Part shown: positions 1 through 64,000 of the stretch, in pieces | How positions within the stretch are numbered: the stretch's first letter is position 1 | Layout: every line of letters begins with the position of its first letter | From: Kiritimatiellia bacterium | Lineage (GTDB): Bacteria > Verrucomicrobiota > Kiritimatiellia > RFP12 > UBA1067 | Assembly: GCA_027858965.1 (NCBI GenBank) | Contig: JAQIBS010000244.1 | Coordinates: 1 to 64,000 of the forward strand | Length of the DNA: 64,000 nt | Direction of reading: 5' to 3' | Notes under the pieces: generated by a model | Database searches by the model: none | What the model saw: the letters and a program-made list of their open reading frames with translations, nothing else | Told to the model about the DNA's origin: nothing | Program-made: the position numbers and the translations under genes

Positions 1-176
1 TAAACCATCATCAAAGATAAGACATCTCTTGGTGTTATGCTTTTGATGCACCGCAAATTGAAACGACAGACTGGGACTAGGCGCGGTTTTACCCACAGAT
101 TTAGCGGAAGAGGCATAAACTTCAGCTATTATTTTTTTTACGATTATTTCGTCCTTTCCAATGGGCTGTAATAAAA
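1..176 (-). other. Left-edge region, no identified gene
   Basis: One minus-strand frame stays open from just after the DUF2061 stop to the window edge (about 58 codons). It has no ATG, although an AAAGGA stretch lies near its beginning. The translation matches no family I recognise. It may be the start of a gene with a rare start codon, or chance. Confidence 0.2.
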
Positions 177-404
177 TCAGATTTCATATTCCGGTATATA
201 ATTATGCTGTCCCAACGGTATCTTTATCCAGAGTCTTTCATGCAAATAGTAGAGCACAAATTTAATAACCAAATCAAAAGCGCCTATCGAAAAAGCGGAT
301 TTAATGGAACCTGTCACAAAATAGGTAATTAACGTCGTAGTTATACTGGCAGTAACTCTCCAGCTAATGGCTTTAACCAGAGTTCTGGTATGCGATTCTT
401 TCAT
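177..404 (-). CDS. DUF2061 small membrane protein
   Basis: A 75-residue protein of the DUF2061 type, a small predicted inner-membrane family of unknown function. It opens with MKESHTRTLVKAISWRV, followed by two hydrophobic stretches (about residues 15-33 and 37-53) and a charged C-terminus with LHERLW, as in the family. I chose the internal ATG because a CGGAG ribosome-binding site lies about 7 bases upstream; the frame extends 17 codons further but through the operator region. The gene is divergent from an Xre-type regulator, and a TATCAC-N3-GTGATA palindrome sits 34-48 bases upstream of its start, so the regulator probably controls it. Family recognition is firm; function unknown. Confidence 0.8.
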   Translation of the reverse strand: MKESHTRTLVKAISWRVTASITTTLITYFVTGSIKSAFSIGAFDLVIKFVLYYLHERLWIKIPLGQHNYIPEYEI

Positions 405-437
405 TTTCGGCTCCGTTCTCTTACACGAGCCACACAG

Positions 438-452
438 TATCACCACGTGATA
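438..452. promoter_or_regulatory. Palindromic operator, DUF2061 side
   Basis: TATCAC-CAC-GTGATA, with perfect 6-bp arms around a 3-bp centre. The arms are identical to those of the second site at 527-543, and the centres are 90 bp apart. It lies in the promoter region of the minus-strand DUF2061 gene. It is probably bound by the neighbouring Xre-type protein (inference). Confidence 0.6.
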
Positions 453-526
453 CATTAGTCAAGTACGCAATCCCCGAAATTTATAAATACCTATTTTTTA
501 TTTTGCAATTGAGGATTTGACGATTG

Positions 527-543
527 ATATCACTATGTGATAT
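527..543. promoter_or_regulatory. Palindromic operator, regulator side
   Basis: ATATCAC-TAT-GTGATAT, the same TATCAC-N3-GTGATA core as the site at 438-452 with arms one base longer. It ends about 25 bases before the regulator's start codon, a position that would block its promoter and suits autoregulation. Confidence 0.6.
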
Positions 544-567
544 ATTTGATACGAATTAAAGGACGCC

Positions 568-978
568 ATGATGAAAGAAGATCCCAAAGATAAATACAAG
601 TGTTCAATGGACTCAGAGGTCGTGAAGCGTATCCGGAAAAAAATCGGCATGACTCAAACGGGAGTTGCACATGCACTGGGTGTATCCCTGCGAGCTATTC
701 AAAGCTATGAACAGGGCTGGCGGGAGGTACCCACTAACATCATGGTCCAACTTCTGGTCCTGACAGCTGCCCATCACCCCTCAGAGGTTGAAAGAAAACC
801 TTGTTGGGAGATCACAAGCTGCCCCCCGGAACGACAGGCCCAATGCCCCTGCCGTCGCACAGACGGGAGCCTCTGCTGGCTGGTTTCGGGACGTATGTGC
901 GCCGGTGCTGCGAACAGCGGGTGTCATGATATTCAAGGATGTCTGCACTGCCCTGTGATTAAACAGATTCTGAACTAA
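568..978 (+). CDS. Xre-type HTH regulator with Cys-rich two-CW tail
   Basis: A 136-residue cytoplasmic DNA-binding protein. Residues about 15-70 are a Cro/CI-type helix-turn-helix (IRKKIGMTQTGVAHALGVS, then RAIQSYEQGWREVP). Residues about 78-133 hold nine cysteines, including CWEITSCP, CPC, CW and HCP, resembling the two-CW zinc-ribbon-like domain found in some small regulators; it may bind metal or sense redox (inference). Two ATGs stand in tandem; the second has the better spacing from the GGA ribosome-binding site, so the true start may be 571. Two identical-core operators between this gene and the divergent DUF2061 gene suggest autoregulation. Confidence 0.75.
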   Translation: MMKEDPKDKYKCSMDSEVVKRIRKKIGMTQTGVAHALGVSLRAIQSYEQGWREVPTNIMVQLLVLTAAHHPSEVERKPCWEITSCPPERQAQCPCRRTDGSLCWLVSGRMCAGAANSGCHDIQGCLHCPVIKQILN

Positions 979-1058
979 AAAGAGAAGATTTTGATAAGAT
1001 TGTTAACGTTTTCTTCATGCTTTTCCTCTTTCCTTTTATCGACACCTGTCGACTTCTA

Positions 1059-1382
1059 TCAACGCAGCAACCGTCGTTCAAGAATCTGTTGCAACTCACG
1101 TCTGCCATCTAAAACACAGTGGACAAAAACATTATTCTTGTCTATCTCATAAATGACACGATATGGCTTATGGAGAACTTCCAAAAACATAGTAACATTT
1201 ATGCTCGCCAGCTCAATCGGAACATGCCCGCGAGCTGGCAGATTCTCAAGACTTAAGCACAGTTTCTCAAGCATACAAAACACATGCTCTGCCGCCTCCA
1301 AAGAGTCGCTTGATTTAATATACTGGTAGATATCAAATATATCATCTTCAGCATCCTGCAGAAGTAATACAGAATATGTCAT
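1059..1382 (-). CDS. parE: ParE/RelE-family toxin
   Basis: A 107-residue toxin of the ParE/RelE superfamily. It has the usual length and layout: a helical hairpin at residues 10-50, then LPARGHVPIEL, the core strand KPYRVIYEID and the final strand VFVHCVLDGRRELQQIL. ParE-type members poison gyrase and RelE-type members cleave mRNA; sequence alone does not separate them, but the conserved P-Y-R-V-I-Y and D-G-R-R block suits ParE. The start overlaps the antitoxin stop by 4 bases (ATGA), so the two are translationally coupled. The loss of the symbol would be justified if a search favoured RelE. Confidence 0.8.
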   Translation of the reverse strand: MTYSVLLLQDAEDDIFDIYQYIKSSDSLEAAEHVFCMLEKLCLSLENLPARGHVPIELASINVTMFLEVLHKPYRVIYEIDKNNVFVHCVLDGRRELQQILERRLLR

Positions 1383-1657
1383 GTTGCCTCATCAATTCTG
1401 GATCTTAGGCTTTTAAAAGAATCCGTGACATTCTTATAATTACCTTTGCTCTTACTTGCTGTGCTTTGAGCCAGGATTTTCAACAGATTCATACTCTCCT
1501 GCCCCTCTTCGTAACTACGCAGGTCCTGCACAACAACTTTAGCCTCTCCATTTTGAGTAATAACCAAAGTCTTTCGGTTTGCATGAACGTCCCTGACAAG
1601 TTCTGATGCATGAGCCTTTAAATAGCTGATAGGCTTTATGGATTCGCTTAACTTCAT
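1379..1657 (-). CDS. Phd/YefM-family antitoxin
   Basis: A 92-residue antitoxin. The N-terminal half (SIKPISYLKAHASELVRDV, RKTLVITQNGEAKVVVQD) is the Phd/YefM DNA-binding fold with its typical alternating helix-strand order; the C-terminal half is the charged, flexible toxin-wrapping tail. It would neutralise the ParE-like toxin encoded immediately downstream and repress the operon. First gene of the two, as usual in type II modules. The upstream 285 bp carries no other gene. Confidence 0.85.
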   Translation of the reverse strand: MKLSESIKPISYLKAHASELVRDVHANRKTLVITQNGEAKVVVQDLRSYEEGQESMNLLKILAQSTASKSKGNYKNVTDSFKSLRSRIDEAT

Positions 1658-1773
1658 AATAACTCCCTGACCTAAATATGATCTTTTAAACGGTCAACCT
1701 AATATTACCGTACAATGTATTGGTAAATCAAGGCTGTAATGTCACCACCTTCGGGGTTCATGTACTCTTAAAA

Positions 1774-1802
1774 CATTTGATCTACAATAATATCAGCCCT
1801 TC
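1774..1802. repeat. 29-bp dispersed repeat, copy 1
   Basis: CATTTGATCTACAATAATAT followed by CAGCCCTTC; 27 of 29 bases match a copy at 60485-60513. It runs into a small hairpin, AGCCC-ttc-GGGCT. No coding potential. Confidence 0.6.
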
Positions 1803-1942
1803 GGGCTTAAACTAAAGAACTGCGTTCATTAGAGAGGATCAACGGAATTGAATTACACCCAATGAAATGCGTCCAAAAATGCAGGCTTGCAAAATTGGCC
1901 GGTTAATAATATTCTGATACTCTAATTTAAAGGGTTATAAGA

Positions 1943-2302
1943 ATGTTTTGCAAATTATTAAAAGCTAAATTACATCATATCAAAGTAACACAAGCCGAAA
2001 AAGAGTATGAAGGCAGTCTCACTCTGGATGAAGATCTGATGGATGCCGTCGGAATTCTGAACTATGAAAAGATCCTGGTTGCCAATCTGGATAACGGCGA
2101 ACGTCTTGAGACCTATGCAATAGTGGGTCAACGCGGTAGCGGAATTTGCTGCCTTAACGGCGCGGCGGCCTACAAAGGAACAATTGGCGATCGCCTGATC
2201 ATCATGGTCTGGTGCAACCTCAGCGAAGAAGAGGCTGCCAACCACTATCCCAAAGTTGTGCGGCTGGATGAGAACAACAAAATAGTTGCCGCAGCGATCT
2301 AA
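1943..2302 (+). CDS. panD: Aspartate 1-decarboxylase
   Basis: Pyruvoyl-dependent L-aspartate alpha-decarboxylase, making beta-alanine for pantothenate and coenzyme A in the cytoplasm. The 119 residues match the family length (about 115-130). The self-processing site is exact: Gly24-Ser25 within YEGSLTLD, where cleavage converts Ser25 to the pyruvoyl group. The catalytic Tyr58 lies in ETYAI, and NGAAAYKGTIGD holds the active-site Asn-Gly-Ala-Ala stretch. An AAAGGG ribosome-binding site precedes the ATG. The gene stands alone here, and its stop is only 7 bases from the stop of the convergent LamG gene, leaving no room for a separate terminator. Confidence 0.97.
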   Translation: MFCKLLKAKLHHIKVTQAEKEYEGSLTLDEDLMDAVGILNYEKILVANLDNGERLETYAIVGQRGSGICCLNGAAAYKGTIGDRLIIMVWCNLSEEEAANHYPKVVRLDENNKIVAAAI

Positions 2303-2309
2303 GGGCGCT

Positions 2310-3167
2310 TTAGTCCATGTTCAGCTCTTTCATCTTGCGTTCATGAAAATCTTTTGTGATCAGCTTACGTCCCAGAAGTTCATCGATCTCACGCATGCGG
2401 CCCTGCACCTGTCTTTTATTATAGTGCGGAATGGAGCAGTAAAAGGTGTCATCCACCTCTTCCGTCGAGAGTGCATGGTTAAAAATCATCAGTTCATCCA
2501 CCGAGCCAGCAAAAGCAACTCTCTTTTTCCCCTTTTTCTTCTGGAAGGACTTATCTTTGCGTGCACCGACAACAAGATCGGCATCAACCGGAGTAAATGC
2601 CTTTTTCACAACTGCAGGACTTTTCTGTAATTCACCATCAATATACATCTTGGCATATTTTTCGTCGACAGAGATAATAATATTATACCAGGCATTATCA
2701 TGGAGTGGCTTATCGCTTAAACAGCGCTTACCCTGTACTTTAAAGCACATTCGCCCCTTATTGCGGCCATGTTCATCCTCGGTTCCCAGCATACTGAGCA
2801 TATACCCCGAATGACCGCCTTTATCCAGAAGTATGCGGTTATCCTCTTTAATTTTGTAACCTTTAAAATGAAGCGACAGGGAAAAGCGAGTCGTTTTAAG
2901 ATGTTCTCCATCTGCAATCGTAATTCGGGCACTGGTGCCATTAAGAGAGTAGGCTGCTTTATTCCAGCCCTGGGTCCAACGTGTGCGGGAGACCTTCGCG
3001 TTATTATTGGTATCAACCTTACATGGAGTCCATCCACCTTCAAGAGTGGTATCAAACGTGTAGTAAGAGATGAGTCCCTCCGGCAGCTCCCGTTTCTCTG
3101 CCGCATTCAAAGAGAGCGCCCCTGCAAAACAAATTGCGATAAAAAGGTGTATGTTTAGATTTTTCAT
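2310..3167 (-). CDS. Secreted LamG-domain protein
   Basis: 285 residues: a signal peptide (about 1-22, ending LSLNAAEK), then a concanavalin A-like/LamG jelly-roll (about 30-235) with LISYYTFD, the sugar- or protein-contact strands, and the closing VDELMIFNHALSTEEV typical of LamG_3. The short C-terminal tail is charged. The domain usually binds carbohydrate or protein in the periplasm or outside the cell; no catalytic site is seen. Its start lies 2 bases after the stop of the PPC gene, so it is the last gene of the DUF1549/DUF1501/PPC/LamG operon. Confidence 0.8.
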   Translation of the reverse strand: MKNLNIHLFIAICFAGALSLNAAEKRELPEGLISYYTFDTTLEGGWTPCKVDTNNNAKVSRTRWTQGWNKAAYSLNGTSARITIADGEHLKTTRFSLSLHFKGYKIKEDNRILLDKGGHSGYMLSMLGTEDEHGRNKGRMCFKVQGKRCLSDKPLHDNAWYNIIISVDEKYAKMYIDGELQKSPAVVKKAFTPVDADLVVGARKDKSFQKKKGKKRVAFAGSVDELMIFNHALSTEEVDDTFYCSIPHYNKRQVQGRMREIDELLGRKLITKDFHERKMKELNMD

Positions 3168-3169
3168 AG

Positions 3170-5257
3170 TTATTTTTTCTTCTTCTTATTCTTAACAACT
3201 TTCTTAACCGACTTACCGGGCGCTTTTTTCTTAGCTTTCTTTGCTGCCGCAGCTTTCCTCTTAATGTAGGCGGTCAACTCCTGAGCAGGCACCAGATGGC
3301 GCCACAAAAAAGCCTGCATTCGATCTTCAGCGGCCACGGCTTCCCGCTTGATAGTTTTACCGTTAACCGTTGCTTCGCCCTCAATAACCAGTTTAACCGG
3401 CTCATCTAAGCCTTTTAACGTTGTTTTGATTTTAACCTGCATCACAGTCTGTGTATCTCCAAAGGGTTTGGCTTGCAACACAAAGCCCTCAGGTCCTTTG
3501 AGGTTCAACTTGACCGGCCCCCTGAAACCGTCACGACGAATCAGATGGGCTTTGAGAGTATCCGTACCACCAGAAGTCATATAAACATGGGAAGGAACCA
3601 AACGAATATCAAAATCAGGTTGCGGGGCACTCAAACGGAGACGGTAGGCATAGGCATTGCCGCCTTTATGCTGCGTATCTGTAATGATGCAGGTGTATGT
3701 TCCATCCTCAGGGAGAGTGACATTAACATATGAATCTGCATGATGTGTATTCAACCCGGAGCCTATATCCATTAAATCATCGTTAAAACCGATGCAGTTG
3801 CCGGAGGGAGAAATAATCATAAGCGAAGAATCGAGTGGCGAATTCAGTCGGCGAGCCATTACCTCAGCCACAACCTTCTCGCCTTTCTTGCCTTTAAATT
3901 GATAGAAGTCCTTGTCTTCCGGCATGTTAATACAACCATTTATAATAAATGGAAGATCCACCATATAAGCTTTACCTGTGGAGTTATTAGGCTCCTTTTC
4001 ATTACCGTCCGGGATTGCATCCAAAGAGAATGGAAAAACATTAGAGATCACCTTGTCACGCCCAAAACCTGTGAGCATACACAGCTGCGCCTGCGTCACG
4101 TCGGTCTTTGGAACAACCTGCTCCTGAACCAGGTTCACCCCTTTTATGTCAACAACAACCGGTTGCCCAATCTGCCCGCCCATCGGAAAGTGGCTGGTCA
4201 CAAAGGGCAGAGAGCCAATTGTCATACGGTAAACAAAGTCTTCCCGACCACGGTAGATAGAATCATAGATTGAGAGCAGATAGTCGCCATCTTTCTTTAT
4301 TTTATATATCAGGACCGGATCCGGTTTAAAAAAATAGTCATCATTATAAGCCACCGCTTTACCGCTACGATCACACAGCTTGATCACTGGCTGAAACCAA
4401 CCGGGAACAGCATCGGCCAGATAGGGAACCAATACACGCGCTTTAACATCAATCACCAGATCCTGTCCAGCGCGGCAGGGCAGCAGATAGCGGTCTACCG
4501 TACCTGAGCCAATCTGGCCATTAATAACACAAGGCTGTTTTAACCGTAGCACCGCATCATCAACATCACTGAGCGCCCCGGACTCACCCATCGCCATACC
4601 GGACATCATCGTATCCTCATCCATCATGGCATTGGACATCATGCTGCTGTTTTTTTTGCCTTTGGACTTTGAATCCGTTTTCTTCGGCCGTTTCTTCTTA
4701 CGCAGGCTCAAGGCCTCCTTGCCCAGAATCGGTTTAGCACTGGTGGGCAGAGGTGTCGGTGTAACCTCCGGTAGCTGTCCCACAAAAAATGGCATTGGGT
4801 TGGTTAATCCGGAGGCACCCAGCAGACGTATCTCACGCTCTCCCGGTACTGCATTGGGAGCAACCGTCACCTCCGCAATCAATATATTTGCAATTGAGCT
4901 ACAGGCCGGCTGTTGAACATACTCACCGATAATCTTATTCAGGCGAGTCAGCATCAAAATCTGATCAGGGGTACGCTTCTCTTCCTCGATATAATTCAAC
5001 TCCGCACGCTGTTCCTGTAAGAGACGATTCGTCTGAGGACCGATTTTCTTATTATATTCAATAACCTTTGCTGTAACCCCATCACCGGAGATCAGAACCT
5101 TGAAGGTCCCATGAATAAACTGTCCGCCAAGAGTCACCTGAAAGGTCTTACCTCTCTGCCCCCCGGCGGGGTAAACAAACCCAATGTACGGATCATTTCT
5201 TGCTAGCGCGACAACAGCCAACCACAGAGCCAAAGATAATGTTATAATTCGTTTCAT
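3170..5257 (-). CDS. Secreted PPC-domain protein
   Basis: 695 residues with a signal peptide (1-19). Two pre-peptidase C-terminal (PPC) beta-sandwiches are visible at about residues 230-345 (from LRLKQPCVINGQIGSG) and about 420-545 (from EPNNSTGKAYMV with EDKDFYQFKGKKGE). Between the N-terminal region and the first PPC lies a low-complexity Lys/Ser/Met stretch, and the C-terminus is strongly Lys-rich (ending VKNKKKKK). Members of this type in planctomycetes and relatives sit beside DUF1501 and DUF1549 genes and lack a peptidase domain, as here. Probably a periplasmic or surface partner of those proteins; function unknown. Confidence 0.8.
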   Translation of the reverse strand: MKRIITLSLALWLAVVALARNDPYIGFVYPAGGQRGKTFQVTLGGQFIHGTFKVLISGDGVTAKVIEYNKKIGPQTNRLLQEQRAELNYIEEEKRTPDQILMLTRLNKIIGEYVQQPACSSIANILIAEVTVAPNAVPGEREIRLLGASGLTNPMPFFVGQLPEVTPTPLPTSAKPILGKEALSLRKKKRPKKTDSKSKGKKNSSMMSNAMMDEDTMMSGMAMGESGALSDVDDAVLRLKQPCVINGQIGSGTVDRYLLPCRAGQDLVIDVKARVLVPYLADAVPGWFQPVIKLCDRSGKAVAYNDDYFFKPDPVLIYKIKKDGDYLLSIYDSIYRGREDFVYRMTIGSLPFVTSHFPMGGQIGQPVVVDIKGVNLVQEQVVPKTDVTQAQLCMLTGFGRDKVISNVFPFSLDAIPDGNEKEPNNSTGKAYMVDLPFIINGCINMPEDKDFYQFKGKKGEKVVAEVMARRLNSPLDSSLMIISPSGNCIGFNDDLMDIGSGLNTHHADSYVNVTLPEDGTYTCIITDTQHKGGNAYAYRLRLSAPQPDFDIRLVPSHVYMTSGGTDTLKAHLIRRDGFRGPVKLNLKGPEGFVLQAKPFGDTQTVMQVKIKTTLKGLDEPVKLVIEGEATVNGKTIKREAVAAEDRMQAFLWRHLVPAQELTAYIKRKAAAAKKAKKKAPGKSVKKVVKNKKKKK

Positions 5258-5396
5258 TTGTTAAGAATCCCTCTTGCAACACGATCATAGACCGTGCCCT
5301 ACAGTTTTATGGTTCATAAAGCTGGCTCAATGTCCATGAACACAACTTTATAACCCGCGCATTTTAGCACTTTAGAACTTTAGAACTTCTTCCATA

Positions 5397-6737
5397 CTAC
5401 ATAATCTCTTCCAGTAATCCAGCTGATTTGATCTTATCACCCTTTGGCAGAATCTGGGCTTCCAATCCCATCGGGTGAGGCAGTTTTGCATACATGTCAA
5501 TTCCGGCAATTGTATAAATACTGCCTAGCAGGTCAACCGGATAAACCGGTCGCTCGGCTGGTTCTTCGCCTCTCTCCGTTGACTTACCTACAATCGTACC
5601 GCCTTTAAAACCACCACCGGCAATCAAAACCGAGTTACACTTGCCATAGTGGTTGCGGCCTCCATTCCAGGGCGGTTGCCAGTCCACCTTGGGAGAACGG
5701 CCAAACTCTCCGCAACACCAGACCACGGTACTCTCGAGCAGACCGCGTTCATCAAGATCCTGGAGCAAACGGGCCAGCCCCTGATCAAGTTGCGGACACT
5801 GTCTCGTCATTGTTGAAAAATGATTTGAATGCGTATCCCATCCACCGGGATAGTTGATAGTAACATAAGGAACACCGACCTCAACCAGGCGTCGGGCCAC
5901 CAGACAGTCCTGTCCAAAGGTATGCAAACCATACTCCTTACGCAACTCCTTTGTTTCAAGGGAGAGATCAAAAACATCCTTACCCTCTCCCAAAATCAGA
6001 TCATAGGCACTATCCTCTGCCGTTATGGAATTCTGGATAACCGAGTTATCCGGCATCGACTTCGAATACGAATTCAGATTCCGCAGGAGAGAACGACGCC
6101 CCTTCTGACGCATATCGGATATACCGCGTGCCACAACCCCCTCCACCTCAAAACGCTGTGCATTGGGATCACCACCTGTTGCAAAAGGTTTATATTTTGA
6201 GCCCAGAAAACCCGACTCAGAGAAACGGCCCTGTGGCTTGGTTAAAACAACGTATGGGGGAATCAATCCCTTATAACCGGCTTTATAACCCTTCATCAGC
6301 GAAAAGACAGCACCTACACAGGGATAGGCCAGACGTTCACCGGGGGTATGACCGGTCTGCATCAGATAGGCAGCTGTTTCATGGCCATTAATGCCATGAG
6401 TCATACTACGGATGAGTGAATATTTATCGGCCTGCTGCGCCAATTTAGGAAAAAGGGTGCTGAGTTTAATTCCATCGACATTGGTTGGTATGACCTTATT
6501 GAACTGGCCGGTATAATCATAGCCCGCATTTGGCTTGGGGTCCCATGTATCGGTATGCGACATCCCCCCCCACAAAAAGACCTGGATAACCGACTTCGCC
6601 TTTCCCGCTTTTTTAACCGCCTGCGCTTTTGCACTCAAAGGAGAACCTCCGAACATTACCCCGGCTGCAGCAAGAGCACTACTTGAGAGCATCTCCCTGC
6701 GTGTAATTCCATATTTATTATATCTTCTTCTTTTCAT
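5397..6737 (-). CDS. DUF1501 protein, Tat-exported
   Basis: 446 residues. The N-terminus carries a twin-arginine signal (TRREMLSSSALAAAG), indicating export in folded form. The body matches DUF1501 across its length: VFLWGGMSHTDTWDPKP, MTHGINGHETAAYLMQTG, YPGGWDTHSNH, VVWCCGEFGRSPK, and NHYGKCNSVLIAGGGFKGG. The family is related to the alkaline phosphatase/sulfatase fold; its substrate is unknown. I start at the ATG that has GGAGG 9 bases upstream; the frame extends five codons to a TTG that contains that ribosome-binding site and so is not the start. It follows the DUF1549/1553 gene by 81 bases. Confidence 0.9.
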   Translation of the reverse strand: MKRRRYNKYGITRREMLSSSALAAAGVMFGGSPLSAKAQAVKKAGKAKSVIQVFLWGGMSHTDTWDPKPNAGYDYTGQFNKVIPTNVDGIKLSTLFPKLAQQADKYSLIRSMTHGINGHETAAYLMQTGHTPGERLAYPCVGAVFSLMKGYKAGYKGLIPPYVVLTKPQGRFSESGFLGSKYKPFATGGDPNAQRFEVEGVVARGISDMRQKGRRSLLRNLNSYSKSMPDNSVIQNSITAEDSAYDLILGEGKDVFDLSLETKELRKEYGLHTFGQDCLVARRLVEVGVPYVTINYPGGWDTHSNHFSTMTRQCPQLDQGLARLLQDLDERGLLESTVVWCCGEFGRSPKVDWQPPWNGGRNHYGKCNSVLIAGGGFKGGTIVGKSTERGEEPAERPVYPVDLLGSIYTIAGIDMYAKLPHPMGLEAQILPKGDKIKSAGLLEEIM

Positions 6738-6818
6738 ATTTTTTTCCTCCAAAAATCTTTGTCTCCAACGCGATGGGCCGTATGGGCCATATGTTTTAAA
6801 GCTACACTCTTCACACTT

Positions 6819-8429
6819 CTAATGCCTGAACAAAAACTCATCGCTGTTGATCAACGCCCAGGCAACATCAATTCCCGCATCTCTCTGACTCAACTTACTT
6901 AAAGTCACATAGCTGTTGATCCATGAAATCTCATCACTGTTGGGATAGCGGGCAAGAATTGTTAAATACAGCTCATCAATAATCTGCGGCCGTTTCATCT
7001 TGCTCCCATAAATTTTACTTAAGATTGAACCTTTTTCAATTTTATTCCTGACATGCGTGGAGTTCAGCAGATGGCGTTTCTGGGTATCGCTGATCCGATT
7101 AATGCGCTCATTCTCCATTCCTGTGGCACGTGCCGGTTTTCCAAAAATTTCCAGAAAAGAGCTGCTGATAGAGCCATCCGGAAGAGCAACCGCCGGTTTG
7201 TTAGCGGGAACAAAGGTGAAAGGCTCAGGAATTGCACTGGTATACAGCTCTGTTGAACCGGTCACTTTATTGATGGCATCAATCAGAACCTCCGCCCCCA
7301 GCCGTCTGGGCTGATAAAAGGCGAAGAGCGGTGCCAGCTCCTTCTCTTTTGCGCCATCATACACTGATGAAAGATGATAAGTCTGAGAAACCAGAATCAT
7401 ACGCAGCATATGTTTCATATCATAGCCGCTCTTAACAAATTCAGCTCTCAGGTATTTCAAAAGTTTCATGTTCGACGGTTTATTACCACGCCGGATATCA
7501 TCCACCTCATGAATAATGCCGCGCCCCATCAACCAGGCCCAGGCCCGGTTGACATAAATAGTAGTGAACCAGGGGTTTTTCTCAGCGATCAGCCAGTCAG
7601 CAAAAACTTCCCGCGGGTCCTTCCCATGCGACAGCCTCACACTTTTTCCATCAGGAAATATCGCTTTTTCTCTCTTTTTATATTGAGCCATCTGCAGTGC
7701 AGGATTTGTAATAGAGTTAAAAGCCTTATTGGGGTCCCAGTAAACCACCTGCTCCTTCCATTCGCGGGTCGGTTTATAGCTGACCTCCGCAAAGAAAAGC
7801 GACATATCCTTGAGTTGCTGCGGGGCCCAGTGATCAGTGCGTGATCCCATAAAAGTCAATGCAACAGTATTAGCAATGCCCTCGGGAGTCCGTGTTTGCA
7901 TGGCCCGATAAAAATTCACAGGGCCCACTCTGAAGTTACTTCCGTTGGAGATAAGCATCTCACGCACAAACTTATCATAACTCTTGTTATCACGAATCGA
8001 ACTGCGCACCCAATGATGATAGGCCTGAGCTGCATTAGGCCACAAATTAATGGGAAATTCCGCTTTAACCCGCAACACATCACACCACTTCATGGCCCAG
8101 TAATCTGCATAGGCATCGCTTGCCAGAAGTTTATCAATCAGTTTAATCCGTTTACCGAAAGATTTATCCGCAGCAAAGCTACGTGCCTCGGCAGCAGCAG
8201 GAACCGTTCCGGTAATATCCAGATATGCCCTGCGCAGAAAAACCTGATCCGTGCAGAATTTCGGTTGAACACCAGCCTTCTTGAGCTTTACGAAAACCAG
8301 TTTATCGATTTTAGTCTCAGGCACAGGAGCACGGTTTGAAGAAAAAAGCAACTCTTCATCTCTTTGCGCACTCGCCAGCAGAGCGATAAATACAACCGGC
8401 AATAATACTATTTGGAATCCCCTCAGCAT
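6819..8429 (-). CDS. DUF1549/DUF1553 (PSCyt2/PSD1) secreted protein
   Basis: 536 residues with a signal peptide (1-22). Residues about 40-240 are DUF1549-like (FLRRAYLDITGTVP, YADYWAMKWCDVLRVK, YDKFVREMLISNG) and about 270-530 are DUF1553 (FADWLIAEKNPWFTTIYVNR, MLRMILVSQTYHLSS, FYQPRRLGAEVLIDAI, WALINSDEFLFRH). The usual DUF1549 C-x-x-C-H motif after the A-x-x-F-x-G strand is absent: here the stretch reads ALTFMGSRTDHWAPQQLKD, so heme or metal binding of the usual kind is not expected. There is also no N-terminal cytochrome (PSCyt1) or LamG domain, making it shorter than most relatives. First gene of the four-gene minus-strand cluster. Confidence 0.85.
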   Translation of the reverse strand: MLRGFQIVLLPVVFIALLASAQRDEELLFSSNRAPVPETKIDKLVFVKLKKAGVQPKFCTDQVFLRRAYLDITGTVPAAAEARSFAADKSFGKRIKLIDKLLASDAYADYWAMKWCDVLRVKAEFPINLWPNAAQAYHHWVRSSIRDNKSYDKFVREMLISNGSNFRVGPVNFYRAMQTRTPEGIANTVALTFMGSRTDHWAPQQLKDMSLFFAEVSYKPTREWKEQVVYWDPNKAFNSITNPALQMAQYKKREKAIFPDGKSVRLSHGKDPREVFADWLIAEKNPWFTTIYVNRAWAWLMGRGIIHEVDDIRRGNKPSNMKLLKYLRAEFVKSGYDMKHMLRMILVSQTYHLSSVYDGAKEKELAPLFAFYQPRRLGAEVLIDAINKVTGSTELYTSAIPEPFTFVPANKPAVALPDGSISSSFLEIFGKPARATGMENERINRISDTQKRHLLNSTHVRNKIEKGSILSKIYGSKMKRPQIIDELYLTILARYPNSDEISWINSYVTLSKLSQRDAGIDVAWALINSDEFLFRH

Positions 8430-8580
8430 CAGAACCCTTTATAAATTTTTCTAAGCTCGTCCACAAAGAATTTATCATCTTTCCGAGCAGGAATAATTTT
8501 ATCACACTCTTTGCTATTTGGTCAAAGCGTAAAAAAAGCCGATTCTACTAGCAAAAATCTCGTTAACTTTAACATCTTAT

Positions 8581-9050
8581 GAAAACTAAAACACTCATAG
8601 CCCTGTTGCTTGCCGCACTCCCGGCTTTCGCACAAATCACACTTCCCTGGCATCAGGAGGGTGCTGACTCTCGGACGGTATCTAAAAGGTAAACTGCCCA
8701 GAACGGTAACAGCGGGCGACAACCTGACAACGAAAATCAAATTATACGGCGACTTTGAAAAAACAAGCATGCTGTGGTCCTTCCAGATGCCGCAACAGGA
8801 AAATACCATCATTGACAGTCTGCCCGGCACCGTGATTCTGCCTACATTAACAAAAGCCGGCACTCACCCCTGGACTCTTGGTCTGGCGGACGATCTTGGC
8901 AATCCCTGCTCTCCGGTAAATGGCAAATGCCATGTGAAAGCAGCAAAGCTAACCTCATACAAATTGCCTCCCTCCAAAAAGTATATTGACCTGAAATCAC
9001 CATCAGTCAATATTTCCATTCAGGGGCTGGATGCATTTAACAATCCATGA
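8581..9050 (+). pseudogene. Frameshifted remnant of a secreted protein
   Basis: An ATG opens a clear signal peptide (MKTKTLIALLLAALPAFAQ) followed by ITLPWHQEGADS, but this frame stops at about 8690. A different frame then carries a continuous stretch without signal peptide (LGRYLKGKLPRTVTAGDNL through SIQGLDAFNNP) to the stop at 9048-9050. The shift lies near GACTCTCGG (about 8668). The simplest reading is one exported protein of about 155 residues broken by a frameshift; the short length also suggests loss of the 3' part. I do not recognise the family. Confidence 0.5.
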
Positions 9051-9287
9051 ACTGAAATGCGCCCAGATTTAATACATCCGAAAAAGAGCACAAGGAACAC
9101 AAAGAAAGTGGGATGCCCCTCCTATTTGTATGTTTTCTATTCTTTCGTACTTTTCGTGTTTTTCGCTTGTCACGGCGTAGAAGCATAGCGCGTAGACGGA
9201 TGGTTAAAAATTCTGGTTACGACTCTGCTGCGCTACGCTCTTTTGCAGATGAAAAATATTCAGAAGATAAGCTCTGCCAGCACCTGA
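9051..9287. other. Non-coding spacer with degenerate repeats
   Basis: Contains CACAAGGAACACAAAGAAAG and TTCGTACTTTTCGTGTTTTT, short-period degenerate motifs of a kind seen in many spacers of this window (compare 20262-20293). No gene seen. Confidence 0.4.
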
Positions 9288-10268
9288 TCAGATAACAGAA
9301 AAGCGGCAGAGATCTTCATCATATTGAATTAAACACTCGCCCGCAGCGGGCACCACATTAATCATCTGAATCGGATTTGTGTAGCCTATCTGCATCAGCT
9401 CTTTCCAGGTCAGAATTTTAAGTGATGCCAGATGGTTCATGCATTGCAGCATGCTGGAACCGCTACCGGCCAGATAGCCGGTTGCAGGATTATACAAACG
9501 ACCTTTTTCACTGAGAACCACATCCGATCCAAACATCTGATAGTTTCCAGGCGGCAAACCGGTCAATGCCGTGGCATCACTGACCACCACAACCCGCTCT
9601 ATACCTTTAACCCGCAATGCAATCTTAATCAGAGAGGCCGGCAGATGATGCCCGTCAGTTATCAGCATCGCCGTAAGATCATCCTCCACCAGTCCGGCCA
9701 AGATAGGATTTTCATGTCGGTTAACAGTTAAAGGAACGCCATTACCCAGATGTGTTAACGCTTTGGCCCCTGCAACAGCAGCCCGGACAACATCCGCACT
9801 CCCTGCCATCTGATGACCTAGCGAAACACAAATCCCTCTGGCTGTCGCATACTTAATAAACTCTTCAATCCCCTTCAACTCAGCCGCCACAGTCAGCAAT
9901 TTAATACTGCCATCACTGAGCTCTATCAGGCGTTCCAGAAAATCCGAATCTAGTTCCTTGACTGCACTTAAAGGGTGTGCCCCCCGAGCTCCATCTTCAG
10001 GCGATATAAAAGGGCCTTCTATATGAACTCCCAGCACACGTCCAGCAAACTCAGCACTCTTCATCGCACGGGCGATCACAGGCAGACTGCTAGCGTAGAT
10101 CTCAGGATCACTCGTAATGATCGTTGGAAGAAACGCCGCAATCCCGGAAGACAGGACTCCTCTACAAGCCTCCGCGAAACTGCTGTCACTTAAACCGGGG
10201 GCAGAAAAGTCCACCCCCTTCCACCCATTCACCTGCAAATCAACAAAGCCGGGAAGATCTCGTTTCAT
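9288..10268 (-). CDS. nagA: N-acetylglucosamine-6-phosphate deacetylase
   Basis: Removes acetate from GlcNAc-6-phosphate to give glucosamine-6-phosphate, the substrate of NagB encoded just upstream. The TIM-barrel motifs are complete: PGFVDLQVNGW (Q-x-N, as in the single-metal E. coli enzyme), GVHIEGPF with the metal Glu, SLGHQMAG and THLGNGV with metal histidines, and VVSDATAL with the catalytic Asp. I start at the ATG 13 bases after the nagB stop, giving 326 residues against about 380 normally: the first 50 or so residues, part of the small beta-sandwich, are missing. A longer frame exists upstream but overlaps nagB and lacks that domain too. Confidence 0.9.
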   Translation of the reverse strand: MKRDLPGFVDLQVNGWKGVDFSAPGLSDSSFAEACRGVLSSGIAAFLPTIITSDPEIYASSLPVIARAMKSAEFAGRVLGVHIEGPFISPEDGARGAHPLSAVKELDSDFLERLIELSDGSIKLLTVAAELKGIEEFIKYATARGICVSLGHQMAGSADVVRAAVAGAKALTHLGNGVPLTVNRHENPILAGLVEDDLTAMLITDGHHLPASLIKIALRVKGIERVVVVSDATALTGLPPGNYQMFGSDVVLSEKGRLYNPATGYLAGSGSSMLQCMNHLASLKILTWKELMQIGYTNPIQMINVVPAAGECLIQYDEDLCRFSVI

Positions 10269-10281
10269 ACTACTATCCGTA

Positions 10282-11019
10282 TTATGACAGCATCGATGCT
10301 GCAGGTTTATCAAGAAAGAATACACACTGTGGATGCTCTCTCAAAATAGAGGCCGGATACTCCGGCGAAATCTCTCTATTGAGAGTATTCACAACTGCCT
10401 CCGCTTTTCTTTGATCCGGAACAGTCACCACAATCTTTTTGCTCTTCATAATCTGATTAATCGACATACTGATCGCCTGAGCAGGAACATCGTCCATGGT
10501 TTTAAACCAGCCCTCACCCATCTGCTGCTCCCGGCACTTCTGATCCAGATTAACAACGAGATAGGGTGTATCGGTTTCAAAGTCAGCAGGAGGATCATTA
10601 AAAGCCAGATGACCATTCTCTCCAATACCAACACAGGCCACATCAATAGGAGCCTGCTTTATCAAATCACCCACCCGCTCACACTCGGATTCAGGAGAGC
10701 CGGTATCGCCAGCAATAAGATGAAAGGCTTTCAATTCACCGACAAGGTCAACAAATCTCTCCTTGAGATATTTCCGGAAACTGGCGGGATGAGATATATC
10801 AATTCCAATATATTCATCCAGATGGAACATGGTAACTTTTGACCAATCGATTCCCTCAAAAGCAATCAGGCTGTTTAACATCTCGAACTGGCTGGCACCT
10901 GTGGCCAATATGATATTAGCATATCCCTTTGCGGTAATTGCCTCCCGAATGGCCTCTCCGGTCATCTGAGCGGCAGCAAGCCCCATCTTCTCCTTGGTCT
11001 CCCCTATCTGAATATCCAT
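10282..11019 (-). CDS. nagB: Glucosamine-6-phosphate deaminase
   Basis: Converts glucosamine-6-phosphate to fructose-6-phosphate and ammonia, the entry of amino sugars into glycolysis. The 245 residues match the shorter NagB class. Visible motifs: [12 protein letters not shown] (phosphate loop), FHLDEYIGI with the acid-base Asp, and [14 protein letters not shown] with the catalytic His/Asp pair. The C-terminal lid typical of the allosteric E. coli enzyme is reduced. It lies 15 bases downstream of the Gfo/Idh gene and 13 upstream of nagA; all three are probably cotranscribed. A TAAGGAG-type site precedes the start. Confidence 0.95.
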
Positions 11020-11034
11020 CTTGATTTCTCCTTA

Positions 11035-12381
11035 TTAAAGTTTCATTTCCCAGCCTGGTTCATAATCACGGCCCCACAATTTCTGCGCATCCTTGTCATT
11101 CCGAATATGACCGTTCTTCGGATCAATATCCAGAGACCGATGTACTCGCTGCGCAATATTACCCAGCTGAACAAGCAGAGTACTCTTATGCCCAATCTCA
11201 ATCTGGGCTGTCAGATCTTTCCCATCAGTAATGCCATCAAAAAGATTCTGAATATGAAGAACATCCAGATTCTTAGTTGGATTCTTTGAATCCAGTGCAT
11301 TAATTTTACCTGCACCGGAAACCTTCTTAACCTCTTTCCCGTTAAGGTCATAAACCGTGTAGCTGTTATCTCCAGTAATCAGTGTACCTTTTTCGCCATA
11401 GAACATCACACCCACACCTGAAGCGTCACCCATCGGTTTTTTATTACAGCTGCGCCCCTCCCAGGTCATGGAGGTATTATTTGCAAAATCCCAGCTGATA
11501 ACCTGGGTATCCGGAGTCTCCCAGTCATCTCCTTTAAAATGAAAGCGTCCGCCATTAGAGCTGACCCGTACCGGATAATCAACACCGAGTCCCCATCGCA
11601 ACAGATCCACCATGTGGGTTCCGTTATTCAGGGCTTCACCGGTTCCCCAGTGCCAGCGCCAATGCCAATCGTAATGGACAATGTTATCTTTAAATTCCTT
11701 ACGGGGTGCGGGTCCCTGCCAGAGATCCCAGTTCAGCCCGTCAGGTGGTGCAACCACCTTACCCGTGCCAATAGATTTACGATTTCGACCATACCATCCC
11801 TTGCCAAAATAAACCCGTCCGATAATACCTTCACGCATCTCCTGCATGCCTTTAATAATATTGGGAAATGAGCGCCGCTGACTGCCCATCTGAACGCACT
11901 TCTTATATTTCTTGGCAGCAGCCACCAGGATCTCACCCTCATTAGGGTTGTGACTGCATGGCTTCTCAACATAAACATGCTTGCCTGCCTGCATAGCCAT
12001 AAGTGCGGCCGGTGCATGCCAGTGATCAGGCATTGCAATTACCACGGCATCAACATCTTTGGATTCCAGCGACTTGCGGAAGTCTTCAAATCCCTGCGCT
12101 TTGATTGACTGAATACTCTCCAGCCCTTTCAGACACTTATCAGCAGATTTCTTTTCAACATCGCAAACATGAACAACATCACAATTCGGCTGCTGTGCAA
12201 AATTTCTCGCCAAAGCATTACCACGTGCATGAACACCAACTACAGAGACCCGTATTTTTGCATTAGCCCCGGCAATCCGGTTATAGCTCTCTGCTGAAAA
12301 TCCAGGCAACACCCCTCCTGCGGCAAACAACGCAGATGTCCCCGCTGTCTTCTTAATAAAATCGCGTCTTGTATTTTTCAT
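11035..12381 (-). CDS. Tat-exported Gfo/Idh/MocA oxidoreductase
   Basis: 448 residues. The Tat signal (TRRDFIKKTAGTSALFAAGG) is followed by an NAD(P)-binding Rossmann domain (about 40-165: IRVSVVGVHARGNALARNF, DVVHVCDV, VVIAMPDHWHA) and the signature VYVEKPCSHN with the catalytic Lys. Residues about 170-440 are the C-terminal Gfo/Idh domain (MGSQRRSFPNI, WHWRWHWGTGEALNNGTHMVD). Exported members of this superfamily are numerous in PVC bacteria, and some (GH109) cleave N-acetylgalactosaminides by a redox mechanism. Placement ahead of nagB and nagA suggests an amino-sugar substrate (inference); the exact reaction cannot be told. Confidence 0.85.
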   Translation of the reverse strand: MKNTRRDFIKKTAGTSALFAAGGVLPGFSAESYNRIAGANAKIRVSVVGVHARGNALARNFAQQPNCDVVHVCDVEKKSADKCLKGLESIQSIKAQGFEDFRKSLESKDVDAVVIAMPDHWHAPAALMAMQAGKHVYVEKPCSHNPNEGEILVAAAKKYKKCVQMGSQRRSFPNIIKGMQEMREGIIGRVYFGKGWYGRNRKSIGTGKVVAPPDGLNWDLWQGPAPRKEFKDNIVHYDWHWRWHWGTGEALNNGTHMVDLLRWGLGVDYPVRVSSNGGRFHFKGDDWETPDTQVISWDFANNTSMTWEGRSCNKKPMGDASGVGVMFYGEKGTLITGDNSYTVYDLNGKEVKKVSGAGKINALDSKNPTKNLDVLHIQNLFDGITDGKDLTAQIEIGHKSTLLVQLGNIAQRVHRSLDIDPKNGHIRNDKDAQKLWGRDYEPGWEMKL

Positions 12382-12505
12382 CTGTCCATCCTTTCACCAG
12401 CATCCCATGCGGGTGCTAACTTTAGTTGCTCTAAAATCAACCCCTGTCATAAAAAAAACAAGAAATTGAGGTGGCTGTTTTTATAAACAATTGTAGTATA
12501 AAAGG

Positions 12506-12547
12506 TTGAATATCCAATATCCAACACGGAACTCCCAATATCCAAGG
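12506..12547. repeat. 42-bp dispersed repeat, copy 1
   Basis: Begins TTGAATATCCAATATCCAAC and ends CTCCCAATATCCAAGG. The copy at 15691-15732 differs at only a few positions. In both places a CTAA palindromic element follows about 60-75 bp later, so the two repeats travel together. Sequences of this type give spurious ORFs with WILD-like peptides in many genomes. Confidence 0.65.
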
Positions 12548-12605
12548 CAATAGCCGCTTCGCGCCAGCCTCTATCCGGTGGTAGTGATCAAACTCTTCTT
12601 CTATG

Positions 12606-12749
12606 CAACGCGAAGCGTTGTTGACTAAAGCTGCGGCGTTTAACACACAAAGGGACATTGGGAACAAATAGGTCCGTTCATCACAAGAGCTTAATTTGGT
12701 TGCCTTGTCTGCGTGCAACGCACAGGCAGGCGGCCAAAAGCAACTTTAG
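12606..12749 (+). repeat. CTAA palindromic element, copy 1
   Basis: A 15-bp palindrome CAACGC-gaa-GCGTTG, then an element bounded by CTAAAGCTGC at 12625 and GCAACTTTAG ending 12749, an imperfect inverted repeat. Internal TTTAACACACAA and AATTTGGTTGCC correspond to GCACAACC and TTTGGTTGCGG in other copies. This copy is longer than the rest because it also contains a GTGCAACGCAC hairpin. Confidence 0.65.
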
Positions 12750-12827
12750 TTAACTAAAAAAGCTTAGCAAAAAACCGATGCCATAGCAATCTGTCCATAA
12801 AACAATTTATTGTCGGTTTAAGATATT

Positions 12828-12928
12828 GCTCGTCTAGCAGCTCAGCAGGCAACGCCTGCTAATAAACGAGCCCTTCCTCTGCTTAATTCCGTGCAACGGA
12901 ATCACATAATGCGCGCCGAGCGCATTAT
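12828..12928. repeat. Hairpin array upstream of the SGNH gene
   Basis: Three hairpins in a row: AGCAGGC-aac-GCCTGCT nested within GCTCGT/ACGAGC, ATTCCGT-gca-ACGGAAT, and ATAATGCGC with GCGCATTAT (5-base loop). Two of them have 3-base loops. The array ends about 40 bases before the SGNH hydrolase start and would lie in its leader or promoter. Confidence 0.6.
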
Positions 12929-12970
12929 TTAGGGTTTACTTTCAACCGCACTTTTTGCAAACTAAGCGAC

Positions 12971-14635
12971 ATGAAAACTATTGCTATTACTATCCTGCTA
13001 CTTACATCCACTCTCTTTGCTGAGTCAAAGATCAAAGCTAACTCAAGAATCGTTTTTGTAGGCGACTCCATCACCGGACTCAGCATTAATGACAAACATG
13101 GATTCAACCATCAGATGAAACTGGCGCTAAGTCAAACGTTTGAAAGCAACAGCGTGCCGGAGCTGGTCTCACTGGGCGGAAGCGGACAGGGTGTTGCCAC
13201 ATGGATGAACATTGCCAAACAGAGTCTGACAGAGGAAAGATTTCTCGATATAAAGGACGTTGATGTGAAAATCAATCTGGAGAAAAAGGCCGACATCCTG
13301 ATCTTTATGCTGGGTATGAACGACATTCTCTGCCCCTATGTCAAACCAACCGAAAAGGATATGGACCGCTGGGCTGTTGACTATATGAAGCTGATTGATC
13401 ACATTCGCAACCGTACCACCCCGACTATAACGGCACTGGCCTCCATCACACTACTCACAGAAGAGCTGAACTCCCCCAAAGATATTATTCGTAAAAAACT
13501 TAACCAGCGCGTTCAGGCTCTGACAAAAAAATACGGATTTATCTATATAAAAACCGGAGAGGAGATGGAAAAACTTCTCAAACGCGGCAGAGAGCTGGAT
13601 TCCAGATCCCGTCCCACCCGTGATTTTGTACACCCCAATACCCTGGGACATACCGCAATCTCCGTTGCCATGCTGGAGGGACTGGGCGATATGAAATCAG
13701 CAGAGGTCCTGCGTAAAAAATACTTTGAAACAGGAATCTTCGACTGTTCGCAAAAAGATCATCTCGCCTATGCGGTTACACTTGAGGAAACGCCACTCAG
13801 CACCGACACCACCAGCTATACCATCAACTACATTTACACCCCGCAAACAGGCAAAAAAAATGCGGTCAATGTATCACTCGATATGCAATACCCGGAGAGT
13901 AATTTCCACAGTCAAAGCAGTCAAAGCAATCAAAATTCGGACAGCAAAAAAGTTGCAGGTCACTTTAAATTAAAGATCACTCCCGCACGACAACGTACCG
14001 AATTAACAATGACCGCCACTGCTGACGGCCAAACGATTACAGAAAATATCAAACTTCCCGCACCATGGCTGGTGGCAGCCGGAATCCCACATCAGAAAGC
14101 CTGGCACGGCAGCGATTTCAAGCCGGAAAACGAAATCATGGAGTGCGAAGCCATGCTGATCAAAGGCGATGGTTTCGATGCGCCTCTTATGATAAAGGGC
14201 AAAAGCTATCCATGGCAGCGCTATACCGCCTCGATTAACTACTCCGGGTTCGACAACCCCGACTCTCTGGCCTGGTATGCAACCACCTACTGCAACACCT
14301 TTGATGCCGCCTATGCCACACGCTGGATATACTCAGAAAAAGACCGCAAGGCACAACTGGAACTGGGCCATGACACATTCTCATCCACCATCGGGCTCTC
14401 CATCTGGATAAATGAAACCTCCCTTGAACCAGTCTCTCTGACACGCGGCACGCGCAAACGGCAGTACAGAGAGATCTCCCTGAAAAAGGGATGGAATCAT
14501 CTGCTACTGCGTTCAGACCACACCACCTGGCAGTGGCAGCACATCTGCACTCTGAAAGCAGTGGGTGATGACACACTCGCAGATATCCGCTACAGTATTG
14601 TGCCAAAGCAAAGCAAAGCGCTTAACGCGCTGTAA
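12971..14635 (+). CDS. Secreted SGNH/GDSL hydrolase
   Basis: 554 residues with a signal peptide (1-17). Residues about 25-235 form an SGNH hydrolase: block I IVFVGDSITG with the nucleophile Ser, block III FMLGMNDI with the oxyanion Asn, and block V DFVHPNTLGH with the catalytic Asp and His. Residues 240-554 are beta-rich without a recognised domain and end in a region like a carbohydrate-binding sandwich. Such enzymes in glycan-degrading bacteria are often carbohydrate esterases; substrate unknown. No Shine-Dalgarno sequence is evident. Flanked by repeat-filled spacers on both sides, so probably monocistronic. Confidence 0.8.
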   Translation: MKTIAITILLLTSTLFAESKIKANSRIVFVGDSITGLSINDKHGFNHQMKLALSQTFESNSVPELVSLGGSGQGVATWMNIAKQSLTEERFLDIKDVDVKINLEKKADILIFMLGMNDILCPYVKPTEKDMDRWAVDYMKLIDHIRNRTTPTITALASITLLTEELNSPKDIIRKKLNQRVQALTKKYGFIYIKTGEEMEKLLKRGRELDSRSRPTRDFVHPNTLGHTAISVAMLEGLGDMKSAEVLRKKYFETGIFDCSQKDHLAYAVTLEETPLSTDTTSYTINYIYTPQTGKKNAVNVSLDMQYPESNFHSQSSQSNQNSDSKKVAGHFKLKITPARQRTELTMTATADGQTITENIKLPAPWLVAAGIPHQKAWHGSDFKPENEIMECEAMLIKGDGFDAPLMIKGKSYPWQRYTASINYSGFDNPDSLAWYATTYCNTFDAAYATRWIYSEKDRKAQLELGHDTFSSTIGLSIWINETSLEPVSLTRGTRKRQYREISLKKGWNHLLLRSDHTTWQWQHICTLKAVGDDTLADIRYSIVPKQSKALNAL

Positions 14636-14681
14636 TGCTGAAAACAGAAAAATCTTTACTAGCGTCCCATTGGGACGTAGA

Positions 14682-14834
14682 GGCTTTAGGCTTTGGGCTA
14701 TAGGCTATAGGCTGTTGGGTGAAAAGCGCCTGGCAATTGTTTGAAATTATCAACCGAGCTTTAAAAAGAAAGTGTATGAAATTGTGATTTTCCTAAAGTC
14801 TAACCACCTAAAGCCTAACGGCCTGCATCCTATG
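14682..14834. repeat. 7-bp-period repeats, inverted pair
   Basis: From 14682, GGCTTTA-GGCTTTG-GGCTATA-GGCTATA-GGCTGTT is a degenerate heptamer array. From 14792, CCTAAAG-TCTAACCACCTAAAG-CCTAACG is its reverse complement in kind, so the two could pair across about 70 bases. A CGTCCC-att-GGGACG triloop hairpin precedes at 14663-14677. All of it lies between the SGNH gene and mtnN. Confidence 0.6.
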
Positions 14835-14887
14835 GAATGTCTGTGCACTTTTATAAGACATCAGTTCACACAAAAAGCGAGACCATC

Positions 14888-15613
14888 ATGAAACCAATTG
14901 CCATTGTTGCCGCTATGCCGCAGGAGCGCAAAGCGCTGCTTCATGTTTTTCCCGAATACAAAGAGTATGTGCATTACAACACCTGCATGTTTGAAACTGC
15001 TCTGGGTGAACAAAAGATCATTATTGTCGAATCAGGAGTAGGCAAGGTCAATGCCGCCTGTACCCTGGCACTGTTGCTCTCTGATTTTGATCCCTGCTGC
15101 GTAATCAATACAGGCTCTGCCGGAGGAATGCAGCCGGGCCAAAACATTTTGGATATTGTAGTTCCCGATGAGGTTGTCTATACCGATGTGGATGTAACTC
15201 CGCTTGGATTTGAATATGGTCAGATTCTGGGGAGTCCTCCGCGTTTCAAGAGCTGCCCGAATCTGCATAAGCATCTCAATGCTGTCCTTGCTGAGATAGA
15301 CGCACCCCCCGCCTGCCACCGCGGTTTGCTAGGATCTGCCGACTCCTTCATTTACAAAGAGAGCCAGATTGAGAGCATAAAAAGCAACTTTGCAGATCAG
15401 GTTCAATGCGTGGAGATGGAAGGCGGGGCCATAGCCCACGTCTGTTCACGCTTCGGCGTTCCTTTTCTGATTCTGCGAGCTTTAAGTGATGTGCCCAATA
15501 GAGGTGACAACGCAATGGACTTCAACACTTTTCTTCCCAAAGCAGCAGCTATGTCAGCCCAGATATGCCTGAAACTGGTGCAACGGATTGCGCTGAACTC
15601 ACCGTCAGCTTAG
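14888..15613 (+). CDS. mtnN: MTA/SAH nucleosidase
   Basis: 5'-methylthioadenosine/S-adenosylhomocysteine nucleosidase, a cytoplasmic enzyme that recycles the toxic by-products of SAM use. I start at the second in-frame ATG (MKPIAIVAAMPQERKALL), where homology begins; it gives 241 residues, close to the family's 230. Visible: the catalytic Glu in MPQE, INTGSAGGMQPG of the PNP/UDP phosphorylase fold, QCVEMEGGAIAHVC with the ribose-binding Glu, and LRALSDVPNRG with the catalytic Asp. A futalosine hydrolase is the main alternative. The upstream spacer is repeat-derived and the ribosome-binding site is weak. Confidence 0.85.
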   Translation: MKPIAIVAAMPQERKALLHVFPEYKEYVHYNTCMFETALGEQKIIIVESGVGKVNAACTLALLLSDFDPCCVINTGSAGGMQPGQNILDIVVPDEVVYTDVDVTPLGFEYGQILGSPPRFKSCPNLHKHLNAVLAEIDAPPACHRGLLGSADSFIYKESQIESIKSNFADQVQCVEMEGGAIAHVCSRFGVPFLILRALSDVPNRGDNAMDFNTFLPKAAAMSAQICLKLVQRIALNSPSA

Positions 15614-15690
15614 ATTTTTCTTTGACCCACAAAAACTAGGCAAAGCCAAAAATCCTCGATTAGAATCATGATTACGATAATGATTAGGAT

Positions 15691-15732
15691 TCGAATATCC
15701 AATATCCAACACGGAACTCCCAATAACCAAGG
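15691..15732. repeat. 42-bp dispersed repeat, copy 2
   Basis: TCGAATATCCAATATCCAAC through CTCCCAATAACCAAGG, nearly identical to 12506-12547. Confidence 0.65.
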
Positions 15733-15804
15733 AAAAAGTTGCTTCGCTCCATCACACCACGCCCGTAGTGCGGATGGCGCGTTTGACTCCTGTCGCCGAC
15801 GCTA

Positions 15805-15918
15805 CAACGCGAAGCGTTGTTTCCTAATGCAGTGATTACTATCGCACAACCTCAAATGAGAGTGTAAAGCAATTGCATATCACTCACTGCCAGCTTAGTT
15901 ACAGCGCCACTGCATTAG
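15805..15918 (+). repeat. CTAA palindromic element, copy 2, overlapping the dnaX stop
   Basis: CAACGC-gaa-GCGTTG at 15805-15819, then CTAATGCAGTG at 15824 and its exact inverse CACTGCATTAG ending at 15918. Internal ATCGCACAACC and GCATATCAC match copy 6. The last bases of the right arm, read on the minus strand, are GAC-TAA and supply the dnaX stop codon. Confidence 0.75.
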
Positions 15919-17330
15919 TCTTCGACATCAATAACCTTGGCACCCTTCAGGATATCCTGAGCTAAACCCAGAGAGGGGTCATCATGTAGAGATTGAGTTA
16001 CCTGCGCAACCTCCTCTGCACTCTTCTTTTTCTTAACAGGCTTTGATGACTCAGCCTCTTCCTGCACCTCAGGAACAGGAGTGGATTGAGAGAAAGCCTC
16101 AGCCTGAGACACCGCCGCCGCTTCCGGTTTAGGCGCGGGAGTCGGCTCAGCTACCGCCTCCGGCTCTGTTGCAGGGGCCATAAAAGCTCCGGAGGCACGC
16201 AGGGCATTCAACCTTTTAAGAATGGCCTCGAGCGGTACTGACTGCGAAATCCGCGCACAGCGAATCAGCGAAAGCTCTATCAACGTCCGGACTGAAAGGG
16301 CATAACGCAGGCGTCCCTCCATCTCTCCCAATTGATCAGTAATCTGCAGAACCCGGGTGGCATCTACCAACTTCTTTTGTTCTGCGTAAACACTGATCTG
16401 CTCCAAGGTGGCATCCATAGTCGACATTTCATCACCAATATGGTGATAAATCAACAAATTACGAAAGTGCTCCATTAACTCAACAACCAGACGGGTCATA
16501 TCTTTGCCAACGCTGTCAAACTGATCAATCATCCTCAGAATCTGCGGCATATCTCCCTTGAGCACAGCAGAGGAAAGCGTCTCCAGCGACTCACGCGAAA
16601 CGAGTCCGAAAACCGCCAGAACATCCTCCTCGGTCAACTCATTGCCTTTGAACGAGATCAGCTGGTCCAAAGCGGAAAGCGCATCACGCATACCTCCCTC
16701 AGCCCCACGGGCAATCGCCAGCAAGGCATCCTCGGTAATAGTGATCTTTTCCTGAGAACAGATATAACTCAAACGTTTAACAATTGCAGGAGTCTGAATA
16801 CGACGCAGGTCAAAGCGCTGACAACGTGATATAATAGTTGGCAGCAGCTTGTGGCCTTCGGTGGTGGCAAAGATAAACTTCACATGAGCGGGTGGCTCCT
16901 CCAACGTCTTGAGCAAGGCGTTGAAAGCCGCAGTAGAGAGCATATGCACCTCATCAATGATGATGATCTTATACTTTCCACTCGTAGGAGCAAACTGTAC
17001 CTGATCTCTTAGATCACGCACCTGGTCAACTCCGTTATTCGACGCACCATCAATCTCCAGCACATCCAAAGCATTTCCAGCGGTGATCTCACGACACATA
17101 TCACACTCGCCACAGGGCGTTATTGTCGGACCCTTCTTACAGTTCAAGGCCTTTGCAAAAATACGCGCCAAGGAGGTTTTACCAATCCCGCGCGGCCCAA
17201 CAAAGATATAGGCATGCGCCACGCGGTCGTTGATGATCGCATTCTTTAATGTTTGGGTAACATGCTCCTGCCCGACAACATCTTCAAAGAGGTTGGGACG
17301 CCATTTTCTCGCTAAAACTTTATATGCCAT
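15915..17330 (-). CDS. dnaX: DNA polymerase III gamma/tau subunit
   Basis: Clamp-loader ATPase of the replisome. The start MAYKVLARKWRPNLFEDVVG is the classic N-terminus; upstream codons in frame are not homologous. The 471 residues contain Walker A GPRGIGKTS, the four-Cys zinc module (C-x8-C-x2-C-x2-C in CKKGPTITPCGECDMC), Walker B/DEVH in IIIDEVHMLS, the SRC sensor in IISRCQRFDL, and domain III to about residue 375. After that comes a Pro/Ala/Glu-rich linker and a short Lys-rich end; no long tau-specific polymerase-binding domain is evident, and I saw no slippery A-tract at the usual gamma frameshift position. The stop codon lies inside a CTAA palindromic element. Confidence 0.95.
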   Translation of the reverse strand: MAYKVLARKWRPNLFEDVVGQEHVTQTLKNAIINDRVAHAYIFVGPRGIGKTSLARIFAKALNCKKGPTITPCGECDMCREITAGNALDVLEIDGASNNGVDQVRDLRDQVQFAPTSGKYKIIIIDEVHMLSTAAFNALLKTLEEPPAHVKFIFATTEGHKLLPTIISRCQRFDLRRIQTPAIVKRLSYICSQEKITITEDALLAIARGAEGGMRDALSALDQLISFKGNELTEEDVLAVFGLVSRESLETLSSAVLKGDMPQILRMIDQFDSVGKDMTRLVVELMEHFRNLLIYHHIGDEMSTMDATLEQISVYAEQKKLVDATRVLQITDQLGEMEGRLRYALSVRTLIELSLIRCARISQSVPLEAILKRLNALRASGAFMAPATEPEAVAEPTPAPKPEAAAVSQAEAFSQSTPVPEVQEEAESSKPVKKKKSAEEVAQVTQSLHDDPSLGLAQDILKGAKVIDVED

Positions 17331-17495
17331 AACAGCCGTGTATTTTACAGAGCCGCGCTTCGATAAGCAAAAGAAAAAGGACGTTAGTTTGGAAAACATG
17401 CTTACATGAACTACAAATAACGCGAATCTGCGCAAAATCCTGCTACACAACACAGTTGACACAACCGCCTCCGTTTGTAAAACTATTGCTCCATT

Positions 17496-18671
17496 ATGAA
17501 ACCATACAAAACAATTTTATTTCTGGGTGACGGCATGGCTGATGAGCCCATTGCTGAACTCAACAACCGCACCCCTTTACAGGCGGCGAATACTCCGAAT
17601 ATGGATAAAATTGCTGCCAAAGGCCGTAGCGGAACATTTCTAAGCCTACCGGATGGGTTCCCCACCTCAAGTGATGTGGCCAATATGTCGGTGCTGGGCG
17701 GGGACCTTGCCACAGAGCTCTGTGGACGCGGACCGCTTGAAGCTGCCAGTCAGGGCATTGTCCTGGAACCAAATCAAATTGCCTTTAGGATGAACATCAC
17801 ATCCGTAGACGATCAAGGCATATTACGTGATTTCTCCGGCGGCCATATTTCACAGGAAGATGCGGAAGAAACCATAGCCCTGCTTAACCGGGAGCTAGGC
17901 TCTGAAAAAGTACGCTTTGCCCCTGGGGTCAGCTACCGAAACCTGCTCATTTTAACCGGCGATGAGTTCTCTGCCGACATCAGCTACCATAAACCGGATG
18001 ATAACCATGGAGTCCTTGTAGCTGAGCGCCTACCACAAGCTAAGGGTGACGGCTCTGAAGTGACGGCCGCACTGCTGTGCGACCTTATCTCCAAAGCCGC
18101 GGAGGTCCTGAGAGGACGCCAAGCCAACGGCATCTGGCCCTGGAGTGGAGGAAGAACCGGCAACCTGCACAGCGTCAGTGAACGCTACGGACTCAAAGCT
18201 GCCGTAATCTCTGCCGTTGATGTGATCAAAGGGCTGGGCTGCTGCATGGGACTCGATGTCATTAATGTTCCCGGCGCCACCGGTTATATTGACACCAACT
18301 ACGAGGGAAAAGCAGATGCCGCAGTTAAAGCTCTCGAAAACTATGATTTCATTTATGTTCATGTTGAAGCCATGGATGAAGTTTCGCATGCACAGGACCT
18401 GAAACTCAAGTTGCAGGCCCTGGAAGACTTTGACAGCCGCATTGTCGGACGTGTCATGCAGAGTGCCGGCGAAAATGTTGCATTCTGCGTTCTACCGGAT
18501 CATCCGGTACCGCTAGCCACAGGGAAACACACCCGCACCCCGGTTCCGGTTGCCGTATGGCAACCCGGAGTTGAACCGGATTCAATACAAAGCTATGACG
18601 AACTATCCGCACAAACCGGCGCGCTTGGCTACCTTAAAGGATCTGACCTGATGGATCTGTTACTCAGGTGA
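17496..18671 (+). CDS. apgM: Cofactor-independent phosphoglycerate mutase, ApgM type
   Basis: Interconverts 3- and 2-phosphoglycerate in glycolysis/gluconeogenesis. The 391 residues match the archaeal-type ApgM branch of the alkaline phosphatase superfamily, shorter than the 510-residue GpmI. Metal and nucleophile motifs: LFLGDGMADEP, TSSDVANMSVLG with the phosphoserine Ser, RGPLEAASQG, YVHVEAMDEVSHAQD, and VLPDHPVPLATGKHTR. It is divergent from dnaX across 165 bp. The alternative is a homoserine kinase-like member of COG3635, less likely. Confidence 0.9.
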   Translation: MKPYKTILFLGDGMADEPIAELNNRTPLQAANTPNMDKIAAKGRSGTFLSLPDGFPTSSDVANMSVLGGDLATELCGRGPLEAASQGIVLEPNQIAFRMNITSVDDQGILRDFSGGHISQEDAEETIALLNRELGSEKVRFAPGVSYRNLLILTGDEFSADISYHKPDDNHGVLVAERLPQAKGDGSEVTAALLCDLISKAAEVLRGRQANGIWPWSGGRTGNLHSVSERYGLKAAVISAVDVIKGLGCCMGLDVINVPGATGYIDTNYEGKADAAVKALENYDFIYVHVEAMDEVSHAQDLKLKLQALEDFDSRIVGRVMQSAGENVAFCVLPDHPVPLATGKHTRTPVPVAVWQPGVEPDSIQSYDELSAQTGALGYLKGSDLMDLLLR

Positions 18672-18770
18672 CAGATAACAGTCATCAGTGAAATGCTCAC
18701 TGGTAGCTGCAGACTGTTATCTGTTAACTTTATACTGGTCACTGTTAACTGTAGGCTGTAAACTGAAATC
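18672..18770. repeat. 7-bp-period degenerate repeats before eboF
   Basis: The whole 99-bp spacer between apgM and the next gene is built of drifting heptamers around ACTGTTA/ACTGGTC (AGACTGTTATCTGTTAACTT, ACTGTTAACTGTAGGCTGTA). It ends AAACTGAAATC directly at the ATG, so the gene has no Shine-Dalgarno sequence. Confidence 0.65.
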
Positions 18771-20048
18771 ATGAAATTGCTCATTATACAGATTGCCGGA
18801 CTGGGATTCGACTTTGCCTCGGCGCAGGGACTCTCTGAAATCGCAGGGTGTAAGGCACAAAAGTTGCAACCCGTCTTTCCCGCTCTCACCTGCACCGTTC
18901 AAGCAACACTGAGAACAGCTCAGCCTCCCTCAAAACATGGAGTTGCTGCCAACGGCTTCATGGAAACACGTCTGCGCAAAGCGCTCTTCTGGGAACAGTC
19001 ATCCGCCCTGATTGACGGTGAGCGCATCTGGAACAAGTTCAGAGAGAATGGCGGCAGCGTTGGAATGGCCTTCTTCCAGCAAAGTCTGGGAGAGAGCGTT
19101 GATCAGATTATCTCTCCGGCACCACTGCATAAACACAATGGCGGCATGATCATGGACTGCAGTAGCAAACCGGAGTCACTCTATGCCGCTCTCCAGCAGT
19201 TTGCAGGTGGCCCATTTAAACTGCACCGCTACTGGGGACCATTGGCCTCATCCGCCAGCTCCCAATGGATTGCAAAAGCCATAACAGGACTTATAAATTC
19301 GGCCGACACCCCCGACCTGCTTTTCACCTATCTGCCCTGCCTCGACTATGACCTGCAGCGGCATGGCACAGATCACCCGAAAAGCGCAAAAGCGGCAAAA
19401 GAACTCCGACGCGAATTAACCCTGCTTTTTAATTCCGCAAAAGACAACGGCTATGATGTCATCGCCTTTGGTGACTATGCCATCACGGATGTCAGCGGGG
19501 GCGCTATTTTTCCCAATAGAACCTTGAAAAAAGCAGGCCTTTTAAAAACCCGACGCGTTAAATCAATGCTCTACCCCGACATGCACCAGAGCAAAGCTTT
19601 CGCAGTGGTCGACCATCAGGTGGCAATGGTTACCTGCTTTGACCAATCCGTAACTGCCAATGCCGCGGAGCTACTGAGTTCTATTGAAGGTGTTGACTCT
19701 GTAATGGATGCCGAAGAACAGAGTCGGCATCAGGCTAACCATCCCAACAGCGGTGACCTTTTAATCACCGCCAAACCCGGATACTGGTTTGCATACCCCT
19801 GGTGGAATCATAATGCCGAGGCCCCTGACTACGCTGCCCATGTCGACATCCACAACAAACCGGGGTACGACCCCTGTGAACTCTTTTCCGGGACAAACCC
19901 CTTTCATACATCTCAGGATACTGAAAAGATTAAGGGCACCCATGGACTTACCGGACCCGGATATGAAACCGCTCTCTTTACAACCTTAAATCTTAACCCT
20001 GAAACACTCCTTGAGCTTTCACAACAATTGAAAGAAAGACTATCTTAA
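18771..20048 (+). CDS. eboF: EboF-like alkaline phosphatase-superfamily protein
   Basis: 425 residues of the nucleotide pyrophosphatase/phosphodiesterase branch of the alkaline phosphatase superfamily. The nucleophile Thr is in FPALTCTVQATLRTAQPP; metal ligands are suggested by LPCLDYDLQRHGTDHP, FGDYAITDV and the late AHVDIH and KGTHGLTG. This type occurs in ebo gene clusters (eboA-F), which are linked to export or processing of secondary metabolites such as scytonemin precursors in cyanobacteria. An eboD-like gene follows on the same strand and an eboE-like gene lies 33 kb away, which supports the assignment; alone, the family would be too broad. The start codon abuts a heptamer repeat and has no ribosome-binding site. 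Confidence 0.7.
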   Translation: MKLLIIQIAGLGFDFASAQGLSEIAGCKAQKLQPVFPALTCTVQATLRTAQPPSKHGVAANGFMETRLRKALFWEQSSALIDGERIWNKFRENGGSVGMAFFQQSLGESVDQIISPAPLHKHNGGMIMDCSSKPESLYAALQQFAGGPFKLHRYWGPLASSASSQWIAKAITGLINSADTPDLLFTYLPCLDYDLQRHGTDHPKSAKAAKELRRELTLLFNSAKDNGYDVIAFGDYAITDVSGGAIFPNRTLKKAGLLKTRRVKSMLYPDMHQSKAFAVVDHQVAMVTCFDQSVTANAAELLSSIEGVDSVMDAEEQSRHQANHPNSGDLLITAKPGYWFAYPWWNHNAEAPDYAAHVDIHNKPGYDPCELFSGTNPFHTSQDTEKIKGTHGLTGPGYETALFTTLNLNPETLLELSQQLKERLS

Positions 20049-20304
20049 CCACGAAGCTCGTAGCGCAGCATAGCTACAACCCAATTTATTGACAGGATTA
20101 CAGGATTAACAGGATATTACTGCTCAAAGAATTATCTTTCACAGAGTCGCAGAGAACACGGAGAGAATACCACTAAAAATACTTCTCTGCGAACTCTGCG
20201 CCTCCATGTCAGGGCGTAGCCTTGGCGTAGACTGATGCGAGAAATTTCTTACCCAGGTCACAATTTCGTGCTTTTCGTGTTTTTCGTGGTAAAAAAGCTA
20301 CTTT
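20049..20304. repeat. Composite dispersed repeats between eboF and eboD
   Basis: Three known-looking pieces in a row: ACCACGAAGCTCGTAGCGCA with GACAGGATTACAGGATTAAC (an inverted relative lies at 39760-39857), CACAGAGTCGCAGAGAACAC with TCTGCGAACTCTGCGCCTCC, and TTTCGTGCTTTTCGTGTTTT. No gene. Confidence 0.6.
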
Positions 20305-21489
20305 ATGAAAACTATACAACAAAAATTTGCAGTCTCCTTCTCCTATCCTGTTCACTTCACTCACAATGTGTTTGATCTGGAAAATTCTCTGCTCGCCGAT
20401 ACTCTCATAACTACCTCAGGCAAGACAGCACGGACTCTCGTAGTGATCGATTCAGGAATTATTGCAGCAAATCCGAATCTGATAGCGCAAATCAATCAGT
20501 GGTTCATCAAATATGCCGAGAGAGTAGAGCTGGTTAAACCGCCTATGATCGTACCCGGTGGAGAGAATGCCAAGAACGGATGGTCAAGCGTACGGGAGAT
20601 AATGACCTGCGCCGGATTAGAACACCTTGACCGCCAAAGTTATATTATCAGCATTGGCGGCGGGGCTGTGCTTGATATGACCGGATTTGCCGCTGCACTT
20701 GTGCATCGCGGCATTCGCCTGATACGCCTTCCCTCAACAGTACTCGCTCAGGATGATGCCGGAGTCGGAATCAAAAACGGAATGAACGACGGCGGCGCCA
20801 AAAATTTTGCAGGAACCTTTGCCCCGCCCTTTGCTGTGATCAACGACTTGAATTTTCTAAAAACGCTTCCCTTCCAGGAATGGATCAATGGCGTAGCCGA
20901 AGCCTTTAAAGTGGCCATTATATCCGATATTAAATTCTTCAGATGGCTCTGCGAGCATGCTGACAGCGTCAAAGATCGTGATCAGGAGGTCATGGAACGG
21001 ATTGTCTACAAAACAGCTCAGCTGCACCTCCACCACATCGCCACATCGGGAGACCCCTTTGAAACAGGGAGTGCACGCCCCCTTGATTTTGGTCACTGGG
21101 CTGGACACCGCCTGGAACTTATGTCCAATTTCACACTTGGCCATGGCGCGGGAGTAGCCATCGGCATTGCAATCGACAGCACCTACGCAATGCTGGAAGG
21201 CCGTATTACCCAGAATGATTTAACCTCCATCATAATCGCTATACAGAACTGCGGACTTCCTGTCAGCTCCGAACTTCTTGAACGACTTGACTCAAATGGC
21301 GTACCTGATGTGCTCAAAGGCATTGAACAGTTCCGCGAACACCTTGGCGGGGAACTCTGCATCACCCTCCCCAATCCGCTCGGCAGCAAAATTGAGGTCC
21401 ATCATATGGACCCCGACCTGCTCAAACAAGCCATCACACTTGTTCTTAGAGATACCTTCAGTGATCAGCCAACCGCCGTTATCTCTTAA
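20305..21489 (+). CDS. eboD: EboD-like sugar phosphate cyclase (3-dehydroquinate synthase family)
   Basis: 394 residues of the dehydroquinate synthase fold: NAD-binding PGGENAKN and SIGGGAVLDMTGFAAAL, RLPSTVLAQDDAGVGIKNG, GTFAPPFAVINDLNFL, NGVAEAFKVAI with a zinc Glu, and the zinc His pair in FGHWAGHRLE and TLGHGAGVAIGIA. It is longer than AroB (about 360) and of the cyclase type found in ebo clusters, so the substrate may be a sugar phosphate other than DAHP (inference). AroB itself cannot be excluded without a tree. It follows the eboF-like gene after a 256-bp repeat-filled spacer and has no clear ribosome-binding site. Confidence 0.75.
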   Translation: MKTIQQKFAVSFSYPVHFTHNVFDLENSLLADTLITTSGKTARTLVVIDSGIIAANPNLIAQINQWFIKYAERVELVKPPMIVPGGENAKNGWSSVREIMTCAGLEHLDRQSYIISIGGGAVLDMTGFAAALVHRGIRLIRLPSTVLAQDDAGVGIKNGMNDGGAKNFAGTFAPPFAVINDLNFLKTLPFQEWINGVAEAFKVAIISDIKFFRWLCEHADSVKDRDQEVMERIVYKTAQLHLHHIATSGDPFETGSARPLDFGHWAGHRLELMSNFTLGHGAGVAIGIAIDSTYAMLEGRITQNDLTSIIIAIQNCGLPVSSELLERLDSNGVPDVLKGIEQFREHLGGELCITLPNPLGSKIEVHHMDPDLLKQAITLVLRDTFSDQPTAVIS

Positions 21490-21541
21490 ATTCAGAACTT
21501 TAGAACTCTCGCACTTCAGAACTTCTTCCATCTCTTCTATG

Positions 21542-21655
21542 CAACACGAAGTGTTGTTGTCTAAACCAGTGATGACTATCACTCAAACACTAAATGTATG
21601 AGCTGACTATCGCATATCACACCGGCTTACTTTGGTTCCGGCTTCGCTGGTTTAG
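21542..21655 (+). repeat. CTAA palindromic element, copy 3
   Basis: CAACAC-gaa-GTGTTG at 21542-21556, a compensated variant of CAACGC/GCGTTG, then CTAAACCAG at 21561 with its exact inverse CTGGTTTAG ending 21655. Internal CGCATATCAC and TTTGGTTCCGG match copy 6. Confidence 0.7.
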
Positions 21656-21662
21656 GTTGCAC

Positions 21663-21692
21663 AAAAAGCCGGGCTCACTTTCGTAAACCCGG
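21663..21692 (-). terminator. Intrinsic terminator of left small RNA
   Basis: On the minus strand CCGGGTTTAC-GAAA-GTGAGCCCGG, a 10-bp stem with two G-U pairs and a GNRA tetraloop, followed by CTTTTT. Confidence 0.8.
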
Positions 21693-21864
21693 TTCAGTCT
21701 AACAGGAATGATCAATTATGTAGAATTGTCTTTATATGTTTACATATTAATCGTAATTTTATTTATACTTGTTGATCTGATCTTGTTGTTTTATGTTGTT
21801 GAAAAATGAAAATACTCTTATTTAGCTTTCCTGGTTGATAGTTGTTAATGTGTCACCTTTCATA
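21663..21864 (-). ncRNA. Predicted sigma-54-driven small RNA, left copy
   Basis: A transcript of about 200 nt is predicted from a sigma-54 promoter to an intrinsic terminator, with no credible ORF inside. It is paralogous to the unit immediately upstream: both have a CCAG(G)AAAG block, TATTTTCAT, a long A/C-rich single-stranded middle with CAACA repeats, a shared 18-nt stretch before the terminator (here ATCATTCCTGTTAGACTG) and a GNRA-capped terminator. The order of parts (structured 5' end, unstructured middle, terminator) fits a trans-acting regulatory RNA. The start is inferred as about 12 nt past the promoter's GC element. Confidence 0.6.
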
Positions 21865-21874
21865 AATTGAATAT

Positions 21875-21890
21875 TGCACCAATCGTGCCA
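21875..21890 (-). promoter_or_regulatory. Sigma-54 promoter, left small RNA
   Basis: Minus strand TGGCACG-ATTG-GTGCA. The GG and GC doublets are separated by exactly 10 bases, the spacing sigma-54 requires; one base (GTGCA for TTGCA) departs from consensus. Confidence 0.7.
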
Positions 21891-21935
21891 AACTTATTAT
21901 CAAGTTAAAGAAGAGGGACTGTGTTATTTGCGAGC

Positions 21936-21971
21936 AAAAAAATAACCGGGATCGCTTGCGCGATCCCGGTT
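21936..21971 (-). terminator. Intrinsic terminator of right small RNA
   Basis: Minus strand AACCGGGATCGC-GCAA-GCGATCCCGGTT, a perfect 12-bp stem with a GNRA loop, followed by A and seven Ts. Confidence 0.85.
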
Positions 21972-22135
21972 CTGTATAACAGGAGTGGTCTACATTTTAA
22001 TTAGTTTTTTAAGTATATCTTCATTAACTAATTTTATTTGTTGTATTGTGTTGTTTGTTTGTTTGTTGTGTTTGTTTGTGTTGTTATGAAAATCCTAATA
22101 TTCCTTTCTGGTCTTTATACCAGAATCAATCTCTG
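21936..22135 (-). ncRNA. Predicted sigma-54-driven small RNA, right copy
   Basis: A transcript of about 200 nt between a consensus sigma-54 promoter and an intrinsic terminator. It has a 5' hairpin TCTGGT-ataaag-ACCAGA, then GGATTTTCAT, an A/C-rich stretch (ACAAACAAACACAACAAAC) with almost no folding potential, the segment ACCACTCCTGTTATACAG, and the terminator. The CACTCCTG segment could pair with Shine-Dalgarno regions, and the ATTTTCAT segment with ATGAAAAT start regions (inference). Its neighbour downstream is a diverged duplicate with its own promoter and terminator, so each is an independent transcript. Confidence 0.65.
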
Positions 22136-22145
22136 CTATTTATAT

Positions 22146-22161
22146 TGCAATAGCCGTGCCA
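22146..22161 (-). promoter_or_regulatory. Sigma-54 promoter, right small RNA
   Basis: Minus strand TGGCACG-GCTA-TTGCA, an exact match to the sigma-54 consensus TGGCACG-N4-TTGCW, with GG and GC separated by 10 bases. Confidence 0.85.
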
Positions 22162-22253
22162 ATTTCTAAACTTCTACATATTTCTACATTTTCAAGAGTT
22201 TTTTTAAAAAACCATCCCCAAATGTACCAATTACCCTCAAGCTCACAGTCAAA

Positions 22254-22296
22254 ATGTCGCACCAAGAGTCATTTTGTTGCAACGTTATGTCACACC
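22254..22296. promoter_or_regulatory. Candidate activator site upstream of the sigma-54 promoter
   Basis: Two direct repeats ATGTCGCACC and ATGTCACACC, 33 bp apart (about three helical turns), flank the palindrome GTTGCAAC and lie 95-135 bp upstream of the right sigma-54 promoter, the usual distance for an enhancer. Speculative. Confidence 0.3.
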
Positions 22297-22363
22297 GTGG
22301 TATATTTACTCCTGTTTAATTCCGCAATTTTCATTAATTCAGCTCCGTGGAATCCACTCCGAT

Positions 22364-22414
22364 AATGTAAAGCAAGCATCCTGCTTGCTCACAAGCTGGA
22401 AGCTTATGCTACTT
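22364..22414. repeat. 51-bp dispersed repeat, copy 1
   Basis: Starts AATGTAAAGCAAGCATCCTG and holds the palindromes GCAAGC-atcct-GCTTGC and AAGCT-gg-AAGCTT. 49 of 51 bases match 27870-27920. The spacer from 22297 to 22737 otherwise holds only degenerate repeats such as AGAATGTAGGATGTGGAATG. Confidence 0.75.
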
Positions 22415-22737
22415 TATTAACTCTCTGCGCCTCCATGTCAGGGCGTAGTTCCGCTTGCGGAACAGTATAACTACGAATTACACGAATGAACGCGAATGTT
22501 GGGAAGTCGCTACGCTCTGTAGAATGTAGGATGTGGAATGTAGGATGTTTGCTTCGCTGGAATTAACTACGAAAAACACGAAAGGCACGAAATTGAGTTG
22601 CCTCCGCCTTCGCACTTTGTGACTACGGCATGACATCACGGGTGTTCTTGCCACAATAGCCTGGAGGGTGACGCCTGGTTTCTAGGTAAATTTGACGTAG
22701 AAAATGTAGAATAAATATAATGTCCGGAAACATTCCG

Positions 22738-22995
22738 TCACCCGTAATGTCCCCTGCACTGGGCGATCTCAGGGGAATCACCCTGCAGCCGATAAACAAC
22801 GCGGTTTTTATCATCAATACGCCGCGACCACCACCCACTTAGATCTCCCTTCAGAGGCTCCGGTTTGCCTATGCCTTCGTATGGAGAACGCTGAATATCC
22901 CGGACAATCTGATTGACACGCTTCAAGGTTTTCCTGTCCTGACTCTGCCAGTACACATAGTCCTCCCAAGCATCATCTGTCCACAGAAGGCTCAT
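22738..22995 (-). CDS. yoeB: YoeB-family mRNA endonuclease toxin
   Basis: 85 residues, the standard length. Motifs: LLWTDDAWEDYVYWQSQD, VNQIVRDIQRSPYEGIGKPE, PLKGDLSGWWSRRIDDKNRVVYRL, and the C-terminal catalytic CRGHYG, which retains the His-Tyr pair of YoeB. The ribosome-dependent mRNA cleavage is known for the family. The start codon follows the antitoxin stop by one base, giving a tightly coupled operon. Confidence 0.92.
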   Translation of the reverse strand: MSLLWTDDAWEDYVYWQSQDRKTLKRVNQIVRDIQRSPYEGIGKPEPLKGDLSGWWSRRIDDKNRVVYRLQGDSPEIAQCRGHYG

Positions 22996-22996
22996 A

Positions 22997-23254
22997 TCAA
23001 TCCTCGATCAGATCATGTTTTTTCAGTTTACCAGCCTCAGCCTGTGCTATAGATTCGCGCAAACGGTTCATATTCTTCTCGTTGAAAAAAGGATCCGCAA
23101 CCTCGAACGGAATCTTGCCCAATCTGAGCGACTGACGCACGAAAATGTTGAACGCAGTTGTCATATTCATCCCGAGTTCCTTGAAAAGAATCTCCGCGTT
23201 CTCCTTGATTTCACGGTCGAGCCGCATAGTAATATTAACAGTAGTATTTTTCAT
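22997..23254 (-). CDS. RelB/DinJ-family antitoxin
   Basis: 85 residues beginning with a ribbon-helix-helix (TTVNITMRLDREIKENAEIL, LGMNMTTAFNIFVRQSL), the RelB/DinJ signature, and a C-terminal toxin-binding tail. It pairs with a YoeB toxin rather than the more common YafQ or RelE; YefM would be the usual YoeB partner. A GAGGTGA ribosome-binding site lies close to the ATG. It probably represses its own promoter through the palindrome upstream. Confidence 0.88.
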   Translation of the reverse strand: MKNTTVNITMRLDREIKENAEILFKELGMNMTTAFNIFVRQSLRLGKIPFEVADPFFNEKNMNRLRESIAQAEAGKLKKHDLIED

Positions 23255-23277
23255 AGGTCACCTCATTGAATACAGAT

Positions 23278-23318
23278 AATATACCACCAAAAACCAGTGC
23301 AAATCAAGTGCATTGCAC
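23278..23318 (-). promoter_or_regulatory. Toxin-antitoxin promoter and operator
   Basis: Minus-strand -35 TTGATT (23302-23307) and -10 TATATT (23278-23283) with an 18-bp spacer. The palindrome GTGCA-a-TGCAC directly adjoins the -35 and is a plausible antitoxin operator. The rest of the spacer to 23732 holds degenerate repeats only. Confidence 0.5.
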
Positions 23319-23732
23319 GTCTTTATATAAAATTCACATGCGTTTTGTATTGCAAATCCCAAATTGCGAGGTAATTTCAAACTACGAATCACGCGGATGG
23401 ACACGAATGGAGGGAGAGTCGCTATGCTCCGCAGAATGTAGGAGGTGAGATGTAGGATGTTTGCTTCCGCCGTCGCTCTTCGAGCTATGGCGGACACGTC
23501 GCTGGTTTGGGCAAAAATATGTTGGGCAAAAAAATGAATATGTCTACGTGTCTTCTTGACCGCCATAGCCCGGCTGCGTCCGCCAAAGCCTGCAAGGCGA
23601 CGAAGGGAGGGCGATGGCTGGTTGCGTCACTGAGAGAGAATTGAGTGTTTAATAAACTGTAGAGTTGCTTCTCAGAAGCAATTTGGCTCCCGTCACCAAC
23701 GCTACAAACATAACTCTCACAGAGAGATAGTT

Positions 23733-26700
23733 TTATTCTTCCGTTAAATCTGCATTCAGACGGATGAAAGCGGATGGGTTGTCATCAAGAGAGAGCGAAA
23801 CTTCCCACAGTTCAGTGGTAGTGGTTTCTGAGAGCTTCTGGAACTCAAAACCGTCGCTCTGCCAATCAGAGGAAATCAGCGATGCAGACCAGGTTGGATA
23901 AAGGCTGACACCTGCGGCGTCTTTTGAGCGCTGGTAGGTAATAGTGAACTTTCTCTCCGACTGCTCAAGTTCAGGCAGCATGAGATCAGCGGTGGAGCAA
24001 TAGGTCAGCGGGTCAAGACCGGCGGCATATTTCAGCAAGTTGGGAATGTTATCGCCTGCAGGGTCATCCAGTTGCCCCCGCGCTCCTGCAGGTGCACCGG
24101 AGTCAAACAACCACAGCTGATATTCATCTTCTGAAGATTCAACAAATTCGCGCAGTTTCGGATAACCGGCCATATACCAGACATTGGTGAAATCCCAACC
24201 GGCATTGATGAAGGTCGCCTCATCCTGCATGGCAACTGTGTTCGTTCCGATACCAGCAGTACTGATCGAAACACCGGATGCTTCCACATCCCAGAAACAG
24301 GAAGTTGCTGTAGAGGAGTATAATCTAGCAGTGAAACCTCCAAAGTTATCGCCTTCAACTGTGCCAGAACAGTAACAGTTACACACTGTTGAATAGTCTA
24401 TAGATCCGGAAAAACCACCTACGTGTTCACTTCCACTCACTGCACAGAGAGAATATGAGTTTGAAATAACAACATTGTATAAATCACCGCAGAACCCTCC
24501 AACAGAGTCTGTTCCAGAGACAGGGCCCAAGGAAAAACAACCGTTTATGAATGAACAATCGTATACCACACCGAACAAACCTCCGACATTCCAATCGCCA
24601 CCAAACACAGAGCCTGATGCAAAACACCCTTCAGCAGTTCCCTCACTAAACTCACCAACAAGCCCTCCAATAGATCCTCCTGTTCCTTTAACAACACACT
24701 CAGCAAAAGAATCCTCTATCCGGCCATATTGGACACAGCCGACCAGGCCACCTAGATTTTCACCACCAGTCACACAACCAGAGGCAGAAGACGAGATAAT
24801 TTTACCATATCGGCTCTCACCAATAAGTCCACCGAGACCAGCTGATCCGGCAATCCACACTGATGCCCGACAGTGAGAAATTTCTGCCCCAGAAGAATCA
24901 TCGCCATCACATGAACCAACAAGTCCCCCAACACCATAATCCCCCTGCACACAACCCTGAACATAACAGTTACTGATAATCACAGTTCCTCGACTGTGAG
25001 AAGCCAGAATACCACTACTCGCATCAGTTCCTACTTCTGCATTTTCAATATTCAGATTTTTAACTACAGCACCGGTTCTAAGTTCAAGAAACAAGCCAGC
25101 ATCATAAGAACCACCCTCTATATTAAGCCCAGCTAACACATTATCTCTGCCATCCAGAGAACCTGTGAAATAATACAAACTTTTTAGACGAGAACCAATG
25201 ACCGTATCCGAATAAGTTTTCTGTAAATCAATATTGTGAACCAAATAATAATGAGCACTAAGGTCATTGTTCACGGACTGCAGGTCCGATTCACAAGCAA
25301 TTGGATATGGAGCAGATTCAGTTCCATCACCACCAATTCCAGAAGAAATATAAATATCAACCGGCGGAGCATTGGTTAGATAACTGCAACCAGAAGCAAC
25401 TGACGCACCAATAATCTCACCTGCTGCAACTGTCAGGCTGTTTGTATGAATTACAAAGCCAAGAGTAAAACCCGCATCAACCAATGCGCTCTGCATATCA
25501 ACCAGACTTAAACCATCGAGCGATGGACAGATCAGAAAGTATTCACTCTGCCAAAAAAGAGCAGGATAATCATTTTCCGGCATGTACCATCCGTCAACAC
25601 GTCCGGATGAGTTTTCATAAAAGCTCCATCCCGCATCCGTATAGGTCGACTGAGTCTGCATCGCCAGCGTGTTGGTGCCCGTCGGAGCATCATACATAAC
25701 ATTCGCGAAATATGGATTGAGCTCAAGATTCCAGAAACAATCAGTAATATTTTCAAGTGAGCCAGATCTAACAAAACCCGCAGCTCTCTCAAAATCATTA
25801 AAACTTCGCGACCCGCAGGAATAACTCCTCTGAATTGTTCCACTATTGTTGCAACCGGCAAAACCACCAAATGCTGCGTTATAACCAAAAGTAAGTGAAT
25901 AACAATCCCGGATGATACCATAGGAATAATTCAGACCTACAAAACCACCAGATTCGTTTTCACTACACATTGCTCCCAGCGCATAACAGAACTCAATCGT
26001 CCCCTCATTCCCGCCCACAACCCCTCCACCATATAACCCACAATAAATATGACCCTTAAAACAGCTTTTTTCAATCAGCCCATTACTATCGTTATATCCT
26101 ACAACTCCACCACAATACTGGTCACTACAAACTAACCCGGAAAAAGAGCACCCACTTACAGTACCTTTTAAATATCCAACCACTCCGCCAATCCCGTCAG
26201 TAGCGCTCACATCCCCATAGCCATGGCAGTTTTCCAGTCGGCTACCCACATCCATCTCACCAACCACCGACCCGACATACCTACTTGTCCAACCAAGGTA
26301 GTATGCACAATATATTTTAATATCTTGCAACCTCAAATTTTTTACGAGGCCACCAGCCCCAAGCTTACCGAAAAGCCCAAGATGATTTCTATCGGAAGTT
26401 ACCTCTATACGCAAACCTACAAGCTTTTTTCCATTACCATCAAATACACCGGTAAATGAGATCCCTTGATTCGCAACAACCGCTGTTATGTACTGGTTTG
26501 TCATATAGATATCCCGTACCAACTTATAATGAGCAGTCAGATTACTATTAACAGTCATAAGGTCAGATTCACAGGCAACCGGAAATGGTGTACCCTCACT
26601 GCCATCACCGGCAGGCCCCAAAGAAATATAAATATCAATCGGCGGAGCATTGGTCGGGTAGACCTCTCCCTCTTTCGCGGAAATCCCCGCAATCGCTCCA

Positions 26701-27815
26701 TTGGTCAATGTCAGGCTGTTCACATAGTTTGTTACACCGATAGTAAAACCCGTCTGGGCAAGTGCAGAAATAATCTCGGGCAAATTCAGATGCAAAACTT
26801 CAGGAACCTGCAGCATCGGTCCGCTCCAACGATAGAGACGAGGAAATCCATCTTTCGGCATATACCAGATACCATCAATACCTTTTTCAGGATCGCCAAA
26901 AACCCAACCAACAGAAGAAAAAGTTGATTGCTGACTCATCTCTTCAGATGTTATTCCTTCGCCCCCATAATACCATGGGCTTCCTTGTGTTTGACCCGAT
27001 GTATCCTTATTCCAGAAACAGTGATAAATTGAACTCCTCATATCAGGGTTTCCAACAAGAGCGGCCGTTTCACTGTCACCACTAACAACTCCACAGCTAT
27101 AACAATTAAACATATCACCATCACGGTTCCACCCTATCAACCCACCCACTGCGGAACCACCGCTCACAGTACAAGTCGAATAGCAATCTGATATGACTCC
27201 GGATCGATAATCATAACCTTGATCACCCTCATTTTCTCCTACCAAACCGCCTACAGAATACATCCCGACAACACTACCCTCGGATGCACTTCGTCTAATA
27301 CAAGACTGGAACAATTGACCAACCAACCCACCGACACTATCCTGACCGCTTACAGCTCCACTTGCAAAGCAGTCACTTATAATAACCCCCCACTCCAAAG
27401 AGCCTGATATCATCCCTAAAAAATCTTTGCCCGAAACATTACAGTTATCAAGCCTTAACTTTTTAATAATTCCACCATGTTCTATAACACTGAAAAGGCC
27501 GATTACGCTATTGGTTGTTCCTCCATCAATACATAGATTATGAATTGTTTTATAGTTGCCATCAAACACTCCGCTAAAAGCTGGCCTCGAACTGCCTTCC
27601 CATGGAGCAATAACAGCATTCGTGTAATTGGTTCCTCCGAGATCGATATCGTTGATTAATATGTAATGCGCTGTCAGGTTGCTATTAACCGACTCAAGCT
27701 CTGAACGATTTGCGATCTGCCATGGATTCCCCTCGGAGCCATCCCCTCCGGCAAACCCCCAGACAAAACCAGCCAACAGAAACTGGCACAAAAATATCCC
27801 AAATTTTATTTTCAT
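23733..27815 (-). CDS. Giant secreted GLUG-repeat protein, three modules
   Basis: 1360 residues with a signal peptide (1-21). Three homologous modules start at about residues 23, 398 and 823, each with G-G/A-G-D-G-[ST]-E then a block like LESVNSNLTAHYILINDIDL, followed by many GLUG-type strands (GGLVGQ, GGLIGW, GGFAG, each near C-Y/F-S/A-x-G-x-V-x-G). Modules 1 and 2 end with a PASTA-like piece (VLHLNLPEIISALAQTGFTI) and a PPIDIYIS linker into the next; module 3 ends in a C-terminal domain from about 1225 containing LDDPAGDNIPNLLKYAAGLDP, common at the ends of PVC surface proteins. Likely a surface-exposed beta-solenoid for adhesion or binding; no catalytic motif. No Shine-Dalgarno sequence is evident. 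Confidence 0.8.
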   Translation of the reverse strand: MKIKFGIFLCQFLLAGFVWGFAGGDGSEGNPWQIANRSELESVNSNLTAHYILINDIDLGGTNYTNAVIAPWEGSSRPAFSGVFDGNYKTIHNLCIDGGTTNSVIGLFSVIEHGGIIKKLRLDNCNVSGKDFLGMISGSLEWGVIISDCFASGAVSGQDSVGGLVGQLFQSCIRRSASEGSVVGMYSVGGLVGENEGDQGYDYRSGVISDCYSTCTVSGGSAVGGLIGWNRDGDMFNCYSCGVVSGDSETAALVGNPDMRSSIYHCFWNKDTSGQTQGSPWYYGGEGITSEEMSQQSTFSSVGWVFGDPEKGIDGIWYMPKDGFPRLYRWSGPMLQVPEVLHLNLPEIISALAQTGFTIGVTNYVNSLTLTNGAIAGISAKEGEVYPTNAPPIDIYISLGPAGDGSEGTPFPVACESDLMTVNSNLTAHYKLVRDIYMTNQYITAVVANQGISFTGVFDGNGKKLVGLRIEVTSDRNHLGLFGKLGAGGLVKNLRLQDIKIYCAYYLGWTSRYVGSVVGEMDVGSRLENCHGYGDVSATDGIGGVVGYLKGTVSGCSFSGLVCSDQYCGGVVGYNDSNGLIEKSCFKGHIYCGLYGGGVVGGNEGTIEFCYALGAMCSENESGGFVGLNYSYGIIRDCYSLTFGYNAAFGGFAGCNNSGTIQRSYSCGSRSFNDFERAAGFVRSGSLENITDCFWNLELNPYFANVMYDAPTGTNTLAMQTQSTYTDAGWSFYENSSGRVDGWYMPENDYPALFWQSEYFLICPSLDGLSLVDMQSALVDAGFTLGFVIHTNSLTVAAGEIIGASVASGCSYLTNAPPVDIYISSGIGGDGTESAPYPIACESDLQSVNNDLSAHYYLVHNIDLQKTYSDTVIGSRLKSLYYFTGSLDGRDNVLAGLNIEGGSYDAGLFLELRTGAVVKNLNIENAEVGTDASSGILASHSRGTVIISNCYVQGCVQGDYGVGGLVGSCDGDDSSGAEISHCRASVWIAGSAGLGGLIGESRYGKIISSSASGCVTGGENLGGLVGCVQYGRIEDSFAECVVKGTGGSIGGLVGEFSEGTAEGCFASGSVFGGDWNVGGLFGVVYDCSFINGCFSLGPVSGTDSVGGFCGDLYNVVISNSYSLCAVSGSEHVGGFSGSIDYSTVCNCYCSGTVEGDNFGGFTARLYSSTATSCFWDVEASGVSISTAGIGTNTVAMQDEATFINAGWDFTNVWYMAGYPKLREFVESSEDEYQLWLFDSGAPAGARGQLDDPAGDNIPNLLKYAAGLDPLTYCSTADLMLPELEQSERKFTITYQRSKDAAGVSLYPTWSASLISSDWQSDGFEFQKLSETTTTELWEVSLSLDDNPSAFIRLNADLTEE

Positions 27816-27869
27816 TGAAATAGTATATCTTAACTAATCACTGATTGAAAAGGAAAATACATGACAACA

Positions 27870-27920
27870 AATGTAAAGCAAGCATCCTGCTTGCCCACAA
27901 GCTGGAAGCTTATGTTACTT
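27870..27920. repeat. 51-bp dispersed repeat, copy 2
   Basis: 49 of 51 bases equal to 22364-22414, same orientation. It is followed by CTCTGCGCTCTCTGCGCCTC, an 8-bp-period repeat common in this window. Confidence 0.75.
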
Positions 27921-27971
27921 AAAAAAAACTCTGCGCTCTCTGCGCCTCCGCGAGGAATAAAAAAACGATTC

Positions 27972-29597
27972 TTATTTGTTGACAGCCTCAATCTCATCCA
28001 CCCGCTCAAACATGTTGCGACCTGGCGCCTCCTGCCGCTTGCCTTTGACTTTCACACGCTTATTGACAAGCGCTTTCATTTCAGCGTAATTCATTTTGTC
28101 TTTCAACAAGCGGTGATAAATAATATGTTCATGTCCCTGATCATCAGCTAAAGCCCAGGCACTGAAAGGTTTACCCTTGGGCGGAGTCAGCTTCTTCTCG
28201 ATGAATTTTCCACTCAGCCACCCATTGACGATTTTCGGCGGAGGGTTAGCACGCGGCGGCATCTGTGCGCACCACTCTTTCCATGCCCTATGCAGGGTCT
28301 GAGTCATCTCCGGATTCTGTTCCGCCAGATTCTCTTTCTCCCCAATATCTGTTTCAAGATTGAACAACGCCAGCTTCGGCTGCCACTTTGAAATCACCAG
28401 CTTCCACTTGCCACGCCGCACAGCACCAAGTTCATCATGCATCCAGAGTAGGGTTTCATGCGGAGTCCCCTTTTGCGAACCCTTTATAAAGGGCAGAAGA
28501 TTAACGCCATCCAGCTTTGCTTTCGCTGGAACGCTGATCCCCGCAGCCGCGCAGAAGGTGGGATAGAGATCCATCGTGCTGACCGGTTGTGTATAGATTG
28601 AGCCTCCCTTAAGAACCCCGGGCCACTTGATGATGTATGGAACGCGGATGCCCCCATCAAAATACTGCGCCTTATGTCCACCCAGCGGAGCAGCTGAACC
28701 GAGAATTACCTCAGCCGGCCAATCCTTATGCCACCCCTTGATATGGGGATTACCCTTGGCCGGCCCATTGTCGCTGGCAAAGGCGATAAGTGTATTTTCA
28801 TCCAGGCCGGAATCTTTCAACACTTTCAGCACACGCCCGATATTATAATCCAGCGACTCCACCATCGCCGCATAAATACGCAGCGGTTCATTGGGCAGAT
28901 AGTCAAACTTATCCGTCTTGCGTGCCTGCAACGGAGTATGCACCGCATTATATGCCAGATAGAAGAAGAAAGGTTTGGTTCCATTGCCGTGACGTTTGAT
29001 AAAAGAGAGCGCATCGTCGGTCAGAAGATCGGTCAGATATTCCGTACTCATATCCTTCGGACCCCAGTCGTGTTTCTCATCTCCATTGGACTCCTTGACC
29101 TTATACCCATCAACTCCCATAAAACCACCACCCTCATCGCGGAAGTAGTGCCCCTTCCAATCCATCTCATGGTAAGACTCATCAAAGACCTTCTTTGCAT
29201 CTGCCGCAACATTCCACTTACCGGCATGACCAGTCACATAGCCACCAGCTGCCAATGCTTCGGGCATCAGAAGATGTCCCTCAGAAAAGTTATAGTGTTT
29301 CTGCTGATACTGATCCTGATTCCACTGCATGCCGAAACGCTGATTATAGGCCCCGGAAAGAAGTCCGCAGCGACTGGGAGCACAGACAGAGGAGGTCACG
29401 TAGCCATCTGTGAAGCGCACACCCTGCTCAGCAAGAGAGTCGATATTCGGAGTCGGCACCATTTTACCACCGTAGCACCCCGGATCACTGTAACCCATAT
29501 CATCCACATAGATCATCAGAATATTGGGCTGTTTTGCAAAACAACATATTGCTGCTGCAACACAGCCAACAGATATAACCATTCTTAAATTATTCAT
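27972..29597 (-). CDS. Secreted type I sulfatase
   Basis: 541 residues with a signal peptide (1-21). A formylglycine-dependent sulfatase: metal ligands Asp32-Asp33 in IYVDDMGYSD, the modified Cys72 in VCAPSRCGLLSG (C-x-P-S-R core), then MPEALAAGGYVTGHAGKWNV with the catalytic Lys, IAFASDNGPAKGNP with the metal D-N pair, and GGIRVPYIIKWPG. It belongs to the large S1 family that removes sulfate from polysaccharides such as fucoidan, carrageenan or ulvan; the subfamily cannot be assigned by eye. An anaerobic (anSME) or FGE maturase must exist elsewhere. It is divergent from the beta-strand-repeat protein gene. Confidence 0.93.
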   Translation of the reverse strand: MNNLRMVISVGCVAAAICCFAKQPNILMIYVDDMGYSDPGCYGGKMVPTPNIDSLAEQGVRFTDGYVTSSVCAPSRCGLLSGAYNQRFGMQWNQDQYQQKHYNFSEGHLLMPEALAAGGYVTGHAGKWNVAADAKKVFDESYHEMDWKGHYFRDEGGGFMGVDGYKVKESNGDEKHDWGPKDMSTEYLTDLLTDDALSFIKRHGNGTKPFFFYLAYNAVHTPLQARKTDKFDYLPNEPLRIYAAMVESLDYNIGRVLKVLKDSGLDENTLIAFASDNGPAKGNPHIKGWHKDWPAEVILGSAAPLGGHKAQYFDGGIRVPYIIKWPGVLKGGSIYTQPVSTMDLYPTFCAAAGISVPAKAKLDGVNLLPFIKGSQKGTPHETLLWMHDELGAVRRGKWKLVISKWQPKLALFNLETDIGEKENLAEQNPEMTQTLHRAWKEWCAQMPPRANPPPKIVNGWLSGKFIEKKLTPPKGKPFSAWALADDQGHEHIIYHRLLKDKMNYAEMKALVNKRVKVKGKRQEAPGRNMFERVDEIEAVNK

Positions 29598-29765
29598 TTT
29601 TTTATCTTAACAAAAGCCCTCCTCCCTGAACAACTATTATAGTTTATGGGCTTCCATCGTGCCCACGCTGCTCAATATATATCCTCTTTACAAAAACCTT
29701 ATTATAAAGTATTTTTATATCTGTTATTTTTGTTTATCAGCAAGTTGTTTTCAGGAGAAATTATT

Positions 29766-32700
29766 ATGAAAATCGCCCAGGTTGTCATGTCGATTGTTGT
29801 GCTTTTCTGCACTTTAACCAGCTTTGCCGCTGATGGTGTCTGGTCTAATGCCGCTGGAGGCAACTGGAGCACAGCTTCCAACTGGAATGGCAATACCATT
29901 GCATCAGGTGCAGGGGCTTCTGCTACATTGAATGGGCCAATTGCGGCACCTGTTGTCATAGACGCTGATTATACAGTCGGAATGCTGATTGCCAGTCCAT
30001 ACGCCTATATACTGAACGGGGAAACCACAGCCCGGATTCTAAAACTGGACAACGGCACTAACCCCTCAGAGGTTTCGGTTGCAGCGGGAGGCTCACTCAC
30101 AACCGGAGTTCGTTTGGATGCGAAAAACAAGGGGCTCATTAAAACAGGCCCGGGCTTATGGACTCTCAACAACAGGGCATCCAATATCAGCGGAATGGTT
30201 ATTGAAGCAGGCGATGTTATTCTAGACCTCGGAGTTGGCGGCGATGGCCTCAATGTGGGCGACAACACGATTGAACTGAAATCAGGAACATCTCTTAAAT
30301 ATATGGATAACAACCTGATCAACAATACAGCCGTTCTTGATATCAGGAGCGGTGCGGTACTTGACCTGAATTACAAAACCGATAATTTCGGAGCCTTTAC
30401 CGGTAATGGAGTGGTCTCCAATTTAACAACGAGCCAGAACTTCTGGCTGCAGGACCGCACCATGACATTCTCAGGGTATGCCTACGGTACTTCCGGTGGT
30501 AATGTCCGGTTATTTACCCCGGGAACGTTTGTATTGGGAGCCTCCAATGCATTGGAGCAGGTTGGCGTGAATATGGATGTGGTGGATACGATGTTAGCCT
30601 TTACCCCCGGCATTGGTAGTTTCTGGCTGGGCTGGCTGAAAAGCATAAACCCCATCACGTTGGAAGCTCAGGATGACAAACCCATCCAGCTTTCACTGGG
30701 CACATCAGCATCTTCAACCATTCAAGCGGATATTAACGGCTCCGGCGGTTTGACCGTGGATGGAGGCGCAGACCTGACCATACATGCCGACACCTCCTAT
30801 ACCGGTCCAACAATAGTAAAGGGTGGAACCTTAACCCTCGGAGATGGCGTAACATACAACGGAGCCATAACAAACTCCAGCAGCATCACGGTTATGAGTG
30901 GCAAAACACTTAATATTGAGAACAAAAATGCGATGACCTATCCGAATTCCATAACAGGAAAAGGATATATCAATAAAAACCAGAGCTCTGATATCAGCTT
31001 TAACTCGATGAATATGCAAGGCGGTCAGCTGAATGTCAACAACGGCACAGCCATTATCAACGGCGGCAGCAGCTCTAATCTCTCTATAAGAGTTGATAAA
31101 GGTAATGCGCTGGTTGTTAACGGCGGTCATTTTATCGACTCCTCTATAAATATTATCAGCGAGGGCTCACTCAATGGAAGCTCCTCTGTTACACTGAAAA
31201 ACGGCAGCAGCGAAAACCTGAACTATTACAACAACAACCTGCTCTCCTCACTGGATGTAACTGGGGGTGACTGGCACTTCGACACAAGCTTCAGTGATTA
31301 CAAAAAGACATTCATCTACACCCAGAGTGGAGGTAAAGCTGACTTTGGAGTTTCCAAAGGCATGTATAATACCAACAGGGTCTTTGGTTATATCAGCGGA
31401 GGAGAGCTTAACATTAGATATGTATTCCCTCCGCGTGGCCTGGGTCTGCTAGTCTCCGGCGATGGTAAAGTTACGATGGAGGGCACCCAGCGTCTGGCCA
31501 GTGACGGCTGGTCGTATGATTTCATCATTACCAACAATGCCTATGTGAAAGGGGATACGATCCAGTTGATGAGCCGGGGCGACGCAGGGAGTGACCTTCT
31601 GCTGGAACTGGCTGGCGGCACACTGGCGTTCAACTCTATGAACAATGACGCCAGCAACTGCGATCAAGACAATACCATTCAGTTTAATTTCAATGGCGGC
31701 ATACTCCGTCCGAAATATAGTTCTACAACCTATGAGAATCCGTTGTATTCAACATTCTCGGTTTTCGAAGGTGGTGCCTTAATGGATATTGCTACCAGCG
31801 GAAATTATAATTTTGAGCCAACCCTCTATTCGGGTTTAAGCGGTGTTGAAGATGGTGGGCTTGTCAAGTCTGGCCTGGGTCGCCTGGATTTGTACAACCC
31901 AATGCGCTATACCGGTGAAACTGTTGTTAACGGCGGTTTACTACGAACTCTATCTATGGATGCATCTCCACTGAGCAGCAATACAGTTTATATCAAAAAT
32001 GGAGAGATCCGTGTTCAGTCCGGTTCCAGCGGTTCGGAGAATCTTGTACAGAAACTGGCTTATGCTGCTGCAGATGACTCTCTGGTGTTTGGAGGCGGGG
32101 CGGCACGGCTGAGTCTGGACAGGCCTTCATCCGGTTCACTAGCCCTGGAAATCGGCAACTCTGCCGCAACGCAGGACTCCGCATTGAACCGCATTGATAA
32201 CGGCGTGCTGATGGTTACCCCGTTTGAGGGACTGGGTGCCTCTAATTTCGGAGTTAATGAAAGCGTTGTTATTAACGGTGGGCTGAGCACGACGAATGGC
32301 ATGGTTGCTCCGTATATCATGGGTACCATCTGGGGTAACGGTTGGTATGGCGGTTCGTTCCTTGATTATGATGGGGCTAAAGGACTTATTGAAGCATCAT
32401 ATACCTCCGGTCTTGCTGGCGGGGCATCCTCTGTGGCAGAACTCTCATCGGATGCATCCACAGACAGTGCGCATGTTTATGCTCTGCGTCTGACCGGAAC
32501 CGATTTGACCGTTAACAACGGAGAGACATTAACCATTGGCGATGGCATTAATCCGGCTGGTCTTATCCTGAACCGCAACTCATCAGACTACAGCTCTATC
32601 CAAGGCGGCACAGTGGATTTCCGGAATTCCGAGGGTATTATTTATCTCAGCACTTATGATTCCACAGGCCATACAATCAGTTCAACCATCGCAGGTGAGA

Positions 32701-35108
32701 AAGGCCTTACCATTACCGGTTACGGCAATAGCGAGATCCTGAATCTGAACGCGCCAGCCGGAAACACATATCTGGGCGATACGCATATTCTAAATGGACG
32801 CGTAACCGTTGCAAACACAGCTGGATTCAGCTCAGGAGATCTGTATATTCACGGTGATGATCTGGTTGGAGGCTGTTTCCTCTTTGATTTTGCAGAAACT
32901 ATTACCAATGCCATGCATCTGGCAGGCATAGGTGGCGCTCTCTATTACGGATATGGAGCGGTAAGCTTTCGTAACACCAGCGAAGGTGTTATTGATGCTC
33001 CGGTTGAGTTGATGCGTAATACCCGCATAGGCGCTGATGGTGCTTTATCTGTGGGAAGATTTTCGCAATCTATCACTGGAACTGGGGAACTTGAGATTAA
33101 TATAGCCCGCACAGATGTTTCTGCTGGAACAATCATTTTCGGTGCTGCTAACAGCTATAACGGCCGGACTGTAATCAATCAGGGAAAACTTAAGATTGAT
33201 GAAGGCGGCACACTTGGAATTGGAGATGTTGTAAATAACGGCACTCTGATTTTTAACAACAGCTCTGCACAGATGGTTACCAACAGCATTGATGGCTCCG
33301 GCAAAGTTACGAAAACCAGTAGCGGCACACTGACACTCTCAGGCGATATCGATTGTGATATTGAGATTCAGGATGGCTCTGTTGTTCTGGCCTCCGGTGC
33401 CGTTCTGCCTGGCACAGGTATCTCCGGCATACTGGATGTAAACGGACAGAACATCGCAATTAATGAATTGAACGGAACCGGATCAATTACCAACAGCAGC
33501 ACTTCAACCGCAACTCTGGATCTGGATATTGCGGCAGACACCGACTCAATCTACTGGGGTTCCATCAGTGATGGCGGCAATACCATCAGACTGAATAAAA
33601 ATGGTGCCGGCACATTGATTCTTGGAGGAAGCAACAGCTACCAGGGAGAAACAACCATTTCAGAGGGAACTGTTAAACTCTCAACGGTTATTGATCAGGC
33701 TCCTTATCTGAGCGATATAGCGTATCAGCTGGATGCCAGCACCGCTAATACATTGACCCTCTCCGGTTCCAATGTAACCACATGGGCTGACTCCAGCGGT
33801 AACGGTAATGATTTTGTTCAGGCAATTGCAGATCAGTATAACCAGTATCCTTTCTATGTGGCTGATGCCATCAACGGCAAAGGTGCCATCCGCTTCGAAG
33901 GCAACTGGAATCGGCTCTATGCCACCAATACGGTTGATAACCAGACAGTTATTATCGTCAACAACAAAACGGGACAAATGGATCTATCAGGAATCTGGGG
34001 CAAAAGTGATGCGGATTACGGAGTTCGTGCCGCAAACTCAACAACGTGGCAGGATGGAGATCAGAATGATTTTGCGCGAGGAGCGGCCTTTTACGTCAAC
34101 GGCGTTAATACACGAAGCTACATTCAGGGCACACCACATATGCTGACCGCTACATCGGCAACCGTTAAAAATTTCGCAGGAGCTGTCGGCGATTACTGGG
34201 GAAATGCTGGAGGATATCACCGCGCATATATCGGTGACATCGGTGAGGTGCTGGTTTATAAGACGGCATTGGATATGTCTCAGCGCCAAATCGCTGAAAA
34301 ATATCTGAATGACAAATGGTTCGGCAATGCAGTGTCAACTGTACTGACCAATGTCCTGCCGGAGACTACCGATCTGATAGTTGATAAGAACGGCGTACTC
34401 GACCTGGCGGGATCAGTTCAGTCAGTCGCCTCTCTCAGCGGAGAGGGCAATATCCTCAGCAGCGGAGAGGGCAGTGCTGAGCTGACCGTTGGAACAGACA
34501 ATAGCGACACCTTCTTTGGCGGTAGCATAGCTGACCTGAATTTATTCACAAAGGCAGGCAGTGGTCTTCTGACCCTCACCGGCATCAGCAGCTACACAGG
34601 AGAAACCATAATCTCCGACGGCACACTACGCCTCGGCGACGGCGCCAACCGACTCGATTCAGCCAGCTCGGTCACAGTTGAGAGTGGTGCCATATTTGAT
34701 GTGAACTATACCTCACAAACTTTGGATTCCATCGGCGGGTCAGGCACGGTCATGGATTGCGATGGTTTGACAGTCACCGGCTCTGTTGCACCAGGCGGGG
34801 TCGGTGATGTCGGCACACTGACATTTGATGGATCTCCTACGCTTTCAGGAGATTATTCATTTACCGCCGGCAGCAGCGTTGACCTCATCAGTGTGCAGGG
34901 TGATATTGATATCAGCTCTCTGGCTCTCAGTGTTGAAAATCCGGATGCACTCAACGGACTTTCATACCCCATTCTGCAATGCAGCGAAACTCTGACCGGC
35001 GCATTCAGCTCAGACAACCTGCCTGGTGGCTGGTCTCTAAGCTATGATTATGAGACAGGGGTTGCAACAATCAACCGCACTGTCGGAACGTTGATTATAT
35101 TACGGTAA
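29766..35108 (+). CDS. Autotransporter-associated beta-strand repeat protein with LamG-like domain
   Basis: 1780 residues starting at the ATG preceded by AGGAG; a longer frame upstream is not coding. Signal peptide 1-21 (SFAADGVWS). At least seven autotransporter-associated repeats are visible, for example AGSGLLTLTGISSYTGETII, GAGTLILGGSNSYQGETTIS and SSGTLTLSGDIDC, forming a long right-handed beta-helix. Residues about 1305-1520 are an inserted LamG-like jelly-roll (YQLDASTANTL to YLNDKW). There is no C-terminal beta-barrel, so this is not a classical type V autotransporter; it ends in NRTVGTLIILR, like the protein at 48415-51318. Probably a cell-surface or released adhesin or glycan-binding protein. 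Confidence 0.82.
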   Translation: MKIAQVVMSIVVLFCTLTSFAADGVWSNAAGGNWSTASNWNGNTIASGAGASATLNGPIAAPVVIDADYTVGMLIASPYAYILNGETTARILKLDNGTNPSEVSVAAGGSLTTGVRLDAKNKGLIKTGPGLWTLNNRASNISGMVIEAGDVILDLGVGGDGLNVGDNTIELKSGTSLKYMDNNLINNTAVLDIRSGAVLDLNYKTDNFGAFTGNGVVSNLTTSQNFWLQDRTMTFSGYAYGTSGGNVRLFTPGTFVLGASNALEQVGVNMDVVDTMLAFTPGIGSFWLGWLKSINPITLEAQDDKPIQLSLGTSASSTIQADINGSGGLTVDGGADLTIHADTSYTGPTIVKGGTLTLGDGVTYNGAITNSSSITVMSGKTLNIENKNAMTYPNSITGKGYINKNQSSDISFNSMNMQGGQLNVNNGTAIINGGSSSNLSIRVDKGNALVVNGGHFIDSSINIISEGSLNGSSSVTLKNGSSENLNYYNNNLLSSLDVTGGDWHFDTSFSDYKKTFIYTQSGGKADFGVSKGMYNTNRVFGYISGGELNIRYVFPPRGLGLLVSGDGKVTMEGTQRLASDGWSYDFIITNNAYVKGDTIQLMSRGDAGSDLLLELAGGTLAFNSMNNDASNCDQDNTIQFNFNGGILRPKYSSTTYENPLYSTFSVFEGGALMDIATSGNYNFEPTLYSGLSGVEDGGLVKSGLGRLDLYNPMRYTGETVVNGGLLRTLSMDASPLSSNTVYIKNGEIRVQSGSSGSENLVQKLAYAAADDSLVFGGGAARLSLDRPSSGSLALEIGNSAATQDSALNRIDNGVLMVTPFEGLGASNFGVNESVVINGGLSTTNGMVAPYIMGTIWGNGWYGGSFLDYDGAKGLIEASYTSGLAGGASSVAELSSDASTDSAHVYALRLTGTDLTVNNGETLTIGDGINPAGLILNRNSSDYSSIQGGTVDFRNSEGIIYLSTYDSTGHTISSTIAGEKGLTITGYGNSEILNLNAPAGNTYLGDTHILNGRVTVANTAGFSSGDLYIHGDDLVGGCFLFDFAETITNAMHLAGIGGALYYGYGAVSFRNTSEGVIDAPVELMRNTRIGADGALSVGRFSQSITGTGELEINIARTDVSAGTIIFGAANSYNGRTVINQGKLKIDEGGTLGIGDVVNNGTLIFNNSSAQMVTNSIDGSGKVTKTSSGTLTLSGDIDCDIEIQDGSVVLASGAVLPGTGISGILDVNGQNIAINELNGTGSITNSSTSTATLDLDIAADTDSIYWGSISDGGNTIRLNKNGAGTLILGGSNSYQGETTISEGTVKLSTVIDQAPYLSDIAYQLDASTANTLTLSGSNVTTWADSSGNGNDFVQAIADQYNQYPFYVADAINGKGAIRFEGNWNRLYATNTVDNQTVIIVNNKTGQMDLSGIWGKSDADYGVRAANSTTWQDGDQNDFARGAAFYVNGVNTRSYIQGTPHMLTATSATVKNFAGAVGDYWGNAGGYHRAYIGDIGEVLVYKTALDMSQRQIAEKYLNDKWFGNAVSTVLTNVLPETTDLIVDKNGVLDLAGSVQSVASLSGEGNILSSGEGSAELTVGTDNSDTFFGGSIADLNLFTKAGSGLLTLTGISSYTGETIISDGTLRLGDGANRLDSASSVTVESGAIFDVNYTSQTLDSIGGSGTVMDCDGLTVTGSVAPGGVGDVGTLTFDGSPTLSGDYSFTAGSSVDLISVQGDIDISSLALSVENPDALNGLSYPILQCSETLTGAFSSDNLPGGWSLSYDYETGVATINRTVGTLIILR

Positions 35109-35119
35109 AATGTTTCTTT

Positions 35120-35301
35120 CGCCCCCTGCGGGGGCTGGGAATATTACCGGATACATGTCCACGGGTTTCACCCGTGGCTACACTCTTTCACCCGCTGCGC
35201 GGGTTAGAAATTACCCCTCGCAGAGGGCATACGAATTTAGCCTCGGGCAGCGCCCGTAGACTTCGAATGAGAAAAACACAATACCAGCCCCCGCAGGGGG
35301 C
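35120..35301. repeat. Array of six triloop hairpins
   Basis: Six consecutive hairpins, all with exactly 3-base loops: GCCCCC-tgc-GGGGGC, CCACGGGT-ttc-ACCCGTGG, ACCCGC-tgc-GCGGGT, CCCTC-gca-GAGGG, CGGGC-agc-GCCCG, GCCCCC-gca-GGGGGC. The arms are unrelated except that the first and last are reverse complements. The array fills the spacer between the beta-strand-repeat gene and the beta-helix gene. Confidence 0.75.
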
Positions 35302-35315
35302 GAGAGAATTATTAA

Positions 35316-37304
35316 ATGAAAACCATAAACCGAATACTAACATTTATCATTTTAACAGCTCTTTGTTCCCGGGCGGCATCGCCTGAACTTGTCGAAAAAG
35401 TCAAGGCCGGCAAGTTGACAGAGGCGCGTGCATCCTGGTGGGGTTTTAATGCCGAGGATTCAACAGATGCTCTGCAGGCTGCGTTTGCTTCCGGTGCTAA
35501 GCGGCTGATTGTTGACAAACAGCCCACCCCCTGGATTGTAACTTCCCTTTCGCTTAGTTCTAATCAGGAGATTTTCTTTGAGGAGGGTGTGGAAGTGCTC
35601 GCGAAAAAAGGGGAGTTTATGGGGAAGGGCGACTCTCTTTTCCTGCTCTCAAATATCAGTAATGTAACTCTGCGGGGTTATGGTGCCACACTGCGTATGC
35701 GACGTGATGATTATGATGCTCCGCCGTATAAAAAAGCGGAGTGGCGTCATGTCCTGTGTATCCGGGGCTGTGCCAACATCAAGGTGTTTGGCCTGACTCT
35801 GGCGGAGAGCGGCGGCGATGGCATCTATCTGGGCAGTGTTAAAGGAGCACCATCCAATCTGGATGTTCACATCAAGGATGTGATCTGCGACAAAAACTAC
35901 CGCCAGGGAATCAGTGTGATTACCGCAGAAAATCTTCTAATTGAAAATACGGTGATGCGTGATACCGCCGGTACAGCACCTAGTGCAGGAATTGATTTTG
36001 AACCGAATAACGCAAATGAACGGCTCAAAAATGTTGTGATGCGTAACTGCCTGACATCCAATAATGCGGGAGACGGCTATGAATTTTATCTGCCAAACCT
36101 GCATAAATCAAGCGAGCCGGTTTCAATTACTATTGAAAATTGCAAATCCATCGGTGACCGCGCAGCTGTGAGGGTTATCACCGGTAATAGCGATGAGGAT
36201 GCCGTTAGAGGATCAATGGCTTTTGAAGGTTGTGAATTCAAGAGTTCCTTGAAAAGAGGCATTGAAATTTCCCGAAAGCCTGAGTATGGAATGAAGCTGG
36301 CCTTTAAGCAGTGTTCTGTTGTAGGATGCGGTTCGGGGTTAACCAATAAAACCGATGTCGCCTTTTCCAGCCGCGGCGGTGATGTAACACCCGTTGGAGG
36401 TGTCTGCTTTGAGAACCTGCAGATTATTCAGCCTTGCAGCCGACCGTGGATATCATGGTTTAATAATATTTTTGCTGATCAAGGTGTCAGCGGAGTATCT
36501 GGAGATGTCGTCGTTAAGTGTGATGATAAGGTAAAAACCGTTGCCCTAACCCCTGAATGGCTGCAGGCCAAATTCCCCCCGCGCTTTAATGTGCGTGTGC
36601 CAAGCGTGGATATTGACTGGGACAGCATTAAGGTCGTCGATGCGTTGAAAGGGGAGCAGCCTCTGCAGCCCTTGCGCCTGCGCAGACAGGGGGAGTATCT
36701 CTTTTATGCCCAGGCGGGAGTTGAAGTTCTGTTGACCGGAAATCAGCGAAAGGTTGGTCGTTATGCTGTTTCAGATAAGCCTCTGTTGATTAAAACGCTG
36801 GGTGGAAAAACTCTTAAAAAGATTAAGATGGCGGGTTTTAAGGAGAAGGTGAGTGTCAAATTCACCCCGAAGAAAACCGGAGTGTACCGTCTTAATGTAG
36901 ACTCCGGAGGCAACTCTTTTGTTTTGAGAACAGCCAATGTACCGGTTGCATTTGACACCTCTGTTAACCCTGTCGGTTTGATCAGCAGTAGGGGTTCGCT
37001 TTATCTGTCGGTGGCAGCGGAAACAGAGCTGTTTGCTGTGCAGATTTCCGGCAGTGGCGATGCCGAAGCGGTTAAGGCATCTGTGTTTTCTCCGGAAGGA
37101 AAGCTGGTCTGGTCAAGTGATATGATTGTTGAGGTTGATCGCTTCACAGCAAATCACGGAGAGGGGCAGAAGGACGGTCTCTGGAGGATTAAGCTGGATC
37201 GTCCGTCGGAGGGCTGTTTTGAAGATTTTCATGTCTCAGCTCTGGGAGCACCCGGCTTCCTATTCTTAAACTCACAGCGCATCTGGACGGCACAAAAGAA
37301 ATAA
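35316..37304 (+). CDS. Secreted right-handed beta-helix protein
   Basis: 662 residues with a signal peptide (1-20). Residues about 45-370 form a parallel beta-helix of the pectate-lyase/PbH1 type: DSTDALQAAFASGAKRLIVD, NVTLRGYGATLRM, then coils NIKVFGLTLAESGGDGIYLG, NLLIENTVMRDTAGTAPSAG, NVVMRNCLTSNNAGDGYEFY. The remainder (370-662) is beta-rich and likely includes an Ig-like or carbohydrate-binding module. Such proteins are usually polysaccharide lyases, glycosidases or epimerases, but I see no diagnostic catalytic set, so no CAZy family is assigned. Only a weak ribosome-binding site is visible; the gene follows the hairpin array. Confidence 0.75.
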   Translation: MKTINRILTFIILTALCSRAASPELVEKVKAGKLTEARASWWGFNAEDSTDALQAAFASGAKRLIVDKQPTPWIVTSLSLSSNQEIFFEEGVEVLAKKGEFMGKGDSLFLLSNISNVTLRGYGATLRMRRDDYDAPPYKKAEWRHVLCIRGCANIKVFGLTLAESGGDGIYLGSVKGAPSNLDVHIKDVICDKNYRQGISVITAENLLIENTVMRDTAGTAPSAGIDFEPNNANERLKNVVMRNCLTSNNAGDGYEFYLPNLHKSSEPVSITIENCKSIGDRAAVRVITGNSDEDAVRGSMAFEGCEFKSSLKRGIEISRKPEYGMKLAFKQCSVVGCGSGLTNKTDVAFSSRGGDVTPVGGVCFENLQIIQPCSRPWISWFNNIFADQGVSGVSGDVVVKCDDKVKTVALTPEWLQAKFPPRFNVRVPSVDIDWDSIKVVDALKGEQPLQPLRLRRQGEYLFYAQAGVEVLLTGNQRKVGRYAVSDKPLLIKTLGGKTLKKIKMAGFKEKVSVKFTPKKTGVYRLNVDSGGNSFVLRTANVPVAFDTSVNPVGLISSRGSLYLSVAAETELFAVQISGSGDAEAVKASVFSPEGKLVWSSDMIVEVDRFTANHGEGQKDGLWRIKLDRPSEGCFEDFHVSALGAPGFLFLNSQRIWTAQKK

Positions 37305-37308
37305 CAAC

Positions 37309-37551
37309 TCACAGATTTTCGAGTGGTTCAGGCTCAGGATCTTTTTTCTTACCGCGATTTCTGCGGGTATGAACTCCCTTAGCTAACCACCCGACACTTG
37401 TCTCGAGGATATCTATCCCGGAAAGCAGAACAACAACAAGCAGTGAGATAGAAAGAGCTCCCTGAAAACAGCCGAATCCGACCAGTGCACCAATAGCAGA
37501 CAGACCAGAATACTTGTTCGCATCCCAGCGGCTTTGCCCCTGAGTTGACGT
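37309..37551 (-). pseudogene. 3' remnant of a membrane-protein gene
   Basis: About 80 codons open on the minus strand, without an ATG, GTG or TTG start, from a TGA at 37552 to a TGA stop. The translation has two hydrophobic stretches (SGLSAIGALVGFGCFQGALS and LLVVVLLSGIDIL) and a charged tail ending KKKDPEPEPLENL. It looks like the C-terminal end of a small integral membrane protein whose 5' part has been lost, next to a repeat-rich segment. Not identified. Confidence 0.35.
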
Positions 37552-37578
37552 TCAAATCCTATAATCGCGCCACAGCAG

Positions 37579-37637
37579 ATTGCAACGCACAGGCAGGCGA
37601 CTATGTTGCGCTACGAACTTCGTGGTTAAAAAAACGT
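37579..37637. repeat. Dispersed repeat fragments
   Basis: TTGCAACGCACAGGCAGGCG is shared with 12711-12732, and GCGCTACGAACTTCGTGGTT is shared with 39832-39855. These sequences join at the break of the preceding gene remnant. The rest of the spacer to 37922 shows nothing recognisable. Confidence 0.5.
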
Positions 37638-37922
37638 ACAAAAACAAACAGAAGAACTTATCTTTGTCGCAAGGATACGGCTTACAAAAAGAAACCATTT
37701 TTTAAGTTTGTAATTGCATACAACCGTACGCATGCGTTATAGTGAATGCAGATTTGAGAGTTTTAACTAGAAAACAGAGCTCTGGCAGGTCAGATTGGCA
37801 TAAAACAAAAATATGGTGTAATTTTCATATCGGCTATTTACAAAAGCAGTAAGTATTCGAGATCCCCTTAAAATCTCTTGCCAACAAAAGCATGACGCAG
37901 GACCGCCAGCAAATACCAATAA

Positions 37923-39302
37923 GTGAATGTTATGAAAGATGATACAACCAACAGCGTGAACAACGGCACACTGGTTATCACCGACAGTGATAATCAACAG
38001 TGTCTGCGGGTCAGAAAAACTAAACTTCTTGTGATAAGTGGACCGCTTCAAGGACGCGAGTTCTTTATCAACCGTGATGTTTTCACCATTGGATCCGGCT
38101 CTCATAATGAGTTGAAAATTGATGACTCCACCGTCTCGAAACGTCACTGTGAGATTATAGTGGATGAAAGCGGCTATCAAATCAAAGATTTAAACAGCAC
38201 CAACGGCACTCAGGTGCAGGGAGTCCATGTGGATTCCGCTCACCTTGCCCCCGGCTCCGAGATTAAAATCGGCAAGGTCCGCATTGTTTTCTGTCCTCTA
38301 CAAGACTCCAGCGACATTCCCCTCTCACGCAACGAGGCCTTCGGCGGTATGCTGGGACGCTCCGTGCCCATGCGCAGGATATTCTATTTAGCCGAAACAT
38401 ACTCCCCCACCGATGCTACCATCATGATCACCGGTGAAACGGGAACCGGCAAGGAGATCCTGGCCGAGGAGATCCACAACCATTCCAACCGCCGGGACAA
38501 ACAGTTTATGGTGATCGACTGCGCCGCTATATCTAAAGAACTTATTGAGAGTGAGTTGTTTGGCCATGTGAAAGGCTCTTTTACCGGTGCAAATGTCGAC
38601 CGTCAGGGCGCCTTTGAACTGGCCGATGGCGGAACTGTTTTTCTGGATGAGATCGGTGATCTCTCCCCTGACCTGCAGCCAAAGCTACTGCGAGTGCTGG
38701 AAAAGAGAGAGATCCGCCGAGTAGGCAGCAACCAGATGCGTAAGATCAATGTGCGCATTATCAGCGCCACCAACCGCAATCTGTCCACTGAAGTTAATGA
38801 AAACCGCTTCCGTGAGGACCTTTTCTACCGCCTCTCCGTCGTACATCTGGAGCTGCCCTCCCTGCGTCATCGTCGTGATGATGTTCCTCTGATGGTCAAA
38901 CGCTTCTTAACCGATCTTCATGGCGATGGTGCCGTAGAGCAGCTCGCCGATTTCGATCGCACCATGGATATTCTCAAGCGACACGAGTGGCCAGGCAATG
39001 TACGTGAGCTCCGCAATTTAATTGAACTGGCCTTCTATAGCGAAAAGCGCCCTGTTGACCTGAGCGCCTTCCTAAGTCTGGGACACCTGCGTGCGGGATT
39101 AACGGCTACAGAACCGGAGATCAACTTTGAGACCGACAAGCCCTTTAAAGATGCAAAAAGCGAACTGATTGAGGACTTTGAAAGAACCTACCTCAAGGAT
39201 CTTCTTGAACGCAATAAACAAAACATCTCCCGCTCAGCGCGTGAGGCCGGAATAGAACGCGCATATCTACAGCGGCTGGTACGCAAGTACGGCCTGAGAT
39301 AA
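37923..39302 (+). CDS. FHA-domain sigma-54-dependent transcriptional activator
   Basis: 459 residues. Residues about 32-120 are an FHA phosphothreonine-binding domain (FTIGSGSHNELKIDDSTVSK, RHCEIIV, LNSTNGTQV); 140-375 the AAA+ sigma-54 activator domain with Walker A GETGTGKE, Walker B GTVFLDEIGDL, the sigma-54 contact loop as GSFTGA (Ala to Ser against the usual GAFTGA), and the sensor region RFREDLFYRLSV; the C-terminus is a Fis-type helix-turn-helix (NISRSAREAGIERAYLQRLV). FHA in place of a receiver domain implies control by a Ser/Thr kinase rather than a two-component system. It is the only sigma-54 activator in the window and a candidate regulator of the two sigma-54 small-RNA promoters 16 kb away (inference). 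A second ATG three codons in is an alternative start. Confidence 0.93.
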   Translation: MNVMKDDTTNSVNNGTLVITDSDNQQCLRVRKTKLLVISGPLQGREFFINRDVFTIGSGSHNELKIDDSTVSKRHCEIIVDESGYQIKDLNSTNGTQVQGVHVDSAHLAPGSEIKIGKVRIVFCPLQDSSDIPLSRNEAFGGMLGRSVPMRRIFYLAETYSPTDATIMITGETGTGKEILAEEIHNHSNRRDKQFMVIDCAAISKELIESELFGHVKGSFTGANVDRQGAFELADGGTVFLDEIGDLSPDLQPKLLRVLEKREIRRVGSNQMRKINVRIISATNRNLSTEVNENRFREDLFYRLSVVHLELPSLRHRRDDVPLMVKRFLTDLHGDGAVEQLADFDRTMDILKRHEWPGNVRELRNLIELAFYSEKRPVDLSAFLSLGHLRAGLTATEPEINFETDKPFKDAKSELIEDFERTYLKDLLERNKQNISRSAREAGIERAYLQRLVRKYGLR

Positions 39303-39363
39303 AGAAGTAGCGACAGGCGCTTTGCACTATGCTCTCTGCGCGTAATTGGTTATAATTACGCCC

Positions 39364-39750
39364 ATGAAAACATTAAGCGTCAAAACAAGCTCGCATGACC
39401 AGATGATTGATATCACAAGAGATATCAGGACCGCAGTTGCGGAACTTGGCATCGAAGACGGGACAGTCACTATCTACACTCCGCATACAACCTGCGGTCT
39501 GACAATCAATGAAAATGCTGACCCCGATGTGGTCCATGATTTTCTAAAGCAGCTTGAGCTTATGGTTCCCTGGCGACAGCCCTTTTACAAACATATGGAG
39601 GGCAACTCCGCCGCACATGTCAAGGCCTCCATGATGGGCTTTGCCCTGACCGTAATTGTCGAAGAGGGCATATTGCAACTGGGTACCTGGCAGGGAATTT
39701 ATCTCTGTGAGTTTGATGGTCCCCGCACCCGCTCAGTATTTGTGAAGTAA
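39364..39750 (+). CDS. yjbQ: YjbQ family protein (UPF0047)
   Basis: 128 residues, typical for the family. Core motif TPHTTCGLTINENADPDV with the conserved His, Thr and Glu, then the HVKASMMG histidine and the LGTWQGIYLCEFDGPRTR end. These small trimeric cytoplasmic proteins have weak thiamine-phosphate synthase activity in vitro; their physiological role is unsettled. I start at the second in-frame ATG, where homology begins. It follows the sigma-54 activator by about 60 bases on the same strand. Confidence 0.92.
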   Translation: MKTLSVKTSSHDQMIDITRDIRTAVAELGIEDGTVTIYTPHTTCGLTINENADPDVVHDFLKQLELMVPWRQPFYKHMEGNSAAHVKASMMGFALTVIVEEGILQLGTWQGIYLCEFDGPRTRSVFVK

Positions 39751-39759
39751 ACCTAAAGC

Positions 39760-39857
39760 TGCTTTCAGCCGCAACACAATATCCTGTCTATCCTGTCTAT
39801 CCATGTTAAATTTTTATTGGGTTGCGGCTATGCTGAGCTACGAACTTCGTGGTTAAA
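39760..39857. repeat. Dispersed repeat, inverted relative of 20049-20125
   Basis: TATCCTGTCTATCCTGTCTA followed by GGGTTGCGGCTATGCTGAGC and TACGAACTTCGTGGTTAAAA; on the other strand this is the same order of motifs as after the eboF-like gene. A shorter relative lies at 62613-62660. Confidence 0.6.
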
Positions 39858-39985
39858 AAAAAACCGACAGGATAATCCCGCCGGTCTTTCTTTAAATTAA
39901 GGCCTTTTCAGACGTAGCCTGCTGATAAAGCAACCCTCCTCGATTCGATTCCGCGTAGCGAAATTAAATAACTCGGTGCGCCGAA

Positions 39986-41167
39986 TTATTTCTTTTTATC
40001 AAAACCGTTAGCTTTAATAATCTTAAGCATTGCAACTTTCAGCGGGAATGTTTCAGGAACAACCTTGTTGCGCGTAAGCACATCACATTTTTTCTTCATA
40101 GAAAGAACATCACCCTTGTTTGACTTGATCTGATCATCGCTTAAAGCATTCAACTCCGCAATATAGGCGCTCGAGAGCTCATCAACAATCTTCATGTATT
40201 CAGCAGATTTGTCATAAGCGATAACCTCAAGCATGCGCTCCAGGGCCGCTTTCTTATTGGCATCTACAGGATTGGCCTTGGCAAAGAGAGCTTTGGCTGT
40301 TTTCTGACGCAGTGCCGTCACATCCTTCTCGCAAGCAGCAGGCCCACCGTGAGTCGTATTATCATAGCGTGAAGGAATTTCACGAATCCAGATATTACGG
40401 AAGCGGGTTGGATTACCATGGTCCTGCAGAGAGAAAGGAAGCTTTTTGTCATGTGATTTGAGGGCCCGACGACGACAGTGAGTTGTCAAACCCTCCATCT
40501 CCCAATGATCCTGAGTCAGAACACCGTTATGCAAAACAGTGACGGAACCGGGGTGGACCATCTTATCGCCATCCCAGATCGGCTGATGAAAAACGATATC
40601 ATATGTCTGCCACTCACCTGAAGGGCGACAGGCATTTACCAGCGGTGGGGTTTCAGCATAAACCGATGAAGCCTGACCATCAGCATAGTTGGGGTTCTTA
40701 TTAAAACCATCCGGCAGAAGAGCGGTCTCATAGGAGTCCAGAATCTGTATCTCATACATACCCATCAGAAAAACACCGCTGTTACCGCGGCCCTGTCCAA
40801 ACCCCTTCACCACTTTGGGCGAAGCCCATTCAATATGAAGCTGACAATCCCCGAAAGACTCTTTAGTTCTGATTGCACCGGTTTTAGGAACCACCTCCAT
40901 TCCACCGTCCTCAACAATCTTCCATTTGGCCGGACCGCCCTCTTTCTTAGTGCTCATCCATGCATCCAGAGTGGTTCCATCAAAAAGAACAACAGCATCT
41001 GAAGGTGCTTTACCCGGCTCGGCTGTAATCTTGACTGGGTTAGGGCGATTCATATCATGGACTGCCCATGCATGTTTTGCGTCCGGTGTGTCCCCATACA
41101 ACCCGGCCATTGAGACCATCGCGCCCATACCGCACGCAGTTAAAATAATAGCCTTACGAAATTCCAT
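39986..41167 (-). CDS. Secreted DUF1080 protein (3-keto-glycoside hydrolase-like)
   Basis: 393 residues with an N-terminal hydrophobic export signal (about 1-25). Residues about 55-265 match DUF1080, a LamG-like jelly-roll: VVLFDGTTLDAWMS, WKIVEDGGMEVVPKTGAIRT, FGDCQLHIEWASP, GNSGVFLMGMYEIQILDSYE, WQTYDIVFHQPIW, and FRNIWIREIP. Some relatives hydrolyse 3-keto-disaccharides or 3-ketoglucosides. The C-terminal 120 residues are helical and charged, of unknown role. It precedes a CTAA element and fucI lies beyond it on the same strand, 183 bp away. Confidence 0.85.
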   Translation of the reverse strand: MEFRKAIILTACGMGAMVSMAGLYGDTPDAKHAWAVHDMNRPNPVKITAEPGKAPSDAVVLFDGTTLDAWMSTKKEGGPAKWKIVEDGGMEVVPKTGAIRTKESFGDCQLHIEWASPKVVKGFGQGRGNSGVFLMGMYEIQILDSYETALLPDGFNKNPNYADGQASSVYAETPPLVNACRPSGEWQTYDIVFHQPIWDGDKMVHPGSVTVLHNGVLTQDHWEMEGLTTHCRRRALKSHDKKLPFSLQDHGNPTRFRNIWIREIPSRYDNTTHGGPAACEKDVTALRQKTAKALFAKANPVDANKKAALERMLEVIAYDKSAEYMKIVDELSSAYIAELNALSDDQIKSNKGDVLSMKKKCDVLTRNKVVPETFPLKVAMLKIIKANGFDKKK

Positions 41168-41239
41168 TAGTAATCCTCCACTTTATTATAAAAAAATCTT
41201 AACAGTTTTTGCCCGCAACCCAGTACGTTTTTTTCTATG

Positions 41240-41354
41240 CAACGCAAAGCGTTGTTGTCTAAAGCTGCAGCATTTAACACACAACTAGACAGTGAGTGAA
41301 TAAAGCTTTTTGCTCTATCACTCAAAGCCTGTTTGAGTAGCCTCGCAGCTTTAG
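41240..41354 (+). repeat. CTAA palindromic element, copy 4, overlapping the fucI stop
   Basis: CAACGC-aaa-GCGTTG, then CTAAAGCTGC at 41259 with its exact inverse GCAGCTTTAG ending at 41354. On the minus strand the arm reads AGC-TAA-AGC and provides the fucI stop codon. Internal TTTAACACACAA equals that of copy 1. Confidence 0.75.
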
Positions 41355-43138
41355 CTGTACAGCGGACCGTAGGCAGCACATGCGCGATAGTCAGCACTCT
41401 CCGGACAATCTGTACCGAAGAGACCCCAGGCATGCGGACGATAAACATCGGCCTCATCCACATTGCTCATGGCAACCGGAATCCGCAACATGCTGGCCAG
41501 TGTCGTTACATCAGCTCCAATATGTCCATAACTGATCGCACCATGGTTAGCACTCCAGTTGTTCATCACACTGTAAACATCTTTAAACGCGCCTTTACCG
41601 GTCAAACGGGGCACAAACCAGGTGCATGGCCAAGTGGGGTTGGTGCGGTCCATCAGTTTTTTATGAACAGCTGCCGGCAGTTTTGTTGACCATCCCTCAA
41701 CAATCTGAAGAATCGGGCCAATGCCTTTGACCATACTGATACGAGTCATGGTCATAGGCATACCGCCTTCGGAAAGCAAACTGGATGAGAATCCGCCGCC
41801 GCGGAAGTACTCTACATCGGCAGGGCACCACTCCGTAGCTGCCAGACAGGCATCAGCTTCTTTACGGGATATTTCCCAGAATGGTTTCATGGAGGGCTTG
41901 CCCTTTTCACGTTGCTTACCGCAGGAATCCAGCGTGGCAGCTCCTGAATTCAGAAGATGAATAAACCCATTGGCATTGATGCCTGTCATCTTTTTACCAG
42001 TCACACGCTTAACAGCATCAGCACTCCAGAAGGTACGCACGTCAGCAAATATCTGTGCCCGATTGGTCAACAGATACATCAACAACATACAGACTCCATT
42101 AAGAGAGTCATTCTCTGTAGCCACCATGTACGGAGCACGAATTCCATTCCAGTCAAATGAGCTGCTCAGCATTGCCTCTGCAAAATCACCGTTTGGTTTA
42201 TAATCGGTCCACTGACGCTGCCCCTGAAAACCGCTGGCAATCGCACCGCGTCCAAGCGCCTCTTCAGGAAAACCCAGCTCAGCCAGTTTGGGGTTTCCAA
42301 CCATCATATCACGCATGATAATGGCCATTTTAACCACATACTCCCAATCCGCAGTCTTCTCTTTACGGCTCTTCTGGATTGAGCGCTTATTGGTATCCTG
42401 ACCCTCTTTGCAATGTTTCTTTGTCCAGGCCAAGGCCTTTTTAAACTCCTGAGGGTCATAGATCCCGGCGCCTATCCGACGGTCAATCTCGCACATATCA
42501 ACATTCTCAGTGCGCATACCAAGATAGCACTGAAAAAAATCGGAGTCCACAAACGAACCGGCAATACCCATAGAAGAGGTTCCCATAGAAAGATAGGACT
42601 TACCACGCATTATTGCAACAGCCAGTCCACCTTTAACAAAACGCAGAACTTTAACCTGCACGTCTTCGGGAATAGAGGTGTCATTACTGTCCTGTACCTC
42701 TTGCCCATAAATACCGAACGCAGGCAGTCCTTTCTGAGCATACCCAGCCAGTACAGCAGCCAGATAAACAGCGCCCGGACGCTCTGTCCCGTTAAAGCCC
42801 CAAACCGCTTTTGGGATAGACGGTGTCATATCCATAGTCTCTGAACCATAGCACCAGCAGGGAGTTACCGTCAGCGATACGCCCACATTTTCACGGGTAA
42901 ATTTTTCAGCGCAAGCCTGTGCTTCAACACATCCACCAATATTTGTGTCTGCGATAACACATTCAACTGCAGACCCATCAGGATATTTCAAGGTTTTACT
43001 GATCATAGCGGCAGCACTCTTGGCCATGCCCATAACCTGCTTTTCCAGCGACTCACGCACCCCGTTACAGCGTCCGTCAATAGTTGGCCTAATCCCCACT
43101 TTCGGAAATGATGTTTTATTCCATACAGTTTCGCTCAT
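41351..43138 (-). CDS. fucI: L-fucose isomerase
   Basis: Converts L-fucose to L-fuculose (also D-arabinose to D-ribulose), the first cytoplasmic step of fucose use. The 595 residues match E. coli FucI (591) throughout: [20 protein letters not shown] at the N-terminus, [41 protein letters not shown], the manganese-binding ATENDSLNG, and [19 protein letters not shown] with the active-site His. The start has GGAG 9 bases upstream. No fuculokinase or aldolase gene is in this window. The stop codon is contributed by a CTAA palindromic element. It fits with a sulfatase and other secreted enzymes for fucose-rich glycans. Confidence 0.96.
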
Positions 43139-43300
43139 ATTGTTTCTCCTTCAGTTTTTACATTTGTAATGTAGAATAATACACGCCCTTGACCCAAATG
43201 TTAATTAAAATTTTTGATTATTATCTTCCCCCATTTCGCTGGTTGGCACGCTTCACGTGATATGCTATCATTTTATCCTTTAGAAAATAAACAAGGATAA

Positions 43301-44287
43301 ATGACAATGACAAACGAAGCTTTGCTCCATCGCGCTCAGGACGTAATAAAGATCGAGACCGAGGGTCTAAAAATTGCAGGAGAGGCTCTTGGCGATGATT
43401 TCATAAAATCCGTTCGCATGATTGCTTCCGCACTTGATGCCGGGGGAAAAATTGTTGTCAGCGGTGTTGGAAAAAATCTGCATATCGCCGAAAAGATGTC
43501 TGCAACACTCGCCAGCACAGGCTCCACCAGCGTTGTCATGAACCCGATACAGGCAATGCATGGAGATCTGGGAATTCTGGCCGATAATGACATTCTGCTG
43601 GCCCTCAGCTTTTCCGGTGAATCCGATGAACTGGTCAAACTGATCCCGGCTGTAAAACGTCTGGGTGTCCCTGTGATCAGCATGGTTGGCAACACAGACA
43701 ACACCTTGGCGGGAATGAGTGATGCCCTGATTCCGGTAATTATTAACAAAGAGGCATGCCCTTTCGGAATGGCCCCTACCACCAGCACCACCGCAACTAT
43801 GGCCGTTGGAGATGCCCTCGCAATGGTACTGATTGACGCACGTCATTTTGTAAAAGAGAACTACGCTAAACTACACCCGGCAGGAGCCATTGGGCGCGCC
43901 CTGGTGCTACGGGTTTACGACATCATGCGTACTGGAGAAAAATCGGTCGTCCTTCAATTAGGTGCAACCGTGCAGGATGCCATTATGGCCATGAGTTCTG
44001 CCAAAAGCGGGGCTGCACTGATCAGTGATGAAAAAGGCATGCTCTGCGGTATTTTTACGGATGGCGACCTCAGACGGCATCTTTCAGAGAGCACTGACAT
44101 TCTCAAAACCGTAATTGAATCTGTCATGACCACAGATCCGAAATCGGTTAAAGAAGATGCTTATGCCATTGATGTCCTGCGCATCTTTGAACAATACCGG
44201 ATTGATGACCTGCCTGTGGTCAATGCAGCCAACGAAATTGTTGGATATGTTGACATTCAGGATCTTCCCAAGATGAAGGTGATGTAA
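43301..44287 (+). CDS. kdsD: Arabinose-5-phosphate isomerase
   Basis: Interconverts ribulose-5-phosphate and arabinose-5-phosphate, precursor of Kdo in lipopolysaccharide. 328 residues: an SIS domain (about 40-180; IVVSGVGKNLHIAEKMSATL, SFSGESDEL, CPFGMAPTTSTTATMAVGDA) and two CBS domains (about 205-325; VYDIMRTGEK, GIFTDGDLRRHL, VESVMTTDPKSV, DDLPVVNAANEIVGYVDI). Conserved Lys, His and Glu residues of the family are present, including the metal-site HGDLGI. A gutQ/kpsF paralogue is the alternative name; the reaction is the same. It implies an outer membrane with Kdo, in line with the TonB system downstream. Confidence 0.93.
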   Translation: MTMTNEALLHRAQDVIKIETEGLKIAGEALGDDFIKSVRMIASALDAGGKIVVSGVGKNLHIAEKMSATLASTGSTSVVMNPIQAMHGDLGILADNDILLALSFSGESDELVKLIPAVKRLGVPVISMVGNTDNTLAGMSDALIPVIINKEACPFGMAPTTSTTATMAVGDALAMVLIDARHFVKENYAKLHPAGAIGRALVLRVYDIMRTGEKSVVLQLGATVQDAIMAMSSAKSGAALISDEKGMLCGIFTDGDLRRHLSESTDILKTVIESVMTTDPKSVKEDAYAIDVLRIFEQYRIDDLPVVNAANEIVGYVDIQDLPKMKVM

Positions 44288-44288
44288 A

Positions 44289-44403
44289 CTAATGCAGCCG
44301 AGCCGCAACCAAACTTAACCCTTGTGATAGGCAAATTTTTTCTCATTAATTGAACAGTTGTGTAATATGCATCACTGCATTAGTCAACAACGCTTCGCGT
44401 TTT
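44289..44403 (-). repeat. CTAA palindromic element, copy 5
   Basis: Inverted orientation. CTAATGCAG begins one base after the kdsD stop, and CACTGCATTAG ends at 44383, followed by CAACAACGC-ttc-GCGTTTT. Internal GCCGCAACCAAACTTAA is the reverse complement of the TTTGGTTGCGG motif. Confidence 0.75.
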
Positions 44404-44430
44404 AAAGGGTTAAAATAGTTGAAACACTGT

Positions 44431-44530
44431 TGTCTGTAGTCTGTCAACTGACGACTGTCAACTGACGACTGATGACTGACGACTGATGACTGATGACTGA
44501 TGACTGACGACTGTAGACTGAACACTGACC
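44431..44530. repeat. 7-bp-period repeats before exbB
   Basis: About 12 heptamers of the types ACTGACG and ACTGATG (CAACTGACGACTGTCAACTG, GACTGATGACTGATGACTGA), ending ACTGAACACTGACC directly at the ATG. No Shine-Dalgarno sequence remains. Confidence 0.8.
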
Positions 44531-45226
44531 ATGATTGAAAACATTCATATCTTAATTGCCCAGGCAGCTACCGCCAACCCATCCGATCTTTTCCAAAAAG
44601 CTTTTGATCTGCTGGAAAGGGGCGGCCCTGTGATGTGGCCCATTCTGGCCTGCTCTCTCATGGGCGTAACAGTTGCATTTGAACGGCTTTTCGCTTTCTG
44701 GAATTACAATACAGCTAATATGTACTTTAAAAAGAGAACTCTTAAACTTCTGGAACAAATTAAAGAGGGCCAATTTAATGAAGCATTGGAGAGCTCAAGC
44801 AAACTTCAATCCCCCGTTTCATGCATCATTACGGAAGCTCTCCAAAACAGCGACACCGGATTCTGCGAAACCCTGCAGTCCGCATCTCAAAGAGAGCTCA
44901 ATAAGCTTAAACGAGGGTTCTCAGTTCTGGATACTGTTATCACAGTGGCACCGATGCTGGGTATCCTGGGGACAGTAACCGGTATTATTGGCACGTTCAA
45001 CGCATTAAACACATCTGCAATGGGCAACCCAACGGCTGCCACTGCCGGTATTGGAGAGGCTCTGATTACAACAGCCACAGGGTTGGTTGTTGCCATTATC
45101 TGTATTTTCCCTTTCAATTATCTGACCTCTCAGCTAACCCGTTGTGCAACAGAGCTGGAACAGATAATGCACAAATTTGAGGTGGCCTATAACTCAGGCC
45201 GCATGAGCACAAAATTGAAAGAATAG
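44531..45226 (+). CDS. exbB: MotA/TolQ/ExbB proton channel protein
   Basis: Proton-channel subunit that energises TonB at the inner membrane. 231 residues: first membrane segment at about 34-52 (VMWPILACSLMGVTVAFERL), a cytoplasmic loop, then two segments at about 133-155 (DTVITVAPMLGILGTVTGII) and 175-198 (GEALITTATGLVVAIICIFP) with the conserved Thr residues of the pore. It is followed by an ExbD/TolR gene and a TonB gene, so ExbB fits better than TolQ. The start codon abuts a heptamer repeat. Confidence 0.9.
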   Translation: MIENIHILIAQAATANPSDLFQKAFDLLERGGPVMWPILACSLMGVTVAFERLFAFWNYNTANMYFKKRTLKLLEQIKEGQFNEALESSSKLQSPVSCIITEALQNSDTGFCETLQSASQRELNKLKRGFSVLDTVITVAPMLGILGTVTGIIGTFNALNTSAMGNPTAATAGIGEALITTATGLVVAIICIFPFNYLTSQLTRCATELEQIMHKFEVAYNSGRMSTKLKE

Positions 45227-45271
45227 CAACTAAAGGAAGAGCAGATGAATATGCGTACAGTTTTCGCACCC

Positions 45272-45311
45272 AACTTCTAACCTCAAACCTCTAACCTCAA
45301 ACCTCAAACTC
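45272..45311. repeat. 7-bp-period repeats before exbD
   Basis: TTCTAAC-CTCAAAC-CTCTAAC-CTCAAAC-CTCAAAC ends in TC at the exbD ATG; no ribosome-binding site. Upstream, an AAAGGAAGAG site serves an 11-codon reading frame (45245-45280, MNMRTVFAPNF) whose stop falls in the first repeat unit. Confidence 0.75.
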
Positions 45312-45719
45312 ATGAAACTTATATCAGGATATGAAAATCGAAAAGCGCGCTTTGAAATGCTGCCGCTTCTTGATGTTATGTTCCTGATTCTGGTATTTTT
45401 TATATATTCAATATTCTCCATGTCCGTCCAAAAGGGCCTAAAAGTTGACCTCCCAACCGCTGAAGGCACACTGGAGGTTAATGAGATGAATACTGTCACC
45501 ATTACCTCAGAAAACAAACTCTACCTCAACAAAGAAGCGATGGATATGAATCAAATTGCCACGGCATCCATTGAAAGTTGGACACAAAGCAAAGTTCCCA
45601 TCTTAATAAAAGCCGATAAAGCGGCATCAATGGGTACCGGCATTGAACTGCTGGGCAAACTCAAAGCAGGCGGAGTGGAACGCGTCGCCTTTCAGGTTGA
45701 AGCAGAAAATGAGAGATAA
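45312..45719 (+). CDS. exbD: ExbD/TolR biopolymer transport protein
   Basis: 135 residues. One membrane segment near the N-terminus (about 14-38, MLPLLDVMFLILVFFIYSIF) with the essential Asp in LLDVMFL, and a periplasmic domain (VDLPTAEGTLEV, VTITSENKLYLNKEAM, PILIKADKAASMGTGIELL). It stabilises ExbB and couples proton flow to TonB. It lies 85 bases after exbB across a heptamer-repeat spacer and has no Shine-Dalgarno sequence. Confidence 0.9.
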   Translation: MKLISGYENRKARFEMLPLLDVMFLILVFFIYSIFSMSVQKGLKVDLPTAEGTLEVNEMNTVTITSENKLYLNKEAMDMNQIATASIESWTQSKVPILIKADKAASMGTGIELLGKLKAGGVERVAFQVEAENER

Positions 45720-45720
45720 G

Positions 45721-45753
45721 CAACTAACGCACTAACGAACTAACGAACTGTTG
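45721..45753. repeat. 8-bp-period repeats before tonB
   Basis: CAACTAACGCACTAACGAAC then TAACGAACTGTTG fills the whole gap between the exbD stop and the tonB ATG. Confidence 0.7.
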
Positions 45754-46623
45754 ATGTTTTCATCCAACCATACACTTTTTTTTCTATTCACACTTGTGAT
45801 TCATGTGTCCGGGATTCTTTTTATCGCCAACCTCCAGAAAAAAGAGACTGCAATAACCATGGCGCAGCTGGAGATATCATCGGTGATGCTCAACCTGTCA
45901 GAGGCCTCCGATGATTCACAGCCGTCACCTCCGCCTCTCCCAACACTGACACCCCCTCCCCCACCTGAAGCGCCGGAACCGATACCGGAGTCGGAGACAA
46001 ACCCTGAACCCAAACCGGTACCTGAACCTAAGCCGATACCTAAACCTGAGCCGATACCAATACCTGAACCTGAGCCGATACCCATCGTAGAGCCCATGCC
46101 AGAACCGGAAGCCGTAGTCCTACCTGAAAAAACACCAGAGTCACCGCCTGCACCCGAAAAACCTATTCCTGAGAAGGTTCAGCCAGAGCCTGAAAAAATA
46201 AAACCAGCCCCGAAACCAGAAATTACCCCCCCTCAACCCCCCGTTGAAGAAAAATCTGCGCTCAAGAAGCCACCGGCAAAGAGTGGGTCCAGACCCGCAG
46301 TCAAAATGCCGGAGTCTACCACCCCTGAAAGCGGGGCCGCAGCAGCACAGATAAATGTTCCTCCTAAACCGCGCCGGAGCATTAAACCGAGATACCCCTC
46401 TGGTGCCCGAAGACGTGGAGAGTCCGGCGCCGTCACTCTCAATGTACGGATCAGTGCCAAAGGAAGAGCCATGGCAGTTACAATTACGAAATCCAGCGGC
46501 TTTCCCGAACTCGATCAGGCTGCCAGACAAGCCGTCCGGAAAGCCCGGTTTATCCCAGGAAAAATTAATGACAAACCGGTTATCTCTGAAGCCGGACTCA
46601 CGATTATATTCAAACTGAAATAA
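45754..46623 (+). CDS. tonB: TonB energy transducer
   Basis: 289 residues. An N-terminal membrane anchor (about 5-25, TLFFLFTLVIHVSGILFIAN), a long Pro/Glu/Lys linker (about 50-195) with P-E-P-x-P-x-P and P-K-P-x-P runs that spans the periplasm, and the C-terminal TonB domain (about 205-289: KPRYPSGARRRGESGAVTLN, ITKSSGFPELDQAARQAVRK, ARFIPGKIND). It transmits energy to TonB-dependent outer-membrane receptors, none of which is in this window. The preceding in-frame TTG is less likely as the start. Confidence 0.92.
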   Translation: MFSSNHTLFFLFTLVIHVSGILFIANLQKKETAITMAQLEISSVMLNLSEASDDSQPSPPPLPTLTPPPPPEAPEPIPESETNPEPKPVPEPKPIPKPEPIPIPEPEPIPIVEPMPEPEAVVLPEKTPESPPAPEKPIPEKVQPEPEKIKPAPKPEITPPQPPVEEKSALKKPPAKSGSRPAVKMPESTTPESGAAAAQINVPPKPRRSIKPRYPSGARRRGESGAVTLNVRISAKGRAMAVTITKSSGFPELDQAARQAVRKARFIPGKINDKPVISEAGLTIIFKLK

Positions 46624-46877
46624 CACACTTGAATTGCCGAACTATCATATTCTTGGTATTTATGCGCATTTTTAACTACGAAAAACACGCAAACCGCAGA
46701 TGGCCGTAGCATGGCATGAATTTGTTAAACGCATATCTCCGGCCCTGCTTCTGATCAGTGTACTGCTCTATTTCTTTTCAAAGCGGAATGTCATCATTGC
46801 GCAGGCAGGATGCTTGGGTTACCTTGCATATCAACCACCGAAAAGATACAATTCCAGATATGAAAGGAAAACCAAAA
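46624..46877. other. Spacer between tonB and the GH28 gene
   Basis: No convincing gene. It includes GCAGGCAGGATGCTTGGG, an inverted fragment of the GCAAGCATCCTGC repeat seen at 22364 and 60288. Open frames here lack homology and start signals. Confidence 0.4.
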
Positions 46878-48338
46878 ATGATCAGAACCATATTTACCTG
46901 TACCTTATTTTCTCTGGCAGCCTTAGTCCCTGCCTCTCACCTTAGTGCCGCAGCAAACACGCAGAACACAGCGGCGCTGGACATCACAGCATGCGGAGCT
47001 GTGCCGGGAGGAGAAAAATTATGCACGGAATCCATACAGAAAGCCATCGACAACTGCACTGCGTCCGGAGGCGGCTGCGTAATCGTGCCCGGCGGTAACT
47101 GGCTGACCGGCACTCTTGTCATGAAGAACAATGTCGAGCTGCACCTGGCCCATGGAGCAACTCTTATTGCCAGCACAAATCACGTTGATTTCCCGACCTT
47201 CCAGCCGGAGTATCGCTCGCACAAGGACATCAACGGATTCAATGCCCTGATCTATGCTGAGAAAGCGGAGAACATTGCTATTACCGGCACGGGAATCATA
47301 GATGGACGTGGAGCCTATCAGCGTCCACGTGAAGGAAAGCAGTTTCGCTCCGACAGGGATGGACGGCCACGCAATATTCTGTTTGTCTCCTGTAATAATA
47401 TCCGAGTAACAGGCATCACCCTCAAAGACTCGGGTGTATGGAACCAGCATTATCTGGATTGCGAAGATGTAATCGTAGATCGCATCCTGGTTTCCAACCA
47501 CAGCAACCGCAACAATGACGGGATTGATATCGACGGTTGCCGCCGTTTTATTCTCTCCAACAGCATCATTGACTCTGATGATGATGGAATCTGTCTTAAA
47601 AGCACTGGTCCCGCACCCTGTGAACATATTTCCATTATTAACTGCATTGTCAGCAGCCACTGCAATGCCATTAAAACCGGAACGGAATCCACCGGTGGAT
47701 TCCGGCATGTCAATATCTCCAACTGCATCGTCAAACCATCCACATCAAAAGAAAAGGTGGTCTATGGTTTTAAAGAGGGAATCACAGGCATCACAGTTGG
47801 CTGTGTGGATGGCGGTATCTGCGAAAATATCAACATCAACAACATCGTGATTGAGGGAACACAAGTTCCTATCTTTATCCGTTTAGGCAAACGCAACCGT
47901 TCACATACATCAGGAGCAACGGTTACTAAAGACAGCACCATGAAAAACATCTCCATCAGCAACATAAGCGCAACCGGTTGCAGTGGAGAGGGTTGTGCGA
48001 TTCTCGGACTGCCTGGTAATCCGATTCACAACCTCAACCTGAACAACATCAACATCACCTTTGCAGGCGGCGGCACGCAGGAAGACACCCAGCGAGTGGT
48101 CCCGGAGCTCCTTACCAAATATCCTCAATCAACGGTCTGGGGTAAAATGCCGGCTTACGGATTCTTCATCAGAAACGCGGACAAAGTGAGACTGCAAAGT
48201 CTCGATCTACAGGTTGCAGAGAAAGATCTGCGCTCCCCCATCTGGCTTGAGAATATCAACGGTCTTGAGGTCAACAGCATCTCAGCCGATAAGGCCGACA
48301 CAGAGATGCCGCTGATGATTCAGAAGAACGTGAACTAA
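46878..48338 (+). CDS. Glycoside hydrolase family 28 (polygalacturonase-like)
   Basis: 486 residues from the ATG with AAGGA upstream; a signal peptide covers 1-25. Right-handed beta-helix with the GH28 catalytic set: NNDGIDIDGC and DSDDDGICLKS holding the three aspartates, SHCNAIKTGTESTGG in place of the usual G-H-G region, and a downstream positively charged strand. The N-terminal FGA-like start is LDITACGAVPGGEKLCTESI. GH28 members hydrolyse galacturonans and related uronic-acid or rhamnose-containing glycans; the substrate is not known here. It stands alone downstream of the TonB genes. Confidence 0.88.
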   Translation: MIRTIFTCTLFSLAALVPASHLSAAANTQNTAALDITACGAVPGGEKLCTESIQKAIDNCTASGGGCVIVPGGNWLTGTLVMKNNVELHLAHGATLIASTNHVDFPTFQPEYRSHKDINGFNALIYAEKAENIAITGTGIIDGRGAYQRPREGKQFRSDRDGRPRNILFVSCNNIRVTGITLKDSGVWNQHYLDCEDVIVDRILVSNHSNRNNDGIDIDGCRRFILSNSIIDSDDDGICLKSTGPAPCEHISIINCIVSSHCNAIKTGTESTGGFRHVNISNCIVKPSTSKEKVVYGFKEGITGITVGCVDGGICENININNIVIEGTQVPIFIRLGKRNRSHTSGATVTKDSTMKNISISNISATGCSGEGCAILGLPGNPIHNLNLNNINITFAGGGTQEDTQRVVPELLTKYPQSTVWGKMPAYGFFIRNADKVRLQSLDLQVAEKDLRSPIWLENINGLEVNSISADKADTEMPLMIQKNVN

Positions 48339-48414
48339 GAAAAAGTTATTCTTTTATAAAAGCACAAAATAAGGAAGGCAGTCGCTATGCGGCTGACCAA
48401 TATGACATTTTGCT

Positions 48415-51318
48415 TTAACGAACGATGATGATCGTGCCATGAATTTCCCGAATATATCCATCAGCACTCTGCATAACTGATTTACCATCATACGTTACCA
48501 ATGAAAGCTGACTGGTCGTCAGCTTAGGATCAAAACGCAGACTCGTTGATCCCAACGTGCCGATCAAGTCAAGCTGACCGCTCCAGCCATCACTGCTCTG
48601 GGTGGTAAACGAAATTTCGCCGGTACCCAAATCAATCGTGCTGGCAGCTCTCACATTGAGAGTCCCCATACTATTTGTATAGCTACTGTTATTCAAGGTG
48701 CCACCATCCAGGATCACGAAGCTGTTTGCCGCTAGCACGCCGTTGGTACCAAGAGTCAAAGTACCTTCGCTAACAGTTGTTGAGCCCGTATGCGTGGTCG
48801 GGAATGCGAGCGACAAATTTCCGGTCCCCTCTTTGACCAGCGCAACATCATCCTTTACTGTGCCGCGATAAGTAGTATCTATATTCTGGTCAATCGTCAG
48901 CACGGCAGGACGGGAAGCGGAGTTAACAATGGCTGCATTGGCTCCAGTATTCCCGGTATTCATCAATCCGGCAATCCTCTGATCAAAACCTTTCATATCG
49001 AGACCTGCATACTCACCATTATTAACCTCCGCAAAGTGTACATTCAGCACCGAAGCGGAGGAAATGGTATTTGTAGCTCCCATAAAGAGAGTGCCACGGG
49101 TAATATCGGTACTACCGAGGTAGCTATTATTGCCCCGCAATTCAACTCCGCGGTTTTTATCCCAGGGATTCGTACTGGTTCTGAATTGAATCGGAACTGT
49201 AGCATCGGAGATATTTCCACTGATAATCAAGTGGCCGTTATTCTGGGCACCTACGCGCGGTACCGAAGAAACCAGCAGGATGGGACCAGCCCACTCTGCA
49301 GTTGCATCCTTAGCTGCTTCAAGAGCACCCCGGTTGCTTGACGATGAAGTTGGCGGTATATTAGACTCTGATGTGATGCCAGCGCCACTCAAAGAGAGGG
49401 TTTCGCCACTTACAACCACACCATCCTCAAGTTCCAATTGGGCTCCCTCTTTAACAACCATTCCGCCAGCCGTACTTCCTAAACTCATATTATCTGTGAT
49501 TCGCAGAACCTTATTCTCAACAGTAGTCACACCATCATAGCTGTTAGATGCACTCATCAGCACTACACCATAGCCAGTTGCAGTAACACCACCTGTACCC
49601 ACCAGTTGTTTTGCTACGGTCAGAATTCCGGTATAAGAACCCATGAAGAATTTTGCCCCACCAGAGTCAAGCGTCACTCCGCGGTTATTGGCAGCAAACA
49701 GGTAGTTGGTATCAGCCCGCAACCAACCGCCATCAAAGGTAATCTGGTCCTGCACAAAAGTTGAAGGATAGAGGCCAAGTGAATCCTCAAAAGGCAGATA
49801 AAGCGTACCACCTATAATATATGCTTTTCCTGTAAAAGTGTTGGTCTGCATCATGGTAAAGGTGCCTTCCCCCGCTTTTGTAAAATCCGCCCCATCAAGA
49901 ATCTGTCCGTTAAATACATCTGTCTGAACACCCCTGATATGCAGAGAAACCGATTGGCCAAGCGCATTGGTCATAACAATATCATTTGTCCCGATCAGAC
50001 CTCCGAAGTTAATAGCAGTATTATCAGTAAATGAGAGTGTCCCCGCAGACTCACTCGTATTGAAGGTGCTTCCGCCGATTGACATAGAGGATGCAAGCGC
50101 CAGAGTGCCCTCCTGAATCACGGTCTCTCCCCTGAAAAGGTTATCCCCGGTAGCCAGTGTAAAGGTGCCGGATCCCTTTTTAATAAGATTTATACGATCG
50201 CTCATAATTCCATCATAGGTATAAGCACTGGAATTATTAACCGTCAGCGTAGAAAATTCAGTGGAGGAGTTGATAACCTCACGTCTCATGGTAGTGCCGT
50301 CATCGATCAATCCCTTGATCTCCTGATTCTGTCCACCCAGATCCCATTCCGCCCAATCTACATCTGAGCCGTTGCCTAATCTGACAACACTCTGTAGAGG
50401 CAAACGGTTATCACCACCTGCCAACCGCATATTCCCCACGATAATACGGGTCTCTCCATCATAAGTATTAGTGCCGGAGATAATAACCGGGCCACCGATA
50501 CTCTGATTACGGATATTAAGATTGTATGTGACAGGCCCGTCATCGATTGTTCCCGAGACTGTCAGGGATGCAGAAGACGAAGTTGTGCCTAACCGGGTAT
50601 TGGACCCTCCAAGAATTATCGCACCATCCCAGACATTACTCCCGCTTATAGATTGGATAGCACCGTTATAATTGCCTCCTGCGCCAGTAATAAAAGCCGT
50701 TTCGCCTGTAATAACAACCCCGCCTAACAGCTCCATCCTGCGATTAGCATCAACTACGGTAACGCCATCAGTTGTTCCTAATGCCGTATCACTGGCAATG
50801 CGGAGAACACAACCTGCTACGGTTGTTTTTCCTGTGTACGTGTTATCCCCGTTCAACACGAGTATCTTGGATGTGGCTCCCAAAGCGGTGATTCCGCCGG
50901 CACCACTTAAATCGCCTGTCAAATATACATGTCCGCTGTTGAGGGTGATATCCCGAGTGGCTCCCAGAGCCATATCAAAATTCACCCGGTGAGTACTGTC
51001 ATCGTTATTAACAATATTTCCGCCGAGGGTAATCCTGTTGCCACCCAGTTCAAAGAGGCCTGCCCCGGAATTAAAGGTTATTCCTGAATAGGATGTATCC
51101 GCTGTTGTATCATTAACATTCACCAGACGTGCTGTGCCGGCAAAAACCAGCGGGTCGCCCGCGACAGGAACAACATCACCACTCCAGTTATTGGTAGTGC
51201 TCCAGTTGTTATCACTGCCATCACCATCCCATGTGGCAGCTGAAACCGGATTCGCTGTAATAACAAGAAGTAATGCAATCCATGCACAAAGTGCTAACAT
51301 ATTGTTTGTCTTTTTCAT
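48415..51318 (-). CDS. Autotransporter-associated beta-strand repeat protein
   Basis: 967 residues with a signal peptide (1-27, ending PVSAATWDGDG). About seven repeats of the passenger type are visible: KILVLNGDNTYTGKTTV, GPVIISGTNTYDGETRI, KGSGTFTLATGDNLFRGETV, AGEGTFTMMQTNTFTGKAYI, VVLMSASNSYDGVTTV, ELRGNNSYLGSTDI and GTGNLSLAFPTTHTGSTTVS. There is no C-terminal beta-barrel; the last residues are EIHGTIIIVR, similar to the end of the protein at 29766-35108. A strong GAGGAG ribosome-binding site precedes the ATG. Predicted extracellular beta-helix, probably adhesin or glycan-binding. Confidence 0.82.
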   Translation of the reverse strand: MKKTNNMLALCAWIALLLVITANPVSAATWDGDGSDNNWSTTNNWSGDVVPVAGDPLVFAGTARLVNVNDTTADTSYSGITFNSGAGLFELGGNRITLGGNIVNNDDSTHRVNFDMALGATRDITLNSGHVYLTGDLSGAGGITALGATSKILVLNGDNTYTGKTTVAGCVLRIASDTALGTTDGVTVVDANRRMELLGGVVITGETAFITGAGGNYNGAIQSISGSNVWDGAIILGGSNTRLGTTSSSASLTVSGTIDDGPVTYNLNIRNQSIGGPVIISGTNTYDGETRIIVGNMRLAGGDNRLPLQSVVRLGNGSDVDWAEWDLGGQNQEIKGLIDDGTTMRREVINSSTEFSTLTVNNSSAYTYDGIMSDRINLIKKGSGTFTLATGDNLFRGETVIQEGTLALASSMSIGGSTFNTSESAGTLSFTDNTAINFGGLIGTNDIVMTNALGQSVSLHIRGVQTDVFNGQILDGADFTKAGEGTFTMMQTNTFTGKAYIIGGTLYLPFEDSLGLYPSTFVQDQITFDGGWLRADTNYLFAANNRGVTLDSGGAKFFMGSYTGILTVAKQLVGTGGVTATGYGVVLMSASNSYDGVTTVENKVLRITDNMSLGSTAGGMVVKEGAQLELEDGVVVSGETLSLSGAGITSESNIPPTSSSSNRGALEAAKDATAEWAGPILLVSSVPRVGAQNNGHLIISGNISDATVPIQFRTSTNPWDKNRGVELRGNNSYLGSTDITRGTLFMGATNTISSASVLNVHFAEVNNGEYAGLDMKGFDQRIAGLMNTGNTGANAAIVNSASRPAVLTIDQNIDTTYRGTVKDDVALVKEGTGNLSLAFPTTHTGSTTVSEGTLTLGTNGVLAANSFVILDGGTLNNSSYTNSMGTLNVRAASTIDLGTGEISFTTQSSDGWSGQLDLIGTLGSTSLRFDPKLTTSQLSLVTYDGKSVMQSADGYIREIHGTIIIVR

Positions 51319-51504
51319 AACTGACTCCTCTATTAAAAACCATTTGTTTTGCTATATAATACCAACCACACGACATAAGAGTATTGAAAGTGCCATTGCT
51401 TAACAAGCCAAAAATCCAGAGTGCGTCAGGACAAAACATAAAAATTGCTTTTACCTGCAGTAAAACAAAATGAAATTTGCTAATATATTTCTTGGAGAAT
51501 AATT

Positions 51505-52284
51505 ATGAAATCACCATATTCTATATTTTTTAGCTTACTCTTGATCAGCTCCCTTTCCTTTGCGGCCGACAAACTACAATGCACCCCCGATGGAGTGTGT
51601 ACAAGTCCGGCAGGCAAAGCATCATCTCTTGTACCTCCTGTGGCAGGAAGCGGTCCCTCTTTCAAACCGGGAACTTCCAGCCACGAAGGACACATAGTCA
51701 AACCCTCACAGTTTGAAAAACCCGCAGGCCAAGCTAGTAAGCCTTATCCCAAGCAGCTCTGGGCCAACTCATTCCTTTTCCGTGAACTTCCCTTACTTTC
51801 CGAAGAGGGCAAAATAGAGGAAGATCAAAAGCACGACAAGAACCTCTCCGCCGTTGATCGTATCAACGGCTACCTTAAGATAGAATCCTGGTACAACCAT
51901 AAACCGGCCGATTTCAAAGGTAAATTTGTTCTGATCGAATTTGCAGCCAGCTGGTGCAGCGCCTGCAAACGCAGCCTGAAACACATTGAGCGTATCCATG
52001 CAACCTTTCCCACAGAACTGGTCGTAATAAGCATATTCGAAACAGATGCCCTTGCTAATAACGATTTCCCCCGAAAAGGTGAAGGTGAAAACATCAAACA
52101 CAGTGTTGGAATCGACACCCAACGCCGTTGCGCCAATGCACTGGGAGTATACGGGATCCCGCATGCAGTTCTGATTGAACCGGAATCCGGTGTAATTGTG
52201 TGGGAGGGAATGATTCATCAAATCGGTTATGAACTCTCGGATAATCTATTAAAAAAATTCTTCGCCATCGGGTTGAAAAAATGA
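51505..52284 (+). CDS. Exported thioredoxin-fold protein
   Basis: 259 residues with a signal peptide (1-21). The N-terminal third is a linker with Cys residues (LQCTPDGVCTSPAG); residues about 130-255 are a TlpA/thioredoxin-like domain with the redox pair in AASWCSACKRSL (C-S-A-C), YGIPHAVLIEP with the cis-Pro loop, and VWEGMIHQIG. The family reduces disulfides or assists cytochrome c or cell-wall maturation in the periplasm. A GGAG site lies 8 bases before the ATG. Unlinked to any cytochrome gene here. Confidence 0.82.
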   Translation: MKSPYSIFFSLLLISSLSFAADKLQCTPDGVCTSPAGKASSLVPPVAGSGPSFKPGTSSHEGHIVKPSQFEKPAGQASKPYPKQLWANSFLFRELPLLSEEGKIEEDQKHDKNLSAVDRINGYLKIESWYNHKPADFKGKFVLIEFAASWCSACKRSLKHIERIHATFPTELVVISIFETDALANNDFPRKGEGENIKHSVGIDTQRRCANALGVYGIPHAVLIEPESGVIVWEGMIHQIGYELSDNLLKKFFAIGLKK

Positions 52285-52299
52285 GTTTTTTGTCCACAA

Positions 52300-52430
52300 A
52301 AGAACACATAGATCACAAAGAAATATTTAGAGTCTATCTTTCTCTGTGTTCTTTGTGTTCTCTGTGGTTAGCTCTGAAGCTACAACAGAGCAAACTACAA
52401 GCTACTGGCTACTGGCTACAAGGTGGATTG
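52300..52430. repeat. Inverted AC-rich repeat and 7-bp repeats
   Basis: AAAGAACACATAGATCACAA and, 40 bases on, TCTCTGTGTTCTTTGTGTTC, approximately inverse, then CTACTGG-CTACTGG-CTACAAGG heptamers and GCGGGCAGAGCCCGC. No gene. Confidence 0.55.
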
Positions 52431-52459
52431 CGGGCAGAGCCCGCGTTAGGATATTTAAT

Positions 52460-53461
52460 ATGAAAATACTGAATAAAAAAAATCTGTGGATATCTTTTTT
52501 AGTTCTGCTCATCTGCGGATGTGCAAGCACAAAGGCCATCCCGGACCGCAACCTGATCGAAGACCCTGAATTTACCAACTGGTTTAATATCCGCGGTCTC
52601 GGCGGGGATATTGATGACGGCAAAGAGCAAGCCGTATTCCCCAGCTCCGAGCAACTGGGAAATCCATCCTGGTCCATTGCCCAATGGGGTTCGCGCTATA
52701 ATTTCGCCGACCCTAAAATCACAGAGAAAAAACAAATCTCAAAAAATATATTTCAGCTTAACAACAAATCCAAATCCTTCACGGTTAACAGCAAAACCGG
52801 CGAGGTCGAAATGGAACTTTTTGCATCAACCTGTTATGAAAAACCACGTATCAAAGGCGAACCATGGCCTCACCTGCTGATCTCCACCCAGTTCACTGAT
52901 GTGCGTGCCGCCGCTGGTTTCTGCAAGGTCCAAAATATCAAAAACCTGAAATTGAATATTAATTCACAGCTACTCAGCTTTAAAGACAACCATCCAAACC
53001 CCGATCCGGATCTGCATGCCGCCCAGTTTCTTATGCACATCATTGTACAGAACCTTACTCGGGATGATGACGGCTATGGCGACATGCTCTGGTTTGGAAT
53101 TCCGATCTTTGATAACCGCCATGAAATTATTATGGAGACATTCAGCAAGGATAGCGGCAAACCTGATGCCTCCGGCAAGTTCATCTTTAATCTTGGCCAC
53201 GAAGCATTACGTCCCACAGATGACACATTTTTCAAAAATGGCAAAATCATTTCCGGCGAAAACACTGAAGTAATACCAACTCAGGTTGACGTTATACCCT
53301 GGATTCACTACGCCTTCCAACTGGCCCGTAAAAACGGCTTTATGCAAACAACCTCATTCCGTGACCTGTATGTTAGCGGCATGAACATTGGGTGGGAGAT
53401 GCCCGGAACCTATGATGCAACTATGCGCATCAGCAACCTCTCGCTAATTGCGGAGTACTAA
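52460..53461 (+). CDS. Lipoprotein of unknown function
   Basis: 333 residues from an ATG with AGGA upstream. The signal is MKILNKKNLWISFLVLLICG followed by the lipobox Cys, so the mature protein is lipidated at Cys21. Acidic or neutral residues after the Cys (CASTKAIPD) suit outer-membrane sorting. The body is beta-rich (WSIAQWGSRYNFADPK, HLLISTQFTDV, MLWFGIPIFDNRHEIIM, WIHYAFQLARKNG, and a final MRISNLSLIAEY), reminiscent of carbohydrate-binding sandwiches, but I do not recognise the family. Confidence 0.75.
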   Translation: MKILNKKNLWISFLVLLICGCASTKAIPDRNLIEDPEFTNWFNIRGLGGDIDDGKEQAVFPSSEQLGNPSWSIAQWGSRYNFADPKITEKKQISKNIFQLNNKSKSFTVNSKTGEVEMELFASTCYEKPRIKGEPWPHLLISTQFTDVRAAAGFCKVQNIKNLKLNINSQLLSFKDNHPNPDPDLHAAQFLMHIIVQNLTRDDDGYGDMLWFGIPIFDNRHEIIMETFSKDSGKPDASGKFIFNLGHEALRPTDDTFFKNGKIISGENTEVIPTQVDVIPWIHYAFQLARKNGFMQTTSFRDLYVSGMNIGWEMPGTYDATMRISNLSLIAEY

Positions 53462-53645
53462 GTTAGTGCGTAAGTTCTAAAGTGCGCGAATGCGAGAGTG
53501 CCTAATTTGAAAGCAAAACACACGTAAATGCGTAGTAGTCGCTCTATGAGCGACATGCCGCTCGCAGAGCGGATATTACAACCAATGCGCCAACGGCGCT
53601 ACCACTTCAACTCGCGCACTCTCGCATTTTAGAACTCGCGCATTG
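53462..53645. repeat. Triloop hairpins between inverted 8-bp repeats
   Basis: Octamer-type runs (AAGTTCTAAAGTGCGCGAAT; later ACTCGCGCACTCTCGCATTT, roughly inverse) flank three triloop hairpins: GTCGCTC-tat-GAGCGAC, CCGCTC-gca-GAGCGG, GCGCC-aac-GGCGC. This fills the spacer before eboE. Confidence 0.65.
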
Positions 53646-53690
53646 AGTTAATAGCAGGCAAAACTTGATTAAATTTTCAGCGAAAATACT

Positions 53691-54800
53691 ATGATAATAC
53701 CTTACTGTTTGAACATACATCCCGGTGAGACGCTGACAGATATCCGCAGCGCCATCACCAATCATGCCCTCAAAGTCAAAGAACGCATTGCTCCGGATAA
53801 GCCCTATCCGCTGGGACTGCGCTTCAGCGCCGTAACCGTTGAAGAGTTTTCCGCCCCCGATGCACTTGATCTCTTCAAGGAACTGCTTGCATATCACAAT
53901 CTCTATGCCACTGGCATCAACGGCTTCCCTTACGGCACCTTCCATGGAACAGCAGTTAAGAGTGCGGTATACGAACCCGACTGGAGCACACCTGAGCGCG
54001 TGAACTACACCATCAAACTCGCCTCGATTCTCTCAGCCCTCTTGCCCGAAGGAATGAGCGGCAACATTTCGACAGTTCCTCTGGGATATAAGCCTGACAG
54101 CGACGAACACTCTGAGAAACTCTTTATTAAAAATATCGCAAAGCTAGCAGATGCCCTGCAGATCCTCCATCAAGAGACTGGTAAAAAAGTCACGCTTGCC
54201 ATCGAACCGGAACCGGACTGCGTGATCGAGAACTGTGCTGAACTTATTGAGTGGTTTGAAAAAATTTACGCAGCAAGTAAAACTACCCGCGATTACATCG
54301 GGGTCTGCCTTGATACCTGCCACTTTGCCGTTGAGTTTGAGAACCCGCTTAAAGTTATGCAGAAGCTCGAACAGGCCAAGATCCGAATTGAGCGTATCCA
54401 GCTCAGCTCCGCGATTTCAACCAGGAGTTCCAAGGAATCGATTGCCGCACTGAAATCTTTTATCGATCCTGTCTACCTGCATCAGACAAAAATCAGAACA
54501 GCTGACGGCTCTATCATCTCCCTCCCCGACCTGACTGAAGAAACACTGGCTACAGCTCTCCAACATGCAGGCGCCACCCTGCGCACCCACTTCCATGTGC
54601 CCCTCTTCTTTGAGGGAACGAATGTTCTGCAGTCAACCCACGACGATCTCTCGCCAGAATTCTTTACACATGCAACGCAGCGCAACTACCCGCTTGAGAT
54701 TGAAACCTACACCTTCGATGTCCTACCACCGGAGATCAAACCAAAAAACATCATCGACTCGCTGGTAATGGAACATGAGTGGGTAGCGGAGAGGTTGTAG
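53691..54800 (+). CDS. eboE: EboE-like TIM-barrel protein
   Basis: 369 residues of the xylose isomerase-like/AP endonuclease fold, in the subfamily named metabolite traffic protein EboE. The N-terminus IPYCLNIHPGETLTDI is characteristic, followed by LGLRFSAVTVEEF, GINGFPYGTFHG, LAIEPEPDCVIEN with a metal Glu, GVCLDTCHFAVEF, and VPLFFEGTNVLQS. In ebo clusters this protein takes part with a prenyltransferase (EboC) and a cyclase (EboD) in an uncharacterised pathway linked to secondary-metabolite export. Here it is separated from the eboD- and eboF-like genes by 32 kb. No Shine-Dalgarno sequence precedes it. Confidence 0.8.
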   Translation: MIIPYCLNIHPGETLTDIRSAITNHALKVKERIAPDKPYPLGLRFSAVTVEEFSAPDALDLFKELLAYHNLYATGINGFPYGTFHGTAVKSAVYEPDWSTPERVNYTIKLASILSALLPEGMSGNISTVPLGYKPDSDEHSEKLFIKNIAKLADALQILHQETGKKVTLAIEPEPDCVIENCAELIEWFEKIYAASKTTRDYIGVCLDTCHFAVEFENPLKVMQKLEQAKIRIERIQLSSAISTRSSKESIAALKSFIDPVYLHQTKIRTADGSIISLPDLTEETLATALQHAGATLRTHFHVPLFFEGTNVLQSTHDDLSPEFFTHATQRNYPLEIETYTFDVLPPEIKPKNIIDSLVMEHEWVAERL

Positions 54801-54846
54801 AATGTGGAATGTGGGAGGTTGTGTCCGGTCGCGACAATAAAAACCC

Positions 54847-55395
54847 TTATACATAGCTGAGAATCTGTACGGATGAATCGTTGCGCATGTCGACCAGCAG
54901 GCAAGCCAGCATTCCATCCTGCGAAAGACATCCCACCACAATGTGTTCTGCCGCATCAAGCACATATTGATTACACCAGGCCGCACGTGCCGCAGAAAAG
55001 CCTGTGATCTTTTCTGAAAACGGCGTGATGATCAACAAACGACCGGCATCTATCGCTCGGATGTCCCGTAGGGGCAAATAATCATTTGCCCTTACATTCG
55101 CCGGGGAGGGCGAATAATTATTCGCCCCTACGATCTGTATGACCCCATGCACGTGATCCGGCATGATGACCCATTCGTCGATGACGGCATTTGGGAAATG
55201 GGCGGGGATCTGACGCCAGCATTCGGCGGCAATACGCCCTACGTCATTCAACCCCATACGCCCATTGGCGATGGTGCCGAACAGGGGACGGCGGTTCTGG
55301 GTGCAGATGGTAACAAAATAATATCCGGCTTGTGCATAATCGTGCCCTTGCAGGCGGATTGATTGTCGGTGGTGGATATCGGGGTCATATTTCAC
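54847..55395 (-). pseudogene. RAYT transposase truncated and fused to a foreign 3' end
   Basis: Residues 1-89 are the N-terminal half of a REP-associated tyrosine transposase (IS200/IS605-like Y1 fold): SIRLQGHDYAQAGYYFVTIC, the metal HUH region MPDHVHG, then VIQIV. Residues 89-109 are encoded by a REP pair. The remaining 73 residues (GRLLIITPFSEKITGFSAAR, CNQYVLDAAEHIVVG, DGMLACLLVDM) have nothing to do with a transposase and recall the end of DprA/Smf-like Rossmann proteins (tentative). The region with the nucleophilic Tyr is therefore gone and the protein cannot be a working transposase. Confidence 0.7.
55068..55131. repeat. REP pair (BIME-like) inside the RAYT frame
   Basis: GTAGGGGCAAAT-aatc-ATTTGCCC and, inverted, the perfect 20-bp palindrome GGGCGAATAATTATTCGCCC followed by CTAC. 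GTAG at one end and CTAC at the other is the head signature of RAYT-recognised REP sequences. It lies exactly where RAYT homology ends. Confidence 0.7.
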
Positions 55396-55406
55396 AACAA
55401 CTCCTG

Positions 55407-58349
55407 CTACTGAATGTAAACCCGCGATCCGCGAAGAGGTCTCGTCTCACGATATCGATCCTGCACTTCTACCGAAGTTAACGCATAGTTGTAAACTCTG
55501 ACATCATCAAGCACCGCGTTGATTGCCAGGTAGCCGTCAAGGCGGTAAGCGCCAAGCAGCAGGTTGGCGGTATTAGCAAATGACAGATCGTTCACAGCAC
55601 CGCTGGCCTGTTCTTTCCCATTCACGTACCAATGGCAGGTCTCATTTTGAGTTGCGGTAAAAACCATGTGATGCCAGAGATTCGGAGTCACAACCGCAGG
55701 AGTCACAAGGTCACCGGTGAGAGTGCCGATCACCGGCAATCCCCCCTGTTTTGCATAAGCAAGCGCTGTGTTGTTTTCATTGATCCGGACATACCACCGA
55801 TTGTTATCGTCCTGATATTTTGAAAGAAAAACATCCAGAGCTCCCGTAATCCCCCTGTGCTTGAGCCACATCTCCACCGTCACCGCATTGCTGACAGACT
55901 CAAAACCGTTCCCGCAATCAACAACATTGGCCACGCCGTCGAAATACAGAGCACCGGAAGAAACTTTTCCAGGGGTATCGTTGGTCCATGTCGGAGTGGA
56001 TGCAAAATTAACCAGGGTGCCATTGTTGTCACCTTGTGAATCGACAGCCTCTGTCCCGCTGCTCTCATCAAGCTTCCACCAGGAAACCAGATTCGTCGTC
56101 ACCACATCCACGTTAATCGCACGATAATTCCGGAGTATTTCGGCCGGACTCAAAGCCCGGTTGTAAATGCGAACATCATCCATCAGCGCCCGGATCGGCA
56201 GAGCCGCCCCATCGTATGCACCGACCAGCAACTTGCCTGCATTCGCAAATGAGGTTTGCAGCAATGTTCCGGCTCCTTGCGGTACGCCATCGACATACCA
56301 GACACAATTGCTGTCCGCCGATGCTGTCAGGGCAACATGATGCCAGACACTGCTAGCGACTACATCTGTTGAGTAGAAGTTGTCGTTTGGGAAAACCGGC
56401 CCACCATTGCTTTTTCCAAAAGTGCTGGGTCTTCCGTCACTGTTCACCCGCAAATACCAGCGATTATCAACGTTCTGATACTTTGTCAGATAGATGTCCC
56501 AACTGCCGGTAATGGCCTCACGTTTGATCCACACCTCGACTGTCATCGCGTTGCTGACCGCACCAAAAGCAGTACCACAATCCACCACATCATTTTCTCC
56601 GTCGAAAAACAGCGCCCCAGACGATGCTGCTCCGGGGGTATCGTTCGTCCAGCCGGGAGAGTCGCTGAAATTGATGAGCGTGCCGTCATTACTGCCGTGT
56701 GAATCAACAGCGGTTAATCCGTCCGTTTCATCAAATTTCCACCAGGCAACCAGGCCGTTAGTCACAACACCAGACTCGACCTTGGCGGTTACACCGGTGG
56801 AGTTCATCATTGCATAAGCCAGATCGCTTCCAATCCGCAGCAGCGCTGGTGTGGTATAGTGATATCGTCCCTCAGCAAAGCCGACAGAAACCGGATAATT
56901 GCTGCCATCCGCATCGGTTGCAACGACCAATGGATCTGCGGCCGCAACCGCATCCTGGGCCGCTTTAACAATCGGCCACTGCTGCAGCTCATTCGCCGGA
57001 GCCCCGGCCAACTGGTTGTTCGAGAGCTTGTTGAGCGCAAAGATAATATTCGTCCCGAATGTAGCCCGTATATCGGCAATGAACCGTGTCAGGTTAGCCG
57101 CATATTCGCTGGCATGACCTTCAATTGCATCTGACTCTCCCTGTGTCCACCCCATACCCAGAACCTCGACCTCATGAAAGGGATATTTATTTTTCATGGC
57201 GCCGATTGTCCGCCAGGCCGTCTGCTGAAAAATCCGGTATAAAGGGCCGTCTGCAGCTCGGTCGGCAGTGCCATCCGGACGCCAGTCAGCGCTGTCATAC
57301 AATGTGCTCCCTCCAACGCCAAACTTCATAACCCCGAGTCTCGCATTAGTGGCAGCGATCATGTCGCGAACATCACGGGCAAAACTCAGCTCCGGGCCAA
57401 AGCGACTGATCGGCGCGTTGGTCAATGCTGGATAGTGGTTGGGCAGATTTTTGACATTGGTATTTGAATTTCCGGATTGCAAGGGCAACAGAGTGTTTTC
57501 AGGAAGATATCCCTCCCCCCCGATGAGGTAAAGCATATCCACATCATCCTGCGGAACAGCCAGCGGACTGCCGGTATCCAGCAGGTACTGATGATAACCC
57601 CACCCCATGGAATTGGACTGTCCACCATAGAGCAGCACATAGGCCTTCTGATCAGCGACCGGGACAATATCCGCATCAAAGACTCCCAGCCCCTCCCAGT
57701 CAGCATAGCTCTCTGTTCCGCTGACCAGGGTAAAAGTATCCGTATCCGGATCATATTCGTAAATACCCGCCGTACCGCCATCCGCACTGGTGCGTACAAA
57801 AAGGTAACGCACACCATCGAAAGCCACATCAAGCCAGGTATCCTGTGGGAATGTCTGGCTCCCGAAGAGCTTCACGCAGGTGTTCTGCGGCTCCTGCGGA
57901 TCCATAAACAAATAGAGCCCCGGTCCTTCGATCGCCGTCCCATGGTAAAACCCGTAATATACACCGTTGCAGGCCCCGACACCATGCCAGTCGGCAAAAT
58001 CATAGCTGCCGCTGATCAGCGGCAGCGACTCAACACCATCATATTGATGCAGACCGGGACCGCCAAAACTGGTACCCCGACTAATCACAAAATAAGCATC
58101 TCCATCAAAACCCGCTCCCTGCCAGACAGATCCGAAAGCCCAGCCCCCGACACGCGAAGCTGTCGCCAGAGGCTGGGTCAGATCAGTAAAGGAGTACAGC
58201 CCCTGATCCATGGCAGCACCGCGATAAAATCCGACATACACAGGCGCACTTGCTTCAGTTTCAGATATAAAAAACATGACGGCTGTGATAAACACAAACC
58301 ACAGCAATTTTTTAGCTGTAACACAACGATTTATTCGTAATATATTCAC
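55407..58349 (-). CDS. Secreted SASA-domain esterase with two LamG domains
   Basis: 980 residues from a GTG with AGGTGG 4 bases upstream; the frame runs on upstream but through a CTAA element. Signal peptide about 10-32. Residues 35-215 hold repeated F-Y-R/H-G-x-A blocks (VGFYRGAAMDQGLYSF, YGFYHGTAIEGPGLY), probably a beta-propeller. Residues about 230-515 are a SASA (sialate O-acetylesterase) SGNH domain: LLYGGQSNSMGWG with the nucleophile Ser and MGWTQGESDA with the conserved Glu. Two LamG domains follow (about 530-750 and 750-970). It likely deacetylates a glycan while bound by the LamG modules. The LamG part is closely similar to the next protein. Confidence 0.82.
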   Translation of the reverse strand: MNILRINRCVTAKKLLWFVFITAVMFFISETEASAPVYVGFYRGAAMDQGLYSFTDLTQPLATASRVGGWAFGSVWQGAGFDGDAYFVISRGTSFGGPGLHQYDGVESLPLISGSYDFADWHGVGACNGVYYGFYHGTAIEGPGLYLFMDPQEPQNTCVKLFGSQTFPQDTWLDVAFDGVRYLFVRTSADGGTAGIYEYDPDTDTFTLVSGTESYADWEGLGVFDADIVPVADQKAYVLLYGGQSNSMGWGYHQYLLDTGSPLAVPQDDVDMLYLIGGEGYLPENTLLPLQSGNSNTNVKNLPNHYPALTNAPISRFGPELSFARDVRDMIAATNARLGVMKFGVGGSTLYDSADWRPDGTADRAADGPLYRIFQQTAWRTIGAMKNKYPFHEVEVLGMGWTQGESDAIEGHASEYAANLTRFIADIRATFGTNIIFALNKLSNNQLAGAPANELQQWPIVKAAQDAVAAADPLVVATDADGSNYPVSVGFAEGRYHYTTPALLRIGSDLAYAMMNSTGVTAKVESGVVTNGLVAWWKFDETDGLTAVDSHGSNDGTLINFSDSPGWTNDTPGAASSGALFFDGENDVVDCGTAFGAVSNAMTVEVWIKREAITGSWDIYLTKYQNVDNRWYLRVNSDGRPSTFGKSNGGPVFPNDNFYSTDVVASSVWHHVALTASADSNCVWYVDGVPQGAGTLLQTSFANAGKLLVGAYDGAALPIRALMDDVRIYNRALSPAEILRNYRAINVDVVTTNLVSWWKLDESSGTEAVDSQGDNNGTLVNFASTPTWTNDTPGKVSSGALYFDGVANVVDCGNGFESVSNAVTVEMWLKHRGITGALDVFLSKYQDDNNRWYVRINENNTALAYAKQGGLPVIGTLTGDLVTPAVVTPNLWHHMVFTATQNETCHWYVNGKEQASGAVNDLSFANTANLLLGAYRLDGYLAINAVLDDVRVYNYALTSVEVQDRYRETRPLRGSRVYIQ

Positions 58350-58357
58350 TTTACCAC

Positions 58358-58474
58358 CTAAAGCTGGTTTAACTACAACCACACGGAGATGTTGTAATAT
58401 GCGCAACCCTAAAAATTTTATTGTTTATTTGTGTTTTAACCGTCGCAACTTTAGTAAAAAACGCTCCGCGTTTT
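58358..58474 (-). repeat. CTAA palindromic element, copy 7
   Basis: CTAAAGCTGG at 58358 and GCAACTTTAG ending 58454, then AAAACGC-tcc-GCGTTTT. Inverted orientation like copy 5. It lies directly upstream of the SASA gene, and its end supplies the AG of that gene's AGGTGG ribosome-binding site. Confidence 0.65.
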
Positions 58475-58537
58475 AAGAATGAGCAAATATTAGTAGCGCC
58501 GGAACTCAGGGGAGGAACGACCAATAAAAATAGATCT

Positions 58538-58594
58538 GTAGGCCGGGTGCCCTCACCCGGCGCACGCAACGCCCGGTAAGGGTACCGGGCCTAC
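58538..58594. repeat. 57-bp BIME-like REP pair, copy 1
   Basis: GTAG-GCCGGGTG-ccct-CACCCGGC, a linker, then CCGGTaagggtACCGG-GCCTAC. Near-identical in reverse complement to 63781-63837. GTAG/CTAC ends mark REP sequences. Confidence 0.75.
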
Positions 58595-58660
58595 AAATTT
58601 AATTCCCCCTCCGCTGGATTGAAACAGGCTGCATTACTAGAACATTCCAATTTTTTCATT

Positions 58661-60109
58661 TTAATTCACTAATATCAGGGTTCCCGCTGGCGGTCCGGGT
58701 ATCGTCACGCGATAGTTCTGCTTAACCTCTTCCGCACTCAACGCACGGTCGTAAATACGGACATCATCGATCACCGCATTGATTGCATAAAGTCCCCCTG
58801 TATTATAAGCACCGATCAGCAGATCGGCTGTGTTTGAGAACGGCAGATCTTTAACAGAGACACTGACCTGCCACTCGCCATTCACATACCAGTGAGCGGT
58901 TCCGTTGCGTTCCGCAGTAAAAACCATATGATGCCAGATATCAACAGGTAAAACAGCGGGAGTATTGAAATTCGCTGTATTGAGAAGGACTGAACCTCCC
59001 TGCGCGGCGTAGGCAAGCGCTGTCTCACCTGCATTCATTCGGAGATACCAGCGGGTATTATCAGCAACATATTTCGTCAAGAAAATGTTTACCGGTGACG
59101 GCACCCCCCAGTACTTGACCCAGATCTCTGCCGTCAGCGCATTGCTGACCGATGAGAGTTTCGCGGCAGTGTTGATCACATCGTTGTCGCCGTCAAAATA
59201 CAGCGCGCCGGAAGAGACTTCACCGGGAGTATCATTAGTCCAGGTCGGTGTGGTGGAAAAACCAACGAGTGTCCCGTAGCCCCCCCCCCATGTATCACGC
59301 GCTTTTGATCCGCTGATTTCCTCGAACTTCCACCAGGAGACCAGATTCGTTGTCACCACACCCGGATCACCGTTGATCGCACGGTAGTTCTGCAGAATTT
59401 CCTCAGCGCTCAGTGCCCGGTTGTAAATACGCACATCGTCCATCAGCGCCCGAATCTCCAGGATTCCTGCGTCGTATGCACCAATCAGCAACTTGCCTGC
59501 ATTAGCAAATGAGGGCTGAACCAATATTCCGGAGCCTTTCGCCACGCCATCGACATACCAGACACAATTGCTGTCTGCCGATGCCGTCAGAGCGACGTGG
59601 TGCCACACATTGCTGGCTACTACCTCTGTTGAGTAGAAGTCGCCACCTGGGAAAATCTGTCCACCGCCGCTTTTTCCATAAGTGCTGGGTCTGCCGTCAC
59701 TGTTCACCCGCAGATACCAGCGGTTGTTGCCGTCCTGAAGCTTTGTCAGGTAGATATCCCAGTTTTCGGTAATGGCCTCCCGTTTGATCCATACCTCGAC
59801 TGTCATCGCATTACTGACCGCACCGAAAGCAGTTCCGCAATCAACCACATCATCACCACCGTCAAAGAAAAGTGCCCCGGATGAAGCCGCACCCGGCGTA
59901 TCATTCGTCCAGGCAGGAGACGCGTTGAAATTAACGAGCGTTCCATCATTGCTGCCAAAGAAATCCGTAGCGGTTGACCCGCTCGTTTCATCAAACTTCC
60001 ACCAGGAGACCAGCCCGTCTGTCACAACTGCAGCGCTGGCTGTCCCTGCAAACAACATCATTAAGGCAAATATCAAAACCCTACATACAGAATCACTTCG
60101 CATCCTCAT
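58661..60109 (-). CDS. Secreted tandem LamG protein
   Basis: 482 residues from the ATG 6 bases after AAGGTG; two in-frame ATGs just upstream are badly spaced. Signal peptide 1-26 (MLFAGTASAA). Two LamG_3 jelly-rolls at about 30-245 and 248-470 (LVSWWKFDETSGSTATDFFG, MTVEVWIKREAIT, WHHVALTASADSNCVWYVDG, RALMDDVRIYNRALSAEEI). The first is over 80% identical by eye to the first LamG of the neighbouring SASA protein, showing recent duplication. It ends AGTLILVN, like the C-termini of the beta-strand-repeat proteins. No enzyme domain; presumably binds glycan. Confidence 0.82.
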   Translation of the reverse strand: MRMRSDSVCRVLIFALMMLFAGTASAAVVTDGLVSWWKFDETSGSTATDFFGSNDGTLVNFNASPAWTNDTPGAASSGALFFDGGDDVVDCGTAFGAVSNAMTVEVWIKREAITENWDIYLTKLQDGNNRWYLRVNSDGRPSTYGKSGGGQIFPGGDFYSTEVVASNVWHHVALTASADSNCVWYVDGVAKGSGILVQPSFANAGKLLIGAYDAGILEIRALMDDVRIYNRALSAEEILQNYRAINGDPGVVTTNLVSWWKFEEISGSKARDTWGGGYGTLVGFSTTPTWTNDTPGEVSSGALYFDGDNDVINTAAKLSSVSNALTAEIWVKYWGVPSPVNIFLTKYVADNTRWYLRMNAGETALAYAAQGGSVLLNTANFNTPAVLPVDIWHHMVFTAERNGTAHWYVNGEWQVSVSVKDLPFSNTADLLIGAYNTGGLYAINAVIDDVRIYDRALSAEEVKQNYRVTIPGPPAGTLILVN

Positions 60110-60533
60110 TTTCATCACCTTTACTTTCTTAATATTTGAATTCCTGCACCATAAAACCACATTATTTTCACATTCATAACTTATTTAAGTATCACCCAAA
60201 ATTAACTTTGCGTCAAGGAGGATTCGCGCAACAATTTGTCGCTGAACAATTTGTCGCCACAATCAGCATTACTAAAAGCAGCCCAAGCATCCTGCTTGGC
60301 TTATTATTGAGGCAAGCCGGGCTACGCCCCGACACGGCAGGATGCTTGCACTACTTTTCCACCGCATCATCCACCACATAGTGGCGGATATACTTTTGTG
60401 CCTGATAAAGTAACTCCGCCGTTACACGGTGGATTATTGTAACGGTTTTCAAACAAACCCGAAGGGTTGTAATTATTGTTAACCCATTTCATCTACAATA
60501 ACATCAGCCCTTCAGTATTAAAATCAGGCGCCT
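60110..60533. other. Repeat-filled spacer
   Basis: No gene. Contains a 14-bp tandem AACAATTTGTCGC repeat (about 60226-60260), GCATCCTGCTTGG and GCAGGATGCTTGC in inverted order around GCCGGGCTACGCCCCG, ACAAACCCGAAGGGTTGT, and the 29-bp repeat at 60485-60513 shared with 1774-1802. Confidence 0.5.
60485..60513. repeat. 29-bp dispersed repeat, copy 2
   Basis: CATTTCATCTACAATAACAT then CAGCCCTTC; 27 of 29 bases as at 1774-1802, same strand. Confidence 0.6.
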
Positions 60534-62501
60534 CTATTTACCCCGTGGATTCTGCATCAGGTAGAGGTAGCCATCCTCGGCACCGCAGACAAGTTCGGGA
60601 ATGCCATCGCCATTAAAGTCAGCAAGCGTGGGGCTTGTGGTGTGACCAGCCAACCTATGTTCTGAGAGATCGCCTTCGCTTTTGAAGAAAAATTTTCCAT
60701 TCGCAGATTTTGTCTGACGATAAAGAGTCACGTTCTTTGAATTGGCCAGGATATCGACCTTGCCATCGCCATCCCAGTCGGCCAGACAGAGCTTGCGGCG
60801 ACCACTGCCACCCGCCTTGTTCTTATTGAGTTGCAGCGGTTTTCCCTTCTCATCAAGAAAAATACGTTGCGGCGGATTGAGTATTAATTTGCCATCGCGC
60901 TTCTCGCGTTTAAAAAATGCCAGAAAGCCCTCATGATCTAGCATTACAAGATCGGTCAGTCCATCGCTATTCCAATCGGTTGCAAAGGGAGTAGTCCGCC
61001 ACTGCGTCAACAAGGCCTTGCCCTCCGGACGCAACCACCCCCAGGCCAGCGCCGGCTGTTCACCCTGCCACTCCACCTCAATGGGGCGGGCCTTCTCAAG
61101 TTTCAAAGTTCCCTGTTTCCCGCTGTTGCGGTACCAGACAATTTTTCCCCAGATGGAATTGGCAATCACATCCAGCAAACCATCGCCATCCCAGTCGGCC
61201 ACCTTGACCGTGGTGTAGCCCCACTTACGCTCACAGGGTCCCTGAATGCTACCATTCTCACCGGCCATGATGCGCAGATTTTCGCCATCCTCCTGGAAAT
61301 ATTTTGGCTCGGCCCATTTCGGTTTAGCAACTCCCTTACCACTGAGATTTTCGATAAATCCAATATATCCAGCGGTGTTACCGCAAACCAGGTCCAGATC
61401 GCCGTCGCCATCCCAGTCAATTGCATCAGGAGTAACCAAAGCACCAAACTTAACCTTATCTGCCTTCTGACGGAAGTAACGCGGATTTTTGAAGAGCGGT
61501 GTCCTGGCGGTGTCAAACTTTCCGATGTTCTCAACAAAGGCCACACGTCCATCTTCATCACCACAGATCAGATCAACATCACCATCTTTATCCCAGTCAA
61601 TTGCCACGGGAGTAATCATCTCCAGATCCATGGTCACCTTGCAGCCAGCCGTATCCTTAATCCACACCCCTGCGGCATACTTCGGCGCAGTGCGGTTGCC
61701 TATATTTTTAAAGTAGGTAAAGCCATCCACAAACTCACCGCAGAGCAGATCCAGATCTCCATCGCCATCAAAGTCAGCAAAGTTTGGATAGGGGTTTCCG
61801 TATACATCAAGAGGTTTATCAGCGGCTTGAACTTTAACAGGCTCAGCATACTCAGGCTTTGCTGAGGTTCCTTTGTTTTTAACAAAGTAGACATATCCGT
61901 GCAATGCTTCGCGCAGCCAGACACCCTTTTCATCATAGCCATCGGCCCAACCATAGCCCTTCCAATCACCGACACCAATCATAATATCCAAAGCACCATC
62001 TCCATCGTAATCTACGTAGCGCCATACATTACCGCGCACCCCGTTCGTATGAACATTGCTTTTAATGCCCTTAATCTCAACTCCATTATCAAGCCCAACG
62101 GATCTGTAATCCTTGAACTCCTTACCATTGGTAATAATGCGAACCTCATCACCAACATAACTTGGTGCGATATTATGAGATCCCCTATCAATCCGTTTTC
62201 CTACCTCAAAGAGCGGCAGTTTGCAGACCGTGCTACCCAACAGGCCAAAGCTATATTTATATAGCTTTGAAGGTTTTGAAATGTTCTCGAAATAATAGGT
62301 TCCGTTATAGGGTTTATCGGGACAGGATACCAGCAAGTCCGTGTCACCATCGCCATCATAGTCCAACGGCATAGGCCAGGCCCAGAGCCCGACACCCAAA
62401 AATGACTCAGCGCCCTCACGGTTATAGGCCAGACGTTCAAAGTCCGCTGCATTAGCGGATAAGGTTAAGATCGATGTGAGAATTAACATATTTTTTTTCA
62501 T
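60534..62501 (-). CDS. Secreted VCBS/FG-GAP repeat protein
   Basis: 655 residues from the ATG 4 bases after GGAGAG; signal peptide 1-18. Nine calcium-binding-loop repeats of the VCBS/FG-GAP type span the protein: DYDGDGDTDLLV, DYDGDGALDIMIG, DFDGDGDLDLLCG, DWDKDGDVDLICG, DWDGDGDLDLVCG, DWDGDGLLDVIA, DWNSDGLTDLVM, DWDGDGKVDILA and DFNGDGIPELVCG. They would fold as a beta-propeller with Ca2+ in each D-x-D-G-D loop. In PVC bacteria such secreted propellers accompany glycan-degradation genes; no catalytic residues are known. Confidence 0.87.
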   Translation of the reverse strand: MKKNMLILTSILTLSANAADFERLAYNREGAESFLGVGLWAWPMPLDYDGDGDTDLLVSCPDKPYNGTYYFENISKPSKLYKYSFGLLGSTVCKLPLFEVGKRIDRGSHNIAPSYVGDEVRIITNGKEFKDYRSVGLDNGVEIKGIKSNVHTNGVRGNVWRYVDYDGDGALDIMIGVGDWKGYGWADGYDEKGVWLREALHGYVYFVKNKGTSAKPEYAEPVKVQAADKPLDVYGNPYPNFADFDGDGDLDLLCGEFVDGFTYFKNIGNRTAPKYAAGVWIKDTAGCKVTMDLEMITPVAIDWDKDGDVDLICGDEDGRVAFVENIGKFDTARTPLFKNPRYFRQKADKVKFGALVTPDAIDWDGDGDLDLVCGNTAGYIGFIENLSGKGVAKPKWAEPKYFQEDGENLRIMAGENGSIQGPCERKWGYTTVKVADWDGDGLLDVIANSIWGKIVWYRNSGKQGTLKLEKARPIEVEWQGEQPALAWGWLRPEGKALLTQWRTTPFATDWNSDGLTDLVMLDHEGFLAFFKREKRDGKLILNPPQRIFLDEKGKPLQLNKNKAGGSGRRKLCLADWDGDGKVDILANSKNVTLYRQTKSANGKFFFKSEGDLSEHRLAGHTTSPTLADFNGDGIPELVCGAEDGYLYLMQNPRGK

Positions 62502-62599
62502 ATAGCTCTCCAATATTTTAGACAGAATTGCCGCTCCTTGCGGTCACTGCCACCACAAAGGTGGCCTTACTGCTTTTCCATGATTTTATTGCTACGCTA

Positions 62600-62720
62600 A
62601 TAATTATCCACAAAAGAACGTAGCACAGCATAGCCGCAACCAAATTCTTTTTTGACAGGATTGTCGCTCCCTGCCTAAATACTTGCTTAGCAATAATCTC
62701 TGCGGCCTCTGCGCCTCTGC
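62600..62720. repeat. Dispersed repeats upstream of the VCBS gene
   Basis: ACGTAGCACAGCATAGCCGC with AACCAAATTCTTTTTTGACA is a shorter relative of 20049-20125 and 39760-39857; CTCTGCGGCCTCTGCGCCTC is an 8-bp-period repeat. No gene. Confidence 0.5.
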
Positions 62721-62735
62721 GAGGGGTCTCCTGTT

Positions 62736-63743
62736 TTACAACTTCTTTGGATCAACCACCACAAACCGGACATTCTTACGTTTCCAGGTATAGGTGATAT
62801 ACACAAGTCCATCAGAGCCCTGAATAACAGCGGGATAGCTGAACTCACCCTTTTCAGTTTCCAGAGTCAGAACATTTTTCCAGTTCACTCCATCAGTGGA
62901 AACACCGACATTAAGAGGAGAACGCCCGCGCGGTGTGTGATTATACACCAGCACATGACGCCCGTCATTCAATGTAACAGCATCGGTGCCGGAGTTGGGG
63001 TTGGGAATATCAAGCAACGACATCTTACCCCAGGTAATTCCATTATCCGGCGAGGTAATCGAAAATACCTTTTTCTCCTTGGTGCGTCCGACCGCCATCA
63101 GCTTACTACCGCCCATAAACAAAATACTTGGCTGAATGGCATTGATCTCCCGACCGTCATTAACCGGACCGATGCGCTCCCAGGTCTTACCCATATCAGA
63201 AGTTTTCTCAAAATGCACGCGCCAGCCGTCAAACTCAGTGGAAGAACCGCAGAGGATACTGCCATCGGCCAGCTGGACCGGCTTGTTCTTTACCGGACCG
63301 TCAAATGTTTTCGGAAGACGCTGTGCCTCACTCCAGCTACGACCATTATCATCAGATACCTTAAGCATCCCCCACCATGTGCGCGGATCAGGACCGACCT
63401 TATAAAAGAGCATTAAGGGACCATCCTTCGGCTGGAAAAGAACCGGGTTCCAGCAGGGATGACGTGTCAGATTCTGCTGCAATCCGCTGGCAACCGGATG
63501 AGCTAGCGACCAACCTCCATCTTTCTTCAACCTGCGCGATGTATAGATGCAGACATCCTTGTTGTGCTCACGGGTTCCACCGAACCAGGCACTCACAAGA
63601 TAGTCACCACTCTCGGCAATGGTAGATGCATGCACTGCTTTGGTCGGCGTTATTTTATTAACAAACTCCTTCAAGACTAATGCACTGTTATCCGCATTTG
63701 CAATTCCTGCCAATAACGCACCGACTATCAACATTTTCATCAT
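62736..63743 (-). CDS. Secreted sialidase/BNR-repeat glycosidase-like protein
   Basis: 335 residues with a short signal peptide (1-17). Matches the BNR/Asp-box neuraminidase-like family: HASTIAESGDYLVSAWFGGT near the N-terminus, RHPCWNPVLFQPKDGP, Asp-box-like KVSDDNGRSWSEAQRL, KTSDMGKTWERIG, ITSPDNGITWGKM and VSTDGVNWKN, and a final YTWKRKNVRFVVVD. Complete sialidases carry an Arg triad that I cannot confirm. The fold covers exo-sialidases and alpha-L-rhamnosidase-type enzymes, so the substrate is open; nagA/nagB and a SASA esterase in the same window make a sialic-acid or amino-sugar role plausible. Confidence 0.8.
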   Translation of the reverse strand: MMKMLIVGALLAGIANADNSALVLKEFVNKITPTKAVHASTIAESGDYLVSAWFGGTREHNKDVCIYTSRRLKKDGGWSLAHPVASGLQQNLTRHPCWNPVLFQPKDGPLMLFYKVGPDPRTWWGMLKVSDDNGRSWSEAQRLPKTFDGPVKNKPVQLADGSILCGSSTEFDGWRVHFEKTSDMGKTWERIGPVNDGREINAIQPSILFMGGSKLMAVGRTKEKKVFSITSPDNGITWGKMSLLDIPNPNSGTDAVTLNDGRHVLVYNHTPRGRSPLNVGVSTDGVNWKNVLTLETEKGEFSYPAVIQGSDGLVYITYTWKRKNVRFVVVDPKKL

Positions 63744-63780
63744 AATTTTATCCTTCTGATTCTACGTACCAAAACATCTT

Positions 63781-63837
63781 GTAGGCCCGGTACCCTTACC
63801 GGACGTTATGTGCGCCGGGTGAGGGCACCCGGCCTAC
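63781..63837. repeat. 57-bp BIME-like REP pair, copy 2
   Basis: GTAGGCCCGGT through GGCCTAC, the near-perfect reverse complement of 58538-58594. Confidence 0.75.
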
Positions 63838-63873
63838 AGGCCTGCTTTATATTTCAACTGTCTTTTATCTCTT

Positions 63874-63989
63874 AAAACGCGCAGCGTTTTTTCCTAATGC
63901 AGTGATGCATCTAGCACAACCAGTCAATGAAAAAGAGAAACTTACGCATATCACTGAAAGTAAATTTGGTTGCGGTATCGCTGCATTAG
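63874..63989 (+). repeat. CTAA palindromic element, copy 6
   Basis: The clearest copy: AAAACGC-gca-GCGTTTT, then CTAATGCAGTGAT at 63894, GCACAACC, GCATATCACTGA, TTTGGTTGCGG, and ATCGCTGCATTAG ending 63989, so the arms pair over 13 positions with one G-T mismatch. Confidence 0.75.
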
Positions 63990-64000
63990 TTAGTAAACCA

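Follow-up and report, generated by a model that had tools for sequence, protein, structure and literature searches.

CysB, CymR and SurR couple reduced-sulfur status to cys genes, and SurR also controls hydrogenases; the three have LysR, Rrf2 and ArsR-type folds respectively, and to our knowledge none of them is an XRE-type helix-turn-helix (HTH) protein with a cysteine-rich C-terminus. The cysteine pattern CW...C...C...CW...C...C-x2-C is known under the NCBIfam name 'two-CW domain' (NF045718), a model without assigned function, and a search of open-licence papers for that name found no paper. We likewise know of no biochemical function for DUF2061 (PF09834). A described precedent for the DNA-binding half of such a protein is offered by the MqsA family (TIGR03830; PF15731): MqsA is a proven repressor that works at promoters, its own among them, and has the palindrome AACCT-N3-AGGTT with two arms and a three-base spacer (PMC4894380).

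The locus described here lies at the start of a window of 64,000 nucleotides from a Kiritimatiellia bacterium, beginning at a contig end (C99) of the host genome (G000). Its regulator resembles MqsA in HTH type, in a two-arm palindrome with a three-base spacer and in its predicted action at its own promoter, but the order of the protein is reversed, with the HTH first and the cysteine domain last, and it falls below the family cut-offs. It also has the two-CW pattern, at a score (23.9 bits) under the NF045718 cut-off of 35. We propose, at a probability of roughly 0.62 and on comparative sequence evidence, that the product of 568-978 represses the transcription of sulfur-assimilation genes in this genus, and of its own gene as well, a role that by analogy would be like that of CysB, CymR and SurR in passing reduced-sulfur status to cys genes. 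A search of open-licence papers found none on the regulator or its regulon, and the system, an XRE-type regulator with a probable cysteine sensor domain, seems not to have been described.

Two operators within divergent promoters

The initial annotation had pointed to two TATCAC-N3-GTGATA palindromes with identical arms, one upstream of each of two divergent genes, and to a Cro/CI-type HTH joined to a nine-cysteine domain in one product and a DUF2061 membrane protein as the other, and all of this holds. The palindromes are TATCACCACGTGATA at 438-452, upstream of the DUF2061 gene, and TATCACTATGTGATA at 528-542, upstream of the regulator, 90 bp apart from start to start; the regulator scores 30.5 bits on HTH_3 (PF01381; cut-off 23), nine cysteines are read in its translation, and its neighbour scores 70.5 bits on PF09834 (cut-off 23.1). 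The features of the locus are as follows.

1-113, no strand assigned: end of a multi-copy insertion sequence; its 24-bp terminal repeat matches the end of contig C66 at 23/24 positions
114-122, minus strand: AAGTTTATG, a 9-bp target duplication, also present on contig C66 beside the end of the element next to cysH
177-404, minus strand: DUF2061 small membrane protein, 75 aa, PF09834 match, likely start ATG at 404
462-434, minus strand: promoter-like TTGACT-17-TACTGT for DUF2061 (8/12 matches); spacer and first -10 bases are operator 1
438-452, no strand assigned: operator 1, TATCAC-N3-GTGATA, within the DUF2061 promoter
517-546, plus strand: promoter-like TTGACG-18-TATATT for the regulator; spacer and first -10 bases are operator 2
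528-542, no strand assigned: operator 2, TATCAC-N3-GTGATA, within the regulator's own promoter
568-978, plus strand: regulator, 136 aa, with a Cro/CI-type HTH (about 13-71) and a nine-cysteine, two-CW-like domain (about 78-134)

The mechanical open reading frame of DUF2061 extends to 455, where a start would overlap operator 1, and the ATG at 404, implied by the initial annotation, is the likely start. The two palindromes are the only exact copies of TATCAC-N3-GTGATA in the 5.93-Mb host genome. Given that sites with up to two mismatches number four in the window against 1.9 expected, the signal resides in the exact match and its placement and not in the loose pattern.

In both window promoters operator and -10 box overlap by two bases, a TA that closes the one and opens the other. 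A promoter scan alone is no proof of the regulator promoter at 517-546, since it found one where 0.8 were expected. In G001, a genome of the same genus, both sites show the same geometry (TTGACC-18-TACTAT and TTGACG-17-TACTAT), so that the operator occupies the promoter core at 4/4 divergent promoters. This is the geometry that a repressor would use: with the palindrome taking up the spacer and the first -10 bases of both divergent promoters, a bound repressor would exclude RNA polymerase, and the overlap with the core promoter of the regulator's own gene is what autoregulation would entail, binding being predicted.

The same spacing is present in the Armatimonadota loci L047, L051, L053, L152, L153 and L154, and the combined pattern TTGA-N6/7-NNYCAC-N3-GTGRTA-NNNT was matched 16 times in 35 genomes, its reversed control not once. 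Since these 35 genomes were chosen as carriers of the regulator and several of the 16 matches are the regulator's own promoter, the count speaks to geometry and is not an independent sample. Two of the 16, at G000:C113 and G064:C364, lie inside long open reading frames and were taken as chance. The full operator-promoter code fails in Desulfobulbales, as the pattern has 0 matches in 12 genomes of that group (G078-G089).

The regulator and its cysteine domain

The HTH of the regulator raises the possibility that the protein serves a mobile toxin-antitoxin module as an antitoxin-type repressor of the MqsA/HigA kind: the HTH matches TIGR03830 in 48/48 members of an alignment of the window protein with 47 of 80 relatives (A2), and a Phd/ParE pair (1059-1657, minus strand) is found just downstream. 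However, this is highly improbable for the following reasons: first, the regulator reaches 37.8 bits on TIGR03830 against a cut-off of 61.8, the match is confined to profile positions 59-123, the HTH half, with the cysteines coming after it, and the N-terminal CxxCG...CxxCG domain that in MqsA lies ahead of the HTH is absent from the regulator. Second, the gene that faces it across the operators encodes DUF2061, which is no toxin family, and no match to the MqsR toxin was found among five proteins scanned. Third, the neighbouring ParE gene has its own Phd antitoxin. The toxin-antitoxin module was rejected on the first two grounds, a score below the TIGR03830 cut-off and a partner that is no toxin. 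The downstream pair itself, directly after the regulator on the minus strand, consists of a Phd-type antitoxin gene (1379-1657) and a ParE-type toxin gene (1059-1382).

The C-terminal half of the regulator has cysteines at 79, 85, 93, 95, 103, 111, 119, 125 and 128. In an alignment of 42 domains (A3, 41 and the window), those at 79, 85, 93, 103, 125 and 128 are invariant (42/42), that at 111 is kept in 37/42, and 95 and 119 are not conserved. C79 W80, C103 W104, C125 and C128 are each invariant in 42/42, so that both CW pairs and the downstream C-x2-C are present, and 40/48 members of the larger alignment match NF045718 at E<=0.001. Pfam gave just two weak single-member matches among the 42 domains. 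In the AlphaFold2 model (mean pLDDT 84.6) the HTH is confident and the cysteines are surrounded by short helical turns; the model of the cysteine domain alone has a pLDDT of 71.9, and neither a solved structure nor Foldseek provided a relative for it. No relatives of the regulator were found in viral contigs.

DUF2061 and the sulfate-assimilation operon

G001 has its operator pair flanked by the regulator on one side and by DUF2061-cysH-(112 aa)-cysD-cysNC on the other, so that the pair precedes a sulfate-assimilation operon whose CysH scores above the APS-reductase cut-off and whose first gene is a DUF2061 relative of 75 aa (L006, 2172-2399). In the host genome, DUF2061 is at a contig end with an insertion sequence between it and cysH. 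With window bases 1-176 as query, 25 other places match over about 113-122 bases, most of them at contig ends, and contig C66 breaks off right ahead of cysH, within the opposite end of such an element, also multi-copy; each end is present some 25-30 times in the host genome, mostly at contig ends. Both flanks, in the window and on C66, carry AAGTTTATG, and an inverted terminal repeat of 24 bp is common to both ends. Given that 23/24 matching terminal repeats and a 9-bp duplication are the signature of one insertion, DUF2061 and cysH were once neighbours. The window contig and C66 appear to be adjacent, the operon being split at the start of cysH by the insertion sequence, an adjacency deduced from the repeat ends and not from a read across the junction. 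A first impression that the host cys genes lack control was dropped once this junction had been found.

DUF2061 is a full match to the PF09834 family in the window, G001, G025 and G049, and it adjoins sulfate-assimilation genes at 4/4 loci found in 60 genomes (host included), three seen directly and that of the host by way of the insertion-sequence junction. G025 and G049 have DUF2061 between cysNC and sulfite reductase and have no regulator, and no TATCAC-N3-GTGATA within two mismatches was found at their DUF2061 loci. Both the arrangement kept in G001 and this lack of an operator where the regulator is missing count in favour of the proposed repressor. Against control of sulfur assimilation, the regulator/DUF2061 pair occurs in two genomes only, and no operator with one mismatch or fewer was found at the second cysD operons of the host and G001, that of G001 having 2-mismatch palindromes only.

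The initial annotation had made its reading depend on conservation of the operators next to orthologues, and there they are conserved. Its observation of the palindromes was right and its interpretation, a small self-contained sensor-response unit, is partly supported: operators that recur at relatives argue for a regulatory circuit, and the unit is not self-contained, since DUF2061 heads the cys operon of the sister genome, the insertion sequence cuts that operon here and metY also has an operator.

metY and other operator sites in the genus

The degenerate pattern TAYCAC-N3-GTGRTA has three sites in the host genome against two for the reversed control, and 37 against 7 over 21 genomes. The third host site (L137, 3412-3426) lies just upstream of metY, whose product is an O-acetylhomoserine/O-acetylserine sulfhydrylase (TIGR01326, 633 against 495 bits); the site ends 33 bp before the longest metY reading frame and about 96 bp before its likely ATG. 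This single site could be chance, as the reversed pattern also has two matches in this genome. G001 has TGTCACACAGTGGTA at the same place, after TTTACA-18-TATAGT (spacing by eye), so that the metY operator holds the same promoter position in 2/3 genus genomes (0 mismatches in the host, one in G001). In G002, which has a close regulator, no TAYCAC-N3-GTGRTA within two mismatches was found at metY, which counts against the preferred reading, and a 2,508-bp stretch around cysD has one 2-mismatch site only; the metY of G033 has no operator.

It is improbable that the operators control just the regulator and DUF2061 and that the cys and metY links are coincidence. The window's assembly does have only these two genes adjoining its sites, and the reversed control comes close to the forward count in the host (2 and 3). 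However, the G001 operon and the conserved promoter position at metY argue against such a coincidence, as does the insertion-sequence junction that ties DUF2061 to cysH.

Other genus sites precede an OsmC gene with LarE further down and a glyoxalase-like gene some 240 bp away, both in G001, and a sulfatase gene in G002. Three G001 sites stand before genes for large or secreted proteins, for which control of sulfur assimilation gives no account and which count against it. Operator promoters before large or secreted proteins of unknown role are seen at L131, L134 and L135 (G001) and at L152, L153 and L154 (Armatimonadota). The host genome also encodes a 58%-identical paralogue of the regulator (L018/L156, G000:C183) with its own operator, TATCACCATGTGCTA, beside what we take, by eye, to be a TrmA-like methyltransferase and MiaB; the gene names mtaB, cinA, recA, miaB and dgkA were all read by eye.

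The initial annotation had tentatively suggested metal or redox stress. A sensor of zinc, iron or nickel, DUF2061 then acting in the membrane under metal stress, would suit the cysteine-rich domain, the nickel enzymes among sister-clade targets (see below) and the response of DUF2061 genes to iron or Fur in Caulobacter and Shewanella (PMC3751524 and PMC12442407), a response that also counts against the sulfur reading. Nevertheless, a metal sensor is unlikely: fhs, metF, metY and cysD are not metal-homeostasis genes, and metal stress was set aside because none of the genes that carry an operator in the genus was recognised as coding for a metal transporter or chaperone.

Distribution and targets in other clades

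The regulator is patchy, in 6/161 genomes of the order at E<=1e-10. A wider scan, with candidates found through one peptide pattern, turned up 97 relatives, of which 80 were retained; their loci come from Kiritimatiellota, Lentisphaerota, Armatimonadota, Latescibacterota, Desulfobulbales and others. Operator and regulator recur together in Kiritimatiellota, Lentisphaerota and Armatimonadota and more weakly in Desulfobulbales. At 25/82 loci the regulator gene has an operator upstream with at most one mismatch, against 0/82 for the reversed pattern and about 0.12 expected from shuffles. By group, within 300 bp counted from the tblastn match and not from a proven start codon, and with phyla assigned by hand, such sites are present at 4/4 loci of the window's own clade, 11/16 of other PVC or Latescibacterota, 3/3 of Armatimonadota and 7/59 of the remainder, where at two mismatches the count is 34/59 (shuffles 1.9, reversed 1). 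Desulfobulbales sites keep mainly CAC-N3-GTGGTA, and many of these loci retain the half-site GTGGTA some 55 bp ahead of the regulator gene. Next after the regulator, in 33/82 clustered loci, comes an mnmA-like gene for tRNA thiolation; these are Desulfobulbales loci (for example L064, L067 and L071), one representative having been typed by Pfam.

In a tree of 80 rows (L064 and L085 were dropped for want of a readable frame), the window regulator groups with those of G001 and G002 and with its own paralogue (support 99/93). Nearby, the Wood-Ljungdahl and CO-dehydrogenase loci fall in a 12-row clade (96/90), although the node that unites the two clades lacks strong support (86/55). In this sister clade, the regulator is separated by operators from fhs (formate-THF ligase) with a metF-type gene (MTHFR) at L030, L034, L035 and L038, and from CooC with CooS at L039 and L045. 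An operator also precedes a NiFe hydrogenase in L142 and in L041, the latter a long branch in the tree. Families were typed for L034, L039, L045 and L041 and assigned by cluster in the other sister rows. L139 has NuoE/NuoF-type genes and L138 cytochrome-NrfD genes. These non-sulfur targets of other clades count against the sulfur reading; targets point to sulfur supply in the window genus and to anaerobic redox enzymes in the sister clades.

This raises the possibility that the regulator is a redox or oxygen sensor, with an Fe-S cluster or disulfides in its cysteine domain, that represses oxygen-sensitive anaerobic enzymes and was later recruited, in the window genus, to the Fe-S enzymes of sulfur assimilation. 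The fhs, MTHFR, CooC, CooS and NiFe hydrogenase loci, the NuoE/NuoF-type and cytochrome-NrfD genes and the six invariant cysteines all favour such a sensor, which accounts for the sister-clade targets better than a sulfur signal does. However, the genus sites include metY, a PLP enzyme without an Fe-S cluster, and the sulfatase site and OsmC-LarE neighbourhood suit sulfur supply better. A redox sensor is thus a possible reading, at somewhat less than even odds.

Proposed mechanism and implications

The proposed repression of sulfur assimilation builds on the anatomy of the locus, on the way its operators and promoters are laid out alike in relatives and on what the target genes encode. A regulator dimer would bind TATCAC-N3-GTGATA through its MqsA-like HTH and repress its own gene and DUF2061-cysH-cysD-cysNC, and the site at the start of metY would bring sulfide incorporation under the same control. 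A shortage of reduced sulfur would alter the state of the cysteine-rich C-terminal domain and lift repression. The signal is inferred to be reduced sulfur, Fe-S or redox state; how the cysteine domain takes part in sensing is a guess, and conceivably it would lose an Fe-S cluster or a form bound to thiol or persulfide. The sulfur and redox readings may be one thing, provided that the domain has an Fe-S cluster.

In summary, DUF2061, a predicted membrane protein, gains a context in sulfate assimilation, and a regulator family whose cysteine domain has no assigned function gains a testable operator code and a list of targets. More tentatively, it is suggested that the two-CW domain may represent an undescribed sensor fold, which together with an MqsA-type HTH would define a regulator family in at least four phyla, reading reduced-sulfur or Fe-S status and using one TAYCAC-N3-GTGRTA code for genes of sulfate assimilation in some bacteria and for those of the Wood-Ljungdahl pathway, CO-dehydrogenase and hydrogenase in others. 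These phyla are largely uncultured, and the control of their sulfur and anaerobic energy metabolism has been little studied.

Follow-up and report, generated by a model that had tools for sequence, protein, structure and literature searches.

Putative σ54-dependent small RNAs of Kiritimatiellota with a likely origin in the degP 3′ UTR

Introduction

Bacterial sRNAs that are relevant to the locus described here come from two directions: the 3′ ends of mRNAs and stand-alone genes. Among the former, CpxQ is under the control of the Cpx two-component system and relies on Hfq and RNase E, and we know of no σ54-driven daughter copies of this sRNA; glnA, the parent of GlnZ, is driven by σ54 and NtrC. 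Stand-alone sRNAs that are themselves σ54-driven include Qrr1–5 of Vibrio, which are also multi-copy, and GlmY/GlmZ of enterics, all of which depend on Hfq or RapZ. From the 3′ UTR of glnA, Enterobacteriaceae produce GlnZ, an Hfq- and RNase E-dependent sRNA that acts in nitrogen balance and carries a conserved seed within otherwise variable sequence (PMC9731577). CpxQ derives from the 3′ UTR of cpxP, which creates a mixed circuit where one mRNA supplies an envelope stress protein as well as an sRNA (PMC9438474). In the σE response, the envelope stress sRNAs MicA and RybB are expected to shut down the synthesis of outer-membrane proteins (PMC1804206).

Here, we describe a pair of predicted sRNAs in a Kiritimatiellia bacterium (GenBank assembly GCA_027858965.1), encoded in a stretch of 64,000 nucleotides (contig JAQIBS010000244.1, positions 1 to 64,000; hereafter the window). 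By analogy, these RNAs may work like the 3′ end-derived sRNAs CpxQ and GlnZ, in kind rather than as members of a sequence family (PMC9438474, PMC9731577). As with GlnZ, an mRNA 3′ end would provide an sRNA with a conserved candidate seed in variable surroundings; in contrast to GlnZ, the parent is degP, the search for Hfq was negative and there are stand-alone σ54 copies. The mixed circuit of CpxQ is a close parallel, yet no sequence relation between CpxQ and the window RNAs is seen. MicA and RybB share the protease-plus-RNA logic, including the repression of exported proteins that we predict here, but are σE-driven, exclusively stand-alone and Hfq-dependent, whereas Qrr and GlmY/GlmZ resemble the pair as σ54-driven stand-alone sRNAs and lack a link to degP. 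Rfam covariance models returned neither a Qrr nor a GlmY/GlmZ match at E ≤ 5; no family reached its gathering score in the window, and the RNA region gave nothing credible at E ≤ 5, in line with an earlier impression that the pair resembles no known sRNA family. Likewise, searches of an open-access library returned no degP 3′ UTR sRNA.

Two predicted sRNAs in tandem

A preliminary description of the window had proposed two paralogous minus-strand units of about 200 nt, each beginning with a σ54 promoter and ending in a terminator with a GNRA loop, and all of these elements were found as described (Table 1). Paralogy holds even if the promoters are left out, with a local alignment score of 64 compared to a maximum of 40 in 2000 shuffles. 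The terminator stems had been said to diverge while keeping their pairing, and compensatory changes are indeed present at 8 of 13 consensus pairs among 23 copies. While the evidence supports reading the pair as σ54-driven small RNAs, its status as an isolated system did not survive: the pair belongs to a larger family, and the ancestral location of this family appears to be the 3′ UTR of a σ54-driven degP gene.

Table 1. Features of the sRNA pair in the window, related stand-alone copies and the degP leader RNA. Positions are window coordinates unless a contig or locus is named.
Feature	Position	Strand	Basis
Candidate enhancer-binding protein site (UAS) of unit 1, TGTGACA ... GCGACA	22255..22294	(-)	6-mer over-representation
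Unit 1 σ54 promoter, TGGCACGgctaTTGCA	22146..22161	(-)	Sequence; equivalents in G002 (syntenic position) and ahead of the remaining stand-alone copies
Unit 1 small RNA, ~200 nt	21937..22134	(-)	Predicted from promoter and terminator positions; expected start near 22134
Putative remnant of degP ORF end (..S-stop) and 3′ UTR start, TTTTCATAACAACACA	22077..22092	(-)	Identical to the 3′ end of degP in G000
A/C-rich unstructured tract, unit 1	22032..22080	(-)	Sequence; congeneric degP 3′ UTRs have a similar tract
Unit 1 conserved core, GACCACTCCTGTTATACAG, anti-Shine-Dalgarno-like candidate seed	21972..21990	(-)	≤1 mismatch in 21/115 family genomes
Unit 1 intrinsic terminator, GCAA loop	21944..21971	(-)	Sequence; stem covariation
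Unit 2 σ54 promoter, TGGCACGattgGTGCA	21875..21890	(-)	Sequence
Unit 2 small RNA, ~200 nt, paralogous to unit 1 but diverged	21662..21863	(-)	Predicted; expected start near 21863
Unit 2 core, GATCATTCCTGTTAGACTG, diverged	21695..21713	(-)	Covariance model, 52 bits (unit 2 among the model-building sequences)
Unit 2 intrinsic terminator, GAAA loop	21669..21692	(-)	Sequence
Stand-alone copy of the window's genome (G000; besides units 1 and 2), promoter TTGGCACactgATTGC	C48		
Stand-alone copy of G001, promoter TTGGCACGgctaATGC	C63		
Stand-alone copy of G002, promoter TTGGCATGctgATTGC	C90		
degP leader RNA	L071:1687-1818		Equivalents in L006, L069, L070, L092-L096, L098, L099

How much weight the promoters can bear depends on their context. 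The 5.93-Mb genome contains three TGGCACGN5TGCA sequences, including the promoters of units 1 and 2. However, the more general TTGGCACN7GC is not enriched genome-wide, with 46 matches versus 42 in a reversed control and a density of about one per 258 kb and strand in the window's genome, which means that the motif alone proves nothing. The telling evidence is instead its recurrence before every stand-alone copy in the genus and before the parent gene: by our own arithmetic, the chance of a TTGGCACN7GC on the correct strand within about 200 nt upstream of each of the three stand-alone copies of the window's genome is of the order of 1e-9. With a rightly placed −24/−12 promoter and RpoN encoded in the genome (rpoN was found in all of the 11 genomes searched), the units can be classed as predicted σ54-dependent sRNAs, and we infer that they are transcribed. 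A YoeB/RelB-type toxin–antitoxin pair lies upstream of the sRNA pair on the minus strand (window positions 22738–23254).

A conserved core next to a terminator

When the pair was used as a BLAST query, the window's genome yielded a further copy on contig C194, and a pattern search added the one on C48. The 18-nt segment noted before the terminator in the preliminary description corresponds to a core that reads GACCACTCCTGTYATRCAG in nearly all copies. With up to one mismatch, the core GACCACTCCTGTNATNCAG is present in 21 of 115 genomes of the family, representing 9 of its 19 genera, and almost absent from the reversed control; the covariance-model search of relatives that had been suggested earlier recovered core and terminator in the same 21 genomes. 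When the model was run across 388 genomes of the phylum, its matches were confined to this family, save one weak and unrelated-looking match. The terminator adjoins the core in every copy. As the 19-nt core is nearly fixed, the remaining sequence variable and the terminator stems covarying, the arrangement shows the pattern that would be expected of a pairing seed.

Copies are also seen behind genes other than degP. In genus g13 (G046), core and terminator additionally end the transcripts of a 478-aa ORF, a SUMF1-like ORF and a third ORF (L079, L081, L083), and a second CACTCC motif precedes the core in at least two of these copies. Genus g3 (G043, G044) has a second core–terminator copy, which lacks a σ54 promoter, behind a 470-aa ORF (L067/L059, L068/L040).

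degP as the likely ancestral location

In nearly all core-bearing genomes, the core lies 20–100 nt behind the stop codon of one degP/htrA gene, assigned to DegP/HtrA by its Trypsin_2 and PDZ domains and located in the window's genome within bamA-ompH/skp-lpxD-degP-rmuC. Core and terminator are thus shared with the 3′ end of the degP mRNA in nine genera, as is typical of a 3′ end-derived sRNA. Among 22 core-less genomes that were tested, 21 have no match to this degP at E ≤ 1e-60; only G042 encodes it while lacking the core. Furthermore, a σ54 promoter of the form TTGGCAC-N7-GC precedes degP in 21 of 21 genes with readable upstream DNA, 16 of which were captured by the first pattern, followed by those of G019, G049, G124, G002 and G042; 19 of the genes are from core-bearing genomes in which the 5′ side was fetched together with the core, to which G002 and G042 were added.

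The 5′ leader of degP is of interest in its own right. In at least 11 genomes it is a conserved structured RNA with an invariant AAACAGGUCCGU and three crossing helices that form a pseudoknot, of which helix b/b′ is followed by a T-run. In the alignment, 90.4% of cells are paired, compared to 30–49% when the helices are slid, and eight pairs have changed on both sides. Rfam gave no credible match at E ≤ 5 for the L071 copy of this leader, which is a candidate riboswitch-like or attenuator element.

Stand-alone copies and their origin

Within the window's genus, three species were sampled, and all of them carry one or more stand-alone copies with a σ54 promoter of their own. The G002 copy is syntenic with the window: as with the pair, genes for a phosphoglycerate mutase, a phosphodiesterase and a DHQS-like protein (PGM-PDE-DHQS) lie next to it. 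It retains promoter and terminator at the place of unit 1, so that unit 1 is at least as old as this split. Absence of these elements from close relatives, which had been named as grounds against the sRNA reading, is thus not observed in this congener. Only one unit is found there, with no counterpart of unit 2 between the core and the DHQS gene. Tandem doubling is seen in G000 alone; it is either specific to this genome or was lost in G002.

Traces of degP in these copies hint at where they came from. The degP reading frame of the genus ends in ..TTTCATAACAACACA.. (TAA being the stop), as seen in the degP genes of G001 and G002, so that this string covers the final codons together with the stop codon and the first nucleotides of the 3′ UTR. 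It is kept in two stand-alone copies, as TTTTCATAACAACACA in unit 1 and as TTTCATAACAACACA in the G001 copy; an A/C tract follows each, and neither has a degP reading frame upstream. When the pre-core sequence was aligned to the degP end, unit 1 (score 64) and the G001 copy beat all 2000 shuffles. The G002 copy did not rise above them (124 of 2000 were as good), because A/C-rich sequence aligns easily. The degP version is widespread and the stand-alone version confined to one genus, which suggests that copying proceeded outward from degP. Taken together, ancestry in the degP 3′ UTR and co-regulation of degP and the sRNAs are well supported at the level of sequence.

A putative common activator

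Co-regulation is suggested by the region upstream of the promoters. In a set of 21 upstream regions, 16 from degP and five from stand-alone copies, TGTCGC/GCGACA is the most over-represented 6-mer, with 27 occurrences where 2.5 are expected and at most 8 were obtained in 500 simulations; the next most enriched are the variants TGTCAC/GTGACA. By sequence, upstream activator sites are recognizable across this 21-promoter set, with half-sites TGCGACAaagTGTCGCA for the C48 copy and TTGTCGCgctGCGCGACAA for G001:C63. Unit 2 has no TGTCGC/TGTCAC half-site of its own. Ahead of the promoter of the C48 copy (L066), the half-sites are arranged as a perfect inverted repeat, TGCGACA-aag-TGTCGCA. We read the shared half-sites as those of one putative enhancer-binding protein that would serve both degP and the sRNAs. 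ORF inspection of the 20-kb degP locus revealed no enhancer-binding protein gene.

Candidate seed and targets

The sequence common to nearly all copies, CAYUCCUGUYA, has the complement URACAGGARUG and contains CUCCU as in the anti-Shine-Dalgarno sequence of 16S rRNA; its simplest use would be pairing with the ribosome-binding sites of target mRNAs. A search of the window's genome for TRACAGGAGTG yielded five non-self matches, none of which is a clear ribosome-binding site. Across 21 genomes, ACAGGAGTG-N0-6-ATG occurs 61 times versus 22 in the reversed control, an excess that any Shine-Dalgarno-like pattern would show and to which the antisense of the RNAs themselves contributes. Complements of the seed at ribosome-binding site spacing recur at some signal peptide proteins and at a 181-aa membrane protein of genus g3, all of which are to be taken as leads only. 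The latter (G043, G044, G022; L166, L186, L170) has ACAGGAGTGTCTTTTATG at its start, with 9 nt complementary to the core, and is a possible target.

Hfq (PF17209) is absent from all 21 genomes, in which positive controls were found; any trans-acting sRNA would thus have to work through a different chaperone or without one. For the same reason, Hfq binding is an unlikely role for the A/C-rich tract, which may prevent the RNA from folding or be recognized by another protein.

Proposed mechanism and alternatives

We consider it likely that units 1 and 2 are trans-acting sRNAs of an envelope stress regulon governed by σ54 and an enhancer-binding protein, born from the degP 3′ UTR and equipped with an anti-Shine-Dalgarno-like seed. 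In the ancestral arrangement, the σ54 regulon would drive degP, encoding a periplasmic protease/chaperone, and the 3′ UTR of this gene, with its A/C-rich tract, near-invariant 19-nt core and strong terminator, would allow the mRNA to release an sRNA as well. In the window's genus, the degP 3′ end would have been copied elsewhere, with its own σ54 promoter and an upstream activator site of the same type, and in the window's genome the copy would then have doubled in tandem, followed by divergence of the second copy. The core most likely pairs with Shine-Dalgarno regions and would thereby repress translation of target mRNAs, which probably encode exported or outer-membrane proteins, while DegP would meanwhile clear the misfolded ones.

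An alternative that we regard as unlikely is that the core is a cis-acting element of the degP 3′ UTR involved in mRNA stability, termination or autoregulation, and that the stand-alone copies are decoys or sponges titrating its binder. The degP 3′ UTR is the commonest place of the core, the terminator is always next to it, and a sponge copy under the same σ54 control would make sense. However, the core pairs no better than shuffled sequence with the 5′ region of degP in most genomes, which lends no support to degP's own leader as a partner, and cores end the transcripts of other genes in genus g13 (G046). The stand-alone promoters favour trans action as well, even though a sponge also acts in trans. 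It is very unlikely that the family is a dispersed terminator repeat, i.e. a mobile or selfish intergenic element landing behind genes without regulatory function. There are at most four copies per genome and some of them lie behind unrelated genes, but this low number, a 19-nt core kept across nine genera with compensating stems, and the presence of σ54 promoters and TGTCGC sites upstream of the stand-alone copies all argue otherwise.

That the units are leaders or short mRNAs for a small peptide seems highly improbable. In the G001 copy, a plausible ribosome-binding site precedes a 23-codon ORF, MKRFHNNTTHITNTTHITNTTHK, yet this ORF is absent from unit 1, and a conserved small ORF had to be rejected because none is common to the five stand-alone copies, in agreement with the early observation that the units lack a credible ORF; moreover, the A/C tract corresponds to the degP 3′ UTR. 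Hardly credible in our view is control of the neighbouring DHQS-like gene, whose 3′ end the pair faces, by antisense or convergent transcription. The PGM-PDE-DHQS synteny in G002 would fit, but the units terminate some 170 nt before they would reach the DHQS stop codon, the other stand-alone copies (C48, G001:C63) adjoin unrelated genes, and the DHQS loci of other named Kiritimatiellae are without an RNA copy, except for L016, which is G002 itself.

Implications

It has often been proposed that sRNA genes are born from the 3′ UTRs of mRNAs. Here, the steps in between can be seen side by side: nine genera have the copy in the degP 3′ UTR, one genus has stand-alone σ54 copies, two of which still hold the end of the degP reading frame, and one genome shows a tandem doubling. 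Our judgement is evenly divided on the most general form of the proposal, namely that Kiritimatiellota possess a σ54 envelope stress regulon in which one mRNA gives rise to both DegP and an anti-Shine-Dalgarno sRNA, and in which 3′ end copying has produced independent σ54-driven sRNA genes. The observations suggest a response to a misfolded envelope that is run via σ54 and has an RNA arm, in bacteria without recognizable Hfq. If true, it would parallel the σE and Cpx sRNA circuits while doing without Hfq, in a phylum, Kiritimatiellota, for which searches of an open-access library turned up no sRNA, and the promoter, half-site and core sequences make the regulon testable at once.
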